From Hydra vulgaris (lineage: Eukaryota > Cnidaria > Hydrozoa > Anthoathecata > Hydridae): a stretch of DNA of 64,000 nt. Positions 1 through 64,000 of the stretch are shown here, piece by piece (position 1 is the stretch's first letter; every line of letters begins with the position of its first letter). The translations under genes and the position numbers were made by a program. Where the stretch lies: the NCBI RefSeq assembly GCF_038396675.1, contig NC_088927.1, forward strand, positions 35,326,001 through 35,390,000, in the 5' to 3' direction. Below the pieces are notes generated by a model. That model saw only the letters and a list, made by a program, of their open reading frames with translations. It did not search any database and had not been told where the DNA came from.

Positions 1-79
1 TTAAATTTTTTTTTGCTTTGCGGCACAAGACGAGTAAAATGTATTTTTTTTTTTCAGAATAACTTTATTTACGATAAAA

Positions 80-815
80 ATGGAAATAAATATTAAAAAT
101 ATAGAAAAAATCACAAGCAAACTAGAAGAACAAAAAAAAAGTATACTAGCAGAAACGGAGAGATTACTCAAAGATTATGAAAAAAACTTCACTACAATAA
201 TAAGTTCGAACTTCAAAATAACAGCAAAGTTAGACAAAATGGACGCTGAAATAAACAATAACAAGTTAAATATCAGAAGAATTAAAAATGAAGTTGACGA
301 AATGAAAGCCAGCTTAAAATTCCAAGAAGAAAAAACTAGGGATGAATTTATTCATATAAAAACAAAATGATGTTGAAAAAAAAATCAATTTAAAAAATCA
401 AGTCAATAGACTTAGAGAATCGCTCGAGACGTAATAACTTACGTATCGATCGCATAAAAGAAAACCCTGAAGAAAACTGGAGTGATTGTGAGAAGGCTGT
501 AAAAGACATCTTTAAAACAAAACTAAATATATTAAGTGAAGTAGTTATGGAACGAGCGCACCGAGTCGGTGCAGTTAAAGATAATAAAACACCAAGATCA
601 ATCGTTTTAAAGCTTTTGAATTATCATGATAAAAATAAAATATTATGCTCAGTAAATAAACCTATAGGAAGCAGCATTTACATTAATGAAGATTATGCAA
701 AATAAACGATATTAGAAAGAAAGAAGCTTTGGGAAGAAGTTAAACGGTTACGCAACGAAGGTAAATTTGCAGTTATTAAATTTGATAAAATTTATTGTAG
801 AGATTTAAGAAAGTA
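80..815 (+). pseudogene. LINE ORF1 remnant (RNA-binding coiled-coil protein)
   Basis: The first 96 codons (80-370) are a lysine/glutamate-rich coiled coil. After a frameshift near 370-420 the reading resumes with a basic RSRRNN-like motif, then ERAHRVG, a PRSIVLKLL strand and an INEDYA motif, ending RDLRK before a stop near 815. This is the order in the intact ORF1 of copy B (7659-8423) and is typical of L1-type ORF1p-like RNA-binding proteins (coiled coil, RRM, C-terminal domain). In-frame stops, including one after the INEDYAK motif near 703, and at least one frameshift disable it. Confidence 0.75.
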
Positions 816-893
816 AACGCGCGAAGTTTTACTAAGCGAAGCACTATTTTAACTACTTTAAATAATGACTAACTTAACAGTAGATTTTGAAAA

Positions 894-3800
894 ATGTTTT
901 CAATTCAGCAAATGTTTTTACTTAACGATATTTCTGACGCTGGATTTGCATTTTTTAACGAAAACAATTTTAGTTCATCCTTTTTTGAAATAAAAACTTG
1001 TAAAAGTGAACTAAAAACCTTAAAGAGTAATTTTACTGTAATACACATTAACATAAGAAGTATAAATAGCAACATGGATAAGCTAAAACATTTTCTTATC
1101 GAATGCGATTATTTATTCAGTATCATTCACGCCTAACAGAAACGTGGTGTTTTGACGAATCATGCAGAATAAATTCAAGTTTAGAAATTCCTAACTACAA
1201 ATTATTATCATCTTCAAGAAAAACTAACAAAAGGGGAGGTGGAATTATAACTTATATTAGGAATGATCAAGTTGCCAAAACAAGAGATGACCTTTCGATC
1301 TCAGATGCCGACAGTGAGGTTTTTACAATTGAAATAACTAGCAACAAATCAAAAAACATACTGGTCTACATTTTACCTGAAGGTGATTTATTTAAATTTT
1401 CCAATCATTTAAAACAAATTTTTATAAAAAACAACAATGAGCAAAAAAAAAATTCTGCATTTGAGACATAAACATAAATTGTTTACAATATGATAAACAT
1501 GCCAATACTAAACTTTTTTTTGACGAAATGCTTCAACATTACATCTTCCCAATTATTAACAAACCAACTCGAGTAACTCCAACTTCAATCACTGCAATAG
1601 ACAATATATTAACTGATTCATTCTTTGATACTTAACTAAAGGCAGGAATAATAAAGGCAGATATATCTGATCATTTTCCTTTCTTCTTCTCCTTGACACA
1701 AGATATAAAAACAATAGTTGTAAAATTAAAAGTTATAAAAGAAAAATCAACAAATTTGCTATTCAACAATTTAAAGACTCACTGTCGGCAGAAGAGAAGG
1801 TTTACCATGAATGCAATCTTGGGCACACTAACTCTGCTTATAATAACTTTGAAAAAATTTTACCAAAAAACCATAATATGCACTTCCCAATTAAAGTAAA
1901 ATTAATAAAAGAAAAGCACTTAAAATGTCCATGGATCACCAAAGGTATTAAAAAATCCTCAAAAAAACAACAAAAACTTTATATTAAATACTTAAAAAAT
2001 AGAAATGAGGCAAACATAAATGTTTACAAACAGTATAAAAACTTGTTTGAAAAAATTTAAAAAAATTCAAAGAAAAACTATTATTCAAATAAAATAAAAA
2101 ACACAAATGTTGATATTAAGAAAACTTGGGATATCATGAAAGAAATAATTGGGATAAAAACCTACAAAATAAATAGTTTACCTGCTCAAATTGTCATAGA
2201 TAATAAAGAGTATGACAATAATAATGCAATTTCAGAAAAATTTAATAGTTTTTTTGTCAACATATCCCAAATCTAGCTTCAAAAGTCAATTGTCCAAACA
2301 ACTCATTTGAAACTTATCTAACTAGTGTCAACAGCGAATTAATATTTAAAGAACCAAAAATTGATGAGCTCGAAAATGCAATAAACTCTCTTAAAACAAA
2401 CAAGTCTCCAGGTATAGATGACATTTGCAGTAATATCGTCGTCAATGTCTTTTCGGAGATACGCAAACCTATTTTCGGAATATTTAAATCATCAATTATA
2501 ACTGGAACTGTACTAGATAAATTAAAAGTAGCTAAAATTGTACCTATTTATAAAACCGGTGAAACATTTCTAATAAACAATTACAGACCAATCTCAATAC
2601 TACCAACCTTTTCTAACATACTTGAACGAATAATCTACAATAGATTATATGAATACCTAATTTAAAACAAATTCTTAAATAAAAAACAATTCGGCTTTCA
2701 AGCACAACACTCAACAGAACATGCAATTTTAGATTTAGTTAATAGCATAAGTGATTCTTTTAATAAAAAGCAATTTGCATTAGGAACTTTTATAGACCTA
2801 TCCAAAGCACTTGACACAATTAATCATGATATCTTACTAAAAAAAATAGAAAAATACGGAATAAAAAATACTAGCCTAGATTGGTTTAAAAGTTATCTGT
2901 CAACAGACAAAATGTGTTATTTCGAACGATAATAAATATTCTAATTTACTAAAAATAAAATGCGGAGTTCCCCAAGGTTCCATTGTTGGTCCTCTTTTAT
3001 TTTTAATTTATATTAACGATCTTCCACAATCACAAAAAATACTCGATGCAATAATGTTTGCTGATGACACAAATTTATTTTATTCATCAGCATCAATTGA
3101 AAATCTCTTTGAATCTGCGAACGATGACCTTGAGAGTTTAAACATTTGGTTTAAAGTAAATAAATTATCTTTAAATCAAGAAAAAACAAAATATATCTTG
3201 TTTCATTCCAACCAGCAAAAAAACAAAATACTAAGCATACAGCAAAAAAAACAAAATACTAAGCATACAATGGTAGCATATGCTACCATTACTAAAAATT
3301 GATAACATAAACATCGAAAGAACTGAAACTATTAAATTTCTTGGGAAAATTATTGACGAAACAGTTTCTTTGAAAGCCCATATAAAAACATTAAATACAA
3401 AAATATCAAAAAGTATCGGCATACTTTACAAAGTCAAAACTATACTTTCCCAGGAGAATCTGAAAATTCTCTACTTTTCTTATATACAAAGTTATCTAAC
3501 ATATGCTAATATTGCCTGGAGAAGTACAAATAAATCTAAATTAAGTTCTCTATATACACACCAAAAACACGCATCAAGATTGATTTATAATAAAAATAAA
3601 TTCATTCATGCCGATCCTTTGCTTAAAAACTTGAATGCTTTAAATATCTATCAAATTAACATCTACCAAAATGTTTTATTTATGCTCAAATATAAGCTCG
3701 GACTTGTCCCAACTCATTTTACTAATAGCTTTTTTCAAATCAGCGCCAACAGATATATAACACGAGGAACCGGAAACTGCCCATAAAAAAAACAAAATTT

Positions 3801-3953
3801 TCGAGATTTTCAATTGTATACCGTGGCCCCTATTTATAAATCAAAACAATACCTCAAGATATAGAACTTATTAAATTCGATAATCTTATTGCCCTAAAGA
3901 AAAAACTAAAAGATCTCATAATTAACAAAACCAATTTTATCGATATGTATTAA
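894..3953 (+). pseudogene. LINE ORF2 remnant (endonuclease-reverse transcriptase)
   Basis: APE-type endonuclease pieces come first (IHINIRS near 1040, LTETW near 1133, RGGGI near 1240, then an SDHFP-like end near 1670). A spacer with a CPWITKGI motif (near 1935) follows, then the reverse transcriptase: NYRPIS (2580), QFGFQ (2690), DLSKA (2800), GVPQGS (2965) and the catalytic FADD (3057). The thumb/C-terminal part runs to a stop at 3951-3953. At least six frameshifts or stops break the frame, and a short CATACAGCAAAAAAAACAAA segment near 3235-3260 is duplicated within it. Product and order are certain; activity is excluded. Confidence 0.85.
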
Positions 3954-4166
3954 ATATAAAAGAACAATTAATATAATAAAATGTAAAAAGAACAATTTAA
4001 GCTATAAAAATAAATAAATAAAAAAGAAATAAAACATAAATTAAAAAAAAAAATTGTTAGCAACTATACATACCAAAATATTACTGAACAGTAGACCTCA
4101 AAAATTAATGTGTGTTTTATAGATTTACTCTTTAAATTTTTAGTTTATTTTGTATTTTAAAGGTTC

Positions 4167-4192
4167 TCGATGAAAAGACTTTTCTTAGTCTT
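4167..4192 (+). other. Conserved 3' UTR hairpin of LINE copy A
   Basis: TCGATGA is followed by AAGACT, a six-base loop and AGTCTT, a perfect 6-bp stem. Copies B and C carry the same TYGATGA lead and an AAGAC/GTCTT stem at the matching position, with different loop bases. In CR1/L2-type elements the RT recognises the 3' end of its RNA, so this is a plausible recognition structure (inference). Confidence 0.6.
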
Positions 4193-4287
4193 TTTTTTTT
4201 TTTTTTTTTTTTAATATATATTTGGCGTATATTAAAATTTACAATGAAATAAATCGTGTTAATAAATAAGAGAGCTGGAGCAAGCAG

Positions 4288-4304
4288 AAGACATAAACTG
4301 TCTT
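4288..4304 (-). other. Conserved 3' UTR hairpin of LINE copy B
   Basis: On the minus strand CTCGATGAT is followed by AAGAC, seven loop bases and GTCTT, then CTGCTTGC. It lies about 75-95 nt before the poly(A) tail. Stem and lead sequence match those in copies A and C. Confidence 0.6.
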
Positions 4305-4532
4305 ATCATCGAGCCCCATTTACATTGAAAAAAAAATCGTCAGCTTATAATATAAAAAAAGAAAAGTAGCAAAGTACATAATAAGCATTTTACACGTTAG
4401 TTACAATATAAATATAAGTGTTGAAATATAATGCAATATATCAAAAATTAACAAAAGTTAAATATAAATAAAACAGCAACAAAAGAGAAGTAGTGTCAAT
4501 AACTATTTTTTAGATAATTTATATTATTTATT

Positions 4533-7500
4533 TTAAAAGAGATATTTTAAATCAAGGTCATTTTGCAATAAGAGACTCTTAGATTCTTTCCTGAATTGTT
4601 CCAAAGAGATGTTTTGAATATTATTTTTTTTTGTCATAAATTTTAAAAAATGTTTCCACAGAAACGGTCCACGATATTGAATTTGGTAAGAACCTAGTTT
4701 TAAATTAGTTTTTGGTACAATGAAGTTGTTAATTGAAAATTTAGTAAGATACTTGTGCGAGATTTCACTAAAGTAAGACTGAAACACAATAGGAGAAAGC
4801 CCACGTTTTATTTTAAACATGAATTGTAGAACCTGGTGTATATTAAGTTTATAGATACTTAGGGCACCAAGCTTCCTTAAAAGATGTTCGCGATGACAAG
4901 TTCTGTGTGCACCAAATACAATCCTGCATGCGTGTTTTTGCTTACTATAAAGTTTTTTTAATTTACTATAATTAGTACTATCCTATACAATATTACAGTA
5001 CGAGATAAAACTATGAATAAATGAAAAGTATATTTTTTTTAAGGAAGCAGTGTTAAGATATGGTTTAGTTTTATATAATATGGAAATATTTATTGAGATT
5101 TTATTTTCTATGTATTTTATATGTGGTTTCCATGACAAATTTTCATCTAGTATTGCTCCAAAAAATTAACGATTGGTTCCCTTTTAATAAATGTTTTATT
5201 GATTATAAGATTAGGTAACTTTAGAGGAACATCATCACCTTTACTAGGTTTGGAGAATAAGATAAATTTAGTTTTTTCTACATTTAACGAAAGCCTATTA
5301 CTTGTAAACCACTCGTTTATTTTTAATAGTTCTTCATTAAATATATTAAAGAGTTTTTGTCGGAATAAAAAAGATTGCAGTCGTCTGCAAACAATATAAC
5401 ATTTAAAATATTTGATGCTAAGTACAAATCATTTATATACAATAAAAATAATAATGGTCCTAAGATTGAACCTTGGGGCACACCACAAGTTATTTGTTTT
5501 TCTTTTTCAGTTTTTTTATAAATAATACATTGTGACCTGTTTGCTAGATAATCTTCAAACCAAAGTAAGTTTTTATTTCTTACTCCATAGAGTTCCAGTT
5601 TTTTTATAAGTATCTTATGGTTAACAGTGTCAAAGGCTTTTGACAGATCAATAAAAACTCCTAAGGTAAAATAGTCATTATTGAATGCATTTGTTACATG
5701 ATTAATCAGTTTAATTACCGCTTGGTTAGTTGAATTATCTTTTTTAAACCCAAATTGTTTACTGTACAGCAAACTGTTTGACATCAAATAGTTATAAAGT
5801 CTGTTATACATAATTCTTTCCAATAATTTTGAGAAGCAAGGTAAGACGGAAATTGGTCTGTAGTTGGAAATATTAGTTTCGTCACCAGATTTAAAAATTG
5901 GAGTGATTACGGCAACTTTAAGTTTTTTTGGCACAACACCTAGTTTTAATGAAAGGTTAAAAATATGAAATAATGACGGTTCAATGATATCGTAAACTGA
6001 TTTAACAACATTTACACTAATTTTGTCAATGCCGGCACTTTTATTACTTTTAAGACAATTAAAAGCATTTCTTAACTCGCTTAGATTTAAATTAGATTCT
6101 TCCATAATAGTATTACACGGTTTGATATAAGATTCAAACTCTATGGTACTTGGTGGAATTTTACTCGCCAAGTTTGGCCCTACTTCAAGAAAAAATGAGT
6201 TAAGTTTTTCAGCTATTTTTTTTTTTATCGTAAGTCATTTCCCCGTCAATTAAAAGCTTTTGGGGGAGATTATTTGTTACACATTTATTTTTACCAATTA
6301 CTTGTTTAATTATATTCCACGTTTTTTTAGTGTCGCCGTTGGTTTTTTCTAGCAACTTTGCATAATAAATTTTTTTAGAATGTTTTTTTGTTTTTTCAAA
6401 TAAGTTTTTATATTTTTTGTAGTTTATTTCATTTTTATATGTTTTATGTCTTAAATATTTAACATATAGTTTTTTTTTTTTTTTAAGACGATTTTATTAG
6501 ACCCTTGGTCATCCAGGGATTTAGAAGAGACTTTTATAACTATTTTTTTAACAGGAAATGCTATGTCATACTGTTTACAGAATTGTGTTAAAAATAGTTC
6601 ATATGCATTATTGACTTCATGGGATTGTAAAATAAGATTCAAATCGAGATTTTCTGATAAAAGAGTTCGAAAATACAATAAGGAGTTTTCATTGATCTGT
6701 CGCATTAAAATTGTAGAGTTCGAGGGAGGATTAGTTTGGGTAATGTTATCAGTAATTAAGAATATTGGATAGTGATCTGTTAAATCAGTTTTGATTATGC
6801 CCGAACCTAAGCGACAATTTTGAAAATTGTTAGTAACTATATTATCAAGTAATGAAGATGTAGTCTTAGTAATTCTCGTTGCCTTATTTATTGTTGGTAA
6901 TAGATTATATTGGGTTAAAGTATCTAAAAAATATTGAACATTTTTATTTGAAGCATAATTAAGCAAGTTTAAGTTAAAATCACCAGCCAAGTAAACATGT
7001 TTCCGTGTTAAGCTAATTTTGGTTAAAAAACTGCTTAAATAAGTTTTAAATTTTTTTAAACTACCAGATGGTTGTCTATAAATAGAATTGATTACAATGT
7101 TTTTGGTGGTTTTGTTTATGATTTCTATGCACAGCGACTCACAATCTGTTTCATTAACATTAAGATCATTACGTAAAATAAAGTTTATTGATTTGTGAAC
7201 AAAAATACTAACACCACCACCAGCGTAGTTAAAACGCGGTTGGTGAACTGATACGTAATTACTTAATTCAAGATTTGAATTTTTTCCATTGGTTTTAAGC
7301 CAAGTTTCCGTAATACAAGTTATTTGAAATTCGTGGTGTAGTTGATGCAATAAGAGTCTAAGATTTTCAAAATTTTTGTTAATACTTCGAATGTTTACAT
7401 GTAATATAGAAAAGTTTTTTTTGTTCTGACAGAGATATTGAGTAGATTCAAAAATTGAATAATACTCGCTTTCTAAATTTTTTCCATTAAAATAGTTATT

Positions 7501-7548
7501 ATCACTAGCATTCTCATCACTAAAATTAAATGAAAGATTGACCTCCAT
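4533..7548 (-). pseudogene. LINE ORF2 (endonuclease-reverse transcriptase), frameshifted
   Basis: The APE endonuclease is continuous for 365 codons (7548-6451): ILHVNIRSI, the ITETW catalytic motif near residue 80, a GGGVS motif, the AGDFN motif and TDHYP near its end. A frameshift in a poly(A) run near 6470 breaks the link to the RT, which is open from 6171 to 5323 with NYRPIS, QFGF, DLSKAFDTVNH, GVPQGS and FADD in order. A further frameshift near 5340 separates the thumb; the C-terminal 95 codons (4820-4533) are open again. Few lesions, mostly at homopolymers, suggest a young copy (some could be assembly errors). Confidence 0.88.
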
Positions 7549-7658
7549 TTTTATAAGTAGAATTTAAAATAATTAATAAAGCAAAGTAACATATAGAAAG
7601 TAAAACAAAATATAAATAAATAAGTAAATATAAATGTTACGAAAATAATATTTTACTT

Positions 7659-8423
7659 TTAATTCGCAGCCCAATCCCGAATGATCAACTTATCGTAAGA
7701 GATGAATGCATATTTTCCGGCTGCTCGTTCAACTTTCATTTGTTCCCGTAGCGCTTTCCTAATTGAGACAGTATCGGCACAAAAATCTTCGTTAATATAA
7801 ATATTTTTACCTTTTAATTGAGATGTTTTTTTTAAAATTTCAACTTTATCTTTATAATCTAACAGTTTTAATACAATTGTTCTGGGTTTGTTTAAATCTC
7901 TCTGACCAGTTCTATGAGCTCTTTCAATCCTAATATTTGTTAACCCCAAATGCTCTTCAAAAACTTTACTGACTTTTAATTCGCTTTCAATCCACGTTTC
8001 ACCTTCGTTTTCTTTTATCCTGTCTACCCTTAAATTGTTTCTGCGAGATCTATCCTCCATCTCTCTTAGTTTACTTTTTATTTTATGATAGTCGGAATTA
8101 TGATTTTGCTTTTCAATGTGAGATGTTTGTTTTTTTTCCTGAGAAGTAATAGCTGTCTTAATTTTTTCTTCAAAAAGGTGTTCGTGAAAATTTAAGCTTC
8201 TTTTGATTTCTTCTACGTCTTTTTCCATTATCTTTATTTGTTTTGCATGCTGATTAACTTTCAAATCTACTTTATCTAATCTATCGTATATGATTTTCGT
8301 GTTTGCGCTTAATATGTTTAACTCGTTTTTTTCATGTTGCTTCTTCATTTCGTCTATTTCGTTCTTAAATTCTTTAAACATTTTTTGTATCGTTTTTTTT
8401 ACTTGATCCATTGTAATAGCCAT
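7659..8423 (-). CDS. LINE ORF1 protein, intact
   Basis: An uninterrupted 254-residue reading frame. Residues 1-115 form a long charged coiled coil with heptad spacing; a basic RSRRNNLRVDRIKE stretch follows near residue 122, then ERAHRTG, a PRTIVLKLLDYKDK strand, a YINEDFCADT motif and a C-terminal IRDWAAN. This is the coiled coil-RRM-CTD plan of L1-type ORF1 RNA chaperones, which coat LINE RNA and are required in cis for retrotransposition. The ATG at 8423 follows an AT-rich leader and is the first in-frame start. It lies 110 bp upstream of ORF2. Intact ORF1 beside a frameshifted ORF2 suggests a fairly young but dead copy. Confidence 0.85.
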   Translation of the reverse strand: MAITMDQVKKTIQKMFKEFKNEIDEMKKQHEKNELNILSANTKIIYDRLDKVDLKVNQHAKQIKIMEKDVEEIKRSLNFHEHLFEEKIKTAITSQEKKQTSHIEKQNHNSDYHKIKSKLREMEDRSRRNNLRVDRIKENEGETWIESELKVSKVFEEHLGLTNIRIERAHRTGQRDLNKPRTIVLKLLDYKDKVEILKKTSQLKGKNIYINEDFCADTVSIRKALREQMKVERAAGKYAFISYDKLIIRDWAAN

Positions 8424-8458
8424 TATTAATCAATATATATAATATATATTCAACGTTT

Positions 8459-8494
<36 letters not shown>

Positions 8495-8562
8495 TTTTAC
8501 ACTGAAAAAACACGTCTGCTCATGAAGAAAGCATGCACAAAAAAATATATATATATTTCTAC

Positions 8563-8640
8563 GAGTCTTCTGCGAGTTTCCTTGCAACTACATAGTACTA
8601 TTAGTATTTGTTAATATATATTTTCAACAAATAATATAAA
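8563..8640 (+). other. Displaced 3' tail of LINE copy A
   Basis: GTCTTCTGCGAGTTTCC here resembles GTCTTCTGCAAGTTTTCC, which directly follows the 3' hairpin of copy C on its coding strand. With the same orientation as copy A, this is best read as the rest of A's 3' UTR, pushed 4.4 kb away by copy B. The match is short and was made by eye. Confidence 0.5.
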
Positions 8641-9637
8641 TTTTCAACGACAACGACAAGCAAGTCCCTAGTAGCCCTGTGGTGCGACGGACTTGCGTAT
8701 ATTTTTTAAATGCATGGGTTAATAGCCAGCACTTTATATTATAAACCATGAATTTTTAAATTTATTATTTTAACTCGCATGAGTTAAAATGTCAAACGCG
8801 CATGCGTGAAACAGCATTGTTAACGCTCTTTAGATATAGTAAATATTTGTGGTGGACATTTATATAAACTGGAGACATGTAAATATTATTTGTTTTTGAA
8901 ATATATAATAATGACTGTTGTAAAAAAAAAAATACCCTGGGGCAATTTATCTAACTAAATTTAAAATTGAAAATATTAATTATTTGGGGCGTAACTAAAT
9001 AAAAGACGAAATCTATTTTTATTTAGTTAATAGAAATCGTCCTAGTTAAAACTGTGCGATGGTTTCTATATACAACAAAACTTTGACCTTGATTATCCGG
9101 TTACTAGGATCGTAAAAGTCTGGTAACTTTTTGTTTTGTAGTCAGTTTACTTAGCTCTTCAAAATACCCTTCTCAAAAGTTAGTTATAAATGTGTATAAC
9201 CAAGGATGTATAAATATATGGATGTTTATAGATCAAAGGCGCTGCTAATTACTAAATTTTATCCGGGTTTTTAACGTCATTTTTTAAAATAATTTTACAA
9301 AATAAACCGGCATTTAAACGACATTTTAGGTTTGCTAACTTCTTTCAGTAAACATTTTATTTCCCGCAAAACACTCATTTTACACTAAAGTAATGATTTT
9401 TAAACTAAAGTAATAATTTTTGAGAAATATAAATGCATTTTGTGTATTTAAGAATTTCTCATGTGTTAGTAAATATCTTAATTGATATGCAAGATTTGTT
9501 TAAATAATAATTTACTTGTAAAAAAACTTCAAAAAATGTCAAAAATGTTTTTGTAAAAATGCAATATGGGATATAGTAATAAGAATACTGTAAAGTAAAA
9601 AGATTTTTTTTTCGCGTTGTAGGTCATATCATAAATC
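8641..9637. other. AT-rich spacer, no gene seen
   Basis: No coding potential or terminal repeats recognised. A GTGGTGCGACGGACTTGCG stretch near 8680 has a faint tRNA look but no matching B box. Confidence 0.5.
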
Positions 9638-9903
9638 AATTGAAGGGCTTATTGTGAGACAATGACAAGCCACACTTTTTTCAAAAATGAGTTATTATCA
9701 TTTTTGTAATCATAAATAGTATACGCAATTTTTATTTATTTTTTTGTCCAATATATAATATCCATTAGTATTTTTATGATGTATAAATTTGAGAGAATAA
9801 TAGGTAAGCACTGATTTTATAGATTTAAATATAACTTAAAAGCCATTTTTCTCAAATATTTGTTTTTGTGGCTTGTTATTGTTTCACAATAAGCCCTTCA
9901 ATT
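9638..9903. mobile_element. MITE with about 36-bp terminal inverted repeats
   Basis: The left end AATTGAAGGGCTTATTGTGA, continuing to ACAAGCCAC, is mirrored by the right end (9868-9903) with about two mismatches. The 190-bp interior has no reading frame. Short size, long near-perfect terminal repeats and an AT-rich interior are the marks of a MITE. No autonomous partner is visible and the target duplication is unclear. Confidence 0.75.
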
Positions 9904-10361
9904 ATTAATTGATTTGGAGATTGTTGTCAATTGATATTCCCATCAGTTAGATTTTTGGTAATCTATTAAAAATTTAAACATCTCGTTTTTGACGGAAATT
10001 AAATCGTTTTTTCTTTAAAGTTGCGAGACATTTTGATTTCCGTCAAACAATTTGAACTCCGTCAAAAAATTCAAATACCGATAAAAATTTGAATTTTTTA
10101 TACTAGTAGAGTTCTAGAATAATCATATTATTTAAAATTTTTTTGTTATATATATATATTTATACAGGAGTTATACAAATGTAATTAAATAATTAAAATA
10201 TTTGTTAACAAAATAGTAAAATATATTAATCACAATACTTTACATAATGAAGTTTTTTTATTTAATTGGAAAGATAAGACATTTGTCATTTTGATGTATA
10301 ATCATATAAAAGTATTCCCACGTGACACAAATGTTTCTAATTGTTTTGCTGTTGTTGTTTA
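9904..10361. other. AT-rich spacer, nothing recognised
   Basis: Includes several GACGGAAATTAAA / GTCAAAAAATT-like direct and inverted short words near 9990-10085. No gene seen. Confidence 0.45.
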
Positions 10362-11222
10362 CAGTGCTGGGTAAAAAGATCCGACCACGCATTGTTTATC
10401 TATGTATACAGTATGTACATTGTAGTGTAGGCACTTTCCTCAGAATTTCACCATCATGCTTTGCATGCGTGATTGGCTAGTTATCAGCCAATCAAAACAG
10501 TTGTACCATTGTTATATATACCATCGCATGCGTGGCTGTGATTTCAGTCTTCGATCTTATCGCGCTGCATTAAAACCAGGATTATCACAGAAAAATATTC
10601 GTGACAGCAATTTGGGGAGCAATTGCTGCCAGAGGTCGATCGGGAATCCATTTCATGCCGCCAGGAGAAACTATCAAAGCTGTTAATTATTTGCAAATAA
10701 TAAAGGAAAATGTTCCTATTTGGCTCAGAACTCGCAACTGTGACATTTTTATGCATGACGGCGCGCCATGTCATCAGGCAAAGATCGTCAAGACATGGTT
10801 TCAAGAGAATTACATCAATGTTCTTGCTCCGTGGCCTGGCTCGTCACCGGATTTAAACCCGATTGAAAATTGCTGGATAAAATTGAAAGCAGAAGTGACA
10901 AAAACAAATTCGACGTCGGTGACAACTTTGAAGGAGGCTATACTGGAGGAGTGGTCCCAAATAATAACGCCTGATTACTATGACTCTCTTGTTGCCTTTA
11001 TGCCTCGAAGAATAGAAGCTGTCCTTAAATCCGGAGGAAGACATTCGAGGTACTAGAAACTCTTTTCTGATGTGAACTACTTGTTGGTTTCTTCGAAAGT
11101 GTGTCATTAACTTATGTGAATGTTGTTTGTTGCGTTTAATTCAATCATATTATCATTAAATTGAAGTGGTATAACGTTTCTGTCTAAAAACTTTAGTGGT
11201 CGGATCTTTTTGGCCAGCACTG
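10362..11222 (+). mobile_element. Internally deleted Tc1-like transposon
   Basis: Bounded by TA on both sides (10360-10361 and 11223-11224) and by 27-bp inverted repeats starting CAGTGCTGG, ending GATCCGACCAC, differing at two positions. The TA target duplication and inverted repeats define a Tc1/mariner-superfamily element. At 861 bp it is too short for a full transposase and lacks the N-terminal DNA-binding half. Confidence 0.92.
10601..11056 (+). pseudogene. Tc1-like transposase, C-terminal half
   Basis: A 151-codon open frame covering the second half of a DDE transposase: a WGAIAARGRSG strand, the second catalytic Asp in FMHDGAPCH, then WPGSSPDLNPIENCW with the catalytic Glu. I count 35 residues between these two, one more than the 34 usual for Tc1. 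The N-terminal helix-turn-helix domains and the first Asp are missing, so the protein cannot act alone. The stop at 11054-11056 lies about 165 bp before the right terminal repeat, as expected for the natural C-terminus. Confidence 0.88.
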
Positions 11223-12002
11223 TATAACAATTTTAAACAATAAGTTAAACGTCCATCATTAACACGTACTTGGTATAACGAACGTCTTTTTTTCTGCAAC
11301 AGATGCCAGCTGACCAGATTTTTTTACGTTTTAGAACCAGATTTCATCAAAGAAAAGTGCTATGCGCATGCGCCAAAAATGACAAAACTTGCTTATTTAA
11401 CGCACGAGTTTTTTCGTGTGGGAAATTTCCAAAAAATCTGAATGGTTTTTAAGTCAGTTTTAAGTCAGTTCCACTCATCCATTTTTCCGTGGGAACAAGA
11501 AAAGGAAGGAAAAAAAAATTACGTGAGCACTCAACGTAGTTGAAACGAAATTCTAAAATTTAAAAAAAAACCTCATCTTTGACAATTTTTAACTAAAATG
11601 TTTTAAGTGAAATAAAACAAATATAAACTTATTTTTGTTTAATAAAACTTCTTCTGCTTGTATTTTGAAAAAATTTCTTGGAGATTTTTGTTTTTGTTGT
11701 TTATAAAGAATTTAAGACTTTTATCCTGGCCGACGACACGGGTTTCGAAGTGGGGTGCAGTTGTAAATTTCTCAATAAAGTCCTCTATATCTAGAAATTA
11801 AAAAAAAAAAAAATTGCCCCCGGAGTCGTCGGTCTCTTTTTGAACCTCTTTAGGGTATTACTCCGTCGGTATGCTTTAAATTGTTTTAAATAAAATTTAA
11901 AAACGTCCTTAATTTGGACATGATTATAGATCAAAAGAGCTAAAACTTTTACATAGTGTTTAAACCCATAAATTTCCTTTAAAACATTTTTTTTCACTAA
12001 AA
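11223..12002. other. AT-rich spacer with a small GC-rich inverted repeat
   Basis: No gene. Near 11729-11835 the words CCGACGAC and GTCGTCGG face each other around a GTGGGGTGCAG / GCCCCCGGAG pair. Similar words recur at 14430-14465, so this is probably a decayed copy of the same repeat family. Confidence 0.4.
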
Positions 12003-12130
12003 GTTATAAGGTTCTACGGTTATAAGATTCTACGGTTATAAGGTTCTACGGTTATAAGGTTCTACGGTTATAAGGTTCTACGGTTATAAGGTTCTACGGT
12101 TATAAGGTTCTACGGTTATAAGGTTCTACG
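12003..12130 (+). repeat. 16-bp minisatellite, 8 copies
   Basis: Eight head-to-tail copies of GTTATAAGGTTCTACG; only one base differs, in copy two. Such near-identity indicates recent expansion. Confidence 0.97.
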
Positions 12131-12870
12131 CCTAATAAGTAAAAGTAAACAAAAAAATTATATGCTGGTAATAATATTTTTTTTTCCTATTTCCTTGACG
12201 AATATTCTATTGTCTAAATGTCTTTGAAACAGTTAAAAGTCTAAAAATTAAAGCCAAAGTTAGGATTCCATAGTATACTGCAACTATATTATATAAAATT
12301 ATATAACATAAAATCTTGATAGGCATATTACATTTTAAATAAATTTTAAAAGATTGCTTGCAGTCCACAAAAAGATTTTCAGAGTTTCCTTATAACAATC
12401 TAATCGTTTATCTTGCAGATCAGATATTTTACGAAGATATCTTGATTGTTTAAACTAATAACCCGTTGACGGCAACTTCTTAAAAAGCACCTTAACTACT
12501 ATGAGCATGCATTTTTAATTTGCCCGAAGCAAAGCTATGCATGCTTACATGATTATTTTTTTCTTCCCTTTTACGCTCCAATAAAAAAAAGGATGAGCGT
12601 AAACTGACATTTAAGGTCATGAAATACAAATTGAAATACAAGCAAAAACCCATGAGTAGAGTCAGAAAACTCAGCATTTATCATCCTATACAGGAAAAAA
12701 TGTAACAGAGGTTTACATTTACACCAACCCATAAGATGAAATAAAATAGTAGTTGGATTTTGTTAAAACTCGCCCAAGATAAAAATTCTTATTGAGAGAA
12801 AAAATGTATTTTTAAAAAGTCATTTTATAATCAAAAACTTAACATCAACAATTAACACCAATAAAGTGTC
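12131..12870. other. Spacer, nothing recognised
   Basis: No terminal repeats or credible coding sequence seen on either strand. Confidence 0.45.
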
Positions 12871-12871
<1 letters not shown>

Positions 12872-12924
<53 letters not shown>

Positions 12925-12928
12925 TTGA

Positions 12929-12976
<48 letters not shown>
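12872..12976. repeat. (TA)n microsatellite with TTTGAGAC interruption
   Basis: TA dinucleotides interrupted at 12924-12931 by TTTGAGAC, the same word that opens the palindrome at 12979. Confidence 0.95.
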
Positions 12977-12978
<2 letters not shown>

Positions 12979-12979
<1 letters not shown>

Positions 12980-13032
12980 TTGAGACCCAACATGACATAG
13001 TTTTTCAAAACTATGTCATGTTGGGTCTCAAA
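12979..13032. repeat. Perfect 26-bp palindrome with 2-base loop
   Basis: Arm 12979-13004 (TTTGAGACCCAACATGACAT..., ending AGTTTT) is exactly reverse-complemented at 13007-13032. The right arm doubles as the left end of the MITE that follows. Confidence 0.97.
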
Positions 13033-13258
13033 CGAAGCAAAATCATATACAAATTTCAAAAATGATATTCATTTTATAAAAAAACATAGATAAAAAAAAT
13101 TATTAAAAAAATCTTGTTAAATTCCCTATTTTTCATTTTTAGTTAAAAAACGTATTTTTTTGTTTACTAAAATCTAAGATAAAAATTTAATTATAAAATG
13201 ATTAATATTTTTAAAATTTTTATATAATTTCCCTTCATTTGAGACCCAACATGACATA
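13012..13258. mobile_element. MITE-like element with 21-bp inverted ends
   Basis: TATGTCATGTTGGGTCTCAA at the left and its exact inverse at 13238-13258 enclose 205 bp of non-coding AT-rich DNA. A third copy of the end lies at 12979, so the left side is either a solo end or a fold-back duplication. Confidence 0.65.
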
Positions 13259-13439
13259 ATTTTGAAAAATTTTTTATTTAATAATATTAGGGACCTATAT
13301 AATGTTCGAGGGTCGGTAGCAACCCCTTAAAATATTTTTTATTCAAAAATTTCTTAAATCTAGCATATTTTTAATTATATACAACATATTCAGGGGGTGC
13401 CAGCAGTCATTTTTAAAAAAAGTTGTTTTTAGAACCACC

Positions 13440-13586
<147 letters not shown>

Positions 13587-13607
13587 CACTTATATCAAAT
13601 AAGGATG

Positions 13608-14400
13608 CTTTGGAAAAAAATGCAATGATTGTAGCCTGGGAACAAAAAAGCCCTAAAGTTTTACCTACACTTGCCCCAAGCATGGGAGCAACAAGTTGAT
13701 AAAATAACTTTTATTCTATTCTCAACTAATTCTATACCCATCGATAAATTTTAAAATTTACACAAAAATCTTTAAGCGTTCAAAAACCATGACCATAAAA
13801 AGTTTGAACAATGTGAGAGAGGGTTGGGGGGGGGGGGTTTGCAAATGTTCAGTAATTTTAGAAACATTTTTTTTTTGTTGTTTAGTGGAGTTTTTTTATT
13901 TTAAATATAAGTAGCAACTATGAAAATTTGTTTTCAAAATAAGAATTTGGAAAATTAGAGAAGTCACGCATTGAGCTAAGAGATTCAAATAAATCTAATT
14001 CTGTTCATGTACTTAAAAAAAGGTTATTTGAAAGCACAAATCAAATCAAAGAATTAATTTTAGACAAAAAACATTTAATTCAAAAATTAGACGAACTTCA
14101 AAATCAAATTGACAAAATCCGATCACAGTTAATAAGGTTTAAGAGAAGAATTCACCCGTATGACACTTTTTCACAACTTATGACACCTTGTCATACAGCG
14201 ATTAATTTTTTCCGGATATATCCGAAATTTTGCATACCATATTTACTGAACGTATAAGAGAATATTGAGTTTTGAAATTTATTGATGAATATAAACTTGG
14301 TTAAAAATAGGAAAAAACGTTTGGGGCAGGTGTAGCTAAAATTGTAGAACTTTTTTGTTCTCAGGCTCCAATCATCGCAATTTTTTGCAAAGTAAAAAAA
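13608..14400. repeat. Large diverged inverted repeat, arms about 80 bp
   Basis: The sequence at 13608-13690 (...GATTGTAGCCTGGGAACAAA...) is found reverse-complemented at 14310-14400 with moderate divergence. Between the arms (13690-14310) there is no convincing gene. It may be two opposing copies of one repeat or the ends of a larger element. Confidence 0.55.
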
Positions 14401-15104
14401 AAAAAAGGTCCTTTTGAAAAAAAGTGGGGGTGCACATGTCCCCGGCCCCCCGGTGTTGTCGGCTTTGACTTGCTTTTGAAAACTCATGCCTTTGAAAAAC
14501 CTTTAAACTTTTTACATTAGCAGTTAAATTTCTGTAAATGTTATAAAATTAATATCTTAAATAATTAAAAACAAAGATAAGAATAAGTGAACTGTTTTTT
14601 GTGTCCGTAAAAATTGATTGATCGGAACATTCTCCACAGATGTTGCCAGGTTTTTATTTGTTCGAAATTTCTACTAAAAATTTAATTTTTGTATGTGCAA
14701 CAATATTCTGCCAATATCTTTAGCAGCATGTTTGAAACTTAGTTTGACAGCAATAAATTTTTTTGACTAGACAGCAATAATTGACTAGACAGACTAGACA
14801 GCAATAAATTTTTTTGAGTTTGTATAATTAAAAGTCTCAGCACTTTAACTGCTTGGTTAAGTGTAAAAAAAAAAATTTTGATAATAAATTTTTTCGAATA
14901 AAATTGTTTAAATAATAAGTTTATTCATAGTCTTTGAGATTCAAGAGTCTAGTTGATTATTGGTTAAGGTATTTTAAAGATTTCTTTTTTGTTTCGTGAA
15001 TTATTTCCGAGACATATTTTCACTAGTAAAAATGTATTGTACCTTAAAAATTTAATAAAGCTTTAAATCCAAACTTCAAAAAAACATAATAGATGCCATT
15101 ATAG
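14401..15104. other. Spacer, no gene seen
   Basis: Starts with a GC-rich patch (CCCCGGCCCCCCGGTGTTGT near 14440-14459) resembling that at 11729-11835, then plain AT-rich sequence with a short tandem TGACTAGACAGCAATAA motif near 14745-14810. Confidence 0.45.
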
Positions 15105-16140
15105 ATGGTAAATATCTCTGCAGACGTTAATCTAGCTTATAACACGCTCTTTAAAATCTTTTATGAAATATATAACGTTAATTTTCCAAAATGTACTGTA
15201 AATAAAAAAAACAATGGTTTAATATCAAAAAAGATCCATGGTGAAATTAAAATTTTAAAACCGAAACAGAGGAAAAAAAAATTCCTTATAAAACTTATGG
15301 TAAAAATTTCAAAAAACAAAGGAAAAATTAAAAAAAAGTTGTATTACTCCAGTTTACTTGAGACGAACAAACATAACTCAAAGCGCCCATGGGAAATTCT
15401 AAGAGAACTTACTGTTATGCAAAAAACAAGAACGCGTGCACTGCCTAATATTTCAAAAATTAATGAAGAATTTTGTATACTCGGGCCACCTCTTTTTTTA
15501 ATTTATGTGAATAATCTTCATAAAGCCAAAAATTTAATTATTTAAAATTGTTAATGACACAACCTTTTTTTATCTAATAATAACATTTCAACATTATTTC
15601 AAAATATGAATATCAAATTAGCTAAAATTTCTGATTGGTTTAAAATGAATAAGCTTTCACTAAATGTTGAAAAAAAACTTTTTCATCCAACAAAACTAAT
15701 ACCACTTGATTTAATTTTCATCGACATAGACTTTTCTATGTCGTTGTCGACATGTATATAATCGACATAGAAAAGACATGTCAATTATCGACATAAAAAA
15801 GTTTTACAAACTTTTCTTAGTTGGAAATACCACATTGAATTTTTATGTAACAAAGTTGTTAAAAGCGTAGTCAACTCAGATATACTTCTCATTTATTCAT
15901 TGTCATTTAAACTGTGCAAATATTGCTTTGTGTAATGTCAATAAATCTAAACTGGAGTCTCTTTATCGTCAACAAAAGCGTGTTGCTTGTCTTATTGATT
16001 TTAAAAACAAAATTTAATCTGTCTTTAAATCGATAAAAATCCTAAAAAAAAAATCATAAAACAGTGTATATTAAAAATCCCTTTTTAATATACACTGTTT
16101 TATGTTCAAATGTAAAACTAACTCCTCCCCAGTTTCTTTC
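15105..16140 (+). pseudogene. Truncated LINE ORF2 fragment with internal deletion
   Basis: The first part matches the spacer between endonuclease and RT in copies A and C (NLAYNTLFKIFYEIYN, KLYYSSLLETNK). At about 15480 the frame jumps straight to the post-catalytic RT motif GPPLFLIYVNNLHKA, so the palm with NYRPIS and QFGF is deleted. Thumb sequence follows (SDWFKMNKLSLNVEK near 15630, KQKRVACL near 15970, MFKCKTNSSPVSF near 16100). Stops, frameshifts, a short AATCGACAT-type tandem insertion (15720-15800) and a fold-back palindrome (16055-16104) break it further. Confidence 0.75.
16055..16104. repeat. Perfect 23-bp fold-back palindrome in LINE remnant
   Basis: CATAAAACAGTGTATATTAA(AAA) at 16055-16077 is exactly inverted at 16082-16104 around the loop TCCC. 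The right arm reads as LINE ORF2 C-terminal code; the left arm interrupts it. Confidence 0.95.
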
Positions 16141-16683
16141 CGCAATTTATATATATATTGAAAGATAAAAATAAACACAATTTAAGAAACAATAGTTTAA
16201 TTCAGCAATCATTTTTATAAAAATAATTTTGAAATATCAAGCATTTCATTTTGTGGAGCTTCTTTCCATGAAATGAATGCTTGATTTAAAATAAATAATT
16301 TTATCTCTGAATGGTATATTTTTATTTTTTTGAACACTTAATAATTTGCTGTATTTTTTTTTATGTGTGTATTAGTTTATGTAGGGTAAATTAGCCTAAT
16401 TTTGGTCAACATTCAAAAAGTTTTTTTTTTTTTTGATGGAAAACATATTTTTTCATGGAATTTTTATTTAATAGATGTAAGACTTTGTTTTCTTTAACAA
16501 TATGTAAAAAAAAAAAAAAGATGTTTTATATAATATTTATTTCTTAAAATTAATTTTACAAGAAACAATTTCTGACCGAGTTTATATTTTTTCAACTAAA
16601 GTCGGTTATTGTTATAATAAATGAGAAAACAATAACAATAAAGGAGAAAACCAATTCATTTATGAAAACTACGAAAATTATAT
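16141..16683. other. AT-rich spacer, no gene seen
   Basis: A 16-bp imperfect inverted pair around 16235-16290 (AAATCAAGCATTTCAT / ATGAATGCTTGATTT) and poly(T)/poly(A) runs; nothing coding. Confidence 0.5.
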
Positions 16684-16762
16684 CTATCTAATACTCAATA
16701 TTGGAACTGCCAAGTCTACACTTTTTAGTTCAGAAAAAAACATTGCATTGTTGATATCGTTT

Positions 16763-16839
16763 TGGAGTTCATATCTGGTTACAAAACCACAATCGACACA
16801 AATTGTCGATTGTGGTTTTGTAACCAGATATGAACTCCA
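16763..16839. repeat. Perfect 36-bp palindrome, 5-base loop
   Basis: Arms 16763-16798 and 16804-16839 (TGGAGTTCATATCTGGTTAC...) are exact inverses. A third partial copy, GGTAACCAGATATGAAC, follows at 16842-16858. Confidence 0.96.
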
Positions 16840-16855
16840 TTGGTAACCAGATATG

Positions 16856-16910
16856 AACCATTGGATGCTGAAATATATTGTGTGACAATATATTTCAGCA
16901 TCCAATGGTT
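16856..16910. repeat. Perfect 26-bp palindrome, 3-base loop
   Basis: Arms 16856-16881 and 16885-16910 (AACCATTGGATGCTGAAATA...) are exact inverses around GTG. The arm farther from the LQPLD code may be the copied one. Confidence 0.96.
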
Positions 16911-17125
16911 GCAAAATATGACTTGAATAAGTTGGTAAGAAGACCATTTCTACATCGTTTTCCATACGTATTTCAATAACCTTTAATGACACATGTGTGC
17001 TGGACCACTTAATACAAGAATGTGTTCTTCGCCAATCGCTTTAATTGCTTCTATGAATAGTCGTTCCCAAAATATTGAGTTAAATAATTTCTCCATCCAC
17101 CCATCCTGAATCTAATCTTGTATAC

Positions 17126-17143
17126 AAAAATGGTTCAACTGGC

Positions 17144-17229
<86 letters not shown>

Positions 17230-17343
17230 TATATTGTGCCGGTTAGACCATTTTTACACCTTGATTGATATAAGCATCTGTATGATTTATAAAAGAAAGG
17301 AGGTAAGAAGAAGCCTTATGCATTGAAAAATGGTTCAACTGGC

Positions 17344-17423
<80 letters not shown>

Positions 17424-17519
17424 TATATTGTGCCGGTTAGACCATTTTTACCCCTTGATTGATATAAGCATCTGTATGATTTATAAAAGAAAGGAGGTAA
17501 GAAGAAGCCTTATGCATTG
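17126..17519. repeat. Tandem duplication of a 200-bp fold-back unit
   Basis: Two copies (17126-17325 and 17326-17519) differ almost only in the length of their central (TA)n. Each begins AAAAATGGTTCAACTGGCAC and contains the near-inverse GTGCCGGTTAGACCATTTTT, so each holds an imperfect inverted repeat of about 28 bp around a TA core, followed by a shared 85-bp tail ending in CATTG. Looks like a small MITE duplicated in tandem with its flank. Confidence 0.85.
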
Positions 17520-18040
17520 ACGCAGTTGTTTACGGTATAAAAGTTTTTCATTATTTCCTTTAGCTCGAGAGCGCGGTTTGAACCTCTTCAGCAAAAAAAA
17601 AAAATGAAATTTTTATTTGGTCACCACTAAAACCACACTCATCGCAGTTTCAAATATGTGAAGCTTTTAAGTTATCAAATTTGGCTTCATCGTATTATTT
17701 CTTGTAATTGTTAAAGTATTTTACGAGTATATAAGTGCAAAACGACGTTCTGTTTGGTACAATGATATCTGCTCTGCGTAATGCTACATCATATTTCCAT
17801 CTCTCTTTAAAATAGAGTACCAAAATGTACCAAAATGTATTTTGAATTCCGGCCTGAAGAAGAAATATATTTATGTAACTTTTTACCTTTAAAATTGAAA
17901 GTGAAAGCCTGCACCTCAGCATCATGGCTATATAATATACATTTATAACCTATAAAACTTATAATTATTGTTACTATTAAGTAGTTTTAATTATAAATAA
18001 TTAAAATTACTTAATAGTAACAATAAAATAAATAAATATA
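17520..18040. other. Spacer, no gene seen
   Basis: AT-rich. A palindrome near 17965-18025 (TTGTTACTATTAAGTA / TACTTAATAGTAACAA) lies just left of the DD37E transposon. Confidence 0.5.
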
Positions 18041-19357
18041 ACGTCTGTTCACAAAAAATCCGGACTGATTTCAAATGTACACAAATTGTTCTAAATTTCG
18101 AATTTTCGATTCGAAATTTTTAAATTTAATCGGTCAACAACAACAGTTTCATTTTGTGGCAAAATTGAGTTTAAATAATTAATTCAAATAAACATGGAGC
18201 ATCTAAAAGAGAACGATGTTAGAAATGTGATTGGAAATTTTTATAAACAAAACATAAACAGTGGAAAGAAATTTACAGTGGATCATTTTAAGAAAATGGG
18301 AATCGCTAAATCTACAATTTATGACATAATTAAAAGGTCTGAAAATAATTTGCCAATGAATAGAAAAATCGGTTGCGGCAGAAAACCTTTTAAAATTACA
18401 CCAGAAAAGAGAGAGTCCATGGTTGCAAGAGCAGAAGAGAGAATCGGGATTTCGCAAAGAAAATTGGCACTAAAATATAAGATAAGCGTTTCATACGTAA
18501 ATAGATTATTAAGTATGCATGGACTAAAGTATACCAAAAGAAAAAATGCATCAAAAACAACAGAAAAGCAAGAAATTAAACAAAAGAAAAACTTATTAAA
18601 ACTTTCAAAAATTTTTTTCAAGCCATCAAATGAGTTTGAAATCATCATGGACGATGAATCTTATTTCTGTGTAAATGGTGCAAATTGTTCACAAAACTCT
18701 GGCTACTATACAAAGGATAGTTCTCAAACTGATCCTAACATTAAATTCAACTTCAAAAAAAAGTTTGACGAGAAAGTTCTCGTTTGGATTGCAATCAGTC
18801 GTTTTGGTCATTCATCGCCTTATTTTGCTGTAAAAAACTGTGCACTGGATGCAAAAACTTATTCTAAAGAATGTATTACAAAAAGACTTCTTCCATTTAT
18901 AAATTCCAAGCATCAAAACATGAAAATTTTATTTTGGCCTGACGGAGCGAGATGTCATTATGCAAAACACACATTAGAAACTTACAACACTTTAGGTATT
19001 AACTTTGTCGACGCTAAAGATAACCCCCCAAATGTACCGCAGTTAAGGCCAATTGAAAATTTTTGGGCACATTTAAAAGCAAAAGTTTATGGAAATGGAT
19101 TTACTGCGAAAAATCTTGACCACCTTAAGAATAGAATTCGATTAAAGTTGAAAGAGTTTGATCCAGACTACTTTTTCAACCTAATGAATTCAGTCAAAAC
19201 TAAAGTTCGAAAAGCCGCTGATTTAGGACCACTTTCGGTTATAAAATAGTTAACAATGTCCAGTCACTCATTTTAGTTAAAATTTTTGTCAAAAATCGAT
19301 TAATTTTGTATTCAATTAAGAACAATTTTTCATTCCGGATTTTTTGTGAACAGACGT
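18041..19357 (+). mobile_element. Complete DD37E Tc1/mariner-type transposon
   Basis: A 1317-bp element flanked by TA on both sides (18039-18040 and 19358-19359). Its terminal inverted repeats are 24 bp and identical (ACGTCTGTTCAC... at 18041-18064, inverse at 19334-19357). It carries one uninterrupted transposase gene. Perfect ends, a clean TA duplication and an unbroken gene point to a recent insertion; the copy could still be active. Confidence 0.95.
18194..19249 (+). CDS. Tc1/mariner-superfamily transposase, DD37E spacing
   Basis: A 351-residue cut-and-paste DNA transposase, normal length for the superfamily. Residues about 1-115 hold two helix-turn-helix units, with a GCGRKPFK linker at 60-67 and the second unit around [20 protein letters not shown] (86-105). 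The catalytic triad appears to be D154 (in MDDES), D250 (in FWPDGARCH) and E288 (in [10 protein letters not shown]), with 37 residues between the last two. DD37E is known from mosquito ITmD37E and a few other lineages; here the motif is preceded by an unusual NPPNVP in place of WPSQSP. The ATG at 18194 is the first in frame, 153 bp inside the left repeat; the TAG lies 108 bp before the right repeat. No lesion seen. Confidence 0.93.
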
Positions 19358-19426
19358 TATATATAATACATATTTTTTTTATTTTATAATAAATATATAT
19401 ATTATAGTTTATAAACAATAAAATAA

Positions 19427-19428
<2 letters not shown>

Positions 19429-19523
<95 letters not shown>

Positions 19524-19526
19524 TAT
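19429..19526. repeat. (TA)n microsatellite
   Basis: TA run of about 85 bp with ACAT interruptions at both ends. Confidence 0.96.
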
Positions 19527-20200
19527 ATTAGAATAAAAAGGTTTTATCTCCCTTTTGTAACGTTGAGAGAATTTAACAAATTATACTCTCTTAAATTTTT
19601 GAACTTAAAAGTAAAAATTTGTTAAATTCATTAAATTAAAAGGTCAAAATATTAAATTTGTTAAACTGATTGCTTAGAACACACATTATTTAATAATAAA
19701 AATTCGTATAGACAAAATAGCATATCGGTAGATGAGAATTAAAAGGTTCTATCTCCCAATATTCATGGTAAAAAAATTTAATTTTCTGCTTTTATTTATA
19801 ATATTATTTTTGTGTTCAAAATTATATTATTTTAGTATATTAATCTTATTATTATTTATATAATTTTTAAAAACGTATGTTTACGTTTTTTCATTGTTAA
19901 CTTTAACCTTTAACCTGGAATTAGCAATTAATTTGTAAACAAAGAATTTTAAAAATTATAAAATTAATAATTTAAGATTAATTATAAACTTAAAAACATA
20001 AAAAACATTAATTTTATCAATATAAACAGCAACAGCTGTAAAATAATTAAATATTTAAAATTCTCTCAACATTAAAAAAATGGAGATAGAACTTTATTAT
20101 TATTATTTTTTTCTTATTCAATTTTTTTGTTCTTTAATCCTTACAAATTCGTAAAATATAATAGAATCTTTACAGAGTAAGTAAAATTTAAAAAAAAAAA
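19527..20200. other. AT-rich spacer
   Basis: AAGGTTTTATCTCCC / AAGGTTCTATCTCCC and AACGTTGAGAGAATTT / AATTCTCTCAACATT words at 19539, 19742, 19560 and 20060 form a loose inverted/direct repeat (possibly a decayed 550-bp element). No reading frame. Confidence 0.45.
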
Positions 20201-20302
20201 TAATAATAATAATAATTACAAAGTTACGTTATACAAAAAAATATACAATGTAAAACTGTAAAGTATTAGAAATTACTTCAAAAAACGCGGAAAACTTGCA
20301 GA

Positions 20303-20317
20303 AGACCGACGGTCTTG
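20303..20317 (-). other. Conserved 3' UTR hairpin of LINE copy C
   Basis: On the minus strand CTTGATGAC is followed by AAGACC-GTC-GGTCTT, a perfect 6-bp stem with a 3-base loop, then CTGCAAG. Lead and stem match copies A and B while the loop differs. Confidence 0.65.
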
Positions 20318-20710
20318 TCATCAAGAAACCGCTATGCGTTACTAATATTTATAGATGCTTTTATTTAAAATAAGTTTATATATATATATTTTTTAAAAAA
20401 ACAAAAAATTGTTATCGGTTATCGGCAGAATGAGAATAAAAATCCAAAATGCAAAAAACAAAGAAAGCATACAAAAAGTAGTTTTTAATTTTTTAATTTT
20501 ATTTCAATACACATTAATATAAGTAGGTACACGATTTGCTAAATAGGTAATATATAGTCGTTCGAGTGTTGATAAATAAGCCTATTATTTGCTTTTGTGT
20601 TTTTGTTATTTCTGTTGTTTTTGAGTTATTTAGAGTTTTTTGAGTTACTAGAGTTTACATTGGTTTCGAAACAAATTTAGTCTTATACATAGTTTTAAAT
20701 GTTTTGGGGT

Positions 20711-23620
20711 TAATAAAAATTCATAAAGTTGTTAGTGTTTAAAATGAGATCTTTTAATAACGTTTTCAGAGTATTTAAGTTATTCGATTTTTTCAGTTGA
20801 GTATTTTTTGATATTAATTTGTTATATAGATAAGGACCACGGTATGAAATGGAAAAGTGCGAGAGATTTTTTTTTTAAAAAAGTACGTTGAAGTTTCCCG
20901 TTTCTCTGGTATGGTATCTATTTTTGCTATTTTGGAAAAAATTCTTTGAAAAGTAAGAAGGAACAAGTCCAAGTTTATATTTGAGCATAAATAACAAATT
21001 TTGGACTATATTGATTTGATATACATTTAATGCTTTCAAATTTTTAAAAGTGGCTCAGCATGCGAGAGTCTATCCTTATTAAAAACTATTCTTGCAGCAT
21101 GTTTTTGTTTTCGATATAGTGTGGTTAGTTTGGATCTATGAGTGCTCGTCCATGCAACATTAGCGTATATGTAGTAGCTTTGTATAAACGAGAAGTATAG
21201 AAACTTTAAATTATCAGAAGACAGTATAGAACTAGCTTTGTAGAGGATACCAATGTTTTTTGATATTTTGGTATTTATTATATCTATATGTGATTTCCAT
21301 GAGATGTTCTCATCAATAAGTATCCCAAGAAATTTAGTTGCTTGGGTTCTCTCTATTTTTTTAGTATCTATATTTAGCGAAGGTAAATCGGGTGGTATTT
21401 TTTTAAGGTTAGAATGAAAAAGAATGTATTTGGTTTTTTCTGTGTTTAGCAATAATTTGTTAGATTTTAACCAACTGTTTATTTTTTCAAGTTCAGCATT
21501 TGTAGTTTCATAAAGTTCTGAAATTGATGAGGATGCATAAAATAAATTGGTGTCGTCCGCGAACATTATGAAATCCAATTTACTTGAGGCTTTAGGAAGA
21601 TCGTTTATGTATATTAAAAACAAAAGAGTTGCAAGAATGGAACCTTGGGGGATACCGCTTTTTTTTTTGAGTAATTTTGAAATTTTTTTTTCATGAGCAA
21701 TAACGCATTGTTTTCAAAGGAGTCATTTATATTATTTATAAGATCAAGAATTGCGTGTTCGGTTGATTGTTGCTTTTGGAAGCCAAACTGTTTTTCATTT
21801 AGGATTTTGTTATTTGCTAGATATTTATACAGTTTATTGTATATTACTCTCTCCAAAAGTTTTGAAAATACAGGTAGCACTGAGATAGATCTGTAGTTAT
21901 TTAGTGTAAATGCATCACCGGTTTTTAATATTGGTATTACCTTAGCTATTTTTAATTTATTCGGTACGGATCCTGTAATTATTGAAGATTTAAATATTTC
22001 ATAGATTGGTTGTTTTATTTCCGGAAACACATTTACAACTATATAGCTAGAAATGTCGTCTATCCCAGGGGCCTTATTCGTCTTAAGCGAGTTTTTTGCA
22101 ATTTCTAGTTCTTCATGGTTTAGTCCAGAGAAAATATTTAAACAGAAATGTTGGTTTGTGATATAGGTTTCGAAGGAGATATCAGGGCATTGAATTTTTG
22201 AAGCCATATTAGGGCCTATGTTTGCAAAAAAGCTATTGAAGTTTTCAGCGATAGAAGTTTTGTCGATATATTCAGTTTCGTTAACGATAATTTTATCGGG
22301 TAAATTATTTGATTTAGTATAGTTTTTACCTATTACTTATTTCAATATGTTCCAGGTTTTTTTATTATCACTTTTGCTTTTTTGTAGTTGTTTTGAATAA
22401 TATACTCTTTTTGAATTTTTTCTAATTTTTTCAAATAGATTTTTGTATTCCTTGTATGTAGTTACGTTAGTTTCGTTTCTGTTTTTTAAATACTTGATAT
22501 AGAGTTTTTGCTTTGTTTTTGATGATTTTCTAATCCCCTTAGTTATCCATGGGCAGTTTAGATACTTTAGCTTTATTTCTTTCTCTTCAACAGGGAAATG
22601 TTTATTGTAGTGATCTAGAAAAATATTTATAAATAAATTGTATGCGGAATTTGTGTGTCCAAGGTTACTTTCGTGATACACTTCATCCCAATTTACTTCC
22701 AATAGCGAGTCTTTAAAATTTTTAATAGAGAACTGATTGATTTTTCTTTTATATACTTTAGTTTTAGGATTATTATAGGTTCTTAAATCTTGAGATAATG
22801 AAAAATAAATAGGAAAATGGTCTAACAAATCGGTTTTAATAATTCCTGCTTTTAAAGAAGATTCAAGAAATGTATTTGTTAATATATTGTCTATTGCAGA
22901 GACGGAGGTTGGGGTTATCCGAGTAGGTTTGTTAATGATTGGAAGGATACATAATTGAAACAGATTATCAAAAAAGAGTTTAGTAACCGCATTTTCTTTG
23001 TAGTTTAGACTGTTAATATTTAAATCTCCTATAAAGAAAATATTTTTTCCCTTGTCATTTATTTTAAGAAAGATTTCATTTAAAAAATTTGAAAATTTAG
23101 TTATATCACCTTCTGGAGGTCTATAGCAAGTGAAAATTATAATATTTTTTGATTTATTACCCGTTATCTCAATAGTAAAGACTTCGCTATCAGTGTCTAA
23201 GATGGAGAGGTCTGATCTTACTTTAAACACTTGATTATCTCGGATAAACGTTGCGATCCCTCCTCCCCTTTCATTTGTTTTTCTTTCAAAAGATATTAGT
23301 TGATAATTTGGAATTTGAAAATTTGTGTTCGTTTGAACTGATTCATCAGAACACCACGTTTCAGTTATGCAAATCATACTGAATGAGTAGTTGCAATCTA
23401 TTAGAAAGTGTTTTAGTTTATCAAAATTTTTGTTTATACTTCTTATATTTATGTGTATTGCAGTAAAATTATTTTTTAAAGTTTCGAGTTCAGTTTTAAA
23501 AGTTTCTAATTCAAAGTATTTCGAATCAAAATTATTTCTGTGAAAAATTTGCCCATCAGAGTCGTAAAAATCATTTAGTAAAATATTATTAGCAGTTTCG
23601 AAGACGTTGCAACGCAGCGT
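20711..23620 (-). pseudogene. LINE ORF2 (endonuclease-reverse transcriptase), lightly damaged
   Basis: Endonuclease: IHINIRSINKNFDKLKHFL, ICITETW (near 23370), RGGGIATF, YRPPEGD, IGDLN and LLDHFP in order. The spacer has CPWITKGIRKSS near 22545. A nonsense codon near 22337 (ILK-stop-VIGKN, probably GAA to TAA) precedes the RT: NYRSISVLP, QFGFQ, then a frameshift in a poly(A) run near 21660, then FADDTNLF and the thumb. The frame ends in KDLILNTNNFMNFY at 20711. The lesions are few enough that the protein order is unambiguous. Confidence 0.87.
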
Positions 23621-23751
23621 TTTAAAATCTTTTGTTTTGTTTTTGCTTTCGTTAGTCTTTTTGTAAAGTGCGGTAAATTAAAACGTGCAAGCGTAATAAA
23701 AAATGTACAGAACTATTTCACATATCTCGACTTAGTTAAAATTAAAATTAT

Positions 23752-23960
23752 TTACGAAAATCTCTGACGAATATTTTATCATATTTGATAATAGCAAATT
23801 TACCTTCCTTTCGAAATCTTTTTACATCTTCCCAAAGCTTTTTTCTTATTTCCATCGTTTCGTTCGCATAGTCTTCATTAATGAATATTCCGGTTCCTTT
23901 GATTTTTTTTTGATAGCGTTAAGATTTTATTTTTGTTTTGAAAGTCTAGTAGTATTTTTG
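23752..23960 (-). pseudogene. LINE ORF1, C-terminal end only
   Basis: Encodes an NIHYEDYANETMEIRKKLWE-like segment and GKFAIIKYDKIFVRDFRK before a stop at 23752-23754. This is the end of the ORF1 seen complete in copy B. It is cut at its 5' side by the truncation of the element and has one frameshift near 23915. Confidence 0.7.
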
Positions 23961-24276
23961 TGAAATGAAAGTCTAGTATTATTCTAACATCACGATATAT
24001 ATAACCTATTTCATTAATTTGATTCCTGTTTCATTTAAATCTAATATGTTGTTTTTATTTGTTTCTTATAATTTTACTTATTGAAAGTTTTAACCTGCAT
24101 AATATTTATATTTAAAATTATTTCTTTTTTTTCTATTTTTAAAATTGAAATATTTATTGTGTTAGGTATTCTATACTTTTTTTTATTTAAAATTTAAATA
24201 ACATTTAAAATGAGGCTATTCTCAGAGGCAGGTAATATTTCTGATGAAAAAAGAATTAGTTTGTTGTCCAAAACTA

Positions 24277-24323
24277 TCTAGATGTTTAGGAATATTGCAC
24301 CACAATATTCCTAAACATCTAGA
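24277..24323. repeat. Perfect 21-bp palindrome
   Basis: TCTAGATGTTTAGGAATATT(G) at 24277-24297 and its exact inverse at 24303-24323 around a 5-base loop. Confidence 0.95.
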
Positions 24324-24619
24324 AATCCTTACATAATTGATTACTGCCAAAAATATGTGTTTGTTAAAAAATTTGCATTTTTACTTAGGTTTACCTATAG
24401 TTTTTCAATGTCCTGTTGGAAAATGATTTTTTGATTTAATTTACACAGTCTGTGTCACATGTCTCAAAGAAAAAGGTAAAAAATAAATTCCGGCATTCCG
24501 ACCTAAAATATTGTAATTCTGACCGGAACCGAATTGACCTAAAAGTTACAAATTCCGAATGGATTTCCGGTACTTTAAAACCATTTTAATGGATTTTATT
24601 TTTAATGGATATTATTTAA

Positions 24620-24651
24620 TTTGCAAATTACCTTGCAAGGTAATTTGCAAA
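24620..24651. repeat. Perfect 32-bp palindrome without loop
   Basis: TTTGCAAATTACCTTG followed directly by its inverse CAAGGTAATTTGCAAA. Confidence 0.95.
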
Positions 24652-25304
24652 CCTTGTCTTTCTTTTATCGAGTTAATTCTGTAATATATAAATATTGGGA
24701 ACAAGATAATATACAAATATTGATAATTCGATGCTTGAATTATTAATATTTATTTATAACAGTTATTTATTCTAAAATAAATATTATAATCTATTATTTG
24801 TACATAGTTTTTATTTTTTTTAAGATTTTAAAATATAGATTAATGATAATGTTAATGAATAATTTAATCTACTAAAATTTCGCAGAATAAAATATTCATT
24901 ATTTAGCCTAAATCATCAAATTTAGCGTAAATTTGAAATTGCTGCATGCTAAATTTTAAATTAAGAAATGAATTATAAATTAACATACATGTGTAACATT
25001 GCAATATAACTCAAAAAAATAGTTTAGAGTTGTAAATAGTTTTTATTTCTGCTTTGCAAATTTAATTATTATTTTTGTCAGTGTTTTTGCCATAGCTTAT
25101 TGAAGTCATAGTTTTAAATTAAAACTATGACTATTAAAATTTAATAACTAAATATAATAAATTAAGTTATAAAAAGACAAGCAATTAACTTGTAGTTTAA
25201 AAAATGATTAATTATGAGATCATTATATTGCCATAAATTGGTATATTAAAATAAATTATATAAACATATTAAATTAATACTTGTATGTGATATTTTTTTA
25301 AAAG

Positions 25305-27640
25305 GAACTACTTCTGCGATACATCATAAATCATGATGAAAGAAGAAAAATATTAGTTGCTTGCCATGTCCATCCTACTTCTGGTCATATGGGTAAAACA
25401 AGAACATTGGGCAGGATAAAAGAGTGTTTCATGTGGCACAGAATGGTAAAAAAATGTCCATGAGTTGGTAATTTAGATTTTGTATTATGCATTATCAGAA
25501 AATTTTGATTTTTCCTAATAATTATAATAAGGTATTGCTATACCATTCTAAACTCTGTTTAAGCTTATATCATGTGATGTGTGCCAGAGAATGAATAGAA
25601 AGTTAAACTGTGGGAAACCAGAGATGCACCTAATAAAGGTGAAGGCTCCATGGTATATGGTTGACATTTTATTGGCCCACTCAGTCCAATTAGTGAAGAT
25701 GGTTGTAAATATATTTTAACTATTAGTGACTATTCTTCAAAGTGGGTTGAAGTAATACCCACTAAAGACAAAATACTAGTTACAGTCGCAAGATGTCTAT
25801 TCAAGATATTACATTTTTTATTTCTGTCATTGTTTTAGCATCCTTGCTAAATGCTACCTTTCTGTGTATCAAGTTATTGGGTCCTAATTTTTTTGCATTT
25901 TTTATATTCTATATTTCAAAACAACCTTAAAATTCCCTGACATGCATACTTTTCTTCCCCGATTTCAGCTACTTCATTTCACCACCATTTTCTTTCATAA
26001 TTTCTGATCATATCTTAAACATCAATTAAAAAAAAAACTTAAATAAAGATAAAATAATATTATAATACTATATCTTTCTAAAGAGATCAAAAGTGATGAT
26101 CTTGAAAAGAAATTAGGAATACTTGGTGTATCTGATAGGATGCACTAGGGAAGATTAAGGTGGTTTAGGCATGTTGAGTGTAAAGGTGCAACTGATTGGG
26201 TAACAGCGTTTAAAGAGAAGTTTTAGAAGAAAAAGATAGAGGTGGGTATAGAAGTACTTTAAGAGGTTTAAGGAAAGAGGATGCACAAGATTGATGAAAC
26301 ATGGAGAAACACCATTAACTTTAATTTAATTGTCTGAGGATTCTTTAGCTTTTGTTAAATTTTATAATGAAATAAAAAAAGCATGATTTACCAAAGCTAG
26401 TGTTTCTGTTCAACCATCAAAGAAGTCACAACATTAGAGCATATAGCCCATTGTTATTTTTCTTGGATATAGTTAATTGATTTTAGAATCTTGATTTTAC
26501 CTTATTAAATAAATCATATGTTCTTATGATTTATGTGTCTCTAATGTATATTAGCATCTATGTAACTTCATGGTGTGAGTATATTTAGTACTTTTATAAT
26601 AAATCTATCATTCAGGTTTTCATCAGGTTGGGAGTGCCTAGAGATTTGCTGTGAGATAATGGAACTGAATTTTGTAATGAACTTAGTAATACACTTAATG
26701 TAATGCTTGGTATAAAGAAAAGGCTCACAACACCATATCACCCACAAGTAAGTTAAATTTAAAAAGTTCTTAACTAGGTTAATAAAGAAGTATGATATTA
26801 ATATCTCAAGTTATTTAGTCAATCAGGTCAATTTGTTTAATTTATTTAAAATATAAAACAAATTTTTTTTGATTTAAGGCTAATGGACTCGATGAACGAT
26901 TTAATCAGACTTATGCTAGTCAAATATGTTTTAGGCAGAATATACTAGTCAATTATGTATCCTCTAAAAAGGAACAATGGAGTATTTTGCTAGATACCTG
27001 TGCATTTGCGTACAATACATCTTGTCATGATTCTACAAAGTTCACACCATTTCAACTGATGTATGGTCGACAAGCATATCTTCCAATTGATCTAGATTTC
27101 CAGACAGAATCTTTGGAAGAATTAAGTTCAAATTATTTTAAATTAAAGGAGCCTGACATGGCACAAAGTGAATATAAGTTAGTGTTGGAAGAAGCTTAAC
27201 AAAATATTTTAAAAGCTCAAGAAAAGCAAAAAAAAAATTATGATAAAAAGCACTCGAAACCTGGAGTCTTTAAAGTCAATTAATTATTACTAATAATAAT
27301 TCATAGGCGTAAAAAAACTAAAGGAGGTAAATTAAATGATAGATTTGTAGGCCCATGTAAAATACTTAGTTACCTTCCTCATGGAGTATACAAACTTCAA
27401 GATAATAAAGGTGTTACAATTCAAGCTACTGGCAGTCATCTCAAAATTTATAAATCTTCAGACCCTACTTTACAAAATTGCAAAATATATTTGGTTGATT
27501 ATAGCTCTTCTGATGAAGAATGTTCTGATAATCAATGTTTTAATGATGAAGTGATTTCTCCAAATCCCTCAGTCTTTATTGAATCATCAGACTCGATATC
27601 AGAAAATGAACAAATAATGATAATTATGAGGATTTAAATG
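25305..27640 (+). pseudogene. Ginger-type integrase with introns
   Basis: Exon pieces in one continuous sense: 25305-25468 with the HPTSGHMGKTRTLGRIKE zinc-binding region; 25575-25800 with CDVCQRMN, the first Asp in WYMVDI and the SDYSSKWVEVIPTKDK strand; 26616-26750 with LGVPRDLL and DNGTEFCNEL (second Asp), then TTPYHPQ; 26879-27290 with NGLDERFNQT (catalytic Glu) and TPFQLMYGR; 27305-27640 with the GPY/F module (KGGKLNDRFVGPCKIL, HLKIY). Gaps have GT...AG ends (after TPYHPQ, GTAAGT; before NGLDE, TTTAAGG). Stops (for example before DNGTEF) and a frameshift after VDI show decay. A LINE scrap sits in the second intron. Confidence 0.78.
26095..26340 (+). pseudogene. Short LINE ORF2 C-terminal scrap
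   Basis: Reads LGVSDRMH-stop-GRLRWFRHVE, the RLRWFGH-like motif near the C-terminus of several LINE ORF2 proteins, followed by decayed sequence. It lies in the predicted intron of the Ginger-like integrase. The family cannot be assigned from so little. Confidence 0.5.
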
Positions 27641-28059
27641 AAACTCCTCAAAAATCAAGTATCTGAGGTAATGGCTCACCTTCAGGAGATGCATTAAACT
27701 ATGCTCATGAGTGCTCCAAAGAAAATATAAGTTGTTCCACTATTGATGATACACATTCAGAAGTAAAAATAGAAGATGAAATCTATCAAATGAATTTGGT
27801 TTTTTCATGCAAAAATAGGTGTGCTACAAAATGATGCCCTTGCAAACAGTTCGGCGTGACATGCAAAAGTCATTGCCACCCAAATAGAATATGTGTAAAC
27901 AGACAAAGCTTTTCAAGCAGAACTTATTTGTCTTGAAGAAGAAGCACGTACAGAAGAAGAGACCGTTTTTATTGGTCTTTTTTAAACTAGAAAAATAATA
28001 CTTTCAGTAGATGATAAAAATATTTTGATGAATGGTGGATAGCTAAATGACACAATCAT

Positions 28060-28680
28060 TTATGCTGGAATGCAATGCTTAAAGATGCCTTTCCTCATTT
28101 ATCAGGGTTTCAAGATCCCATTTTACAGCTCACAAATAGTTTAGAAGTTCAAAAAGATAAAGAGTTTATTCAGTGTCTGAATTACAACGGTATGCATTGG
28201 ATCACTATAGCAACGCTAGGCTGTACACAGTGGACTGTCAGGGTTTATGACAGTTTGCATAATAAGTTGACATTGTTGCTGAAGAACACAGTTGCTGATC
28301 TTTTGTGCTCTACCACAAGGTAGAATATGTAAATGTTCAGTATCAGTTAGGTTCAGATGACTGTGGACTTTTTGCACTTGCAAATGCTTATGAGCTTTGC
28401 TTTGGCAGAAATCCATCCATTGTAAAGTACACACAGGAAGATATGAGAAAACATTTGTTAAAGTCATTTGAAAAATTAGAGTTGACACAGTTTCCATCTA
28501 AGCTGCGGAAAGTTTCACAACAAATTTCACAGGTTGAGTTTTTAGATATATATTGCAATTGCAGAATGCCAAGCAATGAAAAACCATTGATACAATGTGG
28601 GTTATGCAAGGAAGGGAAGCGCCAATAACAGTGATATGCAATAATCTTTTATGGTGTTGCGGTTGTAAATAACTTTTGGT
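28060..28680 (+). pseudogene. Ulp1-type cysteine protease plus PHD finger of the Ginger-like element
   Basis: The Ulp1/C48 catalytic set is visible in order: His in GMHWITIATL (28192), Asp in VRVYDSLHN (28240), Gln in QYQLGSDDCG and the nucleophilic Cys in the same motif (28335-28370). A PHD-like zinc finger follows: IYCNCRMPSNEKPLIQCGLC (28550-28609), a frameshift, then LWCCGC (28648-28665). The protease is split by a one-base frameshift near 28310. C48 proteases remove SUMO/ubiquitin-like proteins; their role in transposons is unknown. The catalytic residues are all still present. Confidence 0.8.
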
Positions 28681-28703
28681 CTAACATTACCATATTTTGT
28701 TAT

Positions 28704-28712
<9 letters not shown>

Positions 28713-28785
<73 letters not shown>
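28713..28785. repeat. (TA)n microsatellite
   Basis: TA run of about 72 bp just after the Ginger-like element. Confidence 0.97.
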
Positions 28786-28788
<3 letters not shown>

Positions 28789-29073
28789 TGTTGGCTTTGG
28801 GAAGAGCGGAAGGAAAAAAGTGATTCTTACGCCAACATATACATCACTTTTAATTACTTTTAACTTTCGTCCAACATTTCCGTGTTGGACGAAAGTAAAA
28901 ACCATTAATTTAATTACAAATTAATCGTTTTTTAAAAAAACCACAAAAACGCAAATTTAATTGACCAGAATGTTTTAAAAACATTGTGAATGTTTTTAAC
29001 AATATAAACAATGTTTTTATTTTATTTTTTTTAATAAAATGTTTTTATTTTTATTTTTTTTACTGTAAATCAT
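28786..29073. other. Spacer with a 14-bp hairpin
   Basis: ACTTTCGTCCAACA (28863-28876) and its inverse TGTTGGACGAAAGT (28883-28896) form a perfect stem with a 6-base loop; the rest is AT-rich, non-coding. Confidence 0.6.
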
Positions 29074-29273
29074 GCGCGGAGTGTTGCTACATCGACTATT
29101 TTATAGCCTGACTCGCAAGGGAGTGCTGCTACATCGACTGACAAATAGCCTGACTCGCAAGGGAGTGCTGCTACATCGACTGACAAATAGCCTGACTCGC
29201 AAGGGAGTGCTGCTACATCGACTGACAAATAGCCTGACCCGCAAGGGAGTGCTGCTACATCGACTGAGGGTTT
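29074..29273 (+). repeat. 42-bp minisatellite, about 4.7 copies
   Basis: Four full units starting GCCTGACTCGCAAGGGAGTG at 29106, 29148, 29190 and 29232, with a partial unit before and almost no differences. The unit length is a multiple of three, so the array is open (SLTRKGVLLHRLTN repeats), but no start, neighbour or domain suggests a real protein. Confidence 0.93.
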
Positions 29274-29385
29274 GGTTGGGGCAGGCAGTCTATCATTATT
29301 AAAAAAAAAAAATTCCGGTCTTGCATTTTAATTTTTACTTTTTGTCAACAAAATATGGAAAAAACTTTCGGACAACATCTAAGGG

Positions 29386-30048
<663 letters not shown>

Positions 30049-30163
30049 CAAAAGTTTTTTAGCGAGAGTGCCAACAAGTTAGAGTTAAAAGTTTTAGTTT
30101 TTTGGTGAGAGTGCCAGTAAGTTAGAGTTAAAAGTTTTAGTTTTTTAGTGAGAGTGCCAATAG
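30049..30163 (+). repeat. 43-bp tandem repeat, about 2.7 copies
   Basis: Unit AAAAGTTTTAGTTTTTTGGT... ending GAGAGTGCCAGTAAGTTAGAGTT, with few differences between copies. Confidence 0.85.
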
Positions 30164-33100
30164 AAAGAAGAGTGGGTAGTAAATTTATCTATTATATCAC
30201 TTTATTTAAATTTATTAAAATTGAAATATTTTTATATTTCTAATAAGTTATATAAATAAGTAAAGTACATATAAAATATATTAAATATATAAAGTATATA
30301 AATAAATAAAGTAAAATTTTATATCTTTATTTGTTTAATTCATTCTCTTCAATTAGTAAATTTTTTTTTAATTTGTTGATTGTTAGGATTATATTTGTTG
30401 ATTGTAAGGATTATATACTTTGTATTAAATTTTATTTTATTTTGTTTACAAATAAAAACACCTATTTTTTATGCTTCTTCTTTCATTTCCTTAGTTTGAT
30501 GTTGGAAAATTTGCTGGGAAATGTCAAAGTTTATCTAAGTGATGATCAAGTTAACACTGGCAACCATAATAAAAAATAATAACTTTCTTGTTCAGTTTTT
30601 GAACAGTTCAACTTCTTCAAGTATACCTAATTATTTAAAATTTAAAATTGGTTGTGTAGTTTTTATATGTTACTTAGAAATTGAGATAAAAGTTTGCACT
30701 TTTCAAAATAGTAACAATGATGCATTCTTCTGGTGGTAGATGGGTATTTGTTCTCGGATTTAGTTGCAGCTATCAGATTTTTATTTACAATTGGTACTAA
30801 AATGTAATCTGTTTCCTGTCTAATTGGCATATTTAATGACAATCAATAAATTTCAAATTTGAATGTTTCTTGATTCGGTAGGTGTCTAAAAGAAACCTGC
30901 TACTCTCATGGACAACTGTGTTGTATGTTAAAGAACAAAGCAATATAAGTTATGGGAAATGAGCATATTTATAATATAGGTATATATATATATATATATA
31001 AATTTTTCCTAGTCCTGGTAATCTTTTATTTTAACAGGGCTGTGGTCTTAGGCCTACGTCACTACTTGTCACTACGTCATATACAACTACTTCTTTTATT
31101 GACAACTATGTGTTTCACGTTTTACAAGAACAAGACATGTTAATTTTTTTTCAGAGTTAAATAAAACAAAGTTTCTAAGTCTAGTTTCAAAATATTCATA
31201 ATGGCAGCCTTTTAAGACTGCCATTATATTATTTTTTATACATTATGATTTTTTATTTATTTAGGTTTCAAATATGTTTAAAATATGTTTTTTACTTTTA
31301 ATTAAATTTCTTTTTCTTTAGTTCTACTTTTTGTTTAAATTTCATTGAACTACCTGTTGAAATATGGTTTCAATTTGGTAAATTTTAATGATTTGAAATT
31401 TACTATATTGATCATTAGCCAACAGTTAAAGAAATTTAACATAATTAAGGTAAAAATACTTTGTTAACTGGTAACATTGCAGATCAATTTAATGTTTTTT
31501 TGTTTCAATATATTGTACTTGTGATGTTAATAATGAGATTTTTTTTCAACTTATGATGATATTATTTTAATTATTTGCCTAATATATTTTTAGATTGAAA
31601 ATGTTTTCAAAATGATTCGAATGTAGTACACTCAGGTACATCTTAGGGTTACCATTAGTAGATCCCCTTTGTTTTTTTAAAGTGTTTTTTTAAGTACATT
31701 TATTTGTTAAGCTAAAAACATTGATTGATACAACAACAAATGGATAATATGGATAAATGAAGAATTTGGATAAATAACCAATCATTGAAATAATTTTGAA
31801 ATAAAATCTAAAAATAAAAACTTTTATAATTGCATATGGCTTATAAATTTAAAAGAAAAGCTTACGTCCAATCCAAGTCTACTTATGTAATACAAACCCT
31901 ATGAATACTTAAGTAAAATAAATGTAAGGCAAAAAAAAAAAAGCAAATACTGATGTATTATATACGAAGTTTTTCTGGAAAAGTTACGCATATAATACAT
32001 AAAAAGTTGTATAATACGTATTAATACGTTTAAAAGATACGTATTTAAAACATCTATCCATACATGAAAAGTCCTACAATACGTATTAATACAGAGTTAG
32101 TAGCGAACCTAGAAAACATGGAAAATTGGTTCATTTTGGCAAAAGTGAGGAAAAACTTGGAATAGTCAGGAAATTATTAATTTTTAATTAGATAGTCAAA
32201 TTTTGATAGAGAAAGTGACTTATTTTATAATTATGGCTTTTTTTCCTCTTGCTGATACCATACAGTTAACTCAGGAACTGGAAAGGCTTTTATTGTAATT
32301 ATTTGTATTGACAACCCGAAAATGCCCATTTATAACATATCCGATATAACCGATGACTTTTTTAAATGTTATTCCGTGTTAAAAATAGTCAGGTAAAATT
32401 GACTGATTCTTAAAAAAAGTCAAGGAGTTTTATATGAAAAATTGTCTACGAACCCTGTAATACGTTTAAAAGATACGTATTTAAAACATCTTTCCAGCCG
32501 CTAAAAGTACCCTAACACTTTATATAACTTTAAAACACTTATATAACTTTGTAGAATATGCTAACAATTTACATGAGGCATCGACCTACTACAAGTGAGA
32601 TAATTGTTTGATTTTACAAGTTGTAGTCAGTTTATGATAAATAAGCTAGAAATTTAGGTTAAATAGTAGTATTAGCTTAAAGAGTAGTATTATTTTAAAA
32701 TGTAGCATTAGCTTTAAAAGTAGTACAAGCTTAAGGAGTAGCATTAGTTTAAAGAGTTATTGTTCTTCTTCTTTACATTTATACTTATTTTGTCTATAAT
32801 TTTATTTATGCTGGAGCTTTATTTGTTTATTTCGATTGATTTATTTTATTTATGGTTGGAGTTTGAAGAAGTTTTTTGTTATAAGGTTTCAAAGAATTCA
32901 AGTTTTTGATTTGTTTTTATTATTAAATAATTATATTTAAAAAAATGATTCTTTTTTATTCCTTTATTTCATTGATTTTAACTTTGCCATTATTTTATTT
33001 TAGTTTGCCTACTGTTGAAATATGATTTTAATTTAGTAAACTTCCATGAATTTAAGTTTACTTTATTAATCATTCACCAACAGTTAAGGAAAAATTGAAT

Positions 33101-33860
33101 TCAACTCAAAAAGGTAGGATTAGTTTTATTTTCAGGTAGCATTGCAGAATATGATTTAACTGTAGTTAGATAATATCTTATTGCTGTTTTGTACCATTAT
33201 TTATTTACATTTATTTTAAATTTATTTACATTTATTTACTCAACTATAATATGTCTGTTGGACTATTTCTTAAACCCCACAAAGTATACCATATCTAATC
33301 AAACAAACATATCATCGTTGTTTATGCAGTTGTGTGTCATTAATGGAACGGTTTATTTAATAGAATAGTGACAAACTAAAGCAGTTTCCAACTGCTTAAT
33401 AAGCTATTATTATTGTTGTTTAAAAATGAATAATGATTTTTTTTTAAATTATAAAATTATCTTATCATTCTTGTAATTGTTTCAGTTGGTTATTTTATTT
33501 TTACCATTGTTATTTGTATCATCAATATTATTAGCTGGTATTTACTTAAACTTTTCATAAATAACCTACATTATTAAGTTTTGCTTGTCAAAATATATAA
33601 TTTGGTTGACAAAGTCAACCAGTTTGATAGATGCAATTTTAAAAAAAACTTACTTTAGTTTCTTAAATAAAATGAATTAAGTGAATGATGAAAAAGAAGA
33701 TTGAAATAAAGGTTGCAAAAACAATTAGGTACTAAATAAAAAATTTAGTTTACTAAAAGTCAGGAATTGCCGTTGCTATGGGCGTTGCTATAGGAGCTAA
33801 AAAAACTTCACTTAAAAAAAATCAATTATTCTTATAATATTGAATATATATATTCTAATA

Positions 33861-33947
<87 letters not shown>

Positions 33948-33951
33948 TCTA
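30164..33951. other. Long AT-rich non-coding stretch
   Basis: No gene found. Holds: a 150-bp diverged direct duplication (31320-31480 and 32960-33150, sharing TTGAAATATG and CAACAGTTAA words); a 38-bp duplication (AATACGTTTAAAAGATACGT... at 32025 and 32458); a short inverted pair AATGGCAG/CTGCCATT near 31200-31225; degenerate AAAGAGTAGTATTAG-type repeats at 32640-32760; and (TA)n from about 33860 to 33940. Confidence 0.5.
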
Positions 33952-33986
33952 AGAGCCGTAACCACCGGGGGAGGTTACGGCTCTGA

Positions 33987-34072
<86 letters not shown>

Positions 34073-34215
34073 TATTATATCCCTCTAAAAAAATTTTAAA
34101 TTATAACTATTAAGGAAAAACATATACGTAAAATAATTTTAACAAATTTTTTATCCCCTTTCTCCTTTAAAAGAACCCTAGGGCCCCCTAATATCAAAAT
34201 TGTGGTTACGGCTCT
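33952..34215. mobile_element. Candidate MITE with AGAGCCGTAACCAC ends
   Basis: AGAGCCGTAACCAC at 33952-33965 and its inverse GTGGTTACGGCTCT at 34202-34215 bracket 264 bp. A second inverse copy, GGTTACGGCTCTGAGAA, lies just inside the left end, making a hairpin with the loop ACCGGGGGA. (TA)n lies both before and inside. Flanking ATTCTAA / ATTCTGA could be an imperfect target duplication. Confidence 0.5.
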
Positions 34216-34657
34216 GATTCTGAATCTAGAAAAAATTTCAAACAAGATAACAGAAAAAACATAATTTTTATTTTTTACTGTTTTTAACTTAAACCTTAAA
34301 CGAAATATAAAGTTCTAAACATGTCAGTGTTAACATTTTTAAATTTTTTCAAACTTTTAAACAGGTATAAAATGACCTTTTGAACTAAAAAGCTTCAGGT
34401 TTATTTGTATGAGTTAAATGACGCATAATATTACTATGTTAATTAAAATAATATTATGCTTAGTATATAAAGTGTTAAAGTTTTCTTTATGCCGCAGAGT
34501 AATGCGCGAGTTCTCAAACCATCGTTTAAACAAACGCTAAAACCCATTGCTTGAGTGGTCCGAAGGAAATAACCCGCAAAAAAATGACAGTTTACTCCAA
34601 CGTAGGACATTTGCTGCGGAGTAAATTGTTCTAGACGGTTGGATAGGACAAACTAGG

Positions 34658-34834
34658 TAGGGCTGTAAATCCTGGCTCGTGTTCGTGAACGGCTCGGTGC
34701 CGGCTCGACAAGAGCTCGTTCATGTTCGGCTCGAATGGTAAACGAGCCGGGCTTGAACAAAAAACTAGGCTCGTTTATTAAACGAGCCGATCTTGAACAT
34801 TATAGGCTCGTTCATATAGGCTCGATTAAAGCTC

Positions 34835-34918
<84 letters not shown>

Positions 34919-35325
34919 CCAATGCAATGAGAGCAAGACTTATATTTGTGAAAATGTAATTTGAACTATTAGAGTGCAGTGTTTAATAGGAATTATTATG
35001 TTTGTGAGAGTTTACATTATGTTTGAACTTTGAACATTAAATTACATGTTGTTTGCTAATTTGGACTTGCATTATTTACAGAGCCTTTAACGAACAATTT
35101 TTTTTACTAAACGAGCTTTAAACTAACAGGTTACAATAATTATTTCGAGTTTTAAACATGTACATCGAGCCGAGCCCAAACAATACTAATCCTTAACGAG
35201 CCTAGCTCGAACAAAGAATCTCATGTTCGAAACGAGCTCGAGCCGAGCCTGAACTCTCTTAATATGTAAACGAGCCAAGCCGAGCCCTAGCAAGCTTGGC
35301 TCGTTCGGCTCGATTTACAGGCCTA
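34658..35325. mobile_element. hAT-type non-autonomous transposon
   Basis: Identical 8-bp target duplications AAACTAGG flank it (34650-34657 and 35326-35333). The terminal inverted repeat is TAGG(G/C)CTGTAAATC. Both subterminal regions are crowded with GGCTCG/CGAGCC hexamers (about nine each side), like the clustered subterminal transposase-binding motifs of hAT elements. It carries a 75-bp (TA)n (34838-34913) and no transposase. The 8-bp duplication and subterminal clusters together make hAT by far the best call. It sits inside an older repeat with GGAGTAAA words on both sides (34600-34625, 35340-35390). Confidence 0.9.
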
Positions 35326-35691
35326 AAACTAGGACGTTATACTCCGGAGTAAAGTGTCCCACCGGACAACTTACTCCGCAGACAATTTTCTCCGTGACAG
35401 GACCAAAATTATAGCAAAAATTGATCCGGCCGGACCAAAAATTTCGTAAAAACTTTTTAACGGGATAAGAATTTTCACGGACCGAAATTCCAGCGACAGA
35501 AACCTTTAAAGTCAACATTGGAAAGTAAAATTTGATTACAACGTTATTTGTCGTTAAATCAGTTAATAATAATAATAACAATAAAGCATTCAACAATACT
35601 ACACTAGGGTAATAACATAAATATTCCTTCTGTCAAATAGAACGCACTAAATAAAGTTTTGAATTTTATTGTATCTAATTTAGTTAAATGA

Positions 35692-36590
35692 ATGGAGAAG
35701 CAATTAAGAAATATATCTAACCACAGCGTTATGATTTTGAAAACTTTAAAAAGATATAGAGAGGACGCTATTAAACTGTGTGATTTGGTATTACAAGTTG
35801 AAGACCAGGTATTTCCAGTGCACCGTTCAGTTCTTGCTGCATGCAGTCAATATTTTTATGCAATGTTTGCTGGAGAACTTAAAGAAAGTAGCCAGTCAAC
35901 TGTTGTATTAAATGATGTTAAAGCAAATATATTAAAACAATTATTAGATTTTGCGTATGATGGCGAAATAGAAATACATTCTAAAAATGTTGAAGATATT
36001 CTACGTCTAGCTACACAATTGCAGTTTATTCAGGTTTGTGATATATGTTGTAACTTTCTTGAGCAACAACTGGATACCATGAATTGTATTAACATTCGCA
36101 ACTTTGCAACTCTTTATAACTGTATATCTTTTACTTCTAAGATTGATATATTTATGGAAAATAACTTTAAAGATGTTATTAATTCAGATGAATTTAAAAA
36201 CTTACCATTTTCTGTGCTTAAAAGTCTTATTTCCAGTCATAAGTTAAATGTAGTTTTAGAACAGGATGTTTACAATGCGGTCATAAAATGGGTTAAATTT
36301 GATCTTAATCAAAGGCGCAACCAATTTTTTGCTTTACTTAATGAAGTAAAACTACCTTTGTTATCAAAAAAATTTATAATGCAACATATAATTAATGAAG
36401 AGCTCATTAAGTCTGAAATGAGTTGTAGAGATTTGTTAGATGAGGCAAAAAACTATCATTTGTATCCAAAAATGAGAGCTATTTTTCGCTCTAAACGAAC
36501 CATACCTCGATATTCAACGGTTGGTTTATTGTTTGCAATTGGAGGTAAAGAAACTGGAGAGCAAATTACTAACAAAGTAGAATGCTTTAG
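35692..36590 (+). CDS. Kelch-like (KLHL) protein, exon 1: BTB, BACK, start of kelch domain
   Basis: Encodes residues 1-299. The BTB/POZ domain spans about residues 22-130 (LCDLVLQVEDQVFPVHRSVL, with D31 and the HRSVLAACS helix, AMFAGELKES); this domain dimerises and binds Cullin-3. BACK spans about 135-240 (NIRNFATLYNC, AVIKWVKFDL, RDLLDEAKNYHL). The first kelch strand, LLFAIGGKE, begins at about 279. KLHL proteins are substrate adaptors of CUL3 ubiquitin ligases. The frame stops shortly after (36615), but AG|GTATTT at 36590/36591 is a good donor; joining to exon 2 makes an AGC codon and continues the kelch repeat. Overall pattern is closest, from memory, to KLHL20/diablo-type proteins; the subfamily is not assigned. 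Confidence 0.9.
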
Positions 36591-37007
36591 GTATTTAAAT
36601 GATTCTTTTAAATAAATTAACAAAACCTCTCAAATTAAAAAAAATACATGTTTTTTAAATTTGTTTAACACTTGAACCAACCATGTGACATGTAATTTAA
36701 TACTAGTTTAACATATTGAGAATGGTTACTTAATAATAGTTTAACATAATGATAATGCTACATCATCAATATCACAAATTGATGATAATATTACTTAGCA
36801 CTTCAACTGAGTTTTTATCTTTATTATTGACATATAGTATAAATATAGAGTCATATCTTAAAAATATTGCTTTTTTAATTATTGTTATGTTATATTAACA
36901 CTTGAAAAATTATTATCATAATATGATATTGATATTTCGTTGATATCACAATATAATTTTTTAAATATTAACTATCGATCATTGACCTTAAGATAATATG
37001 CTACAAT

Positions 37008-37547
37008 TAGGGTTGGGGTCAAATACATTTGATCTACTATAAATACAAATATGCTACTTCTAGGTTTCCAAATACAAATTCAAATACAAAAATGGCAATC
37101 AATATTTTTTAAATACAAACATAACTAACTTAGCATGCCAAATTAGCCTGTTTTTACCAAGTACCAATTTTTATTTGGTAAAAATAGGCTAATTTGGCGT
37201 ATTTTTATTTGTATTGTATTTGATTAAAAAGTTTCTTAAATATTTGTATTTGTGTTTAATTGAAATTTATTTGAAATTCCATAGACTAAGCTAACCAGCT
37301 TTTTTTTTTTTTTTTTGCGAAATACCATGAGGCTCATTGTTTTTTTTTTTCATTTTCAGCTCTTAAATAAATTTGAAAATTATTTTTAAAGGATATTTGT
37401 TAAAAGACTTGTTTCATTCTTCTATTTAGTAGACCATTTTATCTGTCTTGTCTTAAAAAAACTTTTTTTTCTTTTCTTAACCTAAAGTACAGGTATCTAG
37501 AATTAGCCTATTGTATTTGATCAAAATGTATTTGACCCCAACCCTGC
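37008..37547. mobile_element. MITE with AGGGTTGGGGTCAAATACA ends (in KLHL intron 1)
   Basis: Ends AGGGTTGGGGTCAAATACA and the inverse TGTATTTGACCCCAACCCT enclose 540 bp rich in AAATACAAAT words on both strands. Flanks GCTACAAT / GCTAACAA are a possible imperfect 8-bp duplication, which would suit hAT, but this is not certain. Confidence 0.7.
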
Positions 37548-37639
37548 TAACAAATAAGATTAAAAATAAATTTTAAATTTATTTTAGTGTTTAATATGAA
37601 AAAAAACAACTAGTTATTATTTCTCAAAAAAACGTCGGT

Positions 37640-38140
37640 TAACCTAGTTTATGGAATTGAAAATGTTTTTCAATTAAATACAAATACAGGTATTTAAGAA
37701 ATTTTTATTCAAATAAAATACGAATATGCCAAGTTACCTTTTTTTTTTTACCAAATCCAAATATTTATTTGACCCCAACCCTGACCACAACACGTACAAC
37801 AGTTGTAGGATCAAGTGAGCTATTATGGGATTAAAACATCAGTTTATGGAATTGAAAATATTTTTCAATTAAATGCAAATACAAGTATCATACCAAAGTA
37901 TAAATACCAAACATCATTTGGCTCTTATGGGATTAAAACATCAGTTTATGGAATTGAAAATATTTTTCAATTAAATACAAATACAAGTATTTAAGAAATT
38001 TTTATTCAAATAAAATACGAATATGCCAAGTTACCTTTTTTTTTTACCAAATCCAAATACTTATTTGACCCCAACCCTGACCACAACACGTACAACAGTT
38101 GTAGGATCAATTGAGCTGTTATGGGATTAAACAAGGTAAA
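37640..38140. repeat. About 297-bp tandem duplication carrying the same MITE end
   Basis: CGAATATGCCAAGTTACC recurs at 37721 and 38018, and the whole run from TTTATGGAATTGAAAATA to GTACAACAGTTGTAGGATCA is repeated with few changes. Each copy contains TTGACCCCAACCCTGACCAC, the end of the MITE at 37008-37547, so the duplicated block includes a partial second element. Confidence 0.8.
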
Positions 38141-39748
38141 TATTTGACAATTAAAAATTCCAAATAAAGGTAATAATGGGATATCCCAAAAACCAAAACT
38201 ATCTATAGTGGTTTTTTTTATGTTTATTCAAACATCAGCTTTAATAATCCATAATTGATCCATAATAATCCAAACATCAGCTTTAATGATCCATTATGAT
38301 CCATAATCTGTTAATTGGACATGTAAAATGATTTCATGGCAAAACCCTTTTTTTAAAATGGACTAGAGTATATTTAGTCTTTTTTTTTTCAATTAAACTC
38401 TAACAGTTTTAATTGAAAAAAACGGACTAAATATACTCTAACAGAAGCACAATCTTCAGAGTATAAAGCAGTTTCCTCATCTACTTTGCTTTGTGAAGAG
38501 CACCAGAATTAAGCATCTTGAAGTTCTTTGTTTCAGATCCCTTAGTTATTATGAGCAGACAAAGCTGAACCAGTTCTTTGCAGTCACCTTGTGTGAGTGA
38601 TCATGTTAAAGATTTACGAAAAAATTTAGTCATCTCTTGTTGGCGTTCTTCTTCTATAGGCATCATATGAATGTAATAATAATTTGCTTGTTCGTCTGAT
38701 GACAGTTAAGTGAATTGTTACAAAGGAATACACAATAGCACAAAGTTGGGCTGATAATGTGTTGTTACCAATGTTGCATGAAAAAGGGTTTTTCAATATG
38801 TCATAATTCTGAAAAGAGTTGTTACAAGTCATGGTCATTTATAAATAGTAATAAACTAATCTGAAGTAAACACCTAATGGCATTAATATATAACAATAGA
38901 TTAAAATAATAATAACAATAATAGCAATATTTGTGATATACTGATTTATTGCAATGCATCCTAGAGTAAAACCATCAATTCATAGCCACTTAATTTTATC
39001 TTTTTATTCTTTTATTATTTATAAACTTTGGCATATATATAATTCTGACATATATAAAATTCGCTGAATGGTCACACATGAGCAGTGAACGCCTGAGGGA
39101 AGAAATGAAGTACATTAGAATAAAGGAGAATTATTTTTCAAACAAAGCATATTTTGACAGTTGTCAAGACAAAAATAAAGATTAATAGAGGAATATTTAA
39201 AATATAAATAAGACAGGCAATGCACCTAAACAGTACTAACAATAATAATAAAAAATAAATTGTTATATAAATAATAATATGAACGAAGATATACAAAAAC
39301 TATATCACCAAACAAAAAATAATTAAAACAAAAAATAGATTAAAAAATGAAAAGTATGCATACAACAATGAAATGCCTCAGAATGGAAAAAAAACATTAA
39401 TGCCAATGTGTAAGCATAATTTGTGTAGTGATTAAGTAATAAACATCTCCTCAGAGTTGTGTCTATTATTATTGGCATTTCGATGAGGATCAGCACTTGT
39501 AACTAGTTTATCCTGTCAGACAAACGTTTACACCCTTAATTAAGTGGAAAAAGTAGAGCGTTGCAATCCTTATAACGCCTCGTCATAAATTTGCAATCTT
39601 TGCTTATACAAAAATTACTTATTTTAACATATAAAGGTGATAACTTGTTAAATAAACGAAATGAGTTGATTTCAAAATGCAGGCACCTAAATAAATTCCC
39701 ATTATGAAAACCACTTATGATGTTTCAATGACAATTTCATTTTTTTTT
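38141..39748. other. KLHL intron 1, non-coding
   Basis: AT-rich. Holds an imperfect inverted repeat at 38363-38442 (ACTAGAGTATATTTAGTC / GACTAAATATACTCTA) and short direct repeats of AATCCATAATGATCC type near 38250-38300. An open frame on the minus strand at 38626-38838 has no recognised domain. Confidence 0.5.
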
Positions 39749-39946
39749 CCTCCCCAAGGTCGAAACAGCCACTACAGATGAGGAGGCTACTTAATTGTGG
39801 TTATAACCCTCTCTTAACTCTATAACTCTGAAACGTGAACCTTGATGAAAAAGGCCGCTGCGCAGAGTTAAGCACGGTACTACCAGGGATGTCGTGGGGA
39901 TCAAACTTGGAACCTCTCCCTTATGAAGCGAGCGCTCTACCACTAC
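39749..39946 (-). mobile_element. tRNA-derived SINE
   Basis: On the minus strand the element starts with TGTAGTGGTAGAGCGCTCGC, which fits a pol III A box (TGGTAGAGCGCTCG), followed 34 nt on by AGTTTGATCCCC, a fit to the B box (GGTTCRANYCC). A non-tRNA body ends with CCTTGGGGAGG and a T/A-rich tail. A duplicated GTAGTGGTAGAGTGCTACCA fold lies just upstream (39950-39985). No tRNA cloverleaf is complete, so it is a SINE, not a tRNA gene. Confidence 0.75.
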
Positions 39947-39985
39947 ATTTGATATTGTAGTGGTAGAGTGCTACCACTACATTAT

Positions 39986-41549
39986 CAAATGTTAAAAATG
40001 TTCAACAAAAGAAAAAAAAAAGATGTTATATGAGGCATAAAAAAGGAAATTATAAAAGAAATTTAATTTAAAAAATTTTCTTTATCAATATTAGTTTAAA
40101 CAATTTTTCATAACAAACAATAACAAAAATAATTACCAAATTTAAAAAATTGCATGTTACATTACACATTAGTACACATTAAAATTATATATTTATATAT
40201 TAGTTCCACTTTTAATATTTTAGTTTTTTTTTTGGTTTGTTTTGTTATAATGATTGGTTTATTAAAATGGAAAAATATTAATTATTACAAACTTTAAATA
40301 ACATCTTTTAAAGAGTTAATTTTTTAATAAATAGATAAAAAACTTCTATATATGACTCTATAATTTTTTCGATTTTTCAAAATAATTTTTTGAAGGAGTT
40401 TAGATACCCTTGTTATCAAGAATAAATATACTTGATCACGTTATCTAGTATAAATATATTTGATAGCAAGGGCATCTAAACTCCCTCAATATATTGTATT
40501 GAAAATTAATAACAGAGTTATATCTGTAGAAAAAGTTTTTTATTTGATTAATTGTTACAAGTATTTATGCTTGAAGCAATATAACTCTTGCAATCTCTTC
40601 GTTTATATTTTTAAGAAAAATAATAGTTTAGAAAAATGATATTTTAAAGTAGTTACATCAACTTTATATAATTTAATATATTTATTTTATAAAGTTTATA
40701 TTATTATAACAGATTGTGCAATGGGCAAACCCATGTAAAAACATTCAATTTTTTTATAAAATGAAACCTTAAGTCTCAGATTCTGCTCATTTTTACACCA
40801 CTCAAAGATTTTAATAAGTTATGAACATTTCCGAAAATTTATCATCTTACTCCAAAAGTTTCAGACCTAAACCTGTTTCAAAAATTAGAAAATAATAACT
40901 GAAAATGATTTTTTTTTAGTTTTAAGATACAGTTTCTTTGTTCATAACAAGTAAAATCCGGGATGCAGAGTTCCAAAAGGACTCTGGCTTTATATCTTTA
41001 ATTTTTCCTGGTTTCTGGTGTCCAGAAGTTCTAAACATATTGGTTGACTTATGATCTGCAAAAAAAAAAAAGTTCATACAATTTAATGACTTAGAACTTA
41101 TTGGTTTTAAGCCCGGAGTCCTGGAGTCCTTGTCGCCATTATACCTAAGAACTCTTTAAAATTTAGTTTTTTTTCCCATTAGTAGTTTATAAGGGGAGGG
41201 ATAGAAGATCTTAATAAGCTCAGTGTGGGTAGGAAAATTTTCCAAAAATTATTAAACATCGACTTCTGTGTATTAAGCACTTAAAAGTGACACTTTTTTT
41301 TTCCTTTCATTTTTCATAATTCCTATTTTATAAGTAACAAACTTAAGTTAATTTGACCATATTTTTTTTCTAATAAAGAAAAAGCCACTCTCCAATTCTT
41401 TGCAATAACTCTAACTAAACTATTCAGGGCGACATCTAAAAAAATCGAGATACATCGACATTTTTGTAATTAAACTTGCCTGGTAAAATTGCGACAAAGA
41501 TCAAAATTACAGATGTTATATATATTTATATATATATATATTTTAAACA
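39986..41549. other. KLHL intron 1, non-coding, with a 93-bp fold-back at 40393-40485
   Basis: GGAGTTTAGATACCCTTG at 40395 is answered by CAAGGGCATCTAAACTCC ending at 40484; the imperfect arms extend about 40 bp each, leaving almost no interior. The remainder is AT-rich, with no gene seen. Confidence 0.55.
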
Positions 41550-41555
41550 TCTTTG

Positions 41556-41597
41556 CTTCCAACAAGGCTGCAAGCAGCCACTAATTAAAGTTGGAAG
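41556..41597 (-). other. Nested 3' stem-loop of LINE copy D
   Basis: An outer 8-bp stem CTTCCAAC/GTTGGAAG encloses an inner 6-bp stem GGCTGC/GCAGCC with a two-base loop, at the extreme 3' end. Copy E has the same CTTCCAACT...GGTTGCTTGCAG sequence at its 3' end (49446-49474), partly decayed. Confidence 0.65.
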
Positions 41598-42992
41598 TTA
41601 CTGAAAGGAAAAAGATGAAGATTGTAGAGCAAGATATCAATTGACGGACATTTTAAAGGATTGCAAATTATATGAATCAGGAAAGCAAGATGAAGGAAGC
41701 GAATTCCAAAGAGCTGATATTCGAGGAAAAAAAACTTAATTAAATGACGAGTAACACGAGAATGAATTTTAGTAGATGGCACAAGAGGCGCTAGCTCTTT
41801 AGAGCACTGCCCATTATAGTATTTGTAGAAAAGAGAAAGAGAAGCAACATTAAGACGATGTGATAATGGTTGGAGGTTGGCTGCAAGAGCAGGTCCAACT
41901 ATGTTTACAATGCGTTTTTGCACCTTGTCTAAAAAAGAAAGGGCATTAGAAGATCCACCCCAGATATGGCAACAGTATTCCATACAAGACCGGATTTGAG
42001 ATTTATAGAGATAGAGAATAGAATCCGAAGTAAGAAAGTGACGAGCTCGATAAAGAGATGCAACCTTAGCAGATGTTAATTTTGCAACTGATTTGATATA
42101 TGGTTTCCAAGAAAGATTGGAAGTAAGAGTTAATCCTAGAAGATGAAGAGAAGGTGACTCATTGAGTACATCACTGTTTATAAATATAGGAAGATCTAAA
42201 TTGCGATAATGATTGGCTGAAAAAAATTGAGTTTTATCTGAATTAAAGTTCACCAGCCACTGTGAGCCCCATGCTGTAGCAGAAGTGAGATTCTTTTCAA
42301 GCTCAAATGCCCCCTCCAAGCAATCAGAGGGTGTTGGTTTCTTATCACGACAAGAATAAATGGTAGTATCATCAGCAAGCAATGCCACCTTAGATGTGAG
42401 AATATCTGGAAGATTGTTAATGTAAATTAAAAAGAGTATAGGGCCAAGGACCTTGAGGAACCCCTTAAGTTATAGAATAAGAATAAGAGTGCTGTCCATC
42501 GAGGACAACTTTTATGCTACGATTGGAAAGGAAGGATTCAATAATCTTAAAGATGTTGCTGGATACACCATAAGAAGAAAGCTTATGGAGAAGACCAGCA
42601 TGCCAAACTTTATCAAAAGCTTTTGAAATGTCAAGAGCGATGGCCTTAACCTCTCCACCTTTATCAAATGCACGATAAAACCTATCAGTTATTACTGTTA
42701 TCAAATCAGCTGTAGAACAAGAAAATTGAAATCCATATTGATGGTCAGAAAGTATGTTATTAGATTCAAGACTAATGGGACGGTAGTTAGACGAATCAGA
42801 TCGCTCTCCAGAATTTTTGAAGATGGGGATAACAGATGCTGCTTTCCAGCAGTCTGGAAAACAAGACTCTGATAAGCACTTGTTGAATAGTTTTGAAAAT
42901 ATATACGACAGCTCTAGAGAACACTTTTGCAAGACAATAACAGGTATGTTGTCCGGGCCACAAGCTGTAGAAGAGTCAAGATAGAAAATCAC
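41585..42992 (-). pseudogene. LINE reverse transcriptase (copy D), broken
   Basis: The RT fingers/palm (42992-42465) contain ACGPDNIPVIVLQKCS, NYRPISLESNNILSDHQYGF and ALDISKAFDKVWHAGLLHKL. The segment between NYRPIS and QYGF is shorter than usual, as if the usual LLPIISKVFE part were deleted. A frameshift before GVPQGS separates the second part (42388-41585) with LADDTTIYS and the thumb CHIWGGSSNALSFLDKVQKR. Normal domain order otherwise. Confidence 0.82.
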
Positions 42993-43270
42993 TTTAAATA
43001 CAGAAGCTGAGTGATATGAATGTCAAGCAATGGATCAACCTGTTTGTTGGCAATATCAGGTAGAACGCAACTAGTGGAATTAAGATATGATATTGATGAA
43101 AAGTTTTTAGCAAACAATTCAGCTTAGTCTTTAGGTGAGGTGACAAAGTCTGAACCATACAAGAAAGGTGGAATTAAAGATTTGCCCTTATTATTGATAT
43201 TATTAAAGATTCTCCAGAAGTCACAAGAGCCTAATTTTTGAGATAAGATACGAGATTTCATGACCTGAGA

Positions 43271-44439
43271 TTAGCGGGTTTTGGCGTTAGACAAAACCTT
43301 TTTACAATTGTTTCTAGCAGTAATAAACAGACGTCTGTTTTCTGGAGAATTGTTTTGCTGATAAATATGGAAGTAATGGTTTTGATTGGCAATCGCAGCA
43401 GCACAGTGTGAAGAAAACCATGGAGGAGAGTGAGGCTTGACCTGGAATCGTCGAGAGGGAACAAAAGATTCCATGCCAGCCTGAATCCACGAAGTTATGT
43501 AAGAAGCACATTTTTCAACAGGAAGACAAAAGATTTCTACCCAAGGGCCATCACGAAGAAAATCACGAAAAGAATCCCAGTCAGCTTTACTGTAGTTGTA
43601 AGAGGTACGATGATAGGGGGATTCAGGTGATGAAGAAGAATGAGATATTAGTTTTAGAGAGATCAAACTGTGATCAGAAGAACCTAAAGGTGAATGTGTA
43701 GAAACTGAGCACTGACTAGGATCAGAAACAAGACATAAGTTGAGTAGAGAAGGTAAATGTTTCAGGTTGTCAGGAGAGCGAGTTGGAAAGTTGACTATTT
43801 GAGTTAGGGATTGAGAAAGGCAAAAGTTGTGGGCTTTAATGCCTGCAGAGTCACTGACACTAGAGCCAAGCCATTCAGAGTTGTGAGCATTAAAGTCACA
43901 AACAACAACTATATTAGCTGATGGATAAAGAGAGAGGGCTTGGTCAATATGATCAGAAATAAAATCAAAAAGAGTGCAGTCTTGAGATGAAGGAGAACGA
44001 TATAGAACAAAGAGAAAGGCAATAGGGTGAAGTGGTGCTAAACGAAAGCACATGAAAGAATAGTCTGTGGATTCAAACCTAGTTTCACGACAAATGGGTG
44101 AATTCTTATGAATGTAAATGCCCAGGCCAAGCATGTGACTATTGGAGTCTTTACGAGTTAAAGGAAGATAACCATCAACACTAAGATCACAAGATGAGAC
44201 AGCTGAACTCAAATTAGTCTCACAAAGAGCAAGTAGGTCTGGTGAACTTTGCAAGAGATAAGTTTCAACAGAAGAAAAGTTACTTCGAAGACCATGAGTA
44301 TTAGTGAATGATAGGTTTAGAGAATTTGGTGATGATGGTTTTTTGTGTTTTATAGTTTTTGGTACTTTATTCATTTTAAAATTAGATTGAAGAACTTGGC
44401 TCAAAGCATAGATAATACTCAGAACACTGTTTAATAGCA

Positions 44440-44440
<1 letters not shown>
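43271..44440 (-). pseudogene. LINE endonuclease domain (copy D)
   Basis: Open for 389 codons. Motifs in order: NLSFTNTHGLRSNF, LLALCETNLS (catalytic Glu), GLGIYIHKN, FVLYRSPSS, VVVCDFNAHNSEWLG (catalytic Asp/Asn), and SDHSLISLKL (catalytic Asp/His) near the end, followed by a linker with PPWFSSHC. The likely start is the MNKVPKTIKHKK methionine near 44374, though the frame opens at 44440. This enzyme nicks target DNA for target-primed reverse transcription. Intact in itself but separated from the RT by stops near 43260. Confidence 0.85.

Positions 44441-44441
<1 letters not shown>

Positions 44442-44525
<84 letters not shown>
44442..44525. repeat. (TA)n microsatellite
   Basis: TA run of about 84 bp abutting the 5' side of LINE copy D. 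Confidence 0.97.
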
Positions 44526-44528
<3 letters not shown>

Positions 44529-44825
44529 ATTTAAAAACTTTATTTCACGACTTTCGATCGAAATTTTTTTGGTTCTAAAATTATTTATGACGTTTCGATT
44601 GATAATTCAATCAATATTTTTTCGGTTCTAAAAACAATTATGACTTTCGACTGAAAATTTGATTGAAATTAATTCGGTTCTAATTTTTTTCGTGAATATT
44701 TTCGGTTGTGTAATAAATTTCTCATATTGGATTCTAAATTGAAATTTACGTTTCGATTGAATTATAGGACGCCGAAAAATATTTGTATTTTGTTCTCCTT
44801 AACATTTTTGTGTTATTGACCCAGC

Positions 44826-44828
<3 letters not shown>
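44526..44828. other. Spacer of degenerate repeats
   Basis: Loose repeats of a TTTCGATTGAAAATT...TTCGGTTCTAAAA pattern, about 60-70 bp apart; no gene. Confidence 0.5.

Positions 44829-44871
<43 letters not shown>
44829..44871. repeat. (TA)n microsatellite
   Basis: TA run of about 43 bp. Confidence 0.95.
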
Positions 44872-47938
<3,067 letters not shown>

Positions 47939-48050
47939 GGAACCTAGTTGCTGAGGAATCTTGTTGTTGAGGAACCTTGTTGTTAAAGAACCTTGTTGTT
48001 GAGGAACCTTGTTGTTTAGGAACCTTGTTGTTGAGGAACCTTGTTGCTGA
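47939..48050 (+). repeat. 16-bp minisatellite, 7 copies
   Basis: Copies of GGAACCTTGTTGTTGA with one to three changes each. Confidence 0.92.
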
Positions 48051-48099
48051 GGAGCCTCAGAACTCAAAATCGTATTTTGTTCGCAGAATAATATAACTG

Positions 48100-49505
48100 T
48101 TATAGTCTTGCAGAAGTGTTCTTTGAAGCTGTCATCTATACTTTAAAATCTTGTTTTCCAGCCTGCTGGAAAGTGTCATCTTTTACCCCTATTTTCAAAA
48201 ATTCTGGAAAGCATTCTGACTGGTTTAACTACTGTCCAATTAGTCTTCTTCCTATCATAAGCAGAATTTTTGAGTCTTTACTTATCAAACACTTAACCTC
48301 TTATCTTGAATCTGATAACTTACTTTCTGATCAACAATGTGGATTTCAATCTTTTTGTACTACTGCTGATTTGTTAATGGTAACCAATAGGTTTTATTGT
48401 GCATTATATTTCTAAAGGTTTTTATAAAGTTTGACATGCTTCTCCATAATCTCTCTTTTAATGGTGTATTATGTAACATCTTTAAAATTATTGAATCCTT
48501 CCTTACCAATTGTAGTATAAAAGTTGTTCTTGATGGATAGCATTCTTTTTCATTTCCTGTATCTTCAGGGGTTTCTCAAGGTTCTTTGACCCTATACTCT
48601 TTTAAATTTAAATTAACCATCTCCCTGAAATTCTACCATTTATTCTTGTCTTGATAAGAAGCAACACTCTCTGACTGCTTGGAGGGGACATTTGAGCTTG
48701 AAAAGGATCTTACATCTACTAGAGTATGATGCTCTCAGTGGCTGGTGAACTTTAGTTTAGCAACAATTCTATTTTTTTGACTAATAGTTATCGCAACAAT
48801 CTAGATCTTCTTATATTTATGAACCATGATGTACTCAATGAGTCATCTACCCTTTATCTTTTAGGATTAACTCCTACTTTGTCCAGGTATTCCAATCTTT
48901 CTTGGAAACCATATTTCAAATCAATTGTAAAACTAGCATCTGGTACAGTTGCATCTCTTTTTTGTGCTTGCCACTTTCTTACTTTATATTCTATTCTTTA
49001 TTTCTATAAATTTCAAATCTGTTCTTGTATGGAATACTGTTTCCTTATTGGGAACGGATCTTCGAATGTAAGACTCTTTTAGACAAGGTGCGAAAACACA
49101 TTGTAAACATAGTTGGACCTGTACTTCCAGCCAACCTTCAACCGTTGTCACATCATTGTAATGTTATTTCTTTTTCACTTTTCTTTAAAAACCATAATGG
49201 GCTCTTGTGTCATCTTCTAAAATTCATCTCGTGTTACTCGTCATTCAATTAAATCTCATCATTTTACTGTGACTGTTTCTAATTGCTGTAAAAGTTCTTA
49301 CTTGTCTAGTTTAATTTCTCGAACATTCATTCTTTGGGATTCGCTCCTTTCATTTTGTTTTCCTGATTCATATAATTTGCAATCTTTTAAGTTGTCTGTT
49401 AATCGTTATCTTGCTTTATAAACTTTGTCTTTTCTCTTTTAGTAACTTCCAACTCTAATAATGGTTGCTTGCAGACTTCTTTGAAATGATGGTTTATAAA
49501 AAAAA
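48100..49505 (+). pseudogene. LINE copy E: decayed RT fragment of the copy D family
   Basis: A plus-strand RT piece lacking the endonuclease: CFPACWKVSSFTPIFKNSGK, a NYCPISLLPIISRIFESLL block, SDQQCGFQ, then decayed palm and thumb (LGLTPTL...SNLSWKPYFKSIVKLAS, SCMEYC, LLDKVRKHIVNIVGPVLPAN). It ends with the family 3' sequence near 49446-49490 and an A-rich tail. It retains the LLPIISRIFESLL segment that is missing from copy D. Many stops; dead. Confidence 0.82.
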
Positions 49506-50389
49506 AGAAAGAAAGTTATATGTCATCAACAATATATAAGTGACTTATTTCACTTTAAAACCATAGAACCTGATCAATTATGTGTGATCAACAATATGTA
49601 AGTGGTTTATTTCACCTTGAAACCATGGAACCCAGTTTTTGAGATAAAGTAAAAGATTTTGTTATCTGACAACAGTAATAACAACAACAACAAGCTATTT
49701 ATTTTCCGTAAATCATTTTACAATAGTTTTGATAATAATAATTATACTAATAACAATAATAATAGTAATAATAATATATTATAATAATATAAGATAAAAA
49801 AAAGATTAGGACAAATTATAGTAATAGTAATAATAAGTATGTTTACAATAATTACAATGAAAAAATAATAATAATAACTAATAACTAATATTATAATGGT
49901 AGTTATGAGCATAAAATTATTTATAATAATAAGTTAATGATTTATTTAGGATGGTGTCACTCATACAGAAATCTGATTAAAGGAGTGACATCAATTTTTA
50001 AACATAATATAAGTAATAATAAGCAAAGGCATGCATCGAAACGTATGGACCATAAGCACATAGAACATACATTAAAGCAAACATGTAGAAATCATAATTT
50101 GCAGGATTTAATAAAAAAAAGAAAAAAATAAACAAAAAGTACTGATGATAATTGTAGTAATGATGAAAAGAAAATTAAAAGGATATTTTAATCGTAAGGA
50201 TAATATGTCTAAAAGTTTGAATAAAAAGTTTTTCAGAATTTTTTAAAATTGATATTGATTAAGATGGAGTAAAGGTATTTTAGGATATAGTTTTTTGGAC
50301 TCAAAATGCATGCGAGGCTCCTGTTCCATTCACAGACGCACTGATAAACAATAGAATTTTTACCATACTTCTATGTTTTAAAAGATGGT
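49506..50389. other. KLHL intron 1, A/T-rich trinucleotide-like sequence
   Basis: A 70-bp direct repeat (TATGTCATCAACAATATATA... / TGTGATCAACAATATGTAAG...) at 49515-49640, then ATAATAATAACAA-type low complexity to about 49935. An open frame at 49937-50131 has no recognised domain. Confidence 0.5.
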
Positions 50390-51640
50390 GCATTTAGTTT
50401 TCCATTGTGTATATTTCTAGTAGAGTAGGAATGTAATAGTCTACCTTCTGTGAACAAGTTTGTGATAGGAGACGGTAAGAGTCAAAAACAAAAAGAAGAT
50501 TAGCATACTTTACTAGCGCTGGGAATGTTGAAGTGAAAAGTTTTTTGAAGAACTTCAATGTATCTGATTTAATTGGTTGAAAGTTTATTATTCTAATGGA
50601 TTGACACTGAAACGATAGCAAATTGTTAATGCGATAGTTTCCAACTTGACCCCAAACTTGACAACAATATCTAAGATGAGATGAGAATAATGCATAGTAA
50701 ATATTCTTTAGTGCAACTTTATTGACAAATTATCGAAAGCATACCATTAGCTCGAGATTTTTATGCTTAGTTCATTAATATGAAAGTTCCATGAAAGATT
50801 GCAATCAATTAATACACCTAAATATTTAATAACTCTTGAAGGGTATAGCTATTTATCATTAATTTTGATTTTGATTTCAACGTTTTTAAAGAAATAGTTT
50901 TTTCTCAGAGATGAAAAAAAATGAGTTCAATTTTTTCGATGTTGAGACATTAGGTTAGCATTTAACCAGTGAACTATACCTTTTAGATCCAAATAAACAT
51001 TTTTACATAAAGAATGATACAAATAGTTGATGTGCAAGAGATTTGTATAATCAGCTAACAGATGAACTGAAGAGAAGTGAACAAAGTTAATTAGGTCGTT
51101 AACGTAGGTTAAAAATAAAAGAGGACCTAGAACAGAACCTTGAGGAACACCACACAAAACTGGTTTATTACTGGAATTGAAACCATTAATACTTACAAAT
51201 TGTTTTCGATCTGAAAAATAAGATCAAAACCAGTCATTTACAATACTGCAAATTCATTAATGATTTGATTTAGAAATCAAAATACTATGGTCAACGGTAT
51301 CGAAAGCTTTTTGTAAATTGATAAAAACACCACAAACGAAATGACCAATATCAAGAGCTTTCCTTATTTTTTCTGTTATACTTATTAATGCATGGCAAGT
51401 AGAATGTTTTGATCAAAAACCAAATTGAAAATCATTTAAACAATTAAATGAGTTTAGAAAAGAATATACAAGTTTCTCAAGAAGCTTACTTATGTTAGAT
51501 AAAAGAGAAGTAGGTCTGTAGTTAGAGCATGAAAGTTTAGAGCCATTTTTAAATATTGGAATAACGCGAGATAATTTCAAATTATCGGAAATGTTGGACC
51601 TAATCATTGTTTTGGATTCAATTTAGATATAAGAGATGAA
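50390..51640 (-). pseudogene. LINE copy F: decayed RT fragment, another LINE lineage
   Basis: Minus-strand RT pieces: LKLSRVIPIFKNGSKLSCSN and NYRPTSLLSNISKLLEKLVY, DFQFGF, then (frameshifted) AFDTVDH-like sequence near 51300, MCGVPQGSVLGPLLFLTYVN, a LLADYTNLL that has lost the second Asp of the catalytic YADD/FADD box, and thumb sequence to about 50390. The Asp to Tyr change alone would kill polymerase activity. Sequence is distinct from both the A/B/C and D/E groups. Confidence 0.8.
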
Positions 51641-52762
51641 ATTTCTGGAATATTTGTTGGAGAAGAATGAGTTTAGAATAAAATTATTCCAGGTATCGAA
51701 TAATTTTATTCAATACCTTTTTGTTTCAATTTCTTGGTTTTATATAAAATTATATAATATTCAATTATAATATAATAAAAATATATATTATTCAATATAA
51801 CATAAAATTTTAAAGCCACTTATTTGTCAAACTTGTTTTTATTTTTAAAGTATATTGTTGGTAATAATCAGGTTTATGGTCAAATTAACTCAGAATCTTG
51901 ATGCTTTTTTGACAGAATGTTTTGTAGATTTAGATGAAGAATAGATGTAGAAGATTAAGAAAAAAAAAGCTTGAAGATTAAGATTTTTCAATATTCCAAA
52001 TATTGCATGCATAGTTTAATATATTGAAAGTGATGTGATATAAGGCATCATGAATATGTTTTTGAGCTTTTAAAAATAATATTTATTTTTACTAATTTTC
52101 ATAACACTTCTACACTCACTGGATTCACGGTTTAGTGAAAAATAAACAAGAGTAAAAACTTACAAAAAGTTCTATTGATACTTTAAGAAAGTTTAATTCA
52201 ATGAAACCACTGGCTTAATAGAAATTAAGGTTTTTTATTTTCTGTTGGAAATACTAAGTTGTTTATATTTTTATTTTCAAAAAATGCTACATCATATAAT
52301 TTTCTAAGTGCATTTATCAACTTTAATTTTTAAATGGCAGTTTTTAAATTATAATTAACTAAGGTGGTTATCAAAGCATATAGACACCCTTTGAGTACAT
52401 GCCTATTTTGGATGAAAAGTTACTGTTTATTTTAATGCAGTGGGAGGTAATTGGTGGATTCGTAATCATGATTGCGGTTTAGATAAGGTGCGATTTTAAT
52501 GTAAACTTTAAACATAAAAAATTAAAAAAGAAAATACAAAAGGACACTAGGGACAGACACAAAGGGACACCTCTACCTTTTATAAAGGAAGAGGTTAAAA
52601 AAGGTATTTTATTTTGTAATCTTTTTTAAAGGTTTTAAAAATAAATGATTTGTTTTTAATTTTAAAAATAATTATTTCTTGTCTAATATGTTTGCATATT
52701 TAAGAATAAAATTGATTGTAATGATTAATGTAATAAATTTTAGTGTAAAATTTTTATGCTAG
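51641..52762. other. Last part of KLHL intron 1, nothing recognised
   Basis: AT-rich with an 11-bp inverted pair (TAAAATTATTC / GAATAATTTTA) near 51678-51708. It ends in the acceptor TTTTTATGCTAG at 52762. Confidence 0.5.
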
Positions 52763-52943
52763 CATGTTTGATAACTCATGGAAATCATTAACATCATTGT
52801 GGTCTCATAGGCAACAACTAGGTGTATGTGTATTAAAAAGTAAAATATATGCTATCGCTGGTTCAGATGGAGATAACCGTTTAAATTCTGTTGAAGTTTT
52901 TGATTGGAGCACAAACTCTTGGAACAGTTCTACACCTTTGCAG
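52763..52943 (+). CDS. KLHL protein, exon 2: kelch repeats 1-2
   Basis: Begins after the acceptor TATGCTAG; its first base completes an AGC codon with exon 1. Encodes MFDNSWKSLTSLWSHRQQLG, then VCVLKSKIYAIAGSDGDNRL and NSVEVFDWSTNSWNSSTPLQ: the end of kelch blade 1 and most of blade 2, with the usual RxxxGV, YAIAGSDG (for YAIGG.DG), VE.FD and NSW motifs. Exons 1 and 2 together give exactly 360 codons, so the junction with exon 3 is in phase 0. The exon end CACCTTTGCAG|GTAATAATC is the first unit of a 30-bp minisatellite, so six more copies of this donor follow. Confidence 0.88.
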
Positions 52944-53138
52944 GTAATAATCTGCAGGTCTACATCTTTGCAGGTAATAATCTGCAGGTCTACACCTTTG
53001 CAGGTAATAATCTGCAGGTCTACACCTTTGCAGGTAATAATCTGCAGGTCTACACCTTTGCAGGTAATAATCTGCAGGTCTACACCTTTGCAGGTAATAA
53101 TCTGCAGGTCTACACCTTTGCAGGTAATAATCTGCAGG
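52929..53138 (+). repeat. 30-bp minisatellite across the exon 2 splice donor, 7 copies
   Basis: Seven head-to-tail units beginning TCTACACCTTTGCAG and continuing GTAATAATCTGCAGG; only one base differs (CAT for CAC in unit 2). Each unit repeats the last 15 bases of exon 2 and the first 15 of intron 2, so CAG|GTAATA donors end at 52943, 52973, 53003, 53033, 53063, 53093 and 53123. The unit is a multiple of three and open in the exon 2 frame (VIICRSTPLQ), which ends in a TAA right after the array (53139-53141). Confidence 0.97.
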
Positions 53139-53985
53139 TAATTGTTATCCTAACTTTGTGGTAAATTTTTATAACTTTTTTGCTTCAATAAAAAATTTTT
53201 TTCTGAAAATATATCATAAATATATCATAATATAAAAACAATACATGTCCATTGAAGTAAAAAAATTTAAAACACTATACATTTGGATACTATTTTTATT
53301 TATAAAGTCATCATCACCATCACTATCATTTTCAGTATATGATTCTCTGTTTGTTATTCTAATGTTGTTATCAGAACAGAATTTAAGAGTTTTTTTTTAG
53401 AACTTTTTTTATTTAGAACCTTAGCTTTTTTAATTACTTATATTTATTACTACTAAAGAAAGATGTAAACTTTTTTATATTTATTACTACTAAAGAAAGA
53501 TGTAAACTTTTTTATTGTGTTAGTTTAAAAAAAAATTTTTATCATTTTTTCATCAGCATTATTTTTTGGTCACATTAAGATATGATTTTATTTTAAACTC
53601 TGATATGTATTTTATTAAAACATAGAAAATGGGGCTGATTCTATCAACAGCTGTAAAATATCAGAGTATTAACAATACCATGTTGCACAAGAATGATGTT
53701 CCTGTATATGCTTTTTAAGGTCACATTAGGAGTGCTACACATAAGGAGTGCTAAGTTATGACTTTAGGTTAGTTAGCAGGACTAAGATAACTGCATAGCT
53801 CATTGCTTGGGATGCTCTATCTACGAATGAGTCAAGTTCTCTTTAACTTAATAATTTTTTATTCTTGCAATCAATATATACAATAGTTTTAAAAAACTAC
53901 CTTATTTCAGATGCATTTCCCACAGACATTTCTGCTGTTTAATTTTGCAAATTTTCTCTTTTTAGAGCTTAAATCTGACCTTTGT

Positions 53986-54040
<55 letters not shown>

Positions 54041-54577
54041 TGGTATTTACAATATAATTTTAATATTTACTTTATAAATATCTTGATATTTACAATAATA
54101 ACTTAATATATCTTAATATTTCTTAATATAATTATTACTATATATATATAAATATCTTGTTGTTTACTATATAATCCTAATATTTACAATATAAATACAA
54201 AGTAGTGATATATATGAAATAACAAAAAAATAATAAAAAATTTTATTATAATTTTTTATAATTAAAAATTATATAGTTAATTTTATTGTTATAAAATAAG
54301 TCTTTTCATTATACACATAAAACATTTTTATATAACGACTTCTGCTTTTAAAACCCTGAGAATTTTACATTTAACTGTTTTGAGAAAAAATTATCTTTTG
54401 TTAAAAAAACAATTTGTTTTATTAAATAAAGTTTATTAAATAAATGTTATATTAAATGAAGTTTATTATTTTTAGTAAAAAAAAATTTTCTACTCTGATT
54501 TTTGATTTTCAAACTAAAATTGTAATTATGCTTTCCTGACTCATGCAACCTTCGACTTTTTAAATCTTCTGTCAAAA
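53139..54577. other. KLHL intron 2, with (TA)n at 53992-54037
   Basis: AT-rich. A 48-bp direct duplication (TTACTACTAAAGAAAGATGT...) at 53445-53515. A (TA)n at 53992-54037. No gene seen. Confidence 0.55.
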
Positions 54578-54709
54578 GTTGCTTACAGCCTTGTTGTGAA
54601 TTGCTTACAGCCTTGTTACGGGTTAATTACAGCCTTGTTGCGAGTTGCTTACAGCCTTGTTGCGAGTTGCTTACAGTCTTGTTGCGAGTTGCTTACAACC
54701 TTGTTGTGA
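54578..54709 (+). repeat. 22-bp minisatellite, 6 copies
   Basis: Units of GTTGCTTACAGCCTTGTTGC(GA), with a few changes per copy. Each unit contains a TTACAG acceptor-like word, but none is joined to coding sequence. Confidence 0.92.
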
Positions 54710-55569
54710 GTGAGTTAGTTCAAAAAAAAAATTTGATGAGTTGATAGAATTCAAAAATCATAGTTATATTTTTCCTATATTTTTGTTATCAATATTAACT
54801 CTGGTTTCAACTTTTATCAGAATAAAAAAATAGTTTGATAAAATAAAGAAAAATAACAAACCCAAGTTTTAAAATTAGTTTGAATTGCTGCTAAGTAACA
54901 ACTATGGATATAGTAACTATGACAACTATGAAATCTAGTAACTTGAGTTTTTAAAAGTAACAAATTAATAGTATTAAAACTATTAGTAATAAATTTTTTT
55001 GTAAAGATCATTTGTAAAACCAAGACAACCACTTTTCATAATCAAAAGCATCTTTCCAAAAAAAATTAGAAAACACTTTTATTCCTATGATCTTATTTTA
55101 ATTATTTTCAATTATTATATTTTTAAATTTTTATCAAAGAACTTTACTTATTTATCTTATCAACCCAGTTTAATCTCCAGATTTATACACATATTAAAAT
55201 CATGCATGTACACATGTTCAAACTCAACATTTATACTTATGCTGTAAACATGCATGGTCAATATATTGTCAATGTATAAATGCAGTGCATACATTTGATT
55301 CATTATATTTTTAGGTCTAGTAAAATTTCATGTTTTAAAGTTTTAAATGTTGTTATAAGTATATACTGTATATATATATTTAATAAATAAAAATTTTAAT
55401 TTTTTTTTAGTGCTTTTTTATATTCATTCAATGTGTTTTTTTCTTTATTATTTTATATTTTATTTATTCAATTTACATACTTTGATTTTTCTATATAAAA
55501 AAATCTATTCAAATTGGTTAGACCTATATGCAACCACTGCATTTCAACAAATAAATTTAGTCAAGGAAA
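54710..55569. other. KLHL intron 2, nothing recognised
   Basis: AT-rich, with ACATGTACACATG / CATGCATG-type words near 55190-55255. Confidence 0.5.
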
Positions 55570-55800
55570 TATTTTACAGATAAAGATGAAGCTGTTGTCG
55601 TATTTGGGCTGGTTCTTCTAATAAGGATCTCTCCCTTTTAGACAAGGTTTATTGTAAATATTGTTCCCATTGTTGTAAGGTTGCATCTCATTCTAATTTT
55701 TATAAATACTACCATGGTATCAAGCAAGTTATCATTACTTGTTCCATCAACGAAAACTCAAATTGTGTGACTCATTTTTCAGATATGTTGCTGGTAATGT
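55570..55800 (+). pseudogene. LINE ORF2 thumb scrap, copy D family
   Basis: Reads CCRIWAGSSNKDLSLLDKVY then decayed HCCKVASHSNFYKYYHG, matching the CHIWGGSSNALSFLDKVQ region of copy D and its downstream SLFYKYYNG. About 75 codons only, in intron 2 of the KLHL gene. Confidence 0.7.
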
Positions 55801-55946
55801 TCTTTTATGCTAAAAAAAGTTTCATTAATAAGGTTTTTATCGAAAAAGTGCTTCTATGGAAAAAAACAAAATTTCTTTCTATGTGTTTAACAGTCTGCTA
55901 GCTATTTGATGATCATTACTCTGTATATTATGATAATTACTTTTAG

Positions 55947-56106
55947 ACTTGCCGTTCTGGAGTGGGTGTTGGTGCACTGAGAGGATCTATATATGCTTTG
56001 GGTGGGTACGATGGGCATCATTGTCTCAGCTCTGTGGAGCGCTTTAATCCTATTGATAATAAATGGCATTTTATTGCTTCAATGAATTTTGCAAGAAGTT
56101 TTCCAG
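55947..56106 (+). CDS. KLHL protein, exon 3: kelch repeats 2-3
   Basis: Starts in phase 0 after the acceptor TACTTTTAG. Encodes TCRSGVGVGALRGSIYALGG, YDGHHCLSSVERFNPIDNKW and HFIASMNFARSFPG: the RSGVGV / IYALGGYDG / SSVERFNP / NKW pattern of a full kelch blade plus the start of the next. It ends at G|GTACTT (56106/56107) in phase 1. Joining exon 2 to exon 3 gives NSSTPLQ-TCRSGVGV, which fits the kelch consensus without gap. At least two or three further blades are needed to close a propeller; no later kelch exon is visible to 64 kb, so the gene either continues past the window or is truncated. Confidence 0.88.
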
Positions 56107-57419
56107 GTACTTATTTTAATATAGGGTGCTACTTATGTATTTATCCTAGTTTGTTTATTGTAATATATTTTCTGTGCCAGTGTATTTATTGTACTTGTAT
56201 CTATGTATGTATGGAGGCCCACAAAATTTTTTAAGAGGAAAGGGAGGCTCAATATTATCAGTATTTTTTTTTTTCTTTTTGTGCTGTTTAATACATTAAA
56301 ATCAAGAAATATATAAAACAAAGAAAAAAAAGACTTTTGTAGAACAAAGAAGAGAGTATAAATTTGTCATGGAAAAACAGGGCGCTGTAATAAATAATGG
56401 TGTACTATAGCAGAAATATTTTAATGACACAATGAATGTATATAGTTAACTAGTGCACACAAAAAACTTACAATACTTGTTTAAAATCAAGTTTATATTT
56501 TAAAGAAGAATTGGAGTCATTTGTTACCGATACCAAACATGCCAACAGTTTTATTTATAAAGCCTTTTTTGTTCAAGTTTATTTTGTCTCTGTGTACTCT
56601 TAAGGTGCCAAACCAGACAAATGATCATTTGACATTGTTGACCTCTTTTTTTTTTACACAAGGTAATGTACTAAACGATTGCATTATCGTACATGTTGTT
56701 CCTGGTAAAGTTAACACTAGTAAGGCATACCGGATACTAGAATAAAATTATGTTAAAGGTAATAATTTTATGAAATCTTGGCTAATGTTGTATTCTCCAA
56801 GGTTCCAAAAATCAAACAAACTCAGGGTCTTAGTTTCAAAATTATTTATGCTGTATACGTTATTAGTTGTAGAAATTTTGTCTTTAAAATAGTAGGTTTA
56901 GTTAGCACAATCTTATGTTGGATGCAGTAATATTAAGTTAAATAGTACACTGTTGGCTTCAATCGACTCTTCAACGAGCTCTTCAACGAACAATTAGAGA
57001 AACAAAGTATGGAATGTAAACTATATGTCTTAAGAATATTAACACTTATGTTTCCCAAAATACATTGATGCTTTTTTTTCAGAATAATCAGTTCAATATT
57101 ATATTTTGTGTGAGTTGTACTTTTTTCACTAAAATATCCCTGAAATGATTACTGGACTTTTACTATGCTGAGTAGTTTTTGAACTTGCAGTTGGAATTCT
57201 TGAAGATTAAGTTAATCAGCTTGAAGTGCCTGACTAACTGGTTTAAGTATTGCTGAGTACTGTGAAATAATATGTGCTGGATGAAGCTTATGTGCATTTG
57301 TTGTGTAATTCTATTTGCATACAATGAAAATTCTTTCAGATGAAAATAAATATCTCTAAATTTACTACCAAAAATTTTTTTTGGCAGTAAATTTGGTAAA
57401 AATCAAAGAAATTCCTCAC
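56107..57419. other. Downstream KLHL intron, nothing recognised
   Basis: No kelch motif found on the plus strand. An inverted pair (AAATTTACTACCAAAAA / TTTGGCAGTAAATTTGG) lies at 57357-57400. Confidence 0.5.
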
Positions 57420-57772
57420 AACTCATAGCCTTCTCTCTAGATGTATTAATAAACTGCACTCTCAGTGATAACTGTTAAGATCCTAAAATATCTGCTGTTT
57501 CATCAACTATGACCAAGAATCCAATAGCTACCAACATTGTTGGTAGCTTTTACAATATCTTCTCTCAGAGCATGTTCAGACAAGTTGAATAAATTATTCT
57601 GCGTTCCATGTGATGTATAATGAACATTTTCAGCACCTGTGTCTCCTATCAATTCTATACTAATAACATTGTTGGACATTTCCTTATTTATTATATTTCT
57701 CACGTAATATAAATAATTTGTTCCGCAAAATTGTAAAAATAATAGGATACAGATTCTTTCTATTGTTTTCAA
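57420..57772 (-). pseudogene. hAT-like transposase fragment (DUF4371-type)
   Basis: The minus-strand frame reads IELIGDTGAENVHYTSHGTQ, NNLFNLSEHALREDIVKATN, then after a frameshift FLVIVDETADILGS and LSLRVQFI. The order GDT..., YTS..IQN, IV..., (F)S.(L/V)DETADISG.EQLS is the DUF4371 region in ZMYM/hAT-related transposase-like proteins common in animal genomes. No dimerisation domain follows, so only a part of the gene is present. Recognition is from motif memory. Confidence 0.65.
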
Positions 57773-57821
57773 TAATTCATTTTAACTTAATTATCTAGCT
57801 GACAAAAAATATTTTTAATTA

Positions 57822-57984
57822 GATTTTTTTTTTGCCCAGAGGTGGCGTTGAACCACGGATCTCTAATTTCTGAGGTAAGGGCGCTAATCACATCCCTACA
57901 GCTGGATTGTTGATCCCAAGTGTTCAGCATCTTGCTGAGCCCCACGATGCCATGCTGAGCTGGTATGGTTTTTGGCACATTCAG
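57822..57984 (-). mobile_element. tRNA-related SINE with poly(A)-like end
   Basis: On the minus strand GTAGGGATGTGATTAGCGCC (A-box-like) is followed by GTGGTTCAACGCCAC, an excellent B box in a stem, then CTCTGGGC and an A-run (poly(T) at 57825-57834 on the plus strand). The upstream 90 bases (CCAGCTCAGCATGGC...) may be a second, more decayed tRNA-like unit. The tRNA-like part lying next to the tail is unusual, suggesting either a dimer or a simple tRNA retropseudogene. Confidence 0.6.
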
Positions 57985-58539
57985 TAAAATGTATATTCTT
58001 TGTAAAAAGATTAGTAATTTAAATTCTTTTATTTTACTTTAAATTCCTCTTTAAACTGGTTGTGGAAATAAAGCTCAAAATACCCATAGCACCTTTTTAT
58101 ATAGGTGAATATGATAGCCATAGAGGATACTAGGTATTTAGAAATGTCACCTTTGAAATCAAAGACAGATGAGGCTGGTAAGGATCAGTTCACAAACAGT
58201 ACTTAAGGTCAATAGGAATTTTGTGTAGTATATTTTACACAGAGTCCAATGTCATAATTTAACCTAGTATTTCCACTTTAAGTTTGTCAAATTCTGGTTT
58301 GAGAGATGCTGCTGATGATGAGCAAGCAAAATCTTCGGTTTTTGTTTGATTTACAGATTTTCTAACTGATCGCTTTTTAAAAAAAATTTAATTTGTTATT
58401 ATGAAAATAGTTATATGTTAAATAAACCAAGCTTTTTCTATATATAATATCGGAACACTTATATTTTTGAGACAAAATTATACAATAAATATATGTTTTT
58501 AATAAAAAGTTCCTTTTAATCACTGCAATCATATAAGCT
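57985..58539. other. Spacer, nothing recognised
   Basis: No coding sequence or terminal repeats seen. Confidence 0.45.
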
Positions 58540-59240
58540 GGTAGTTAACAGAAAGCAAAGACAAAAGTTAAATAACAAGGAAATGGTTGAAAGAAGACTT
58601 TAAAAACTGTAAACTGCATGAGTGAGGAAAACATGAAGACAAGACTTCTAAAGTATTGTGTTTGAGGTAAAAAGCTACACACTAAAAAAAGGTAGAAATT
58701 TCTATTTTAGGGTATAATTTTTTTCTACTTTGTAAGGTATAATTTTCTACCTTTTAAGGTAAAAGGTTATATCTTTAAAGTAGAAAATTTTATGAAAAAT
58801 TATTATTTTTTATATAATTTTCTACCTCAGAAGGTATAAATCATCCCTTACTCAGGGTATGTCATATACCCTACCTTAAGGTAGAAATGTCTACCTTTTT
58901 TTAGTGTGTAGGTTTATAAATGTTTTTGAGCATGATCATTAATATAGATAACAAAACAGGACCAATGATAGAACCTTGAGTTACCCCAGAAGTTCCTTGA
59001 AACTTGGAAGCTAGAGTAGGTTCTTCTACATTTATAATGTGTTTTTATATTATATCTAAAAGAGAATGAGCATAATTAGAAGTACCAGCCCAAGTATGAC
59101 AACAGTATTCCATACAAAATGAATAAGAGATTTACAGAGCTATAGAATAGGAATATAGAATGGAATACGAATGTTATAGAATGGAATGAGAAGTATGACA
59201 CAAGAGCACGTCTTAGAAGAGAGATCTTATTTAAGATTAG
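58540..59240 (-). pseudogene. Scrambled LINE fragments (copy D family), split by a MITE
   Basis: 58540-58674 resembles the C-terminal/3' part of copy D (compare 41600-41720). Right of the MITE, 58912-59240 reads on the minus strand MEYCCHTWAGTSNYAHSLLD (thumb) followed by GVTQGSIIGPVLLS (palm), the reverse of the normal order. So at least two pieces were joined out of order. No function. Confidence 0.65.
58675..58911. mobile_element. MITE with CTACACACTAAAAAAAGG ends
   Basis: Terminal inverted repeats CTACACACTAAAAAAAGGTA at both ends, about 30 bp with one or two mismatches, enclosing 180 bp built from repeated GGTAGAAA/GGTATA words and their inverses. Inserted into LINE sequence. Superfamily not assigned; the target duplication is unclear. 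Confidence 0.8.
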
Positions 59241-59304
59241 CTGCTATTTCTGAGCTATTAAAATCTCATAACTTTTTTGACCAAAGTATATATATATATA
59301 TATA
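59241..59304. other. Spacer ending in a short (TA)n
   Basis: The (TA)n at 59287-59304 is the left flank of the next transposon. Confidence 0.6.
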
Positions 59305-62030
59305 TTAGGGTGGTCCAAAAAAATGAAGTTTGGAATTTCTGTTCTCCACAAGGCTTTGCTTTTATCTTGTTTCATATAATATTAGATAATTTCTGTAAAA
59401 ATTTAAAGCAAATCGGATGATATTTAGGGGTCAATAAAAGTTTTAACTTTTCATGTATACAGTCAAAAGAGTAAAAATTTCATTTGATATTTTCATATTT
59501 TAATATTTAAAATTTTAAATGAAAAATTGTTATTATACTAATTTCAAAAGTATGACATATAAGTAATGCCTCATCAAATGTCATCTATCGCGATCATGCC
59601 GGCCTTAGAGGAGGATGGGTAAATCTGGCGACGTTGCTGGACAAAATGAAGCAGAAACTGTTTTTGGTCCTCGTCTTTGGTGAGGGTTTCATTATATTTC
59701 TGGATAAGAGCAATGCTACACTCTGCGCTATCATTGACAACCTTCATCTTGTCAACTCGATCCTTCAAATTTTGGTAGATTTTCAAATTCTGGATCTTTC
59801 AACAGGGAACTCTTGGCCTCCTCCTTTCCAGTGATACTAAGTACTTTGAAGAGACTAAATGTTCTTTGGGTCACAAACTTTTCAAGATGATTAAAGTCTG
59901 CGCCACATGTGCTTATTCCCTTCAGAGCTGACTGAATTTTTGGAAGCTGGATGTTGGCTATCATGGCTCTTTTAACATCTAGAGGGACTCAGTTGTCAAA
60001 AAAAGCTAAGCCCACAAGGCGTTCTGAGAAGAACCACAGATGTCGAGTAAATGCAGTGTAAGCCACATTAGCAATGATACGGTTTGGATATTTCTTGAGA
60101 AGCCCAATCATCAATGCATCATTTAGGGGAGCATATGAAGTCAGTGGATCCTCGTGCCAGAAACGAGGGAAACAAAGAGTGTCAGCTCCTTCAGACCTCG
60201 CTTTTCTTTAGCAGTCAATTCTAACTGGCCTTCAAATAGCACCATTTTTAGAAAATAGATGGCCTTCGATATCCATCAAGCATGATGCCCTGCTCCTGGA
60301 GCTTGGAAGTGGAACTCTATCTTAAAACTGCTTCCACCGAGGAAGACAAGACATAGTCGAAGGAGCTCGAAGTAATCCTCCTGAGGCTGATGATGTCTTA
60401 TAGCTTTGATGTAGTAGACAACCATCTGTGTCCGAAGAGTTTCGCTATCCTCATTGAAAATTTTGTCTCTAGCTGGCAAATACTCTGTTTGCCTGATGTA
60501 TGGCCATTTCTTCTGAAACCTCTTAAAAAAACCGACTTCCAGGACAGGATGATGGCATCCAATGTTTACAAGTTTATGGCCAATGGCATCCTCAATAAAA
60601 GCTTATACCCCTTGATGGATGTCTGTGTTAGAGGAAGTTGTATTAAATACCAGACCTTGAACTTTTTCTCATAGATTCCAGTCATCTAGTACTTTTAAGC
60701 ATGCAGCAGCCTGTTCTTCCCCAGTTCCTCCTACAATTTTTGGGACTGCAAACAACTTCTCGATACCATTCTCAGTGACAATCACAGCAATTTGATTGAC
60801 GGTTTCTTTTGCACCAGGTATGTTCGGAAGCAGTTTCCCATCCCAATGGAGAAGAAGAGGAAATTCAGTTGAAAAAGAACTCTTTTTTGCCTCAGCTATT
60901 TTTTATCGGGTAGCCATCTGTGACCTTCTGATGGTGCTCCAAGACAGTGTCAGGTCGTCAATAGGCTGGCCTAAAGCCTTTGCTACTGATGCAACATCAT
61001 ACATAGCTCCACAATCGGGAAGATTTACTCTATCTAAAGCCCCTGCAACTTCTGGACTTGCTATCACGCTTTTCAGTCGTTTAGGCTTTGAGGAAGGAGT
61101 TTGAGTAGATGGTGATGATGGAACTCTGAAGTCTTCATCGTCGGCGTCGTCCTTGTCTTCAGACTTAGAAGAAGAACTGATATCCAAAGCAGGACCAGAT
61201 GTATTTATTTGCTGCAACTTTTCTGTCTCTTTCAGTCTTCGATTTTTATTAGCTTCTATACGAGCTCACTTCTTCGTCTTTTTCTCTGCAAGATTGCGAT
61301 CCACTCCAGCCATGCTTGAACTGGTGACATCTTCTCTCTGTTTCATTAGGAATTGTCTGTCTTCATTGTTCATCATGATGTCCAAAGCATTCTTTGTGGC
61401 CAAGTCAAAAAGTTCCATCAGGTCGTCTTTGAACATTTGCTCTTTAAATCTACAGCTTTTATATGCTTTTGTCCTATTCACCTTCAACAGTTGATATTCA
61501 CCACACAGTTTCTTCAGTTTTCTTTCACTAGAATCAATCCTCTGAGTTGGAATTCTTGCTTTGCTCCAAACCATATTGATATCCTTAATTGTAATTATGT
61601 AATATGTGCATAAAGCAGCTGATGCAAATTACTAACCTTTTAAGCTTTTCTTCTATAGTCAGAATAAAAATTCAAAAATACTATATGTTTGAAAAAATTT
61701 CAATTTTTAAAAATTATTTGCTGATGGCAAGATTTGCTGTTTGCAAATTGCACAAAGAACTAGAATAATTACTTTTTAGTGTCCCAGAAGGTCTGTTCAG
61801 AAAAACAAAGTTAAAAATGATGTATAAACACTCAACAATGTGATTTCTGCTACGAACATGCTGTAAAATTAGGTGCTTGCCCAAAATGTTGAAATCCTAT
61901 TGACCCCTAAAATTGCTCAAATTGATCCAATTTTTCGCATGGTTATTCCTTATATATAGTAGAACAAAGTTGGCCTTGTGGAGAGTGGTTAGGAACACTT
62001 TTAATTTTTACTATGTAATTCTGGACCACC

Positions 62031-62034
<4 letters not shown>
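59305..62034 (-). mobile_element. 2.73-kb DNA transposon of unassigned family, TTAGGGTGGTCCA ends
   Basis: Perfect 13-bp terminal inverted repeats (TTAGGGTGGTCCA at 59305-59317, inverse at 62022-62034), and a matching inner word CTCCACAAGGC near both ends. It lies between TA tracts, so the target duplication cannot be told from the array. It holds one long minus-strand reading frame, decayed (see next entry). The shape is that of a cut-and-paste DNA transposon. I could not tie the ends or protein to a named superfamily. Confidence 0.8.
59574..61574 (-). pseudogene. Transposase-like protein of the TTAGGGTGGTCC element, decayed
   Basis: From MVWSKARIPTQ at 61574 the frame passes a basic, helical N-terminal part, an acidic SSSSKSEDKDDADDED linker near 61150, then a conserved-looking core: LPLLLHWDGKLLP (near 60860), VPKIVGGTGEEQAAACLKVL, VFNTTSSNTDIHQG, IFNEDSETLRTQMVV, HHQPQEDYFELLRL, and a C-terminal AECSIALIQKYNETL. 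Acidic residues in WDGK, the N/DTTSSNT motif and later blocks could be a DDE/D triad, but I cannot prove it. Stops at 61266 and 60903, after DWNL (about 60673) and after GHHA (about 60287) mostly replace CGA or CAA; the segment near 60540 is deleted and frameshifts follow 60230. Confidence 0.65.
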
Positions 62035-62109
<75 letters not shown>

Positions 62110-62227
62110 TTATTTATTTATTTACATTTACATATATGTATATGTATATATATATATATTTACATATGTATATATATATATATATTTATTTACATTTACA
62201 TATATGTATATGTATATATATATATTT

Positions 62228-62269
<42 letters not shown>

Positions 62270-62299
62270 TTACATATATATGTGTATATATATATATAT

Positions 62300-62332
<33 letters not shown>
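62035..62332. repeat. Long TA/TATT/TACA-type microsatellite
   Basis: About 300 bp of TA units mixed with TTTA, TACA and TATG variants, between two transposons. Confidence 0.95.

Positions 62333-64000
<1,668 letters not shown>

Follow-up and report, generated by a model that had tools for sequence, protein, structure and literature searches.

The window, by which we mean the whole 64,000-nucleotide stretch of Hydra vulgaris DNA analysed here (C8:35326001-35390000), holds the first three coding exons of a BTB-BACK-kelch (KLHL) gene whose second coding exon ends in a short minisatellite. Five exons, distributed over 40 kb and joined on the basis of homology, phase and splice words, give a predicted unbroken frame of 564 residues, the five parts meeting at phases 2, 0, 1 and 1. 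Positions are those of the window unless a contig is named, and a slash within sequence letters marks a splice junction.

35692..36590, + strand: exon 1, coding part, with BTB, BACK and the start of the first kelch motif; donor TTTAG/GTATTT, phase 2 (genome search with PF07707, open reading frame, DNA)
52763..52943, + strand: exon 2, a kelch blade whose putative native end is the first donor of the array, phase 0 (frame join, blade spacing)
55947..56106, + strand: exon 3, the next kelch blade; acceptor TTTTAG/ACTTGC; starts in phase 0 and ends in phase 1 (frame join)
C8:35396163-35396339, beyond the window: exon 4 (protein search, DNA read)
C8:35401735-35402012, beyond the window: exon 5, with the stop (protein search, DNA read)

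The host gene looks intact when read in this way. A Pfam scan of the joined 564-residue protein returned BTB (3.1e-30), BACK (8.6e-27) and five Kelch_1 stretches. The best E-values in a PDB search with the same protein belong to SAKe chains, which we take to be designed kelch propellers, and the longest match is to KEAP1 chain 6wcq_C (residues 27-559). A kelch-based search of the open reading frames of the window had matched exons 2 and 3 alone; a pseudogene or gene fragment was rejected once an exon encoding BTB and BACK had been located at 35692-36590 and the two last exons, 4 and 5, downstream. Joining exons 1-5 also confirmed that exon 2 ends, and exon 3 starts, in phase 0, as an earlier note on this DNA had stated. 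Intron 1 measures 16,172 bases and contains RVT_1 (reverse transcriptase) pieces on the - strand (41588-43022), presumably non-LTR-like, while intron 2 measures 3,003 bases. Open frames on the - strand at 62441-63336, near TA repeats, resemble a Tc1/mariner transposase; the piece at 62441-62992 gave no Pfam match.

The minisatellite lies at the boundary between exon 2 and intron 2, and is followed directly by a stop codon in the exon frame.

52929..53138, + strand: donor array, seven 30-bp units TCTACACCTTTGCAGGTAATAATCTGCAGG (TRF and unit-by-unit reading)
53139..53141, + strand: in-frame TAA, reached if the array is read through (DNA and translation)

TRF placed the repeat at 52925-53139, with a period of 30, 7.2 copies and 98% matches, and listing the units one by one bore out the seven copies at 52929-53138 described in the earlier note, as well as the TAA directly after them. 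If the first donor is the native one, each unit comprises 15 exonic and 15 intronic bases, spanning the exon/intron boundary. Unit 2 is the sole variant: it differs by one C>T in the 210 bases of the array, and reads CATCTTTGCAG. Translated in the exon frame, the array consists of repeated VIICRSTPLQ blocks, one of which contains STSLQ. The earlier note had given each unit the same acceptor-like words and a ten-codon reading with no stop; all seven are indeed stop-free, but owing to the C>T in unit 2, CACCTTTGCAG is present in only six of the seven units. Other tandem repeats in the window include a minisatellite inside intron 2 (54577-54711, 22 bp, 6.1 copies) and a 42-bp repeat at 29078-29267 (4.5 copies), whose period is a multiple of three.

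Chance cannot account for the array, as shown by the 21-base core TTTGCAGGTAATAATCTGCAG, which at three or fewer mismatches has seven matches in the window as compared with a mean of 0.01 in shuffled sequence. At the same tolerance the unit has seven matches in the 911.5 Mb of the genome searched (911,502,276 bases in 15 contigs), all of them in this array, while the reversed pattern has none. A dispersed satellite or a repeat carried by a transposon was rejected because all seven genome matches belong to a single array. With one change in its 210 bases the array may be young, but a mis-assembled one could look like this too. Tandem arrays are a usual place for assembly error, and the true copy number might be different, or the array absent; nevertheless, a long read extends far beyond the 210 bp of the array, unit 2 has a variant of its own and the genome is in 15 contigs, so that we find an error of this kind scarcely credible.

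Candidate donors occur at every unit, and one more occurs immediately after the array.

52941..53129, + strand: seven identical donors CAG/GTAATA, exon ends 52943, 52973, 53003, 53033, 53063, 53093 and 53123, all in phase 0
53135..53143, + strand: eighth donor CAG/GTAATT, exon end 53137, phase 2, giving a frameshift; missed by the earlier note

All seven array donors share the nine-base word CAGGTAATA, with a spacing of exactly 30 nt (ends at 52943 + 30n, n = 0-6). Each matches the consensus at 7/9 positions and has a predicted U1 duplex energy of -8.1 kcal/mol. Since they are identical over nine bases and pair equally with U1, the sequence gives no ground for preferring one. Splicing from donors 1-7 to exon 3 is predicted to yield proteins of 564, 574, 584, 594, 604, 614 and 624 residues, each with a single terminal stop, in agreement with the earlier claim of seven in-frame donors 30 nt apart. 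The donor at 53137 has the same U1 energy as the array donors and matches the consensus at 8/9 positions; its use would lead to a stop after 435 residues, whereas reading on through the array would end the protein after 425. Six weaker donor words, CAG/GTCTAC, match at 5/9 positions and are in phase 2.

These properties bear on which end of the array might be favoured. At a spacing of 30 nt every donor can accommodate its own U1 particle, and in such circumstances the intron-proximal site is often favoured. We count this, together with the closer fit of 53137 to the consensus than that of any other donor listed, toward a reading in which the downstream end wins, so that splicing takes place mostly from 53123 or 53137, the array is retained in the mRNA and gene function is reduced. 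The coding exons are free of stops and frameshifts, which argues against function having been lost long ago, but the array is perhaps too young to tell; the predicted RNA pairing described below also runs against use of 53137, and we regard this outcome as unlikely.

Blade spacing argues for the upstream end. Splicing of exon 3 to the first donor gives a protein that reads ...WNSSTPLQ/TCRSGVGV... and aligns without a gap at the junction with the three SAKe chains whose alignments were listed. This joined-blade alignment also supports the earlier proposal that extra blocks would fall between two kelch blades. In order to compare the boundary with others in the same genome, the joined blades were aligned with 28 of 31 loci (L004-L031; E <= 1e-5), and 50 distinct blade boundaries were obtained from HSPs that extend across the junction. 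L001-L003, which contain exons 2 and 3 of the gene itself, were excluded; L007 and L022, its own exons 5 and 4, were included. Forty-five of the 50 boundaries have no gap, two have one extra residue and three have longer gaps (3, 9 and 29 columns). The last three are poor alignments, two crossing stops and the third skipping a blade. No trustworthy ten-residue insert was found among the 50 other boundaries. Intron 2 starts in the array; among the other blades its absence is apparent only in alignments that necessarily span the boundary, and the method would miss blades with an intron at this place. The first donor gives the spacing usual for kelch blades and is probably the native one. As 45 of 50 boundaries have this spacing, ten-residue blocks are not usual in these proteins in this genome, and such blocks may well harm the kelch fold.

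It is possible, though in our view the smaller part of the probability lies there, that one donor, most likely the first, does nearly all the splicing, leaving the other six as inert intron and the protein unaffected. The first donor provides the spacing that is usual in relatives, and once it has joined exon 3 the array is plain intron. Nevertheless, the nine bases of the first donor are no different from those of the other six, and where donors compete in human DOK7 the downstream, intron-proximal site is preferred, that site being also the stronger one (available excerpts of PMC5585400). The indications point to opposite ends: production of the normal protein to the first donor, the DOK7 precedent to the downstream end.

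Pairing within the RNA could modulate this choice.

52938..52957, + strand: one instance of the predicted RNA hairpin that each unit can form, UUGCAGGU-AAUA-AUCUGCAG, with the donor inside the stem; near-palindromic and repeated every 30 nt; missed by the earlier note

A single unit folds at a predicted -8.6 kcal/mol (z -3.06; 3/200 shuffles as good), as compared with -2.4 kcal/mol (z 0.11) for an invented junction that lacks the array. The whole array reaches -79.2 kcal/mol (z -7.08; 0/200 shuffles as good), part of which energy is expected for any repeated near-palindrome. The centroid of the whole-array fold is almost empty, indicating that no single structure dominates. The mean unpaired probability is 0.30-0.40 at the array donors and 0.12 at 53137, where the predicted pairing is strongest; this is the point that tells against a preference for the downstream end. 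Expansion of the array would thus appear, in this folding model, to have brought a partly hidden donor.

Each unit contains AG/GT, in which donor-like and acceptor-like words coincide. The 20 bases before the TTTGCAG of unit 2 include 13 pyrimidines, as compared with 11/20 for the exon 2 acceptor and 12/20 for that of exon 3. With such AG/GT junctions and 13/20 pyrimidines, splicing inside the array could take place. As regards a recursive splice site, there is an AG/GT in every unit, but the donor falls short of the full consensus and intron 2 is only 3,003 bases long. The furthest-reaching proposal is that of a frame-keeping donor minisatellite, whereby one allele encodes up to seven kelch proteins carrying zero to six ten-residue blocks, and a change in copy number alters the set of isoforms. 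In its boldest form TTTGCAG/GTAATA would act also as an acceptor, and units would be spliced out successively, the RNA shortening its own array. We consider this proposal doubtful.

How surprising is such an array? Minisatellites with a period of at least 10, a TRF score of at least 100 and at least two copies account for 1,922 of the 64,000 bases of the window (3.0%; 13 rows, the array included). With a cover of 3.0%, donors should be struck now and then; the chance that one of the gene's three donors in the window is covered is ∼9%, before selection. In simulation, a random 30-mer with an A+T content of 72% is stop-free in a given frame with a probability of 0.43. Given an array, a match of frame is then a coincidence of about 1 in 7 (1/3 for the period x 0.43).

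This weighs against the interpretation in the earlier note, that the array acts as a functional tuner, its copy number deciding how many isoforms are made. In its favour, seven donors are in frame and the insertion point lies between two blades. Nevertheless, a frame match is expected in about one of seven arrays, the other blade boundaries offer no trustworthy insert of this size, and the frameshift donor at 53137 competes with the rest. We therefore hold an evolved tuner to be very unlikely.

Donor-like words are common in arrays across the genome. Three copies of CAGGTAA with gaps of 5-35 gave 305 matches (137 + 168), as compared with 133 (56 + 77) for the reversed pattern; three copies of AGGTAAGT with gaps of 4-34 gave 98 (35 + 63), as compared with 141 (90 + 51), in both cases as matches that overlap within arrays, so that the figures do not say how many arrays there are. 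We rejected the idea that donor arrays form a general class in this genome, as the two pattern tests disagree and give no sound enrichment. Twenty-two other places, not a random sample, were checked for an open frame leading into the first donor. Ten of them derive from 11 rows among 30 loci of contig C1 (L050 and L066 being one array), and the remaining 12 were hand-picked, 2 from the CAGGTAA matches and 10 from the AGGTAAGT matches. Only one of the 22 was exon-like by eye. This locus, L072 (C5:40513130-40513700; exon-like part 254-401), has an open stretch, coiled-coil-like by eye, which ends TTTCAG/GTAAGT, and carries this strong donor six times, 21 bp apart (401, 422, 443, 464, 485 and 506). 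An in-frame stop follows the first donor, so that the first of the six alone avoids it. If L072 is a real exon, first-donor use would be the rule there, a point in favour of first-donor use at the kelch gene. The three stretches scanned, L044, L072 and L077, gave no convincing Pfam match, and L072 gave no convincing PDB match. Longer open stretches were seen at L043 (52 codons) and L081 (41 codons), while L068 is masked upstream. L050 (C1:29195632-29196016) has nineteen CAG/GTAAGA words exactly 21 bp apart, with no long open frame into the first.

The explanation to which we give about an even chance is that the array is a young, tolerated passenger, and that leaky donors would give a mixture of isoforms, with no evolved device. 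A 30-bp segment centred on the boundary, with 15 bases from the end of exon 2 and 15 from the start of intron 2, would have been tandemly duplicated, to reach the present seven copies, and the near-identity of the units would reflect young, local duplication. The unit contains no stop and its length is divisible by three, so that any array donor keeps the frame, and the expansion would for this reason have been tolerated. Leaky choice among donors, the simplest expectation when donors are equal, would produce the native protein from the first donor and, from the others, forms that are 10-60 residues longer between two blades, together with some frameshift product from 53137. All of these donors should be used less than they otherwise would be, because each unit folds. 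Against leakage, position, exon-binding proteins or the order of hairpins could sharpen the choice among equal sites.

Choice among equal 5' splice sites has been studied mostly with built constructs. Identical donors at 30-nt steps in one transcript would provide a natural test of how the spliceosome makes that choice, and with all seven choices in frame the products would not be masked by frameshifts. Hydra strains might offer differing copy numbers. If several donors are used, the locus would show a route from the edge of an intron to new repetitive protein sequence.

The closest known system, as described in the available excerpts of the papers cited here, is a human one, and the claim that no case like this array had been described was wrong with respect to architecture. 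The CBS gene carries a 31-bp VNTR, c.1444_1467+7(16_21), with 16-21 units (PMC2630376), at the boundary of exon 13 and intron 13 (PMC1395315). Higher numbers of units are associated with lower CBS activity, and the repeat is referred to as ‘non-coding sequence’ at the boundary (PMC5188458). As in Hydra, the unit straddles the exon/intron boundary, in CBS with 24 exonic and 7 intronic bases on our reading of the notation, and each CBS unit should therefore carry a copy of the donor region. In contrast to the 30-bp Hydra unit, which keeps the frame, the 31-bp CBS unit is not a multiple of three, and use of other donors would shift it; CBS copy number varies between people from 16 to 21, whereas the Hydra array is known as seven units in one assembly. 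The interpretation in the earlier note thus stands as regards the gene, the boundary and the seven equal in-frame donors, and is weakened by the frameshift donor, the hairpin, the blade spacing and the CBS precedent. A frame-keeping donor minisatellite was not found among the matches listed in the literature searched, which covered few subscription papers. That a minisatellite can multiply a donor region is already known; the frame-keeping version may be new.

Other systems share parts of the arrangement. In CBS 844ins68, a 68-bp duplication over the junction of intron 7 and exon 8 creates a second copy of a splice site, and a strong preference for one copy leads to normal mRNA (PMC2630376); this is a single duplication at the start of an exon, whereas the Hydra array lies across the end of one. 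A model of intron gain invokes tandem duplication of DNA containing AGGT (PMC4974935). The Hydra unit likewise contains AG/GT, with donor-like and acceptor-like words, but the array lies at the end of an exon before an intron of 3,003 bases and shows no sign of having made an intron. In Caenorhabditis elegans, CeRep25B is a near-palindromic intronic minisatellite linked with alternative splicing (PMC4039745). It differs from the Hydra array in lying within introns beside alternative exons, and the excerpts available do not describe multiplication of donors. Donors of the GYNGYN type are spaced a few bases apart. In these short tandems, neighbouring donors bring about a subtle change of the protein (PMC1779574). 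The Hydra donors, in contrast, lie 30 nt apart, occur sevenfold and derive from a minisatellite.
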